Positions 1 to 64,000 of a stretch of DNA of 64,000 nucleotides are shown here, in pieces. A program made the translations under genes and the position numbers. How positions within the stretch are numbered: the stretch's first letter is position 1; each line of letters begins with the position of its first letter. The stretch comes from Alitta virens (Eukaryota > Annelida > Polychaeta > Phyllodocida > Nereididae): positions 45,362,247-45,426,246 of the forward strand of contig OW028576.1 of assembly GCA_932294295.1 (NCBI GenBank). Direction: 5' to 3'. The notes beneath the pieces are model-generated. The model made no database searches and was not told where the DNA came from. It worked only from the letters and a program-made list of their open reading frames with translations.

Positions 1-1
1 C

Positions 2-136
2 AATCCTCCCACATCAAAGAACACTACTTCTCCTAATCCCACAGTGGCCCATGTCCCCTTCAGACCCACTCCCAATCGCACAAATAATCGCCCTCAGCGA
101 CAAACACGTCCGTCCGCCAGTTCAGTACCAGGATAG
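2..136 (+). pseudogene. C-terminal tail of a Ty3/Gypsy-type pol ORF
   Basis: Frame 2 is open from the window edge to a TAG at 134-136. It encodes a Pro/Thr/Arg/Asn-rich tail that includes HVPFRPTPNR. A basic, low-complexity tail followed by a G-rich polypurine tract (about 165-175) and an LTR-like segment is the normal 3' end of a Ty3/Gypsy pol gene. No protease, RT or integrase domain is visible because the window starts too late. The assignment rests on position rather than on a diagnostic motif. Confidence 0.45.
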
Positions 137-177
137 CGGGACAGTTACATTTTAGCCGCAGTTCTGGGGGGGAGGTA

Positions 178-352
178 TGTGGCATTCACACCCAGACAAA
201 CTGACAAACTGACAAACTGCTAATGATGAACTGTCACACAGATTTGCTTGACACATTTCGCATTTTCACAGTTGCATGTAATTTGTTTCCTGCCTATCTA
301 ATTTCTATGAATTAAAGTCAGTCCACAAAAAGTATTTGATGTGTTCACTTCA
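178..352 (+). repeat. Short LTR of a Ty3/Gypsy-like element
   Basis: The segment starts TGTGGCATTC just after a polypurine run and ends TTCACTTCA, so it has the usual TG...CA borders and is about 175 bp. Its last 30 bp are repeated at 797-826. It is followed at 353-371 by a primer-binding-site-like sequence. The LTR sits between a pol tail and a gag start, so it is shared by two partial copies or is the junction of a recombined element. Confidence 0.6.
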
Positions 353-371
353 ATGGTGACCCTGACTTGAG
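353..371 (+). promoter_or_regulatory. Putative tRNA primer binding site
   Basis: TGGTGACCCTGACTTGAG begins 1-2 nt after the LTR end. TGG complements the CCA end of a tRNA, as in retroelement primer binding sites. The particular tRNA was not identified. Confidence 0.45.
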
Positions 372-393
372 TGTATTGGATTTTACATTCAAC

Positions 394-780
394 ATGACTG
401 AGCACACAGGAATTAGTGCTGTTGCAATTAAGCTGCCTACATTTTGGACTGCTCACCCCAACATTTGGTTCACACAAACAGAAGCTCAATTTCATATCAA
501 AAATGTGACTCAGGATATTACAAAATATTACTATGTGGTCTCAGCACTTGACCAAACAACAGCCAGTCGCATTCTTGACATCTTAGCAAATCCTCCTGCA
601 GAAGGGAAATATGATTACCTGAAACAAAGACTTATCGATACATATGGACTCAATCGTCGCGACAGGGCAAGTAGACTTCTTCATATTGATAACTTGAGTG
701 ACCGCAAACCCTCAGAACTCTTGGATGAAATGTTCACTTCCGACTTGTGGGCTTCGCTGACTAAGCTACTTGGTGTGCGA
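394..780 (+). pseudogene. Truncated Ty3/Gypsy gag
   Basis: The ATG at 394 opens a frame with the typical gag start of metazoan Ty3/Gypsy elements: KLPTFWTAHPNIWFTQTEAQ, then YYYVVSALDQ, ILANPPAEGKYDYLKQRLI and LSDRKPSELLDEM. In this family the region forms the capsid N-terminal part. It reads about 125 residues and then breaks at about 780, where a stray copy of the LTR 3' end begins. The nucleocapsid and all of pol are missing from this copy, so it is a deletion remnant. Confidence 0.8.
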
Positions 781-796
781 CACAGCAGAACTACAG

Positions 797-824
797 CCAC
801 AAAAAGTATTTGATGTGTTCACTT

Positions 825-866
<42 letters not shown>
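797..866 (+). repeat. LTR 3'-end fragment followed by (AT)n microsatellite
   Basis: Positions 797-826 repeat the last 30 bp of the LTR at 323-352. A run of about 20 AT dinucleotides follows (827-866). This marks the downstream breakpoint of the collapsed gag copy. Confidence 0.7.
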
Positions 867-867
<1 letters not shown>

Positions 868-870
<3 letters not shown>

Positions 871-2394
871 GGCAGTTACCTATAAATTGGGTATATATGA
901 TAGGCATTGTTCTGCAAGACTAAGAATGCAGTGTTGCGTGAATCTACTCAATAGCAATTAGCACTTCTTACTCTAATGTTCTTGACCTAATTTCTGAGGT
1001 GTCAGGATATTCCTAATTGCAATTTCAGAACAAAAAAGAAGCGTTTTTCCCAATCATAAACCAAACTGTCAGTGCCAGAAATTGTAAAGAGGGCATTATC
1101 TTGGCCAAGTTTTTTGAAGAAAAAAAGAGTTGTATATAGTAATATAGGTATCATGTACACATTTTTGTAGGTATGGAATGATTTCAGGGACTAAGAAAGG
1201 GATGCCCTTTCTGGTACGACCAATAAACTAAACATGAGTCCGAGTCCAGCCCCTGGTCCGGGCCTGAGTCCGTGGGTCCTGGACCGGGTCCAGTCCACAT
1301 TTTATAACGTACCATCCTAGACTGTGACAGGGCCAGATGACCGCTTAATATGTTGGTTAATGACCTCACACATGTTGGGCCTGTGGTTTCACCCTCTCCT
1401 AATCTATCTTTTTAACCTGTCTTTAAATGGTGCTCTGACGGTCCAGTCAGCGATGCCCCCCTTGAAAACTGCTGTTTATTATTGTTGAATTGAAAGATCC
1501 ACCTGTTTAAATTGCTGATTGTCTAGACTAGACTAGATCCTTTGCACTAGCACTGAGTTTGACAGTTGTTGACCTTTTTGTTTAAGTGATCCAAAAGCTT
1601 TAAGCAGGTCACAACCCTTAACAGATTAAGTCAATAATTCTTTGTTTGAAAACTGTTGTTTATTCCGTGAATAAGCACTAAACATCTATGTTATCAAGTT
1701 CATTATCCAACAAATTAGCACTTAATATTTAATTCATCTATCTAATCCTTCATGACATGATAATTATCTTCTCTAGTTCATTACCCGACAAATTAGCACC
1801 ATATATCTATATTGACGCCATGGTTTTAATTAAATATCTTCCTAATATTTGGCAGACCTACAATTATGTTCTACCTATGTACCAAAGCCTCTTGACCTCA
1901 GGAATCCATTAAAGTTATAAATGTAGATAGTATAACCTGATAAAGCAGCACTTGAATTTTTAGTCAGGAAAAAAAAATCAGAAATGCTTTCTTGTTGTTT
2001 ATCAGATATCACTATCATTTCCTTTAACAGTGTCTAGACTGAATGATAAATGACTATTATAGCTATCAAGCACTGTATCACTATGCACTGATATATTACA
2101 TGTATATCTGAGGAAATATCTATCTTCTGACATAAGCTGCAAAACTATTTGTCCACATGATTCATAAACAACATGGAAGATATGACTGAACATTACAGAA
2201 AGTATTTCAAAACAAGTACTGACCAGTTTCGTTCATATTACGAGGAAAATAGTAATCAACCTCACTCCTTTGGGCCAAATATATTACAATATGGCCAATA
2301 TACAACCAGTTAATATTTGTATAATTTTCCACAGTAATGTAACTATGAATGTCGTTAGTTGGGTCATTAACTTGAGAGTTGGTTGGTGTATTAG
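868..2394. other. No gene recognised
   Basis: No convincing exon, transposase or RNA gene is seen. At about 1235-1300 there is a short GC-rich array of degenerate GTCC/GGGTCC words, unlike the AT-rich surroundings. It may be a solo end of a word-array transposon such as those described elsewhere in this window. Confidence 0.4.
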
Positions 2395-2475
2395 AGCTTT
2401 GCATCCCTTATTTTTACACCTGATGGGGTAATTAGGACTGGCAGGGACCATGGCAATGAGATGAAGGATGAAACA
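2395..2475. repeat. Dispersed repeat, copy 1
   Basis: The stretch GCATCCCTTATTTTTACACC and the following text resembles 4862-4945 (GGTCCCATATTTTTGCACC, then GGACAGGCAGG). The two share order and spacing but are diverged. The family was not recognised; it may be an old SINE. Confidence 0.45.
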
Positions 2476-2631
2476 GTGATCCAACTTAGGCTCTAACCTG
2501 CAACCCAGTGGTTGGAGACACTTTTAGCAAGAACATTAGACTTTAGTCCACACAATGGGATGTACCAAACTGAGCAGTAAATGTGACCTCTCTCGTTAAG
2601 ATGTGACTGAATGAATCAGCAAAAGGGCGTG

Positions 2632-2735
2632 AAATTTCCATAAATAAAGTAATAAACATTTACAGAAAAAACTAATGAATCAACAAAAGGAGTAATTTTT
2701 TCTGTAAATGTTTATTACTTTATTTATGGAAATTT
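2632..2735. repeat. Fold-back repeat, 40-bp arms
   Basis: Arm 2632-2671 (AAATTTCCATAAATAAAGTA...) is the reverse complement of 2696-2735 with a 24-nt loop. The similarity continues imperfectly outside the arms (CAAAAGG...). The loop also carries a direct copy of the flanking CAAAAGGAGTAA motif. It could be a small foldback element. Confidence 0.75.
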
Positions 2736-3129
2736 TACTCCTTTTGTAGGACAAGACAGACAAAACAAACAGTAGGGCCACTAAAATGAAAATGCTATAA
2801 AAAGAGAACAACAAGTGTGTACCATTTCTAACAGCAGTTTCCCTATAGTTTGTCTCGCACAAAACAATATTGAATACTACATGGATACATTATTAATCAT
2901 TGTTAATAGTGCTGATAGGCAGCTGGAATTAGACACACATAACCAGGATCTATGTTGATATGGATAAGCTCATATTTCATGACTGATTCACCCACGCCCT
3001 AAACAAATGCGGTTTGGGCTTGTGTGATGCTGCGTGATCTAAACTACCTCTGTCAATCTGTTTTACATAGTAAACTTGATAATTGCCGATATTTAACTGA
3101 CTTAAGCTATTTTAACATTTCTTTGGCAG

Positions 3130-3235
3130 AGAGCATATTAGTATGGCTTCCACACAATCTCATATTAGTCATACGAACAGCTGCCAGAGTCACACAAGAT
3201 GAGATGATTAATAAGCCCCAGCAGGCGTCCACTCT
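3130..3235 (-). repeat. SINE 3'-part remnant
   Basis: AGCTGCCAGAG followed by ATGAGATGAT and a GTCCAC is shared, in the same order, with the 3' half of the tRNA-derived SINE at 40030-40259. The tRNA-like head is absent here. Confidence 0.4.
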
Positions 3236-3967
3236 ATTCTACAATTTCATCTCTCCGTTGGTTCCATTTTCATTTGTCTGAGGTTACAAGAACCCTTGGA
3301 ATTCTCTTCCTGTTAATGTTTTTTAGGTTCAGTCAGAAACTATTACTCAATCACATAGTTACTTATTCAATTAATGTATATATATTTAGCTTTATCTTCA
3401 CTATTCAGCAATTTTCTGATCATGTATATATTTTATGTTATGCTATTATTTCACAACCAGTATTGTTCTAATACTGAAATTGCATGTATTGTTAAAATTG
3501 TAGTTGTTCAATTTGTAGTATTTGTTTATTGTGTATGACTAATGTATCTAACTATGATTCCAAAATGTCAATAAAACATTATATATAATGTTAAGTTTTC
3601 AACTCAAAGTAACGCTTTTAACTAATGTCACTGTGGTTTATGCTTACTCCGCCTGGTTTGATAAATATTTCTCCGATCAATTGACCGTATTGTAAGCATT
3701 CAGGGGGAAAAAAGATTACAATAATGGAAGTACAAACAAGGACTGAAAATTAGTCTTAATTGCAGGGCAGACTTAATATTGACTATATAAATAGGGTGCA
3801 GTTAAGCTGCATTATTATTATCACTGATTATAAGCACTAACTAGCTATGTGTACAAAGTACACTCCTAGGCAAAAAATATGAGCCAAGCCAATTGTTTAC
3901 AGCTTTGCACTCTAACACATGATTTATTCTCCATGTTTATTTATAACTGGCTAGCTCATTAATCAGG

Positions 3968-4035
3968 TAGGTCATATCTATCTATCAATATATCAATCTA
4001 TCAATCAATCTATCTATCAATCTATCAATCTATCT

Positions 4036-4078
<43 letters not shown>

Positions 4079-4106
4079 CATCCATCCATCGATCTATCGA
4101 TCTAAT
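3968..4106. repeat. (TATC/AATC/ATCC)n compound microsatellite
   Basis: Continuous tetranucleotide repeats change from ATCT through AATC to ATCC and end in GATC/TAA repeats. Confidence 0.9.
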
Positions 4107-4550
4107 AATAATAATAATAGTTGAAATAGCATATATGATTCTAACAACTTTTTTATGGTCATAAATTAATATTAGAACTGTAAAACAATAAAAATTCAGT
4201 GAACATTTATACAGGAAAATTGGAATATAAGGGCAGTGTGGCAGAAGGTATCCAAATATTTATACAAGTGGCCATTCAGGCAGGCTTGACAGTATATATC
4301 ATGTGAATTGATAAACATTCCAGGATATACAGTGTCACCTCATGAAACATACTATAATTTGTTGTTGCTATGCAATTTAAATAACAAGCATCCATTCACA
4401 AAATTCACAAAAACAATAAACATTTGCACAGCTCCCCTCACAACCAACCAAAAAAAATAAAAGGTACTTTTACAGACAGCTTCCAAGACAGACACACATG
4501 TATACATATACAAATGCTCAAATTAAATTGTACTTAATATTAATCCTAAC

Positions 4551-4655
4551 TATATCTGCGGGGATTAATCTTACTAGATCCTAAATATATCTTCAGGGAT
4601 TAATCTTACTAGATCCTAAATATATCTGCGGGGATTAATAGTACTAGATCCTAAA
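4551..4655. repeat. Three tandem copies of a 35-bp unit
   Basis: TATATCTGCGGGGATTAATC recurs at 4551, 4586 (with TTCA for TGCG) and 4621, each copy ending in ACTAGATCCTAA. The period is exactly 35. Confidence 0.8.
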
Positions 4656-4861
4656 TTAATAGCAATCAACTTCATTTACATTCACTGATTTCCCTTAATG
4701 GTTAATTTAATTAATTATATTCTTGACAAAATAGTATCAATATAACAACCTTGTATCATATCACTCCTTATAGTATTATGTTGGCACACAGTGTTTTTTC
4801 TCATAGCGTCTAAGAAACTCACAGCTTTTCTATCAAAGCATGCCACTGAGGTTGGTAAGTG

Positions 4862-4945
4862 TGACGGGCTTTAGGTCCCATATTTTTGCACCAGATAGGG
4901 CTGATCAGGACAGGCAGGTGCCACATTGAAGATAAGGCATATATA
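4862..4945. repeat. Dispersed repeat, copy 2
   Basis: This is the partner of 2395-2475 in the same orientation. It is diverged and of unknown family. Confidence 0.45.
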
Positions 4946-5205
4946 CACAAAACTGTGCTCTACTCCCAGAACCATCAATCCCAATACCTGACTATATAAC
5001 TACAAAGTAGACCCTCGGGTAATTTGAATTTGATATTTAATTTACTATCTGTCCAAGCATGCAGGTTTGTTCAAGCAAATTGATGTTAAAACTAAAATCA
5101 TAATTTGATAATTACATTAGTATAATATGCTAAGTAATTGTAACACTAATGCAATATACATTAATCCATTCTCTTATTTATGTTTCTTAAAATTTTGTTT
5201 CTTAC

Positions 5206-22991
<17,786 letters not shown>

Positions 22992-23278
22992 GTTGCTGAT
23001 GCCCACTTTAGCGACACCTAGCGGAATTGGAGGAAGTGGTGCGTTGGAGCTCGCCTCGATAAACATTTCTTTTAAGTGCTAAATCGGCTATATGGAAGTT
23101 AAAATGATCAAAATTGACAGATTTTGAGTTGTGGATACTACTAAAAATATCGTTTTGGAAAAGTTTCACCCATTTATTTCGGACTGAAGGCCAGTGAGTC
23201 AGGCTGCTCAGCAGCTCAAACCAGCCGTTGGATCATGACGCCACCTGTCGTTTTCGCCTTGGTTACGGCACACCTTAG

Positions 23279-23325
23279 CCAATCACAGCCAATGACGGCC
23301 CTTTGTTTATAAACATTGCCACGTG
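23279..23325 (+). promoter_or_regulatory. Possible promoter: two CCAAT boxes, TATA-like box, E-box
   Basis: CCAAT occurs at 23279 and 23289, TTTATAAA at about 23305 and CACGTG at 23320. They lie upstream of the LINE-A ORF1 ATG (23348) and about 290 bp upstream, in the other direction, of the Ig-gene ATG. The elements could be the LINE 5' promoter or a shared host promoter. Motif-based only. Confidence 0.3.
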
Positions 23326-23347
23326 CACGTCATCCTTGATTTCAAGC

Positions 23348-25020
23348 ATGGCTGAGAGACCAATGAGAAAAATCAAGACCCAAATTTTATTTATTCACAC
23401 AAACATAACAAATCACATCAAGTCATCAAATTATCTTCAGTAAAGGCTGACAGTTCGCTTTTAATCCCTTTGGATGACTTTCCTACAGTTTTATTTACCC
23501 CTTCACCCTCAAGCAGTCATCAAAATACCCCATCCCCTTCACCTTTTGAGTGTCATCAAGTTACCCCTCCACCTCAATTGAGTCCTGAATATGTGCAAAA
23601 TGACACTTATGGCTCAATCATCATCGGTTCTACCATACCCCTCTCTCTTACCCCAAGTCCAAGTTCTTCAATTATTCACACTTTGATCACCCCCAGTATG
23701 CTGCATGTCCGTCCGTCTCTTAAATCAGAATTACAAGAAAAAACCAGACTTTTGATTCTTGCCAACCAAGAAATTTCTGCCCTGAAGCTATCTTTAGCAG
23801 AGGTTAAAAGAGACCTTTTAAGCAAAGAATTGCTGAGTGAATTTATTGTATCTGAGTCTGATGCTTCAATTACCACAGACACTATTACTAACAACGATAA
23901 TTGTAATAGTAATTTACAACTGTTCCGAGCAGGTGGTAAACTACATTTATTATCAAACTTTGCCAAGTCACCCTTCATGCTTCACGGATTTCGCTATGTG
24001 ACTGCAGAGCATGCCTATCAGCATCAAAAGGCATTATTTCACAAGGTTCCTCAAATTGCTAATAACATTTTGAAATGTAAATATGGTGCTCAAGCCAAAA
24101 TTGCAGCAAAAAACATTGTCACTTCAACGCAATGGCAAACTGTCAAAGTTGACAAAATGCATGAAATACTAAAATGTAAACTTTACCATTGCCGTAAATT
24201 TGCTGAAACACTTGTCAACACAAATGAAGCCATTCTCATTCATAATGTTGAGGCAGATGCCTTTTGGGGTTGCGGAGAGAATGGTCTTGGTTTCAACAAG
24301 TTAGGTTTACTGTTGGAAAGGTTAAGAGTTGAGGCTGTTGAACTGGCAAATCAGGAGCATGTGGTTGTTAGTAGTCGCAAATCAAAAGATGAGTCATCTG
24401 AGTTACAGATAGAAGAAAATGTATTTTCAAATGAAAGTCCTGTTTCAGGCACTAAGTCGACATCAATCAGAAGTCAAGGAAAACCAACTCTTGTTGTTGT
24501 TTCTGATTCAATGTTAAGAAATGTACATCGTTATCTTGTAGATAGAACCAATAACTATGTTGCATGCTTTCCTGGGGCAGATATACAAACTATTGCTGAC
24601 AAGGCTGCACAGTTGTGCCAGCAGCGTAAAGTTGACTATCTTGTATTACATGCCGGTACAAACAACATTGAAAGTGAAGACTTCTCCACTGTACAATGGA
24701 AGTTTCGTTCAGCTATCAACTTGATTAGATGGAGTTCCCCCAACACAATAATTTTGTTGTCTGGTATTGTTCATCGTCTGGATAAATCGTACTTGAACTC
24801 CCGGGTTGATGCTGTAAACAATTTCATTCTGAAATTAGAAAATGATAAAGTATTTTTTATTAATCACAACAGCACTATTCGTAATCTGCATAGAATTGTT
24901 ACAACAGATGGCCTGCATCTGCGTTTATCAGGATTACGTTTAGTAGCTCAAAACATCAATAATACCTTATTAGGTACACCTTATTATCAAGACTCAGTAA
25001 AGAACCAGTCTTTTACATAA
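23348..25020 (+). CDS. LINE-A ORF1: NADAR (YbiA-like) domain plus SGNH esterase-like domain
   Basis: The open frame runs 23356-25020. It lacks an ATG near its start, but ATGGCTGAG at 23348 lies one frame away, so a small frameshift after MAE is likely. Numbering from codon 23470: residues 1-80 are Pro/Ser-rich, 85-125 could be a short coiled coil, and 149-287 match NADAR. The NADAR features are LSNFAKSPF, then TAEHAYQHQKAL (Glu180) and DAFWGCGENGLGFNKLG (Trp266), both corresponding to conserved active-site positions of YbiA. Residues 338-500 match SGNH hydrolases: VVSDSML (block I), LVLHAGTNN (block III) and TTDGLHLRLSG with Asp480 and His483 (block V). SGNH-type ORF1s are known in several LINE clades; a NADAR fusion is unusual. 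NADAR enzymes cleave N-glycosidic bonds of ADP-ribose-type or riboflavin-intermediate substrates, so a nucleotide-related function is inferred. Confidence 0.85.
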
Positions 25021-25028
25021 CTCAGTCC

Positions 25029-25190
25029 ATGGGGTCAGAATGTGATGAGCTCTCTGACAGATCTGCCTGTCAGCCCCATGGACTCATTGATACAAAAGTA
25101 GATAGCAGTATTACTGATCCTTTAAGTACATTTATAGATCAAGCTGATCACATTTATTCTCAGCTAAGGTTAGATACATTAAACTTATTA
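25029..25190 (+). CDS. LINE-A ORF2, 5' part (before element E)
   Basis: ATG at 25029, 8 nt after the ORF1 stop, opens 54 codons ending in RLDTLNLL. The last codons (TTA TTA) join exactly to TCT ATA AAT at 33649, which continues the endonuclease start (SINVCGLRSR). The short gap between ORF1 and ORF2 suggests reinitiation or stop-restart translation. Confidence 0.8.
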
Positions 25191-25284
25191 GGCCCCATTT
25201 AACCTCATAATTCCCGCAACTCCAATTATTCCCGTAACTCCCAACAATTCCTACCAATTCCTGGAAGTCCCTGATAATTCCCAT

Positions 25285-25640
25285 ATTTCCTAATAATTCT
25301 CAATAAGTCCTCGTGGTTCCCATAATTCCCAATAAGTCCTCGTGGTTCCCATAATTTTCAATAAGTCCTCGTGGTTCCCATAATTCCCAATAAGTCCTCT
25401 TGATTCCCATAATTTCCAATAAGTCCTCGTGGTTCCCATAATTCCCAATAAGTCCTCTTGGTTCCCATAATTCCCAATAAGTCCTCGTGGTTCCCATAAT
25501 TCCCGATAAGTCCTCGTGGTTCCAATATTTCCCGATAAGTCCTCGTGGTTCCCATATTTCCCAATAAGTCCTCATGGTTTCCATAATTCCCAATAAGTCC
25601 TCGTGGTTCCCATATTGCACAATAAGTCCTCGTGGTTAGG
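25285..25640. repeat. 29-bp tandem array (left subterminal array of element E)
   Basis: About eleven copies of a 29-bp unit with core AATAAGTCCTCGTGGTTCCC and a variable ATAATTCCC part. Units abut without spacers. Long minus-strand frames across it are repeats, not genes. Confidence 0.9.
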
Positions 25641-26140
25641 ACTGGTTCCTATAGGTCCCTGTTAATACTGATGATGCCCATAATACCTAATAAATCTAGA
25701 CCATTCATTAACTCCATCCAATTCTTAATAAGTACCATAATCATTGCATAATTCCTAATACAATCATATCATCGTTGTAACTCCTCACAAGTTTTAATTT
25801 TTCCTATAGTCCTGTCAATTTCCATTTATATATATATATAGTAATTAGGCAGATTCACTGAAATATATATTGCAGCAGTTATTTAAGTATTTGAAGAATT
25901 AATTAAATTAAACATAGATTTGATATAAAATAACGTTTATCTCTTAATTTCCAGTAGTATTGACATAGAGATCTTTCAGACTCTGGAAAGGACATCCAGC
26001 TGGGCAAATACAGACTCAATGGCTTTATGAATTCTGCCAGCTCATGATCACTTTTATGAGTCTTAATTCCAGCTAATGATCACTTTAATTTTTTGTGACT
26101 GCTTTTGACTGCAATAACTTCATAAACTATACCTTTAACC

Positions 26141-26535
26141 AATAGCAATCATAATAGCTCAAGCTGGCACTACTTATAACCAAACTCTTGCAAGATATCT
26201 TGAAAAAGAGCACCATAATGTTATCAATGAGGTAGAAACCTTTGTATTACTGGAGTGTGCTTCCACCAAGCCGTGTTGGTCCCTGGGGTTCTTCGCCCAA
26301 AGGGTTGTCAACCTTGCCACAAAGAAGCAAGAAATTCCTATGATGAACATTGAATGGATACCCCCCCCCCCCCAAAAAAAAAATAAGACTACAAGAAGGA
26401 ATGTACAATTTTATGAACTATATTCAGAATGTCCTCAGGAAGAATTATGTCACTGTTGATATTGTACAGCCAGCAAGTGAAGAAGATAATGCTGATATTC
26501 AAGAACTAGAATTTCAAAGGTACATGTATTTCTGA
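26141..26535 (+). pseudogene. Coding-like fragment of unknown family inside element E
   Basis: A frame from 26141 to about 26386 reads GTTYNQTLARYLEKEHHNVI, then ETFVLLECASTKPCWSLGFF and AQRVVNLATKKQEIPMMNIE. After a C-run and A-run it continues in another frame as MYNFMNYIQNVLRKNYVTVD up to a possible donor AAAG|GTACATG. The composition looks like real protein (Cys/Trp/aromatic content, no repeats) broken by homopolymer slippage. It was not recognised. It may be a remnant of element E's own transposase gene or a captured exon. Confidence 0.35.
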
Positions 26536-26636
26536 TCACTTTAATCTTGACAAAATTTTCTTGACTAGACATAGCTGTGAAAAGTCTTTATTTTGCTTGA
26601 AAATATTAGTTTGGGGTTTAGTGCAGTATAGCGGAC

Positions 26637-26760
26637 CCAAATTTATGCCCATATTTGGCGGCCATTAAAAATGTTATTTTATCAAATATTTCACAAGTTT
26701 CTAGCACAATTAAAATAACATTTGGTGTAGATAAGCTACTAAAAGGATTTATTTAGTTGA
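26637..26760 (+). repeat. Partial copy of the MITE at 39601
   Basis: GTTTAGTGCAGTATAGCGGA, then TTTATGCCCATATTTGGC and ATAACATTTGGTGTAGAT, match 39603-39720 in order. The right end is missing here. Confidence 0.75.
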
Positions 26761-28445
26761 ACCCCAAGATCGGGCATGTCATCTACTTTTTCGAAATTCA
26801 GTTTGTGCATCTTGTAGGTTTATAGCTTTTTGTTCTTCCTGGCATAAGTGACTTACATGGGGAAGCATTTGGTGGCATTAAATAACATTTTTTATGTGCT
26901 GGACCATTGGCGGTGTTGATCCAGTTTTCCTGTAACACTTGATGGTTCTGCATAGAGTTTCCTACTTCATGGTATGTTAGGCATTCATCTGTGAGTAGGG
27001 TATTGGTGGTACCCTAAGCTTCTAGTCAGCGATGTCATTGGTGTACGCCAAAAACTTGGTACTTATTGGGGCTCCTGATGCCACTGGCACTTCATTCAGA
27101 ATAAGTCACTCCACCCACTACTACCTGTTGTTGGCGATTGCTTTTGTAATATGACTTGCTACATGACTTGGATAAACACATGGAAAAGCATGGTTTTCAT
27201 CTCATGATAAGTAGTCTTGGACTTGCTCTGTACATTACATCAAAGTGCAATTTGTGGTTGGTAGACATGATACTATTATATAAAGCAGCTAAAATGCAAC
27301 TTTTTAATGCATTTATTCGAAAATGCTGGTGTGAATGCAAAATGCTGAATGTCCAACACCGAGGGGTTTCTGGTTCAGGTATAGCTTACTTAGGTAATAT
27401 ATGTTATAGAGTAGAAAACACCTTTGTGGAACAGTACTTTTAAAAACATGTGTTCAATTTACATTCCAAGAAATATTCAGTTGATAAGATACCTATTTGG
27501 AGTGATAGGTTTCAGCATAAGGAGCTTCGTCTGTATCACACTGACTTCTTCAGCTTGTGTCATTGGATAAAGTTCAGGATGTGAAATACCTCATTGTGAG
27601 GTTTTTTAACTGCCTTGTTGTATCTTATTGTGTTGTATAGTGCATATATTATGCATTGTGAAGATGCCAAAGAACTAGTTGCCAAGAATATAAAAGTGGT
27701 GTATTGTGTAACTCAAAATTGATGTAAACTTTAATTCACTTGTAAAGTAAAAAATTGCAATTGATGAGTCATTGTTGATACATAGAACTATATTTTGTGG
27801 AGGTTTAAGCTCCCTTGATGACTCATACAGACATTCATGGCAATGGATAATCCTGTATTCACTGAAGCTTGTCATTGAGGACAAAGTTCAGCTACAGTGA
27901 CACCACTTGCCTTCTAGTGATAGAAGACTCCTACCTTATGAGTCATCATGGGATAGAAAAGCTGTAATAGGACAAATGGGAGTGTGACTCATCAATTCTG
28001 TTTTTAGGAGACTAACAGACTTAAGCTTTGCAACTTCTTGTTGCCTGTTCAGGGACTATTTATTTTCAATGTAGGCCTATATAAACAAACTTACTAATCA
28101 GTACTCATATAATTTTGTACTAGTCAAGTTATTATTATTGTAATAACATTATGTATTGACACATTGTTAAAAAATACCAGAAGGAATGATAAATGTGCTG
28201 CTGACATAATTTGCAAATTTGAACGGTACTTACTGAATGATGTGACAATAAATAATCATATTTTTGTATTAAAATAATATTTATGTACTATCAAGTGAAA
28301 ATAATTCTGAATCCACTTACCTGTATTGCATTTGAGGCTATACTGTTTCAGATTATAATAAATTTTGATCAACAAAATCTTTTCTTGTTTTATTCCAAAT
28401 CGATTTTGACAAAATAGTGATGTCGCAAATAAATAATGTCTTCAG
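26761..28445. other. Element E interior, no gene recognised
   Basis: Several short frames but no recognised domain. Confidence 0.35.
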
Positions 28446-29040
28446 TTAAGGCCCCCTCACACATAGCCGGAGTAGAGACCGGAGCGTCCTGGAGGACAAC
28501 TCCAGCATACTCCGGGTAATGCCGTGTAGACATCATGTGCATTTCCGGCATTGTCCGGGGCTATCCGGGAACACCGTGGGACTCCGGCAAAAAAATCAAA
28601 CGTTTAATTTTTCATGCCGGAGGTACCAGAGTAATTTATCCGTGTTGCTCCGTGTAGACTCCCAGTAGACTCCGCCGATCTCCGGGAATCTCACACGGGT
28701 GAACACGTGGCAACACGGAGTCAACAAAGAGTGAACAAGGAGAGCAGGTTACGGGTCAATTGCTTGACACCGGTAACCCCGGTAGGTACACGGTGTCACA
28801 CTAAGTCAATACGGAGAGGCCGGAGTGAACAAGGTGTCAACACGATGTCAAATAGACTGACACAGAGTGAGTACGGATGTTATCGTATATATAGCACCGC
28901 CCGCCATCTTGGGAGAAGCATCAATCCGGTGCACGCTGTTCATCATTGATCATCGAATTAATTGCATTATCGCTCACTTCTTCTGGATTGCTGAACTCTA
29001 CCAAAGCCTTGGTACTACTGCCGTTGCTTTGAATAACCAC

Positions 29041-30361
29041 CATGCTACCTAGGAGAGGAAAAGGGAGGGCTACCAAGAAGACTGTCGTGCAAGAGGAAGT
29101 TGGACCTGCTGTTGGAGAAGATGCAGGAAGTAATACCTCTACAGTTTCAAGACCGCAAAGGCATGCCTGATTTATCTGGGCCAGTTGTACCTGCTGCTGC
29201 TGAGGTACCTGCTACAACTGCAGCTGCTGCAGCTGCTGCAGCTCCACCACCACCTACAGCAAAAGCGAAAAGGCACAAAAAAGAAACCCTGAACCTGACA
29301 GAAGACCAAGAACAAGATGTGGCTGACTGGTACCGTGCCCAGGAGATGCTCTACAACCGGCGGCTTTCACAATACAAGCGGATAGACATTAAATCGCGAA
29401 TAATCGACCAGAAGGCCAAAGAGCTGTCGTGCACATCCCAGCAGCTGAAGACGTGGACGACTCCATGTGGACATCAGTGGGGAAGTTTACTGATCCAAGC
29501 AAGAAGCCTTCTGGTGGGGCTGCCAGAATCCTTACAGACCGGGATAACTGGATAATGGAAAATTTAGGGTATCTGGAGAGGCACATCAAGAGGGTTGACG
29601 CTGGGAAATGGAAGAGAAGGTGGGCAGCTTTCCCACAGTTTATCGGCAAAAAGTGCATCAACCAGCAACAGAAGTACCACTGAGGATGATGACACTTCTG
29701 ATGCGGAGGTCATTGTGGATACTTCGGATGATGGTGGCAGAGATTCGGATACTAGCAGGTCCAAGGGTGGGCCTTACAAGGGCAGCAGCAGCAGCAGGAA
29801 GGGGGCCCCTCCTCCAACCAAGAAGAAGTCAAGACGCCATCACGAGCCTCGTCATCATCATGACTGTGATGCATCCAGCCTTGCAGGTAGTGGAGGTGGA
29901 TATGCTACACAAGCTGTCACTCAAGTAAGTATACCGCTTCAGTTGTCGTGATAATCAGGAGAATGTAATTGTAATCTTGTAGTGTAAATTTGTAATTGTA
30001 ATCTTGCAGTTTAAAGTTGTAGTTTTTCCATAGTAGCAAGTGGTAGCTTTGTTTCTTGGCACTTCCAGTGTCCACTGTATGGTGATGTGTCTTTTTCATT
30101 ACATTGTCAATAATGCACATGCTGTTGCAGTTGCCATGTGACTTACTCTAATGTTCTGTTCTTTCCTATTTCCCACTGATCGAAAAGGCCACCGATCTCC
30201 AGCGGGATATCCAGACCAAGATGAGTCAGCCGACTGACTCAGCCAGCTTGTCGTACATGGTTTTCACGGACATGATATACCACGAGGTCATACAAATGGA
30301 CACGGACACTTGGTCGGATTACCAGGCACAAGCGTTGCAGCACCTCATGCAATTCAAGTAG
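29041..30361 (+). pseudogene. Harbinger accessory DNA-binding protein (MADF/Myb-SANT-like)
   Basis: ATG at 29041 gives MLPRRGKGRATKKTVVQEE. The coding continues in three frames: an Ala/Pro-rich linker, then LTEDQEQDVADWYRAQEMLY, KRIDIKSRIIDQKAKELSC and QQLKTW (MADF-like helices). MWTSVGKF and ARILTDRDNWIMENLGYLER follow, and then the acidic STTEDDDTSDAEVIVDTSDD. Exon 1 ends at 29924 (CAA|GTAAGT). A second exon, 30188-30361, gives ATDLQRDIQTKMSQPT and ends QALQHLMQFK with a TAG. Frameshifts near 29160, 29460 and 29600 indicate decay (or sequence error). In Harbinger systems this protein brings the transposase to the nucleus and TIRs. Confidence 0.8.
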
Positions 30362-30382
30362 GAGTATCGTCGAAAGCACCAG

Positions 30383-30445
30383 TTGCAGCAGCAACAGCAG
30401 CAGCAACAGCAACTGCAACAGCAACAGCAGTATCATCCCTATGTG
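30383..30445 (+). repeat. (CAG)n-like trinucleotide run
   Basis: CAGCAACAGCAG-type repeats just downstream of the MADF gene stop. Encodes poly-Gln or poly-Ala in open frames but lies outside the gene model. Confidence 0.8.
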
Positions 30446-31051
30446 CCTCATGTCCCTCCGCAACAGCAGTTCGTCCTACTACAGGCACTTCGACCGCCCC
30501 TGTTGGGCAGATGTTCCCTCATCATTCTTTCAGCCCTGCTGCCCAGATGTTTGCTACTGCATCCGGCCCTTCGCCCCAAGCACACATGTCGTCTGCCTGC
30601 ACCGACCCCCACTCCTGAGATATCTTCGACGATCATCAGTCAGGCATGGTTGACTGCAGGTCCTTCGCACGGTCATCCCACTTGATTGCAGCACGCCTCA
30701 GGATGCTTCTCTCACCAGCTACTTGCTGAACACCAGTGTGGGGGGGATAGTTGGTGGTGATGACCATAACTCCTCCTTTTCGGTGCCCACGCCTCCAACT
30801 ACCACAACAGAGTAATCTTCACCTGAAAACGAACAATGAATTTTTATTAAAAGCAAGTTTAAACATTTAAAGTTACAGGTTTTTGTAGTTTTAACTTTTA
30901 TTTTGACATGTTAAGTGTATTGCATACGTTTGCATGACAATAATTAAATGCTGTGTCATTAAATGTTGTGTACTTTTTTGCACTTGTGTGCTGCAGATGT
31001 CTGAGGTTTCGTAATAATTAAATGTTCAAACTTACATCATTCGTGTTGTTT

Positions 31052-32411
31052 TCAAATCTTGTCTTGTTGCCATGGTACACTCCCAGCTTCTGAGTTGACA
31101 TAGTTGACCAAGTATTGCTGCATTTCCTTGCCTGCTCTGTTGGTGATGCCTCTGTACACATCTCCCATGTCTGGTAGATTGGCATTCTCCCTCCATACAC
31201 CTGGGATGATCGCATGGATGTCTGCATTTTCCTGGTCCACAGCATTCACTTGAGCAGTTGGATACTTCAGCCTCAGTAGGTTGTACAGCACACAGCAAGC
31301 AAGAGTTATGGTGCACACTCTGTCAGGACTTTGAGGCATTGTTGTGAGGAGACACCTGAACCTGGCAGCCAAAAGTCCAAAAGGCATTCTCTACCACCCG
31401 TCTAGCTCTAGAACGTCTGTAGTTGAAGATTCGGTCTTCCATCATCATGTTCCTGTGAGGCAGAGGCTTCATCATCCAAGTCTGCAGTCCAAAGGCATCA
31501 TCCCCAACTATGAAGTAAGGCACTGGCTGGTCATCATTCGGCAGGTTGTCTGGTTCAGGTAATCCAATGTTCCCACTTTCTAGCGCTTCCTTCAATTCTG
31601 TCTGACTAAACACTCCAGCATCTGAGCCTGATCCACTGGCACCAATGTCAACATAGAGGAACTTGTATTCAGCATCAACTACAGCCAGTAGGACAATAGA
31701 GAAAAATCCCTTGTAGTTGTAGAACAGGGATCCGGACTTCCTAGGACATCTGATGGCAACGTGCTTGCCATCAATGGCACTGACACAGTGGGGGAAGTTC
31801 CATCTGTTGTAGAATCCATTGGCAACTTCTTTCCAGGCTTCTGGGGTTACAGGACAACACATCACTTCTGCTAAGTACTCGTCTATGATGGCCTGGCAGA
31901 CTTCGATGACAAGGATAGAAATGGTATTGAAGGCTACCCTGAATCCATACTGCAGAGACATGTAGCTGTTGCCCGTACCCAGGTAGCGCAAGGTAATAGC
32001 CAGTTTCAGTCCAGGTTCAAGGGCCCTCCTCCGAAAGGTATCCTGCTTTGTAAACCTAGGTCCCACTCTTGCCAGAACTTCATGAAATAAGTCAGGCTCC
32101 ATCCTCATGAAATTCTTGAAGCCACCCACATCTTCTGCAGTCAATTCAGCCATCAGTTTTTCATACTGCCCATAAAGAGGTCTTCTTAGAAGCCAAGGTC
32201 GCACCCACATTCACCTTATTCTTCTTCTTCGGGCAGCACCAGCATTTTGTAAGAAGTCATCTTCATCAGTTGTTGATGCGGCCCTCTCTGCAGCGTCTTG
32301 CAGTTTCTGTTCTTCTTGCAGAAGTATATCATTTGCAGCAGTAAGTAGCTGGACTTGCATGTCCAGGTACTTCACATCCAATTCCACCTTGTCGTAGTGT
32401 GATAAAGACAT
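31052..32411 (-). pseudogene. PIF/Harbinger (HARBI1-like) DDE transposase
   Basis: On the minus strand ATG at 32411 (MSLSHYDKVELDVKYL) reads to a TGA at 32211-32213, probably a mutated Trp, and resumes at once with MWVRPWLLRRPLYGQYEKLM, the conserved Harbinger start. The catalytic triad is visible: CVSAIDGKHVAI (Asp), ASGSGSDAGVF (Asp) and RRVVENAF (Glu). One extra T at about 31380 shifts the frame; the C-terminal part continues as GLLAARFRCLLTTMPQSPDR to LVNYVNSEAG and a stop at 31052. Apart from these two lesions it has full family length, so loss of function is recent. Confidence 0.92.
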
Positions 32412-33189
32412 AATAATTATCCATTCTTGTGTAGTAGCAGCAACACCTTTGCAGTATGGTAGTCCGAAGTGGAATGATGGCCAGTGGAACTGGTTCCGGG
32501 AGAAAACAGGTTAACTCGGCAGTAAGATCATGTACAGATCGTGTATATCCGTGAAGGCCCCATGTAACATCCGGTTCACTCCGCACTCATCCGGGACACC
32601 CATGTTACTTCCGGCAACAGCCATGGCTCGTTCCTTGGTGCACCGGACACCTCCGTGTACCGCCGGTGTTTCAACCGTACATATCCGTGTAGCGACTGTA
32701 TACATCCGTGTAATAGCCGTGTTGCTCCTTGTTGCCAACTTCTTGTTATTGTGTCCACACCGCAAAATTTTTCTTTCATTGACATTTCCAACTTTTTCGC
32801 CTGGACCGCCCCGGATTGAAGAAATTTCATTCCGGGACGCTCCGGGGTCTAATCCGGCTATGTTTGAAGGGGCCTCTAGCTAATGCCATTGGCTTGTATG
32901 CAGCCTGGCAACTTAACATCTCGGGATCAATACCCTACATGCTTTATACTTTATGAGAAAGTCTATATCACAAGGTTAGTGACCCCTGTGTACTAACTGG
33001 TAATTGGGTGTTCATGCCAGGCTTGCTAAATCTGAGCCAACAATTGGTTGGTTGTATTAAACGTGTAAGCTATATTATTGGCAAATTCACGTTATTGTGT
33101 TGAAGATGTATCTGGAATAGAATTAGCTAATTCCCATAAAACCCACAAGTCAGACTATCCCAAGCTCTAGCTCCTTCTAGGCCTGTGGT

Positions 33190-33440
33190 GTACCACAATT
33201 ACCAATAAGCCACTGTAAGTCCCATAATTCCCGTAAGTCCTGAATAATTCCACAATTTCCTAGAAGCCCTTCTGGGTCCCCATAATTCCCGTAAGTCATG
33301 AATAATTCTGCAATTCTCTAGAAGCCCTTCTGGGTCTTCTTAATTCCCGTAAGTCCTGAATAATTCTGCAATTCCCTAGAAGCCCTTCTACGTCCCCATA
33401 ATTCCAGTATGTCCTCAATAATTCCACCAAGTCCTAAATA
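33190..33440. repeat. 60-bp tandem array (right subterminal array of element E)
   Basis: Three to four copies of a unit of about 60 bp starting near CATAATTCCCGTAAGTCC and containing TAGAAGCCCTTCTGGG. It shares the CATAATTCCC word with the left array but has a different period. Confidence 0.8.
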
Positions 33441-33648
33441 ATCTCTGTTAAATCAATAAGTCCCTATGATGCCCAATAAATCCTGCAATTCCTTTACATC
33501 CTTAATAACTCCCCTATCTCCATATGGGTCCCATGAGGTCCTTCAATTCCTATCTAATTCCAGCATTTCCTGTAAGTCCTCCAAGTCCTGCAATTCCCAA
33601 ATGGGAGTCCCGCATGGGAATTATGGGGTTAAATGGGGCCTCTTATTA

Positions 33649-36600
33649 TCTATAAATGTTTGTGGATTACGATCCAGACTTGTTAACCCCGACTTTATAG
33701 AAACCATTTGTAAATATGACATTATTTGTGTTCAAGAAACCAAAACTGATGATGCAGATTTAGAATTTCTTAAAAATACTTTTGAAAAAATTAATTTTTG
33801 TATCTTACTCAAAAATAGATTACATTTGTCTAACCATAGATGTGGAGGTTTGGCCTTTTTAGTAAAGAAATCTTTAAAGGAGCATGTCAAGTATGTTGAT
33901 AGAAATTATAGAAATGCACAATGGTTAATAGTGAGTAAAGGTTTAACAAAATACAAGTATGACTTGGTCTTGGGTAATATTTATATACCTCCTGAGAATT
34001 CAAAATATGCCCGTCAGGATGAGTTTGATGATCTCTTACAAGAGTTATTGAATTATGCATCTAATGACTTTTATATTAGCTTGTGTGGAGACTTTAATGC
34101 TCATTCTAGGGGTCTTATTGACTATTGTGAATTAGATGACATCATTTTTAATGAGTGTAACATTGACGAGTTTCTTAGGGATGATTTTAGTGACATCTCA
34201 ACATTAATGAAATGTGGTTTTGAATTAACAATGTTAAATTCAGATAGGTTGCCTCCATGTGGTTATGGAAATCAATTAGTTGAATTATGCAAAGCCTCTT
34301 CATTACTCATTTTAAATGGTAGAGTTGGTAGAGACCGTTACCTTGGGAAACCAACAACTAAGTTTGAAACAGTAATAGACTATTTTATGACATCTAGTAC
34401 ATTGTTTCCATTAGTAAAATCATTTGAAATAGAAGATTTTGATCCCATTTTTTCAGATGCTCATTCTAAATTAGCATGTAGTTTCATGATTGGTGATTGT
34501 ACTCACCCTCATGCTTCATCTTTAGTGCAGCCTATTTCATCTAATAACGGTGTGGATGAGTTTATGCCTGTGGAATGGGTTGAGGATAAAAAGTTAAATT
34601 TTGTTCAAAAGGTGAACTCAAATTCTATTCAACATTTGGTAGACTATAGTCAAGGAATAGATTTTGATGTTAATGTAGCAACAAATATGTTAAAACAAGT
34701 TTTCATTTATGCTGCAACAGAGTGTTTTTCTGTGGTTAATAAGAATAAGAGGAAAAATAAGTCAAAGAAAAATTGTAATACTAAAGAGTGGTTTGATTCT
34801 GAGTGTAAATTAGCTAGGAAAGCATATCATTCAGCAAAGCATGTAAATAATATTAGAAAAACTTCTGAGAGTCACGAATTTTTGATCAAAAAGAGTAAAG
34901 AGTATAAGAAGGTGCTGCATAAAGCACAGAGTACATTCAAAAAGAATCTAGAAACTGAGTTAAGACAAATGAAATCAAAGAAGCCTAAAGATTACTTTAG
35001 GTTACTGAACAGTAAGAAAAGATCTGATTGTAAGGTAGACTTTAATACTATGTTCCTTTATATGAAAGATCTAATGAACAGTGATATTTCTTATCAAGAT
35101 TCTGATGTTTCTGATGTCTGTGATTTTAATGACACTCTAATGGAGAGTGAGGAATGCAGAAACATTCTGAATTCTAGTATAACTACAGAAGAAATATTGA
35201 ACATGGTGAAAAAGTTGAAGCTGTCAAAAGCTAAGGGTATCGATCTGATAAAGAATGAATGCATTAAATATACCCTTAACTCTATGATGCCAGTATATCT
35301 CAAAATCTTTAACAGAATACTTGATATTGGTGTTATTCCTGAGGATTGGTTGATAGGCATAATATTGCCATTATACAAGAATAAAGGTGATCCTGAAGAT
35401 CCTGATAATTATCGGGGTATTACTCTCTTAAGTTGTCTAAGTAAGCTTTTTACTGGTATACTTAATGCTAGATTAGTTAAATTTTCAGAGGCTGTTGATT
35501 TGATAAATGAAAATCAGGCTGGTTTTCGTCAAGGTTATAGCACAGTAGATCACATTTATCTGCTCAAAAGTATTATAGATTTATATATTTCTAACAAGAA
35601 AAAACTGTATTGTGCTTTCATTGATTATCGCAAGGCCTTTGATTCTGTATGGCATTCGGGTTTATGGTTAAAGCTCCTAAAGAGTAATATTTCTGGTAAG
35701 ATATTGAAAGTTATTCAATGTATGTACAAGAATATTAAATCCTGTGTGTCTATTGACATTAATAGATCTGATTATTTTATCAGTAATATTGGAGTTAGAC
35801 AGGGAGAAAACTTATCCCCTTTTCTTTTTTCCCTATATGTCAATGATTTAGAAGATTTTTTATTAACTAAAAATTGTAAATGCCTGAGTTTTTCCAGTCC
35901 TGAGTTAAACATGTACTTGAATCTATTTGTATTGCTTTATGCTGATGACACAGTTATTCTTGCTGACTCTAGTATCAATCTGCAATTAGCACTTGACAAA
36001 TTGTCAGAGTTTTGCACATTATGGAAATTATCAGTTAATGAAAAGAAAACAAAGATTTGTGTATTTTCAAAGAGGAAGTTTAAGTCAAATGACTTGCGTT
36101 TTATTTACAATGGGTCGCAATTAGAAATTGTAGACAACTTTCAGTATCTGGGTGTTGTTTTCAAGTTTAATGGTAAATTTGACCTTTGTAAAAAGAGGCT
36201 TTATACACAAGGTAAAAAAGCATTGTTTAGCGTGTTAAAAAATTGTCGAAAATATGATTTACCAATTGATCTACAATTAGATCTATTTGATAAAATGGTT
36301 TTGCCAATTCTTACATACGGTTGTGAAGTTTGGGGGTTGGAAAAAATTGATATAATTGAGAAACTTCATTTGAAATTCTGTAAATTTATCTTACATGTGA
36401 AGAGTAGCACACCTAATGTTATGGTGTATGGTGAGTTGGGTAGATATCCACTGTTTATAGATGTTTATTCTAGAATGGTTAAATTTTGGATGAAGATGCT
36501 TATTGGTAGTGACAAAAAACTTTCTTACAAGATGTATAATGTGTGTAGATTGCTAGATGAGTATTTGCCTTGGTTGTCGAAGATTAAAGAAATTTTATAT

Positions 36601-37110
36601 TCTTGCGGTTTATATGCAATCTGGGATTATAATATTCCAGTTAATCCACAATGGCTGTCTAAAACTGTAAAGTTGAAACTAAAGGATATCTACCTCTCTG
36701 AGTGGAGACAATCTGTTGATTTGTCAAGCAAATGCTATCTATACAGAATTTATAAGAATGATATTAAACTAGAAGACTATTTAGTAACTTTACCATCCAG
36801 TTTAAGAATAAACTTGTGTAAATTTAGAACAGTTAATCATAATCTTCCAGTCGAAACTGGAAGATATAGGAATATCCCTAGGCATTTAAGATACTGTACT
36901 ATTTGCAATGAAAATGTTTTGTGTGATGAATTTCACATTATTTTTGTATGTAAGGAATTACAATCGTATAGACGTAAATACTTGCCAGCTTCTTTGTGTA
37001 GTCATGGTAATATATCTGTATTGCGATTGCATGACATCATCAATTGCTCTGGCAATAAACTAGTTAACCTAGCTTTATTTGCCAAATATTGTTTAGGTAA
37101 ATTCACTTAG
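33649..37110 (+). CDS. LINE-A ORF2, main part: APE endonuclease, reverse transcriptase, C-terminal Cys/His motif
   Basis: With the 54 codons before element E, the full ORF2 is 1207 residues. The endonuclease blocks are SINVCGLRSRL, IICVQETKT, LGNIYIPPEN, LCGDFNAHSRG and FSDAHSKLAC (a variant of the usual S-D-H). The reverse transcriptase blocks are KLSKAKGIDLI, DNYRGITLLSCLSKLF, QAGFRQGYST, AFIDYRKAFDSVWH, GVRQGENLSPFLFSLYVNDL and the catalytic LLYADDTVILAD. The tail holds YCTICNEN and DEFHIIFVC, a Cys/His motif common in these LINEs. The frame is open to a TAG at 37110 with no internal damage apart from element E, so the insertion is the inactivating event. Confidence 0.93.
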   Translation, partial: SINVCGLRSRLVNPDFIETICKYDIICVQETKTDDADLEFLKNTFEKINFCILLKNRLHLSNHRCGGLAFLVKKSLKEHVKYVDRNYRNAQWLIVSKGLTKYKYDLVLGNIYIPPENSKYARQDEFDDLLQELLNYASNDFYISLCGDFNAHSRGLIDYCELDDIIFNECNIDEFLRDDFSDISTLMKCGFELTMLNSDRLPPCGYGNQLVELCKASSLLILNGRVGRDRYLGKPTTKFETVIDYFMTSSTLFPLVKSFEIEDFDPIFSDAHSKLACSFMIGDCTHPHASSLVQPISSNNGVDEFMPVEWVEDKKLNFVQKVNSNSIQHLVDYSQGIDFDVNVATNMLKQVFIYAATECFSVVNKNKRKNKSKKNCNTKEWFDSECKLARKAYHSAKHVNNIRKTSESHEFLIKKSKEYKKVLHKAQSTFKKNLETELRQMKSKKPKDYFRLLNSKKRSDCKVDFNTMFLYMKDLMNSDISYQDSDVSDVCDFNDTLMESEECRNILNSSITTEEILNMVKKLKLSKAKGIDLIKNECIKYTLNSMMPVYLKIFNRILDIGVIPEDWLIGIILPLYKNKGDPEDPDNYRGITLLSCLSKLFTGILNARLVKFSEAVDLINENQAGFRQGYSTVDHIYLLKSIIDLYISNKKKLYCAFIDYRKAFDSVWHSGLWLKLLKSNISGKILKVIQCMYKNIKSCVSIDINRSDYFISNIGVRQGENLSPFLFSLYVNDLEDFLLTKNCKCLSFSSPELNMYLNLFVLLYADDTVILADSSINLQLALDKLSEFCTLWKLSVNEKKTKICVFSKRKFKSNDLRFIYNGSQLEIVDNFQYLGVVFKFNGKFDLCKKRLYTQGKKALFSVLKNCRKYDLPIDLQLDLFDKMVLPILTYGCEVWGLEKIDIIEKLHLKFCKFILHVKSSTPNVMVYGELGRYPLFIDVYSRMVKFWMKMLIGSDKKLSYKMYNVCRLLDEYLPWLSKIKEILYSCGLYAIWDYNIPVNPQWLSKTVKLKLKDIYLSEWRQSVDLSSKCYLYRIYKNDIKLEDYLVTLPSSLRINLCKFRTVNHNLPVETGRYRNIPRHLRYCTICNENVLCDEFHIIFVCKELQSYRRKYLPASLCSHGNISVLRLHDIINCSGNKLVNLALFAKYCLGKFT

Positions 37111-37311
37111 TTGGCGATATAGAAGCCATGTTATTTTGCATAATTCTTTGAAAGTAACATAGGTGGTGCTAGTGTCGTTGGGACGACACCTAGCGGCAAT
37201 ATTCTGAAGTTGTGTGAATCCTTTATGTTTATATTTATTATATTGTTAATATTAATTATATATATGTATATTGTTGTTATTTCTCATACCCAGACTGGGT
37301 CTAGAAAATAA

Positions 37312-37374
37312 ACATTTGTCATTTGTCATTTGTCATTTGTCAGAAATAAACATTTGTCATTTGTCATTTGCTAC
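37312..37374 (+). repeat. LINE-A 3' tail, (CATTTGT)n
   Basis: Two blocks each begin AATAAACATTTGTCATTTGT and continue in 7-bp CATTTGT units. Short tandem 3' tails replacing poly(A) are seen in several LINE clades. AATAAA may also act as a polyadenylation signal. Confidence 0.75.
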
Positions 37375-37412
37375 AAGGAGGACCGAAAGGCCTTCCCGTC
37401 ATGCATTGCGCG
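37375..37412. repeat. Short dispersed repeat next to the LINE-A tail
   Basis: AAGGAGGACCGAAAGGCCTT and the following GCATTGCGCGC are found inverted at 53980-54016. May be the end of an unrecognised element. Confidence 0.7.
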
Positions 37413-38366
37413 CGATCGCGCTCCAACGCTAAAAAATCGTATTGAAAACATGTCAACTTTCGGGGCTGGTAGTTGTCTAAAATGATCATGACGCACTTTA
37501 TGTAACACGGTAAGTAATTTCCATTGCTTCATTAGACAGTTGCACCCTAACAAACACATTTTTCATTTTGTAAAAAACATGTCGCCGTAAATCACTGATT
37601 ACAGTTGCCCGAGTACGGCCCATCTGACGGTATAACATAAACAATGTTTTGAATGATATTACCCACAGTGCTTTGCTGTCTGTTCGAAGATTGGCGTGAT
37701 TTGTTGGTAAACAAACAGGCTGACTCTAAGTGACAGGTGAAAATGTTTCCGTCAGGGGTTGTCAAATTATCTTCAGTCATGAGCTGCAGACTTAAGTTCA
37801 GTCCATGGTAACTCGATTTCAGACTTGTTTTAAAGTATATATATTACGATTTGTTGTCATAATATTATTATAGATGAATGATAGCGTGAATTAACGTCAT
37901 ATTAAATATTTTTTGTACCTTCAGATTGGTTTTGCAAAATTCGTACTTTTTGGAATGCAACTGGATATGCAGGCAAGCTTGTGCAGGCTTATCAATTATT
38001 TATGTACTTTTTATGTTATGGATTACCATTTTAAAGTTTATCATCAGAAGGGTTTTTTAACATGCAGATCGAGAGTTTTGAAAGATGCTTGATAGATTAT
38101 CATTTGTATCTTCATTTACTACCATCTTGAAACTAAAACTTGCATCGTACTCATTGATCTATGATTTCAAAATGTGAATTTAAGCTACCGTTAATCAGTA
38201 TTAAAGCTATATTGTGTTATTGCATTCAGCCGAACAGTATTATGAGTAAGAAACATGTTTGGATAAGTGGACAGCTTCTACAGCACCTGTCAATTTATAA
38301 TTATATATGTGTTGTGTAATATTAATTTGAAATGTTTGCTTGAAGGCCTCTTTTTTTTATTTTCAG
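37413..38366. other. Upstream region of the SANT-like gene
   Basis: No ORF or element recognised. A short CpG-rich patch (GCGCGATCGCGC near 37408-37422) opens the region. The promoter of the plus-strand gene should lie here, but no core motif is convincing. Confidence 0.3.
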
Positions 38367-38404
38367 CATGGATCTTCTTTGAGGATTTGATCGAGCACTA
38401 TTAG
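38367..38404 (+). other. Possible 5' UTR exon 1 of the SANT-like gene
   Basis: Acceptor TTTTATTTTCAG and donor TTAG|GTGAGA bound 38 nt. The ATG inside hits a stop after three more codons, so it is non-coding. Confidence 0.4.
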
Positions 38405-38559
38405 GTGAGAATCATTATGTTCATTGATGAAAAATAAAAATTAAGTAAATGCAAAGACATTGATTCATTTCAGCAACAGTAGATGTATAAGGCTGGATTG
38501 TTCTAAATGGGGTTATTGTTGAAAACGATGCTTTGTGGTTCAATGCTTTACCATTTCAG

Positions 38560-38623
38560 GATTACGCAGTGAAACAGTACTGTAACCATCTTTTTTATGT
38601 GGGTGTTAACTTAGGTTCCGCAG
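38560..38623 (+). other. Possible 5' UTR exon 2 of the SANT-like gene
   Basis: Acceptor TTACCATTTCAG and donor CGCAG|GTAAGT bound 64 nt with no usable start codon. Confidence 0.4.
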
Positions 38624-38732
38624 GTAAGTTTTTCAGCAGGTAAGCTTTTCAGCAGGTACGCTTTTCTAAGGTAAATGAAGATAAATATAAATAGTAATGT
38701 AAGTTAAATTTACCACAAACTTGAATTTCAGA

Positions 38733-41700
38733 ATGAGCAATCCTCCACCGGTTAAGGTATATTTTTCTTGCTCAGAATTAAAAAAAATATATTAATCTTT
38801 CTATTTAGTGATTTGCATTCAACAGTTTTTTAGTATTATTTTCATTTGAAATAAATAACCACTTTTCATCAACTGATAATTTATAAGCAATACAGCTAGG
38901 TATTTGTATGTTGGTTTATCATTTATAGGTGTCAAGAAAACCTCCACCTTGGAGTGTCAAGGAGGACAAGTGCCTGGTAGAGGCAAGTTATTTGAGTATT
39001 TACTGCAGTGTAGACTATCTTGATGTAATGTGTTTTTAGATGTGATTATATTGTTAAGGTTCTAGTAACTTTCTAGCTATATTTCTGGTGTAAGAAAGGT
39101 AAGTATTGTATTGAAAATGTAGGAATCCATGATGAAGTTTTGAACAAGTATGCTGTTTAAATGTGGCTTATTGATGCACATGATGTAGTTATGTTGCATT
39201 TGTAACAGTTAATTGGATAGTTTCATTACAGTTTGTTGCACTTCATCGGGACCAGTGGCATCATGGTGATGGAGAGTGGCCGACAATGGGAGAGCGTCAT
39301 CCATTTTGGATGGAGGCAGCTAAGTGGGTGTGGAAAGGGTCATCAATGCAAAGATCAGGTAAATGTCGTGTTCTTTAGGAAATATTGCAAATTGAAAAAT
39401 CTTTGATAAGCACATAAATACAATGTGTTTGACTAATGAACTTAGTTTCTTATTGTCTGAAATGTAGATGTAGTCCAATTTGAAAACTCCTTTATTGGAC
39501 AAGTCACTCCATATAATATGAGAGATAATTTGAAATTTAACAAACCAGTGTACAACACGGTTCAGTTGCTATCAAGGTCCTCTGTGCGCGAACCTAAAAA
39601 CGGGTTTAGTGCAGTATAACGGACCCAACTTTATGCCCATATTTGGCACCCATCAAAAATAAAAATTTCACGAGTTTGAAGTACTAGCACAATATAAATA
39701 ACATTTGGTGTAGATGAGCAGGGGTATAAACGCTGTCTTTACCGTGAAGATAAAACCGCCATCATAACTACATTAGTTTGTGACGTCATAAACACATTTC
39801 AAGACTTTTTACGTCATAGGCCTGGCAATGAGGCTCGTTAAATATGGTCATAAATCTGGGTCTGCTATACTGAACTTTTTCCCTAAAAACCATTGATGAT
39901 TTCTTCCAATTTAAGGATTCATTAAGTACCTGTCAATATGTATGTATCTAGTAAGATAGTACCTTACAGAATAATTCATCTCCTTTTATGTCATTCTACC
40001 TATTGCCAAAAGCTTCTTAGGTTGTATTGTCTTATATGACCAGCTGCCAGAGACAGACATAATGATGAGATGATAAGGCTTGGAGTCCACACCATGTTAT
40101 ACAAATTTACCCCATAGGGTCTCATGTGACTGGCAGCCAGTTGCATGTAGCTCATGAAGACTGGCCATGCCTGGGATAGAACCCAGGGTCCCGGGATCTT
40201 CAGAAGAGCTGGCCAGTGTGGAATTGGCGTAAGCCTTAACCATTAGGGCCACCCAGCTGTATTGCTATTTAAGGCTGCACATGTTTAATAATCATGATAA
40301 TATGTAAGCACGAACTAGCAAAATAATGAAAAAGGTTAGATATTTGTAATATAACAAAAAAAATCCTGCAGAGACAATAGCATGCTTATAGGTGACTAGG
40401 AGATTGAAATATTCTCAAATATCTCATTGCCTTAATACTTCATTTTTAAGTTTGTGGTATTCGAAGCCGCATAATCACACACTGGTCGAAGAACAGTTTG
40501 GGTGAGGCAGAGGCTGTACTGGGCCTCAATTACTATGATGAGGCCATGGAAATGGAACCTGAAATTTCATCTTCAACTGTTCAGGAAGATGAAGTTGTAT
40601 TGAATCAATGGTGTGCCACATTGCAAGGAAAAAACACTGATTTCAAGATTAAAACAATTTTGAAGATTTTACAAGATGATGAGCTTAACTATGTAGGAGA
40701 TGCTATTTACAAGCGAGGGGCAAGTTTGATCTGTCGTCATGAAGCAGTTCCAACTGACTTTGTTACGCAGAGTTTATCTGCTGTTGCAAACCTGCATGAC
40801 GCCAATGAATCCACTAATCTGATATATCAGTTAGCTGTATGCATCGGCAACAAGAGGCCTGATGGCCAAACACTGCTTCCACTAGGAAGGATGCCTCATG
40901 GGGCCATCAAATACAATGTGGAATTTTACAGTTCGACTCATGTTAGCCAGGTAGTATATCACATCACCTTGTTATTTTTAATTTGTATGTTTTTGTTCGA
41001 TGAAATAATGATTAATTGATTGATGGTTTATTTGACCGGATAACACATATACTGTACATGTAAATACAGAGACATAAAGCAGACTCACATACACACAACA
41101 TCTTACAGTACAATAATGAATACAAAGCGGAAATGGGTGGCCAGGAGACATTCCTAAGCTATATAACACAGCACTTACAGGGACGCCACCTTGATGATGT
41201 ATTGATAACACAACCCAACTGAGATTATGCTTCCTTAATAGAATTTATATTGCTCATCATTGTACTACTATGTAATTGCAACAGATACCTTCCAAAATGC
41301 ATTCTTTTTAATATTCCAGGAATATTCTTTCTAATGTTAAGTTCAACTGCCAGATGTAAGTAGTTCTGGGCTGGAAACCTTTAGCACCAGGTTGTATTAT
41401 GGAATGGGCTTCCTGACGTAAATCAGAAGTGAAACTCTATGATAAACTGATACAGGGATAGTGTTCATCTTAGCTGCTTAGGAAAATCTTGGATGAGTTT
41501 GGATATCTCACATGATTTGGGCTTAGTTTACCTTGCTTGATTTTCTTCTGTGCTTCAACGTTTCAGAGCTTAAGCATGTGCACAGGTTCAAGGATTATTG
41601 TCCATGGTTTTTAATTCTATCTGTAGTACAATAAGTTAATGAGTGACAATTAACATTGTTTTGCTATAAATTTCAACAATTAATTTGTGTATCTTTTGAG

Positions 41701-44700
41701 AATTGTATTGAAAATGTTAGTTATGTGTACATTTATATTTCTAAGGTCACCGTACCTTCAGATTATGCCTGCTGGCTTCAATCCCTATCGACTGAGTTGT
41801 CTGAGCACCAGTACAGGCTTGTCCGTGGCCTCGGGTGGGAAAATCTCCCTGTTGGTGATCGAGGCTTTACGATGACCGCAAGAATGAACCTGGCTGCCAC
41901 CACCTTGCAGACAATACGAAAGGAAATTCGGCAGATTGGAATTCAAGAGATAGGGCCACTCCTACAAGTATGTGTCATGAAATGTGTGCAAATGTAGTAT
42001 TTTTCTCTTGATCTGACTAAACTATTATATATATGATTTTATTCGCATAAAATAAGAATGCAGCACATAAGTATATGAAATTTAAGAATATTTAAGTTAT
42101 GTCATGGCAGTTATCTGTAAGTAGAAATGAAATTTAATAAATCGACAATGTCTTTTTTCTGGAAGTTTTCATTTTCAAGCACATAAGAATGTTCTAGGCA
42201 ATTAGTCAACTCCTTTACGGCTTGGACTCGGACCTCAATTTCTTCATCCTGATGTTTGGGAGGTTTTGGCATTTGCTTTGCAAGGTTGCAATTCCATCGG
42301 GTATTTACAAAGTTAATGTTCCTGCCAATAACCCCCATTTCCTGTAAACTGATGTTCATCAGAAGTTGCATGACTCTGTTTTGCCCTACTTCAATACTCT
42401 TTGCTATTTTTGCAAAGCGAATGCAAAGTTGGTCCACAAAACTTGGTTTGTTGACCAAAGCAGGCGGTAGATGTGATCTGGCTGTCCATGGTAGCTTCAA
42501 TAATCGTCTAACTGATTTGCGCCATCTCACATCAAAAATGTCCATAGTCTTTGTGTCAGTCAGTGACCATGATTGTGATCCATAGAAATGGCATTTTGTG
42601 TCAAACACCTTCGTACACGTTTTTCTGCTGGCGGCGTGAAGGTTAACGATAATGCCGTTGACATCATGGATGAACTTTCCACTTTTCAACTTTACATCCT
42701 CCTCATCACTAAGGTCATCTGTCAATACATTTCCGAGATGTTTTACCTTGCTATGCCATATGAGCTCCTCATTACTGAGAACCACACAGCACGGTTTAAA
42801 CCTCAGCCTTTTTGATGCAGGTCTGCTATCAAATTTGATGCAAACAGTTTGTTTGACTCATCTTGGGTTTTTTGTAGACCTACATAATCATATATTATAG
42901 TCCAATCCCCCCAAAAAATTAATGGAACAGTGCAATGCATATAAGTTCATAGGAATCGTTTCACAATTGAAATGTTATTGAGAAGTAAAGATATTCAGCT
43001 TTTCAAGCTTAGTGCTGCCTCGGAGAGAGATGTATATATATGGTACAGTATAATTTGAAGGTTATAGATAGACTTGTATGCTGCATTGAATGCGAGTCAT
43101 TTGAAATTCCATGCATATTCAATGATATTTTTAAGTAATCATGCTGTTGAAATTTATGATTACAGTTGTTATATCTGTTACTAAAATTAGACGAGCATGG
43201 TGAAGAAGCTGGCTCAGCTGCAGCCACAAGAGAAATATTGGCTGTGCATGGACCCATGCGATGTAAAGGTTGCACTGCAGGAGTCCCAAAAAAGTATTTA
43301 AATTCTTCTTGCTTAACACTTCCAATTTAATAATTTATTTCAATATTAAAATAACATAAAATCTATCATGTATATCACATTGGTGAGGTAAGCTACATGT
43401 CATTTATTCAACTATTTTGTTTCATACCGAAATTGTTTAAAGTCAGTCCTTGGCGAAAACGCATTTACAGCTGGAACATTAATTGTCATAATCTTTGAAC
43501 AACACTTTGCAGGTGATATGAAAAAAAAAGGTTCTAATTGTGAGATGATCCTCCAAATTATTCTAATTTACAGAGGAATGGAATGGCGATGAAGACCTGG
43601 GGGATGGGTCGGTGCAGGCCTTGCACGAGGAGTACCTCAATAGATTGAAAGAATTTGCAAGTGCTTGCAATGGTGACCCTCATTTGGAAGAAATACTCAA
43701 CAATCTGGAGAAGGACAAAATTGTGATCACACAGAGTGAAGAATGCGCAGTGAAAGGTAGAAAGGGTTGACTAATTATTTTTTTGACAGAGAAACCTCTG
43801 TATATTATCTTATCCTCAGTTTGAAATTGTTAATTGCTGAAATAGTGTATCTAATTGTGTTCTGGACCTAAATATGTGATTACCCCCAACCCGCATCAAT
43901 AACTGGTGCATGTAAAAAAACTCACATAATTGTAATTTTACGATGACCCTCAAGTATGAACATGATGAATTTACTCAATGTAACATTTGCCAGCTTAGAT
44001 GTTTCATTTACAAATAATGTTATATTCAAGCACTTGGGTCCACCAGACCACCATGTACAGTGTAAGGTGCATCAACTCAAGTTGTTCACTTAAACCTAAA
44101 TAATTTTATATATGTGCTCTAAGAGTTTGCAAGGATGATGAAGAGAGAAGGTTTGGGTGAGGAGAAGCGGAAGTCAATTGCCTGGGAATGTGTGGAGACA
44201 CACACATTGGCAAAGCAGTGTGAACGCTTGACAGAAAGCATCAGGATGCTCAAGGATCAAATTGACAGCGGTTGCACAGATTGCAAACTTGCCATGAGGG
44301 AAATACAGGTGGAACGTTTTAACTAATAATCTGTTACATTTATGAAAAACTTATAGGCTTGACCCACTTATGATTTTTGACATGTCATATTATTGTTATG
44401 TCATTCCCGACTATAACTTCTATATGGAATATATGTCCCAGCAATTTCATAGATGCTGTATGTTGATATGTGTAATGTCTTAAATGGTTAATGTTTGGAT
44501 AATTTCACTTATCATACTTATATAATGTTCTTAATCCTTTAATTTACATATTCAGGAACCATACCAAGAATACCTACAAGGTGTTTTCAGAAAGCAGTGG
44601 GTTGCGGCAACCCATGTGATGATTTTTATGTTGGTGTCAGAATTGAGGAAGACCAAACCTTATGCGCTTCCAATTATGTATCTGCCATTTAAGTCAATAG

Positions 44701-47188
44701 GAGACAACAAAGTCTTTCAACTGATGCATGACGTGAAGAGAGAGCTTATCAAGCTAGGCCTGAAGGTCACAGGTATCCAAAACTTCTTAATGTGAGATGT
44801 TGTACAGATTGAGATAGTTAGTTTTAATGTAACATAAAGAAGTGACTCCCTGTCTAGTGACCTTCCAGCCTTGATAAATTTTAAAGCTGATATAAATTTC
44901 ATTTGCATGTACCCCAAATGGATTGCTGAAAAATAATGTCTCATGTTATTACAGGTTTCCATTTTTCACCATTCAACACAACATGAAAACCATTTCTATA
45001 GTATTATGTGCTTGAAGAGACTAATAATCTCATTTCATTTGTTTTAAAAAGGGAAATGTCATATTTTATGTTAAATTATAGGAATGGTAACAGACAACGA
45101 GTTCCATACCTTCAGGTCAAAAGGCCTGACTCGACCCATTCACCTGCATCAGGTCAGGCAAGATTGCCGCAATGAGGCAAAACATATGAGCAAATTGGAG
45201 CTGCAGAATGCATTTCTTACCAAAGAAGGTATTTTTATTATAATGTCTTTCTTATACAAATTGATCTCATGCTTTCTCTAAACAGCAAGGATGGATGTCA
45301 TGGTGCTGAGAACTTTGGATCAATTCACATTTCACTGATCTTAAATTGCAGTTACAGATTCAGGTTATCATGTGCCACTTGTGGCTGACACTGTAGTCCC
45401 GCAAGAAATATTGATCTTCAGCAGACAAAAGTGGCATGAGGAAGGGTACTCGATGCAACAGGTTCTCAGTGAACTAAAGAGAATGCTTGTCCCTGCAGAG
45501 CACCGAAGCACCTATGTGCAGTACCCATTTAGACCCAACACAACAGAGTCATACCTGGATATGCTACGCACAGTTTATGCCACTTTTTTGTTCAGGTGCA
45601 AACTAAAAGACTTTGCAGAAGAAGGTAATAGCTTAAAGGAGACAAATTAATCTTTTATGTTCTTTTGCAGCTATTTGACTGGCACATTTGTATGTACATA
45701 TATAAAATAACCAGCATTATTTTTACAAGAATAAACTTCAACATGTACCTCTGCCAGCCAGAGGTCGACCCTGACACTGGCTGTGTCATGTACTAAATGA
45801 ATGATCATGGTCATCAATTGAAATGTCTTGCTGGTTAGGATTTCATGTCATCAAAGATTGGTTTTAGTTATTAGGATTTGTTGCAATGATTATCAATCGA
45901 GAAATCAATCAATACATAATCTGTGATTCATCTGAACTGATCTGTTATTTGGAGTTTTGTTGCTTTGTTTTGTTTTGTTCTGAAATTACAGCCTATATTT
46001 GGTAGAAATCACAAGATGGTGTTACTGCAGAGTCCTATTACGGTAAGCAAATGAAAATTTGATGTAAACATTTTTTAAATAATTCTTAACTTAAAAAAAA
46101 AAAAGGTGTGGTGCAAGTGCTTGGTTCTTTGTGGTTAGTTTTGTGTATTTCAGAGCAACAAGAACTGTCCAAGTCAAAGCAGAGAAAGGTCTAATCCATG
46201 AGCTGAACTACCCAAATGGTTGTATAAAGATTATCTTTTTATGCAGTAATTAGTCTAATCGCATTGAGAAAGCAAAGAACAGGTATTATGTGATTTAGAT
46301 ACTTCATTAAATGTACTGGCTTCCTTTACAGGTGTGTTTATCACATGAATAATTAAAATAACATTAGTGTAATTTTATAGTATTCAGTTGCATTCATATT
46401 ATTTGAGTAGTGAACATGTACGTTAACATCAACATAAAATAATATACTGCTGTCAAGATATTTATATCTAAATGATACAAAATTACAAAACCTGTACATT
46501 ATGTCACCTCAAATGATATTTTTTCATTATATTAAAGGTCATATCAGGGAGTATCGATATTCAAAATTGGAACCCGAGGCATTTGAGGGTGCCTTAAAGG
46601 CCCCAGAGACTGGACTGACTCATGCAGCATTGGTTGGGTTACGGCCACAAAGTGTATCTGACGCAGCGTCCGTAACATCTTATGCAGTTGCGAACTGGAT
46701 GGAGTCAAATGGATTCAGTCAAACAACTGAGCACATTAAGGTCATTGCTCAGTGGAATGAGGTAGTGATTAATATATAGCAACTAATAATTTGTTCAATA
46801 ATATGCCATATTTTAACTTAGCACTGCTTAGTAAGGGCTGTTCTAAAAGTGTGGGGTGAAGGCAGACTGGATGATTTTCTTCAAAAGAGAAAAAAAGGGG
46901 GAAGGGCCGGGGTGTTTGATCAGTCTTAATTTAAAAAAGAGGGGTCTTCAAAAAACCAAAACAAGGGTGGGGCGGTTGCGTTAAAAGTTTCCTGTCAACC
47001 CTCACCCCTCGCTTTTAAATTAGCAGCCCTATTATGACTTACTGGAACCTGATTAAATCTAGGTTACAGGAAAATTATAATACAGAATTAAATCTAAACA
47101 ATATCATTTGGTTATATAATTATGTATTTTCATTATCACTTAATTAGGCTTCAGATGGAAGAGGGTTAACTCAGTTACAACGCTGCAA
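38733..47188 (+). CDS. Intron-rich gene: Myb/SANT-like N-terminus plus P-transposase-like core, possibly domesticated
   Basis: Exons: 38733-38756, 38929-38982, 39232-39358, 40451-40950, 41746-41967, 43191-43293, 43574-43756, 44124-44308, 44556-44772, 45082-45228, 45352-45624, 46538-46761 and probably 47148-47188. Phases agree at every junction and no stop interrupts about 766 codons. The N-terminus (WSVKEDKCLVE, then WPTMGERHPFWMEAAKWVWK and GIRSRIITHWSKN) has Trp spacing like a Myb/SANT domain. Later, WLCMDPCDVKVALQES with NGDEDLGDG, and ALPIMYLPFKSIGDNKVFQL with LGLKVTGMVTDN, follow the order of the first two Asp blocks of P-type/THAP9 transposases. That resemblance is weak and inferred. 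The 3' end is missing: LINE-B lies just downstream. The intact frame and introns argue for a host gene rather than a live transposon. Confidence 0.65.
38929..39358 (+). CDS. SANT-like exons with a probable GC-AG intron
   Basis: Exon 38929-38982 ends GTAGAG|GCAAGT, the consensus for the rare GC donor. The next exon starts at 39232 after TTTCATTACAG (TTT GTT GCA). A weak GT donor 6 nt upstream (CTG|GTAGAG) would also keep frame, so the use of GC is likely but not proven. Exon 39232-39358 encodes FVALHRDQWHHGDGEWPTMG and ends AGATCAG|GTAAAT. Confidence 0.6.
39601..39881. mobile_element. MITE, about 281 bp, 8-bp TSD
   Basis: The ends CGGGTTTAGTGCAGTATA and TATACTGAACTTTTTC are partly inverted (CAGTATA / TATACTG, then GGACCCA / TGGGTCT). 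Flanks CCTAAAAA at 39593-39600 and 39882-39889 are identical. An 8-bp duplication suggests hAT- or P-type mobilisation. A partial copy is at 26637. Confidence 0.75.
40030..40259 (-). mobile_element. tRNA-derived SINE
   Basis: Read on the minus strand, the head GGGTGGCCCTAATGGTTAAG holds a pol III A-box-like sequence (TGGCCCTAATGG, 40240-40251). Further on is a B box (GGTTCTATCC, 40174-40183), with spacing close to a class II tRNA. The body after the tRNA part (ACTCCAAGCCTTATCATCTC) recurs near 3180. No acceptor stem folds cleanly, so it is a SINE and not a tRNA gene. It lies in an intron of the SANT-like gene. Confidence 0.7.
40451..41967 (+). CDS. Large middle exons of the SANT-like gene
   Basis: Exon 40451-40950 (500 nt, the longest) encodes VCGIRSRIITHWSKNSLGEA, an acidic stretch (EEDEVV-like) and LLPLGRMPHGAIKYNVEFYS, ending SSTHVSQ|GTAGTA. 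Exon 41746-41967 encodes VTVPSDYACWLQSLSTELSE and ends IGPLLQ|GTATGT. No known domain was recognised in this part. Confidence 0.65.
42111..42850 (-). pseudogene. 5'-truncated LINE ORF2 fragment (post-RT region)
   Basis: The minus-strand frame reads CIKFDSRPASKRLRFKPCCV, WHSKVKHLGNVLTDDLSDEE, and KSVRRLLKLPWTARSHLPPA. This is the part after the catalytic YADD box (thumb and C-terminal region) of a LINE reverse transcriptase. The catalytic boxes are absent, as expected for a 5'-truncated insertion. It differs in sequence from LINE-A and LINE-B and sits antisense in an intron of the SANT-like gene. Confidence 0.85.
43191..44772 (+). CDS. Exons encoding the transposase-like core
   Basis: Four exons (43191-43293, 43574-43756, 44124-44308, 44556-44772). 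They contain CMDPCDVKVALQES and WNGDEDLGDG (candidate first acidic block), a helical segment with CERLTESIRMLKDQ and a CTDC pair, and then HVMIFMLVSELRKTKPYALP and FQLMHDVKRELIKLGLKVT leading to the second candidate Asp in the next exon (45082). The final Glu of a triad was not found. Confidence 0.6.
45625..46537. other. Intron of the SANT-like gene
   Basis: AT-rich; no element recognised. Confidence 0.4.
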
Positions 47189-47283
47189 GTATGTTTAAGC
47201 TTCCAGTTTTGTATGAATGAAAGCACGTTTTGACAATTTATTATTTAGTTGAGTTTATCATCATATTGTTAATTCCTTGAGGG

Positions 47284-47460
47284 TCTAGTCAAGTGGTCCG
47301 CCTGACTACTGGTCCTCTGACCAACTCGCCCGCCTGTAGAGCTGGTCTGCCGGTCAGGTCAATACGTCCACTACCTACAGTCAACTGGCCAGCTACTATG
47401 AGTCAACTGGCCCACCAGAAAGTCAACTGGTAACTATAAGTTGGCCAGTTGTCTTAGGAG
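47284..47460. repeat. Solo end of word-array family A
   Basis: GGGTCTAGTCAAGTGGTCCG is the inverse of the right terminus of element A (10054-10076). The following words (AGTCAACTGGCCAGC and relatives) match its array. No facing second end was found. Confidence 0.65.
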
Positions 47461-47766
47461 TTCCAGTGAAGTAGATTACAGAAGGCCTGATTACAGGGGT
47501 GTCATAAATTGAATTGCAATTGACACATGATTACAAGCACATGGTTGATCACAAGGTTGCCATGTGTCACTGCACTGTATGAATTGCAATGAGCAGCTCA
47601 GATAGGACTGTAATCACCATGGATTACAAGAGAGCTTAAGTGACCATCAGATTTTGCACTAAGTATCGGAGATATATATGATCTGAGCTGTAAATTGTTC
47701 AGCGCTAAATTTACAGATTCCCAGCATTCCTAACCCTCCAACAGCCGACAAACAATAAATGGTTGA

Positions 47767-50700
47767 TGAACCCTGGCAAAAATTTTTTTATTTGTACCAT
47801 GTCAAGAAGGTTTTTACGTAAATAGGTTCCAGCTGCAATTGCCTCCTGTAAATATGACTATTTCAAACTCAATGGCAATGTATGACTGTAATATTTTTAT
47901 GCCATCTGATTTTAGTAATGTTGAACCTGTGATAGATCTTTTCGTTGATGACTGTGTGGATGTGGGGGATGGTTCTGACATTAATACTAAGATTGTTGTA
48001 GATACAATTACACACTCAGACATAAACTTAATTCATGATATGACTCAAATGTTCAATGAAAAATCTAGATTTTGGAACAGTAACAAAGGCTCAAATGATA
48101 ATTTTCTCAAAATAATTTCATGGAACATTCAGGGCATTGGTCAAAAATTAGAGTTAGAGGAGATTAGAAATATGTTTACCTGTTATGATGTCATCTTCCT
48201 GTATGAAACCATGAAATCAGATACCTTTGACCCACAAATGGAAGGGTACCACTACTTCCATTATGAAAGAAAGTACAGACACCCTAGAGCTAGGAGGCCA
48301 TCTGGCGGCATAGCCGTATTGATTAAGTCAGATATTTTTGAGTCAAAAGCTGTAGCTATCGAAAAAGCAAGTGAACATGCTATATGGCTGAAAATTAGGG
48401 GATCAACTCATGAAATTATTATTGGTGGTGCCTATATTCCCCCTGAGGGTAGCATGATCTATTTGAATAGTAGATATGGAAAGGATGTGCTGAATGAATT
48501 GAGGGAGGATCTTGCATGTTTTCTAGATAGAACACCCTTTGTTTCTATTTGTGGTGATTTTAATAGCCGGACAGGTGATATGAATGATTTTGAAGAACCT
48601 GTAAATGGAAAAAATTCTTCTCTCATCTCTGACTTAGGCACTGTATCTCGTGTTGCAACTACAATGCAACACAAATGGTCCCTTAAGCACAGACTGTGTA
48701 GAGATAAGAAGGTAAACGCCTTTGGAAAGGATCTCATTAACTTATGTAGGGCAAGCAGTATTAGAATAATGAATGGATTCTTTGATGAAAGTATAACCAA
48801 TCGATTTACCTGTCATACTCCTATGGGACAAAGTGTTGTTGACTATTTGCTTTGTAGTGAACCAGCGTATAATTGCCTTCATGAGTTTGTTGTAAATGAT
48901 AAGCTTACTGAGTCTGACCATACACCACTTAGCTTTTCTTTTAACTTTCCCAAAGTACCAAAAATAAATAAACAGACTAAAAATAGTCGGCAGACCAGAA
49001 CATTCAAGTATGTATTTGACAAGAGTAAAACTGAAGAATACCTCTCTAATTTTGACAATGAAAATGCCAAGAACACACTGTATAAGCTATGCTGTGATAT
49101 TGAGTCAGACTATGATACAGATGTGGTCATAGATACTGTATACCAATACTTAACTGATAGAATACGGCCAACGTTTGAGAAAAAGAAATCTAAATCTGCA
49201 AAAAGCACTTTTCCTACTAATAAATGGTTTGATAGTGAGTGTAAAAATCTCAGAAAATCTTTGAATGACTTTGCTAAACAGAATGATTTAGCCCTGGATC
49301 AAAATAAAATGCAATATGGTATTATGCACAGATATTACAAACGAGTAACTCAAAAGAAAAAAAGAAAATTTCAAGGAAATAATAGAAAGGAAATGCAAAC
49401 TCTCATGGGTAAAAATCAAGCAGATTGCTGGAAGTATTGGAATAAATTAAAATCTGTTGGAAAAATCCAAGTTAACTGCCCAGACTTAGATACCTTTCAT
49501 AACTACTTTAAACAACAATCGCTTCCACCAGAGCGTGACTATTTTGACACTGAAAATATGGCACACATAGTTAATGCTGTGCAAAATTCCGGTTATAGCT
49601 GCAGTAGTGAACTATCTACTCATATTTGTGATAATGTAATAACTGAAGAAGAGGTCGCCCTGCATTTCAGGAGACTCAAAAATAATAAAGCGGCTGGCAT
49701 TGATGGGATACCCGCAGAATTCTATAAATATGCTGGTGAAAATCTTATAACACCATTTTGTGCTGTATTCAACCACATTTTTGATAAAGGTGAATACCCA
49801 TCTCAGTGGTCAGAAGGGCTTATTAATGCTTTACATAAAAAAGGTAACCGCACAGATCCTGATAACTATAGAAAAATAACTGTAAATGTAGTAATGGGTA
49901 AGATTTTTGACTCAATCCTAAATAGCAGATTATACTTTAAAAATGAGGCTCTAAATCTTGATGATCCTTGTCAGTTTGGGTTCACCCCTGGGTCAAGCAC
50001 TACTGACTGTGTCTTTGTTCTTGACACAGTTATAAGTTACCAACAAGCAATGCGAAAACCTGTATACTTGTGCTTTGTTGATTTTACTAAAGCATTCGAT
50101 TACATTAATAGAAATGCTTTGTACTACAAATTGATGCAGCAGAATATTGGTGACAAAATGCTCAAGGTTATCATTAGTATGTATGATAAGGCAAAAGCAA
50201 GAGTAAACCAAGGTGGTAATACCGGTGGTTCTATTGACAGCAAATGTGGGGTATTACAAGGTGGAATCCTCAGCCCAAAATTATTCAATGAATTTATGTC
50301 AGATCTACCCGATCATCTTGAAAAATCAGATGGAATAACATTAGGTGATTTTACTCTTACACATATATTGTATGCCGATGACATCGCACTTGTAGCTGAT
50401 TCTCCTAATTGCATGCAAAATAGTATAAATTCACTTCATAATTACTGTAAAAAATGGCACCTTATTGTAAATGTTAGTAAAACCAAAGTGATGCAGATTG
50501 GTAACAAAGCAATAAGCACCTTCTTCTGTAATGGGGAAAAACTAGTAAATGTTGACAGCTTCAAATATCTTGGCCATATGCTTACTAATAAGCGTAGAAT
50601 ACATAGCAAGATGACGGAATACCTCTCAACACAAGCTCATAAAGCGCTCTTTGCACTGCAAGGTGATTCAAAACAAGCATTAGGAAAAATCGATCCCATG

Positions 50701-51890
50701 CTATCTCTTCGAATGTTTGATACCTATATTTTACCTATCCTGGAGTACAATAGTGAAATATGGACAAGTGAAAAATCTATGCCTGAATTAGAAAATTTGC
50801 AACTTGCATATCTTAAAAACATATTAGGAGTTAGAAAACAAACACCATCTTTAGCAGTCTATGGTGAAACAGGTAGATTCCCATTGCATGTCAGACAGAA
50901 AATTAGAATGGTGAATTACTGGATAAGATTGGAAAGAGCACCTGATGACAGTTTACTTAAGAAATGTTTAAATTTTCAGAAGGAAATTTATGTGAATGCA
51001 GTAAATGGAAATAACTGGTTCAGTAAAGTGTGTCATGTATTAAATAACTGCAACATTGAATATGATATTAGTAACCTCAGAAACTTTGACATTGATAATA
51101 TCTCTAACACAGTGAAACTAAGACTCTATGAAGCCGAACATGAGCGACTTATAAATGCAATAAATGACAGTTCACAACAACCAAAACTTAGGACATATAA
51201 ACTATTTAAAACTGATTGTAGAATAGAACCTTATCTTGAATTGCAACAAATTCGCAAAGTGTTAACTAAAATAGCTAGATTTAGGACAAGTTCACATAGC
51301 CTGAAGATTGAAACAGGTCGACACCATAAACCAATAATTCCTGCTCCAAATAGAATATGTGAAAAGTGTACGTTAAACTTTGTAGAAGACGAAATTCACT
51401 GTTTGATTGTCTGTCCTGGTAATGAGCAACACCGTGTTAACCTTTTTTTGAATGCAACTAAATTTATTAACAACTTCTTGTCTCTAGATGATATAACTAA
51501 GTTTACAGCAATAATGACAAACAAGGAACCTGAGTTATTAATTAGTTTAGGAAAGTTTCTCCTTCAAGCTGATGTGTAGAGAAAACCATCTCCTGTATCC
51601 ACACAGTTATTAATTTAGTTTATTAGTTTATTAGTTATGATGTGCTTGTCATGTTTTGGACTTTGAGAGTGAAATGTTTTTATTAGCGGCTTGTATTTTT
51701 TTCTATTGTGTATGTGGATTTTAAACACGTATTATAAGTTAACTTGGTGGCTGGAACCTTGATTATTGAAATTTTATTGCTTTCTGTACTTACATTAATG
51801 TCTCTTTCATGTTATCTTTTAACTGAATGACATATGTATCATTTATGATATTTTACATGTCAATAAAATCTATATATATATATATTTTTT
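47767..51890 (+). mobile_element. LINE-B: 5'-incomplete non-LTR retrotransposon
   Basis: It carries an intact ORF2 (47854-51579), a 3' UTR of about 290 bp with AATAAA at 51862 and an AT-repeat tail (51870-51886). No ORF1 precedes it: upstream is a word-array fragment, so the copy is 5'-truncated or the clade lacks ORF1. The start coordinate is the last upstream stop and is approximate. Confidence 0.8.
47854..51579 (+). CDS. LINE-B ORF2: APE endonuclease and reverse transcriptase
   Basis: 1241 residues from the first ATG; the frame is open a little further upstream to a TGA at 47767. The endonuclease blocks are IISWNIQGIGQKLE, VIFLYETMKSD, IIGGAYIPPEG, SICGDFNSRTGD and TESDHTPLSF (a canonical S-D-H). 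The RT blocks are KNNKAAGIDGIPAEFYKY, DNYRKITVNVVMGKIF, QFGFTPGSSTTD, CFVDFTKAFDYINRNALYYK, CGVLQGGILSPKLFNEFMSDL and the catalytic HILYADDIALVADS. The C-terminus has CEKCTLNF and EIHCLIVCPGN, a Cys/His motif. It is intact and so probably young, and belongs to a group related to but distinct from LINE-A (different RT block: LQGGILSP versus RQGENLSP). Confidence 0.95.
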   Translation: MTISNSMAMYDCNIFMPSDFSNVEPVIDLFVDDCVDVGDGSDINTKIVVDTITHSDINLIHDMTQMFNEKSRFWNSNKGSNDNFLKIISWNIQGIGQKLELEEIRNMFTCYDVIFLYETMKSDTFDPQMEGYHYFHYERKYRHPRARRPSGGIAVLIKSDIFESKAVAIEKASEHAIWLKIRGSTHEIIIGGAYIPPEGSMIYLNSRYGKDVLNELREDLACFLDRTPFVSICGDFNSRTGDMNDFEEPVNGKNSSLISDLGTVSRVATTMQHKWSLKHRLCRDKKVNAFGKDLINLCRASSIRIMNGFFDESITNRFTCHTPMGQSVVDYLLCSEPAYNCLHEFVVNDKLTESDHTPLSFSFNFPKVPKINKQTKNSRQTRTFKYVFDKSKTEEYLSNFDNENAKNTLYKLCCDIESDYDTDVVIDTVYQYLTDRIRPTFEKKKSKSAKSTFPTNKWFDSECKNLRKSLNDFAKQNDLALDQNKMQYGIMHRYYKRVTQKKKRKFQGNNRKEMQTLMGKNQADCWKYWNKLKSVGKIQVNCPDLDTFHNYFKQQSLPPERDYFDTENMAHIVNAVQNSGYSCSSELSTHICDNVITEEEVALHFRRLKNNKAAGIDGIPAEFYKYAGENLITPFCAVFNHIFDKGEYPSQWSEGLINALHKKGNRTDPDNYRKITVNVVMGKIFDSILNSRLYFKNEALNLDDPCQFGFTPGSSTTDCVFVLDTVISYQQAMRKPVYLCFVDFTKAFDYINRNALYYKLMQQNIGDKMLKVIISMYDKAKARVNQGGNTGGSIDSKCGVLQGGILSPKLFNEFMSDLPDHLEKSDGITLGDFTLTHILYADDIALVADSPNCMQNSINSLHNYCKKWHLIVNVSKTKVMQIGNKAISTFFCNGEKLVNVDSFKYLGHMLTNKRRIHSKMTEYLSTQAHKALFALQGDSKQALGKIDPMLSLRMFDTYILPILEYNSEIWTSEKSMPELENLQLAYLKNILGVRKQTPSLAVYGETGRFPLHVRQKIRMVNYWIRLERAPDDSLLKKCLNFQKEIYVNAVNGNNWFSKVCHVLNNCNIEYDISNLRNFDIDNISNTVKLRLYEAEHERLINAINDSSQQPKLRTYKLFKTDCRIEPYLELQQIRKVLTKIARFRTSSHSLKIETGRHHKPIIPAPNRICEKCTLNFVEDEIHCLIVCPGNEQHRVNLFLNATKFINNFLSLDDITKFTAIMTNKEPELLISLGKFLLQADV

Positions 51891-52130
51891 CTGTAACTTT
51901 GGAGGCCATAAACTGATAAAGTGTGATTTTGTAATTTTGTGCTTATAATTTGTATTAGGGCTTAGGGTTCTTAGCTATGCCCCTGAAACAAAATGTGAAA
52001 GTAATTTAAGAAGTAACATTGTTCAATTTGTTGACATGGACCAGGGCCCAGGGGGGGGGGGGGCAGGGATGCTTGATCGATCTTGGACTGTATTTTTCAA
52101 ATGACTGACAATTTTAGGCCCAACTGTAAT

Positions 52131-52876
52131 ATGAGCGAAGCTCGTCACGGCCATAGGCCGTGAGCGAAGCTCACTTCCCGTAGAGAGAGGTTTCAAAATG
52201 AGGCTGCACAGTGATCATGCTGAACCGGAAGTGTCTCAAAATTTCTAAAATACATGTAATCCTATGGAAGATCAACTTAATATCGCTTTTTGACCAATGG
52301 TCCAGAACGAGACTACGTCATCACGTCAAAACAACGTCGTCGGTTCAACAGTTGTGATGTCCATAATTTCTTAACGAATACACACTCAGCTTCAAACATG
52401 GAGAAAACTTGTTTTTCTGTAACAATTCTAACGGTACATAGAACGGGTGTCTATGTTAACGGGGAGCCCAGAATATTTGACGAATAACCTTGAATGGATG
52501 ACGTTCGCGCTAGTCACGCCACTGTTTGGCGATGACGTTTTTTCACACCAGGGGGCAAGTGTAAGCGATCGCAGCGCCCCTGGCGACTGAAGGTACGCAT
52601 TACAATTCCTGAGCAGCTCTTCACTTATTTTGCCTCTAAAATCATTATTTATTGTCCAATTTTGAAAATTCAAAAATCTACATGGTCAGTACGATGTGTA
52701 CTAGCGTTATAGGGCAGTCAGTGTATAGTTCTGAAATCATGACAACTTAAATGAGTCCCTGTTCTTTTAAGACTTTCTTCTTTACCACCTCAAGACTAAT
52801 TTTATTTGACAAAATGGTCAGGGTAGGCCTACAGGTTGAAGGCTTCGCTCACTCCTGGCATTGACAGCTACATATT
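52131..52876. repeat. Tandem duplication, copy 1
   Basis: 746-bp unit starting ATGAGCGAAGCTCGTC and ending in TTGACAGCTACATATT. Nearly identical to 52877-53658. The start contains an inverted pair around GGCC (CACGGCC/GGCCGTG), with GAGCGAAGC near the start and GCTTCGCTC near the end, suggesting a MITE-like element that was duplicated in tandem. Confidence 0.92.
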
Positions 52877-53658
52877 ATGAGCGAAGCTCGTCAAGGCCGT
52901 AGGCCGTGAGCGAAGCTCACTTCCCGTAGAGAGAGGTTTCAAAATGAGGCTGCACAGTGATCATGCTGAACCGGAAGTGTCTCAAAATTTCTAAAATACA
53001 TGTAATCCTATGGAAGATCAACTTAATATCGCTTTTTGACCAATGGTCCAGAACGAGACTACGTCATCACGTCAAAACAACGTCGTCGGTTCAACAGTTG
53101 TGATGTCCATAATTTCTTAACGAATACACACCCAGCTTCAAACATGGAGAAAACTTGTTTTTCTGACTGTAACAATTCTAACGGTACATAGAACGGGTGT
53201 CTATGTTAACGGGGAGCCCAGAATATTTGACGAATAACCTTGAATCGATGACGTTCGCGCTAGTCACGCCACTGTTTGGCGATGACGTTTTTTCACACCA
53301 GGGGGCAAGTGTAAGCGATCGCAGCGCCCCTGGCGACTGAAGGTACGCATTACAATTCCTGAGCAGCTCTTCACTTATTTTGCCTCTAAAATCATTATTT
53401 ATTGTCCAATTTTGAAAATTCAAAAATCTACATGGTCAGTACGATGTGTACTAACGTTATAGTTAGTGTATAATTCTGAAGTCATGACAACTTAAATGGG
53501 TAGCAGGTCGATTCGTCACATTTTTTTTTTCTTCTTTACCACCTCAAGACTAATTTTATTTGACAAAATGGTCAGGGTAGGCCTACAGGTTGAAGGTCTC
53601 TGGTCATATACATATTGTATAGCTTCGCTCACTCCTGGCATTGACAGCTACATATTAT
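52877..53658. repeat. Tandem duplication, copy 2
   Basis: Same unit as copy 1 with a few substitutions, a 4-bp insertion (ACTG near 53165), a replaced stretch near 53499-53535 that carries GGTAGCAGGTCG and a T-run, and about 32 extra bases near 53598. The short frame starting MEKTCFSDCNNSNG resembles a THAP-type N-terminus but stops at once. Confidence 0.92.
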
Positions 53659-54053
53659 AAATAATCATATAATCTATTAACCTATTGAAGCTCTTATTTC
53701 TGAATCAAAATGTCATTGCGAGCATAAAACGAGCGATAATGCCCACATTTTCCACTTCCCATCGTGATTATTTGCTTTTGTGGCGTACTATTTATATAAA
53801 AACTCAAGAAATGTGGTTTAGGCTTTATGAAAGCAACTAATGAACAGTTTAGAGCGTTGAAAAATCGTTACCTTGTCCAAAAACGGACAAAAATTAGTAA
53901 GCCTTGTGATCGTTGTTCACTCTATCCTGGCTCTCCACAAAATGACAACAAACAACGTCACGCGTTGATAATATGCTGGCGCGCAATGCATGACGGGAAG
54001 GCCTTTCGGTCCTCCTTGGCCCGCTACAAATAAGCGGCATCGTAGTTAGCCGC

Positions 54054-54063
54054 GCGCATGCGC
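54054..54063. promoter_or_regulatory. NRF1-like palindrome
   Basis: CGCGCATGCGCG matches the NRF1 consensus YGCGCAYGCGCR. Similar sites are at 54469-54478 and 61045-61054. No transcription start is known here. Confidence 0.35.
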
Positions 54064-54468
54064 GAAAAATGATGACGCGGACATTTGTCGGGATAAACAA
54101 ACACACGTGGATGGAAGCATTGAACGTATGTGTGAGCAGAAAATATACTAGATCTTCTTTGTTCTGAGGAAGTTTTCAACTTTTGATACATGTAATCGAA
54201 GATGAGGATTTTGGCTTTCACACACATGTAGTGAAGATGAGGATATGTGCCTTCACTCACTGCTCTAAGAGTACATACCACAAGCAAAATCACGGCTTTA
54301 AATAGCGTGCGGTCTCGTTCTCGCGAGAAGTTGAAGGTTAAAAAATAAAAATTTCTATAACCATTAACAATTTCAAGAAATGTCAGTAATTTATTTCTAT
54401 GAAGACTGTGAATGGAAACGACTGAAACATTGATGAAATTAAAAAAGTTAAAAAAAAATTATATTCGT

Positions 54469-54478
54469 GCGCATGCGC
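54469..54478. promoter_or_regulatory. NRF1-like palindrome
   Basis: TGCGCATGCGCC, one base from consensus, directly followed by CACGTCAC. Confidence 0.3.
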
Positions 54479-54532
54479 CACGTCACTTCCTGTTGAGCAA
54501 GATGAACCGCGCTGCGACTAGCTGACGCAGTA

Positions 54533-54596
54533 TTTACGCTTAGGCAGTTCCCAGCCAAACAGACTACACTTTGGCTGGGAACTGCCTAAGCGTAAA
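54533..54596. repeat. Perfect hairpin, 27-bp arms, 10-nt loop
   Basis: Arm 54533-54559 (TTTACGCTTAGGCAGTTCCC...) pairs exactly with 54570-54596. The arm word GGCAGTTCCCAGCCAA is similar to GGCAGGTCCCAGCCAA at 60901. Confidence 0.92.
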
Positions 54597-54742
54597 CGCG
54601 ATAGGCAGGTAGGCTCTACATATCCCGCATGGGTGATTGGCTAAGCACTGAATTTTCTGATTGGCTGTGCTATTTATAGACTGGGGAACACGTTCCGGAC
54701 CAAGCACTTCCAATGTTAAAGCGTAGGATGCGCACGCACGCT

Positions 54743-54764
54743 ACCGGGAGGAATTCCTCCCGGT
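54743..54764. repeat. Perfect 22-bp palindrome
   Basis: Symmetric about GGAATTCC with CCGGGA / TCCCGG outside. It lies just outside the P-like TIR. Confidence 0.9.
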
Positions 54765-54818
54765 TAATGGCAGCCCCTACCTGCGTACTGCATCAGCTAG
54801 TCGCAGCGGCCCAGCGAA

Positions 54819-57262
54819 ACATTTCACTCAGCTATTTGATACCCCCAGCGCCCTCACACGGATGGGGGTAAGAATTAGGCCTCACTGTTGCTACTGCCGA
54901 AAGACTGCATGCCAATAACCAAATGGTCAAAATATCCCCAAAAATAGGTGTCTGAGCGAAAAAATAACAAATATATATCCTATCAAATAATCCAAAATCG
55001 GTTCGCCGGATAATTTTAGTTCTTCTCTGTCCCATGAGAGGTCGCTGCAATAGTGGCCTTAAACAGCATGTTACCAGTTGCGGAACGGCGGATTTTAACC
55101 CAAAATAGTGATTTGTATGATTTCAATGGTGTACAAAATGCCTAAATTCAGTCAATACAATCTTTGCAATGTTTTCAATTATTACAAAATTAATTGAAGA
55201 CATTGATATGAATTGATTATTTAATTACAAAATTTATTGATGAAAAATGGTAGTTTATTATAATAATTGCAATATTTGGATTTTAATGCACAGTATGTGC
55301 ATTTTTATTGTGTGTACCTCCTTTTTAATTATTAATCAAAATAAATGTAGGTACATGGATACAAACAATCCATGAACAGTGCAATAGTTACCTACAGGTA
55401 TACCTTAATATGAGTTTTAATGAGTGTAAAGATGGGAGTATTCGCTAATAATGATGATGAAAGTGGAATTATGGCTTAACATAATAAATTATCGGTATAA
55501 ATCTAGATTAAGCTGGCGTGATTTACAGTAATTATAATCAAATACTTCATGTCTTTAATTGGCATGTTAATAAACATTGTCATTATTGTGGTGTAATTAA
55601 TTTTTATGTTTTTTTATCTCTACATACATTTATAAATTTTATTTTATTTTTAAAATTATCTGTTAATTTATGTATTTCTAACATTTTGTAAAAAAAAAAT
55701 TTAAAATCAATTATATGCCCAAACTATATAATAACTGATTTTGTAAAATACGGAGTTGTAATTTAACAATCTTTTCTATTGCCAATTGATGAAGCAGATG
55801 AGAAATGGGTGATATATATTGATACTTGAAATTTGGAGACAGGAAACCAGTAAACAGAGTGGTAATTATTTTTTATTCCCCTTACCAAATTAAACATGTG
55901 TTACTGCTATATCTAACAGATAAATAAATCCAGAAACATTAATTTCTGTCTCATGAAACATTCCACTGATCTTAGCACTTTCTGGTATTACAAAATGTGA
56001 TGGACTTGCTATAAAAGAGCTATGTGCCACCAGAGATGGTCAACTGTTTTAAATGTAAATGAACTATATTATATAATTGAATTCATCTGTATTTCTTAAT
56101 TAAAATGTAACTGATCAGTTTTTTACATGTACGCTTTGAGTGTGAATAAAGATGTTAATAATAATAGTTAATAATATAAATATTTTCCTAAATCTCCTCT
56201 ACTAGGAGGAAACAAAGTCACCGTAAATGGAGTTGAAATATTTTTTTAAACAGTGAGGACACATATTTCTGCTCATTAAAAATTGCAAACCATACATAAC
56301 CAGTATTTTCAATAATATCTGCATAGCGTATTTTATATATGAAGAAAAAAAAAGATTTGAGAGCTCTATATGAATTTTGTAGATAACAATGAAAATTCAG
56401 TACACAAAGGTACATTTCGAATTTTATGGACTTAGAGGCATATAACCTGAAACTAGAAATTCTCTTCGTGAGAGATATCAACGTTGTTTTCATATCATAA
56501 AACACATAATTTGTACTACATGTGAGTGAAAACAGACTGAAAATCTAATAATTATTTACGAAGATATGACATTTTGAAATCAGTGGACAGAATTTTCAAG
56601 TTTATATTAGCATTGGTCGGAACGGTCTGCAAGGTCCGCAATTTACGGAACTCACTGCAAAGCTTTCTGGGAAAAGCCACGGAGCGATATTAGAAGTATT
56701 CGCCGTTAAGCCCAAAAACCATATGAGCTTTTGAAAAAGTCATAGGGGATTTCGGCGAGCAAGCCCAAAGGCTAGCTCGTTGCCCAAAGACCTGCTTATC
56801 GGCCAAAAGGACATAATATCCAGCCCAATATGCAATCTCGGCAGATATTGGATAATGGCAGCAACAACTGTGTTGAGTATATTAGGATCCAATGATAAAG
56901 TACACATGTTAACACCACTATTCGAGTGACAAACTATCTCTGGTTTGTCACACATTAGACCTTGGACTAAAAAGCAGTTTAGTCCAAGATTAGACCAGAG
57001 TTTTTTCCTTTATATAATAAATATTTTACATATGACTTGAAAGACCCTCTGATCATGCAGTTTTATTGCAAAAACACATGCTCTGAATCTAAACAGTTTG
57101 CCCTAGAATGTCCTGTGAGTTTTACTATAAATCACTAATGCCCTTCACACAAAAATGCAAATCTGTGTTTTCTTGGTATTTGCCAAGGAAGTTGATCCAT
57201 GATCAAATCCACACTAGATGTGACAAGGTGATCATGTCTAGCTTAAGAGGTAAGGAAATGAA
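54819..57262. other. 5' interior of the P-like transposon, no gene recognised
   Basis: AT-rich. A hairpin-like pair (TTGGACTAAA / TTTAGTCCAA) lies near 56968-56990. No transposase exon is seen before 57263. Confidence 0.4.
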
Positions 57263-60177
57263 TGCTGTGCAATCAGCTGCTACAAATATGCAAAGACTGA
57301 CAAAGATGTCGCATTTCATAGGTTTCTGAATCCTACAAAGGACAAGGAAAGGTGAGTGATATCTCATTATTTCAAATCATTGTGTTGGTAACTAGTTTGT
57401 TTGTGGCTGTACTAAATATTATTGGAGAACCATGATCTTTTTTTCATTAAATTACATTGTTACCTCTTTATGTTTTCACAGATTCTTAAAATGGATTTAT
57501 TGTAAATTTGAGAAATGCTAGTTTAGATAAAGTGCCTCATGAGAGCTTGTACAAGAACTACAGAGTGTGCAGTGATCATTTTGAAGCATCACAATTCAAA
57601 ATGTCAGGAAATGTGTAAGTTAAATTCAGTACTTCTATGCATGCGACTCATTTGTATAAGACACAATACTTAGCTCTCTCATTTCATTGCCTTGTATATA
57701 ATTATGGTTTACTGTAGACATGCTGGATTGAATTGGAATGCAATTCCCACTCTGATTAATGCTCCTAATCCACCTAGCAAAGTGACTGGCGAAAGGAAAG
57801 CTCCCACTGAACGCAAAATAGATCCGAACCCAAAAAAGTCACAACTCCAAGATTCAGAAGGTAAGATTATGTGAATATATTGTATAGCAGTCACAAATAC
57901 CACATCTTCCTCTCTGTTCATACTGTATGGTCACTATGCAAATTCTTTCAGATAGTGCAAACAGCAACCTTGTTAATGAAGATCAGCGGAATGAGGAAAT
58001 TGGATCAATAAGGCAACTTAAGGAACAAGTAAAATCGCTAAAACAACAACTGGCAAGTGAGAAGAGAAGGCGTCGGAGGGTAGTAAGCACCAAAGCTGCA
58101 ACAAAGTTAACAAAAGACAAACTAATTGGTCAACTGGGTCATTACATATCAGGTAATGCTTTAAAATTTGTTGCTGCACAATTAAGATTGTCTGGTACAA
58201 AAAGACAAGGTTACAGATGGTCAGATGATGAGAAGACATTTGCATTACAGATGTATCATGCAAGGCCCAAATGCTACAAACTATTAAGAAGAATGTTTAC
58301 CTTGCCATCACGGGCAACATGACATAGGCTACTTAGAAACCTGGCTATGAAGCCAGGTTTTAATGAGGGCATACTGGATGCACTAAAGATCAAAGTAGAT
58401 CATATGAAGGATGATTCTAAAATTTGCAGTCTAGTTTTTGATGAAATGTCAATTAAAGAAGGGGTACATTACAACAAGTCATATGACAACATTGATGGTT
58501 TGGAAGATTTTGGTAATGGGCAAAGGACAGCACAAATTGCAAATCATGCAGGTGTATTCATGGTGTCAGGAATTAACGAAAGATGGAAGCAGCCAGTTGG
58601 TTATTGTCTTTCCAATGGACCACTTGGTGGCAAGAAACTTAAAACAATGGTTCTCAAATGCATCGAAAAGGTGGCTGAAACTGGTCTAAGGGTGGTGGTG
58701 TTCATATATGTGACCAGGGAAGCAACAATAGGCAAATGCTTAAAGAACTGGGCGTAACGCCTGACAATCCTTATTTCCTGGATCACAATGATGAAAGAAC
58801 TTTCATTTTATATGATCCGCCTCATTTGATCAAGAACATTAGAAACAACATGAAGAAGCATGGCTTTGTTTTAAATGGAAATTTAATAAAGTGGCAGTAT
58901 GTTGAAGATCTATACAAATTTGATTCAAGCAGAGATATCCGCATGGTGCCTAAGCTGACCTCTAAGCATGTGAACATCCCACCCTTCAAGACTATGTCAG
59001 TCAGGCTTGCCACTCAGGTGTTAAGTCGCACAGTGGCTGCTGCCATGGATACATTGTATGATCTGGGCAAATGGGAGAATGACAGCAACGCAAAGGCTAC
59101 ATCTAATTTCATAAACACTATGGATGCCTTGTTTGATGTTTTTAATAGCATCACAGTTAGAAAAGTAGGCCCTCTACTGAGAAGAGGTATTACAGCAACA
59201 TCTTCACATTTTACATTCCTCCAATCTGCTATGCAGTGGTTGAAGTGTTTGCAAGTGCCAAGGAATCTAACAAAACTCTGTTGCCTTCTGTAATTGGCTG
59301 GCAATTGAATATCAATAGCATAAAGATGATCTGGGAAGAACTCTTTACAAATTGCAGTCTGGAATGTCTTCTGACAAGACATCTCAACCAAGATAAATTA
59401 GAAAACTTTTTTTCCCAAATTGGACATGGAGATAACCCAGATAGCATCCAGTTCAATGCTGCTTACAAGCAGATAACAGTCAATAGAGTACTTGCTCCTG
59501 TAAGTAACAAAAATTGTGAAAATGATGTTGAAAGCTTTCTTGTCAAGGTGGAGCATTTCAGCTCAAATAGGCAAACACTCCACACTTCCAGTTCCTCAAA
59601 ACGAGAAGATGACAGCCACAAGTTACATGTGCTGCCAAGTGACACAGGTGAGGTACTTGCTGAATGTACCTCGCAATCAAACAAAGGTCAACTTGATTGC
59701 CAAGATTCTAATGTTGTCACCTACATAACTGGTTATCTCATCGGAAAGACAAATGAAAAATACGAAAAATGCTCTTCTTGCTCTAATCTATGGATAGCAT
59801 CTCATGATGAAACCACCCAACGAAATTACATATTTCTAAATAAAAAGCAATATGAGCATCTCTTCCCAGGTCATGGTCTCATCTTCCCAAGCACTTCAAT
59901 CATTGATCTAGTATCACAACTTGAGGTAGCTTTCTGTAAATATCTTCCATACATTACAGGAGAAAAGATCTATCAAAGATTAGTCAATGCATTGCTGTCT
60001 GCTGCAGATTTGTCTGAAGTTTCGTGCCACCAGCCTAATTGTCAAGAAGCTGTGAAATACATTGTCACATTGTTTGCCAGGATGAGGATCCATCATTTTT
60101 TAAAAGAACAAAATAGAAAGATTCAAGCTCCAAACCAAAAGAGAAATAGAAAAATGTTGAAATTATCACATCAGTAG
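57263..60177 (+). pseudogene. THAP domain P-element transposase, inactivated
   Basis: Exons: about 57263-57351, 57482-57614, 57718-57860 and 57952-60177. The THAP zinc finger reads CCAISCYKYAKTDKDVAFHR, with YRVCSDHFEASQF and the AVPT-like NAIPTL box. Then come LKEQVKSLKQQL (coiled coil) and the P-type catalytic core: SLVFDEMSIKEG (first Asp), VVVFI then a broken CDQG block (second Asp), DPPHLIKNIRNNM and LNQDKLENFF (Glu). Lesions: no in-frame ATG before the first Cys, a 1-nt shift near 57500, a TGA for Trp at 58320, a 2-nt AT insertion near 58712 and a 1-nt loss near 59237. The C-terminus ends at a TAG near 60175. The domain order equals THAP9/P transposases. Confidence 0.9.
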
Positions 60178-60929
60178 CATGTTTAATACTTTGTTTGGTT
60201 GGTAAATAAATCAACCAGTAACCTGAATCACTGATGTCTTTTGCCTTACATGTGTTGAATTGCTCAGAATTGTCTGTGTGCTGTGGTATATAATATATGT
60301 TATAATTGATGAAAAACATTACACTATGGTGATATGTATATTTGTGGTACATATATATTCTGTTTTTGTTGATATGCTATACTGGAATGATTGAATGTAC
60401 TGAATGGAGAATGTAAAATATTAGGTCTATGATAATTATGATTTCAAGACACTTACAGAAGTCCCAAGCTGTAAAATAAAGAATTTTTTTAATGTCAAAT
60501 TTGTATTTGTTTTTATTTTATGCACAGTGGCAATAAAAAAACCTTTCTGCTCAAATATCTTCATCTGCTGACCTGACACACTTAGATTTCTCCCGTGATG
60601 CTGCTGTTTTGCAGCTACTGTGGGTGTCCCAGTTACCCCCACGCACAGTGTGGCGCTGCTGGGCTGGCCCGGACAACAGGATTCAATGGGAGTGAAGTGT
60701 CTGTATGGGCTAGTCTGTGGTACGCTCCTGACGGACATCAACAACCAAAAAGGCATAATCTCGTTATAACCACCTGTGATGGGTGTTTGATTCGCTGGCC
60801 CGCTGCGGCTAGCTTAGGCAGGTCCTAAGTTGGTCCCCTCCTTCCGCACAAGTGCAAAGGTCTACAGTGTAGGAGACTGCGGTTCCAGTGCTAAGCCTAA
60901 GGCAGGTCCCAGCCAAGGTGTTAGATAAC
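60178..60929. other. 3' interior of the P-like transposon
   Basis: Non-coding; contains AATAAA signals near 60477 and the subterminal words GCTGCGGCTAGC and GGCAGGTCC near 60800-60830. Confidence 0.45.
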
Positions 60930-61044
60930 TTCGCTGGCCCGCTGCGACTAGCTGACGCAGTACGCAGGTACCCAGGTAGCAGCCGGGAAGTCGACCGAAG
61001 TTGATCATGCGCAGAGATAACTTACATCAAATTTACATATATAC

Positions 61045-61054
61045 GCGCATGCGC
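61045..61054. promoter_or_regulatory. NRF1-like palindrome
   Basis: CGCGCATGCGCG, followed within 10 bp by another AGCGCATGCG. Lies just outside the right end of the P-like transposon. Confidence 0.35.
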
Positions 61055-61129
61055 GATAGCGCATGCGTTGCATCCAGTGAGCTAAAAGGCGGAATGACGT
61101 GGCGGGACGGTACGGAGAGAGGACCGAAC

Positions 61130-62030
61130 GGTTCAAATAGATCGGGGCGCGACGGGGGCTAACGGGGGTATATACGTATTTGAGGTATATGGGAGGTATC
61201 CGGAGGTACATAGGAGGGGGGTAATTGTATTGTATTTTGTCATTTTAGATGAATTTTAAAATTCCCAATAGGATTCAAATGGGTTACCATTTGTAATGCA
61301 GCAGGGTACAGCGCTCCAATTTGTTTGAAACACCTGTTGCACTCTTGCAGTTGTTAGAAATTTGATTGTAAAACGTCATGAATACAATTTGTAAGCGTTG
61401 TTAAAGCTGTGTTCATGGTATTATTCTTACTACAGTAAATGTAGCAAATTCTTATTTATAAATGATGTACAATTGATTGTAAATTTTTGCCGGTATATTA
61501 TGAAGAGGCCAATAAAAAATTTAAAAAAAAAAATAGAATAGAACAAGAGTATTTGATTTTATATTTATTTTATTGGAAGAATCCATAGGCCTCGTGTCAG
61601 TATACACCCCCGTGGCAGGGAGTTATTAGAGAAGGTGATTTGGAATTTTTTTTTAAGGAAAGTCGGAGATATGTCGAGCTGAAGGAATAATGCTGGTGTA
61701 TGGGACTGTAATTTGGTGGTTGACGAAATTGAGGGTAACTCGGTAACTCGGGAGGTATATGGGAGGTATCCAGGGGTACATGGGTAATGTATTGGGCTGG
61801 GGATTATAGGTGAGATTGAGGAAAATGTGGGTAACTTTAGGCTAATGGGGGGGGGGAGATGGGGTTAAGGGCTATGGGGGTAATCCGGGGCAGCTGGGGT
61901 AATCCGGGGCAGCTGGGGCAATATGTGGACAGGCAGGACAATCCCGGGGTAGTCAGCAAAAGTGTGGAGTAGTCAGAATAACCGGGGTTAGTTGGGAAAA
62001 TCAAGGGGTACCCAAGGTTAATTAGGGGTA
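61130..62030. repeat. G-rich degenerate word arrays
   Basis: Blocks of GGTATATGGGAGGTATCC and GGGGTA words at 61140-61220 and 61740-61800, then GGGGCAGCTGGGGTAATCC repeats at 61880-61930. The same block order recurs at 62480-62575. Multiple G-runs could form quadruplexes. No ORF. Confidence 0.65.
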
Positions 62031-62459
62031 TATAGGGTTATCCTGATCGTATTTGATTTTTCCCATATTAAAAAATGTTATGATGGGGTGTATCCTGTCA
62101 TGAGGCCAAACGATATGGTTCCCCAGAATTTTATATATTTATGAAATGTAGCAACATCAACAAATGTACAACCAAGAAATGCTGTCGCGTATGTATAATT
62201 ATATTTTGAGTTCTCTATACAAAAGGAACCTACAATTAAACATTATCAGAGAAAAACAAGGTGGCGTATTTGAATTAACATTTTCTTTATCGCTTTCTTT
62301 TACGGGTACCTCATATAATTTTAGTTGAAGTCTGGGTCATTACATGAGAGCTGGTGGTCCCAACAAAAAGTGATCTCACCGTGCCCCTCCCCCGAATGTG
62401 TGACCATAACTCACTACTGACCTACAGGGGGCAGGGGAAGAAAATGTAACAGAAAATCT

Positions 62460-62575
62460 GTTGGGACTGTAATTTGGGTAGTTGGGGTAACTCGGGGCTA
62501 ACAGGAGTATTCTAAGAGGTATTTGGGGTATATGGGAGGTATTCAGGGGGTACATGGGGAGGGGGGTAATTTCAG
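62460..62575. repeat. Second copy of the G-rich block
   Basis: GGTATATGGGAGGTATTCAG and GTACATGGGGAGGGGGGTAA repeat 61180-61220 in the same orientation. Confidence 0.75.
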
Positions 62576-62639
62576 CTGCAATGGGCATTGATGAAACATG
62601 CATTACACAGACACTGATATTTGCCTGAATATGCAGGGT

Positions 62640-64000
62640 TGATGTCTGCATTTTCAGGGACTGGCCCTTTTCTACTGTACATGCGAACAGAAGGGTTGGT
62701 GGAAGTAAAATGCAGACACTAACTCTGCAGCTGTATTGAAATTTGCACAGGGTCACAGTCTGCACTTTCCATCTGTACCTGCATTTTTTCTTCAACCAAC
62801 CCTGCCAATCAAGACGGATGAACACACCTGCATTTTGCAACTTTCAATTCTCTCAGTTGTGTCTTTAAATTACACCTACAAGCAGAGGGTCAGTGTCTGC
62901 ATTTTGCATCCACTAACTATACTTATTAAGACAAATAAATGTACAGGGTCAGTGCCTGCAGTTTGCATCCACCAACCCTCCCTGTTGTCTCTGTAATTTA
63001 GACCTACAAGCAGAGGGTCAGTGTCTGCATTGTGCATCCACTAACTATACTAATTAAGACAAATAAATGTACAGGGTCCGTGCCTGCAGTTTGCATCCAC
63101 CAACCCTCCCCTACAAGCAGAGGGTCAGTGACTGCATTTTGCATCCACTAACTATACTAATTGATACAAATAAATGTACAGGGTCAGTGCCTGCAGTTTG
63201 CATCCACCAACCCTCCCTGTTGTCTCTATGATTCAGACCTACAAGCAGAGGGTCAGTGACTGCATTTTGCATCCACTAACTATACTAATTGATACAAATA
63301 AATGTACAGGGTCAGTACCTGCATTTTGCATCCACTAACCCTCCCTGTTGCCTCTGTAATTTAGACCTACAAGCTTAGGGTCAGTGACTGCATTTTGCAT
63401 CCACTAACTATACTAATTCATACAAATAAATGTACAGGGTCAGTACCTGCATTTTGCATCCACCAACCCTCCCTGTTGTCTCTGTAATTTAGACCTACAA
63501 GCACAGGGTCAGTGTCTGCATTTTGCATCCACTAACTATACTAATTGATACAAATAAATGTACAGGGTCAGTGCCTGCAGTTTGCATCCACCAACCCTCC
63601 CTGTTGTCTCTGTAATTTAGACCTACAAGCACAGGGCCAGTGTCTGCATTTTGCATCCACTAACTATACTAATTGATACAAATAAATGTACAGGGTCAGT
63701 ACCTGCATTTTGCATCCACCAACCCTCCCTGTTGTCTCTGTAATTTAGACCTACAAGCTTAGGGTCAGTGACTGCATTTTGCATCCACTAACTATACTAA
63801 TTGATACCAATAAATGTACAGGGTCAGTACCTGCCTTTTGCATCCACCAACCCTCCCTGTTGTCTCTATGATTCAGACCAACAAGCACAGGGTCAGTGAC
63901 TGCATTTTGCATCCACTAACTATACTAATTGATACCAATAAATGTACAGGGTCAGTACCTGCCTTTTGCATCCACCAACCCTCCCTGTTGTCTCTATGAT
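62640..64000. repeat. 128-bp satellite array, runs off the window
   Basis: The word GTACAGGGTC starts at 62941, 63069, 63176, 63304, 63432, 63560, 63688, 63816 and 63944. The period is exactly 128 except one 107-bp unit lacking a 21-bp segment. Each unit has two diverged halves, each containing GGGTCAGTG, CTGCA and TTTGCATCCAC, so it grew from an ancestral unit of about 64 bp. Copies before 62941 are degenerate. Short frames in the array are by-products. Confidence 0.95.

Follow-up and report, generated by a model that had tools for sequence, protein, structure and literature searches.

A NADAR domain joined to an SGNH esterase-like domain in ORF1 of LINEs of Alitta virens

ORF1 of a LINE in the window, the 64,000-nucleotide stretch of Alitta virens DNA that was analysed, holds a NADAR domain together with an SGNH esterase-like domain, and belongs to an APE-type LINE lineage in which the ORF1 protein (ORF1p) has the order coiled coil-NADAR-SGNH. 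NADAR was the best-conserved part of ORF1 in this SGNH-type lineage. The LINE copy, assigned to family A, was laid out in the window as follows.

23020..37354, plus strand: whole LINE copy of family A, delimited by blastn against the copies on C9 (L031) and C11 (L032), with a DNA transposon interrupting it between about 25191 and 33641
23356..25020, plus strand: ORF1 frame, 554 amino acids from stop to stop
23719..23838, plus strand: predicted coiled-coil helix of ORF1p (model helix spanning residues 19-58 in the piece that was modelled)
23914..24330, plus strand: NADAR domain
24331..24489, plus strand: poorly conserved linker
24490..24966, plus strand: SGNH esterase-like domain, carrying Ser in SDS, Gly in PGA, Asn in GTNN and Asp/His in DGLH
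25029..25190, plus strand: 5' piece of ORF2, starting 8 nt past the ORF1 stop
25191..33641, no strand assigned: DNA transposon insertion, its terminal inverted repeats 26 nt long (96%), with a flanking duplication of about 7 nt, CTTATTA
33642..37110, plus strand: main part of ORF2 with endonuclease and reverse transcriptase, its frame open to 37110

The sequence-only reading had placed both domains in one open frame, and this was borne out: the motifs TAEHAYQHQK, DAFWGCG, SDS, GTNN and DGLH were all present in ORF1p. The profile check gave a divided result, in which NADAR (PF08719) scored 76.6 bits against a Pfam cut-off of 35.1, whereas SGNH scored 23.5 bits, under its cut-off of 32.9. The SGNH part was identified instead by its match to the solved LINE ORF1 esterase 4c1b (E 1.9e-12), and the SGNH fold was also matched; for the window NADAR, the YbiA fold was found. 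A misreading of NADAR or SGNH was ruled out by the Pfam NADAR score, the 4c1b match and the fold match. Structure modelling predicted a long helix ahead of these domains, with NADAR sitting between the helix and SGNH in family A. Confidence for the modelled coiled coil was pLDDT 78-88 at residues 21-50 and lower at the ends; near the second active-site motif of NADAR, the model's confidence dropped to 50-59.

The frame itself had been taken as 516 residues, which had to be corrected to the 554-residue frame listed above. The window ORF1 misses 10 nt after 23377 relative to L032, and the ATG at 23348 is therefore out of frame in this copy; the first Met of the window frame lies about 115 residues in. 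The matching ATG was in frame in the C9 and C11 copies. The claim that ORF2 begins 8 nt beyond the stop of ORF1 held for the ATG at 25029, but only about 54 codons follow before the DNA transposon, an insertion of 8.45 kb, and the frame resumes at 33642-37110. This window ORF2 matched Exo_endo_phos (E 2.3e-8) and RVT_1 (E 6.8e-35). Its ORF2 with APE-like endonuclease and reverse transcriptase behind ORF1, and its several dispersed copies, mark family A as an APE-type LINE; it was without LTRs, as judged from the copy ends only.

By blastn, the window LINE was 99.1% identical to L031 and L032 over 23018/23020-25190 and 99.5-99.6% over 33642-37339/37354. The three family A copies began at the same base, and their 3' tails were formed by TCATTTG repeats, so the last bases of the LINE are approximate; no target-site duplication was evident by eye at the three copies. 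Over 5.87 kb the C9 and C11 copies shared 99.9% identity (99.1-99.6% with the window), and both had an uninterrupted ORF1 (583-aa stop-to-stop frame) and ORF2 (1229-aa frame), with endonuclease and reverse transcriptase confirmed in the C11 copy. The 99.9% identity between copies suggests that family A was recently active. A fourth copy on C10 was 98.7-98.9% identical to L032 and had the NADAR and SGNH blocks, with its ORF1 frame broken between residues 151 and 156. The NADAR-bearing near-identical copies were those in the window and on C9, C11 and C10; a C4 piece (93%) matched ORF1 residues 470-554 only.

The ORF1 frame had at least 81 matches in its own genome, with 78 of 534 candidates scored, and these included further families. 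Family B is represented on C5 and C4, with a broken ORF2 in the copy examined. Family C has many near-identical copies with a 549-aa ORF1 and a 1263-aa ORF2, family D a 641-aa ORF1 and a broken ORF2 in the copy examined, and family E a 562-aa ORF1 and a 1353-aa ORF2. ORF2 identity was 28.6% between families A and C (1208 residues) and 51.9% between C and E (1168 residues), and NADAR was retained across SGNH-type LINEs that have diverged to about 28% ORF2 identity. A search beyond this genome gave nine proteins matching the family profile, with 8000 candidates scored; the whole-ORF1 query gave one outside relative and the alignment query nine, probably because of low-complexity words in the former. 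In seven of them (P0002-P0008), NADAR was accompanied by SGNH block I at the least, P0002 being cut short. P0009 had NADAR and, by eye, a zinc-knuckle-like stretch, and its own search of the genome gave 84 matches, nearly all to the NADAR part; P0010 had SGNH without NADAR. In the SGNH part of P0006 (509-621), a weak match to the OSK domain was seen below the cut-off (PF17182, E 0.0012). A scan of viral contigs with YbiA found none. The sequence-only reading had asked whether other copies lack the NADAR part; all of the near-identical copies extending that far (4/4) have it, and so do the other families. A single accidental fusion was ruled out by the further copies, the diverged families and the outside relatives.

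Among 11 distinct ORF1s (L032, as near-identical, left out), mean pairwise identity was 52% for NADAR, 39% for SGNH, 18% for the linker and 20% for the N part. Invariant columns numbered 36 of 139, 9 of 159, 1 of 53 and 0 of 83, respectively, counts that are depressed at the ends by truncated rows. Families were compared by dN only, because dS was mostly saturated. Four between-family pairs gave dN of 0.29-0.59 for NADAR, 0.29-0.99 for SGNH and 0.72-1.71 for the linker, and the NADAR value was lower than those of the linker and SGNH in three of the four; the exception was L017-L036, with an SGNH dN of 0.288 and a NADAR dN of 0.319. Within families there were too few changes for dN/dS to be informative, its values lying both below and above 1.

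The active-site residues of the P. nicotianae NADAR are E43, K50, E125, D130 and W133 (PMC11543638). In the E. coli C7 NADAR, K95 (equivalent to K50) is essential for efficient hydrolysis, and E88A (at the E43 equivalent) has only a minor effect in vitro (PMC11543638). For SGNH-type LINEs, 32 of 36 locus rows were readable at these positions, several rows representing one copy. The first Glu (E43 position) was kept in 29 of the 32 and replaced by Lys in three, all from one family B copy; it was also kept in 24/24 readable RRM-type rows. The Lys at the K50 position was kept in 26/32 rows, with Met in four and Leu in two. Asp and Trp (D130 and W133 positions) were kept in 32/32. At the E125 position, taken from an ungapped stretch of the YbiA alignment, His was found in all 32 readable rows and in 7/7 outside relatives. 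Families A and C had the complete Glu/Lys pair, seven residues apart; of the family B copies, that on C5 had both residues and that on C4 had Lys for Glu. Met replaced Lys in families D and E and in P0003-P0006 (4/7 outside relatives), and Leu replaced it in L006 and L010. L034, L036 and P0003-P0006 had Met for Lys, yet their NADAR domains were well conserved. The putative active site of family A thus keeps Glu, Lys, Asp and Trp, with His in place of E125. Family A also had the full SGNH set of Ser, Gly, Asn and Asp/His.

NADAR was also found in other ORF1 layouts of the same genome. All of the 30 best-scoring NADAR loci of the genome had LINE sequence within 1.5 kb. L1-like ORF1s (coiled coil-RRM-CTD) ending in NADAR were common (L038, L040, L045, L050, L053, L059 and L066), and one ORF1 (L071:274-2094) had the order PHD-coiled coil-SGNH-NADAR-CCHC, in which NADAR and SGNH are reversed. 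The SGNH fusion, the L1-like and the PHD-type ORF1s make three NADAR layouts that share one genome. In L045 (2279-3334), a cysteine-rich PHD-like stretch, seen by eye, opens the frame that holds the ORF2 endonuclease.

When bacterial and phage NADARs were included in the tree, the SGNH-type LINE NADARs formed one group (13 rows). A branch with support 98/96 placed the SGNH type, the PHD type and P0009 on one side with YbiA and phage NADARs, and the RRM-type NADARs on the other with 8bau and bacterial NADARs. This topology favours at least two putative captures of NADAR by LINEs. When all LINE NADARs were constrained to one clade, the AU p was 0.124 in the tree with phage rows, which held 6/80 bacterial loci, 5/59 phage records and, from P0009-P0050, only P0009, P0017, P0021, P0027 and P0031. 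It was 0.42 in the other tree, built without P0040, P0041 and P0042 and with 8/80 bacterial loci. A single LINE clade was thus rejected in neither tree. Rows of fewer than 95 residues or at least 85% identical to a kept row were dropped (118 reduced to 56). An initial AU rejection of an SGNH plus RRM clade was set aside, as many unlabelled environmental rows resembled fragments of RRM-type LINEs. One capture followed by shuffling is possible, because ORF1 modules are known to swap among LINE lineages of the Jockey superfamily (PMC4120745).

The comparison with known systems bears on what is new here. Several Tx1 LINE ORF1s of Crassostrea gigas appear to hold a YbiA-family NADAR, and an Ectocarpus Gypsy lineage carries NADAR in Pol (PMC12477816). 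The oyster elements (Repbase) resemble family A in having NADAR in a LINE ORF1, and P0009 may be of their NADAR kind; the words "esterase" and "SGNH" are absent from the main text of PMC12477816, and the comparison is by description only. The Ectocarpus lineage is likewise a retroelement with a captured YbiA-family NADAR, but it is an LTR element, with the domain in Pol and not in ORF1 (PMC12477816). The esterase (type IV) ORF1p of ZfL2-1, the source of 4c1b, shares with family A a coiled coil followed by SGNH, and its SGNH residues align with those of family A, whereas families C, D and E have lost the block III Asn (GDIE) and no NADAR is described for ZfL2-1 in the abstract and sections 12-13 of PMC3905857. 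With YbiA and the oomycete and phage NADARs (2b3w, 8bau), family A has in common the fold and the active-site Glu, Lys, Asp and Trp; it differs in having His where the catalytic Glu, E125, would stand. According to PMC11543638, His also occupies this position in phage NADARs, but by eye a Glu was seen near that position in five phage sequences. The earlier supposition that the fusion is undescribed stood in part: the open-access papers listed by literature searches included no report of a NADAR-SGNH LINE, but NADAR in LINE ORF1s had already been noted in one sentence of PMC12477816, and among the papers listed this alone was seen to put NADAR into a transposon. As far as searchable, four things are new: NADAR fused to SGNH, the occurrence of this fusion across SGNH-type LINE families, the coexistence of three NADAR-bearing ORF1 layouts in a single genome and, among LINEs, an active site with the His variant.

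The roles of LINE ORF1p beyond RNA packaging are poorly known. We propose, with a probability of roughly one half, that the NADAR-bearing ORF1p clears ADP-ribose off guanines in the RNA or cDNA of the element. The coiled coil would multimerise ORF1p and collect the RNA of the element in an RNP; the SGNH domain would have lipids or membranes as its site of action, as has been suggested for ZfL2-1; and the NADAR domain would bind ADP-ribose and hydrolyse it from guanine bases of element RNA or of the first cDNA strand. Such a mark, set by putative host or invader ADP-ribosyltransferases, would stand in the way of reverse transcription or of translation. NADAR in the L1-like and PHD-type ORF1s of the genome would be explained by this pressure too. 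Since a NADAR activity would here be joined to an RNA-packaging protein, an ORF1p that keeps RNA or cDNA guanines unmodified is the simplest proposal. The NADAR fold, the Glu and Lys of family A, the strongest conservation within ORF1, the retention of NADAR across SGNH-type LINEs with strongly diverged ORF2 and the three layouts support it, and the His for E125, the loss of Lys (to Met or Leu) in some families and the fall in model confidence around the second active-site motif count against it.

NADARs that have been assayed remove ADP-ribose from guanosine in RNA (PMC11833690), and guanosine-ADP-ribose is hydrolysed by assayed NADARs in both RNA and DNA (PMC11833690, PMC11543638); the macrodomain and ARH enzymes assayed were inactive on RNA guanosine-ADP-ribose (PMC11833690). 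Animals have pierisin-type guanine-modifying enzymes (PMC11543638, PMC11125620), and the physiological roles of animal NADARs have been called unclear (PMC11125620). Invertebrate RNA viruses, including annelid/bivalve picornaviruses, carry NADAR, and viral Macro/NADAR domains are proposed to counter host ADP-ribosylation (PMC9503650). The sequence-only reading had suggested that the element removes ADP-ribose marks left on its nucleic acid by a PARP-type defence. Removal from nucleic acid is plausible, but reversal of PARP-type marks at RNA ends is disfavoured, because the E. coli C7 NADAR showed no activity towards ADP-ribose at phosphate ends (PMC11833690). The other suggestion of that reading, processing of NAD-linked 5' ends, finds no mention in the cited text.

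The main rival to guanine-ADP-ribose removal, which we consider rather unlikely, is a binding role, in which NADAR would not be an enzyme and would tether ORF1p-RNA to ADP-ribosylated nucleic acid or protein, for example at nicked target DNA, or would supply an RNA contact otherwise missing in esterase-type ORF1ps. It takes this rank because the esterase ORF1ps of RepBase are described as having no structural RNA-binding domain (PMC3905857, Schneider et al.); the replacement of Lys by Met or Leu in several families and of the catalytic Glu by His would also fit catalysis lost with binding retained. Set against it is the retention of the first Glu in both SGNH-type and RRM-type rows, and NADAR is not a mere stand-in for an RNA-binding domain, because L1-like ORF1s with RRM-CTD carry it too. 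Equally doubtful is an action on small ADP-ribose- or NAD-derived molecules rather than marked nucleic acid, with host signals, riboflavin-type N-glycosides and NAD-capped RNA ends as candidates. Many phage NADARs are argued to target mainly soluble, small ADP-ribose derivatives, which supports this reading and counts against our proposal (PMC9503650); the building of NADAR into ORF1p, taken as an RNA-packaging protein, would favour an RNP substrate. That NADAR is a passenger, an accidental fusion without function in the element, would suit the broken window copy (10 nt missing near the ORF1 start, ORF2 insertion), but it is largely refuted by conservation across diverged families and outside relatives and by other LINE groups keeping NADAR at other positions, and is very improbable.

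A wider reading, which we put forward only tentatively, is that LINEs of this annelid took up NADAR at least twice, from different NADAR subfamilies, and placed it in ORF1 layouts unrelated to one another (ahead of SGNH, behind SGNH and behind RRM-CTD) as a counter-defence against host guanine-ADP-ribosylation of retroelement RNA or cDNA. To our knowledge, such a host guanine-ADP-ribosylating system has not yet been described in annelids. The presence of NADAR in quite different LINE proteins hints at help against something in the host cell. The genome allows a direct test of whether nucleic-acid ADP-ribosylation restricts animal retroelements and LINEs carry their own reversal enzyme, which would parallel what some RNA viruses and phages may carry.

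The surroundings of the LINE contained further mobile sequences. Inside the insertion, 45-nt inverted repeats (87%) at 28449-32875 surround a minus-strand DDE_Tnp_4 frame (PF13359, E 3.3e-19), an element which we take to be Harbinger-like, and also enclose a frame with a sub-threshold MADF/Myb-like match. Because these repeats enclose both frames within the insertion, a Harbinger-like element appears to be nested in another DNA transposon. A tandem repeat rich in AATTCCC/AATAAGTCCTCGTGGTTCCCAT, seen by eye at 25216-25660, adjoins the insertion at its left end. A minus-strand frame at 21952-22608, a short way upstream of the LINE, matched the hAT C-terminal dimerisation region (PF05699, E 2.2e-9).
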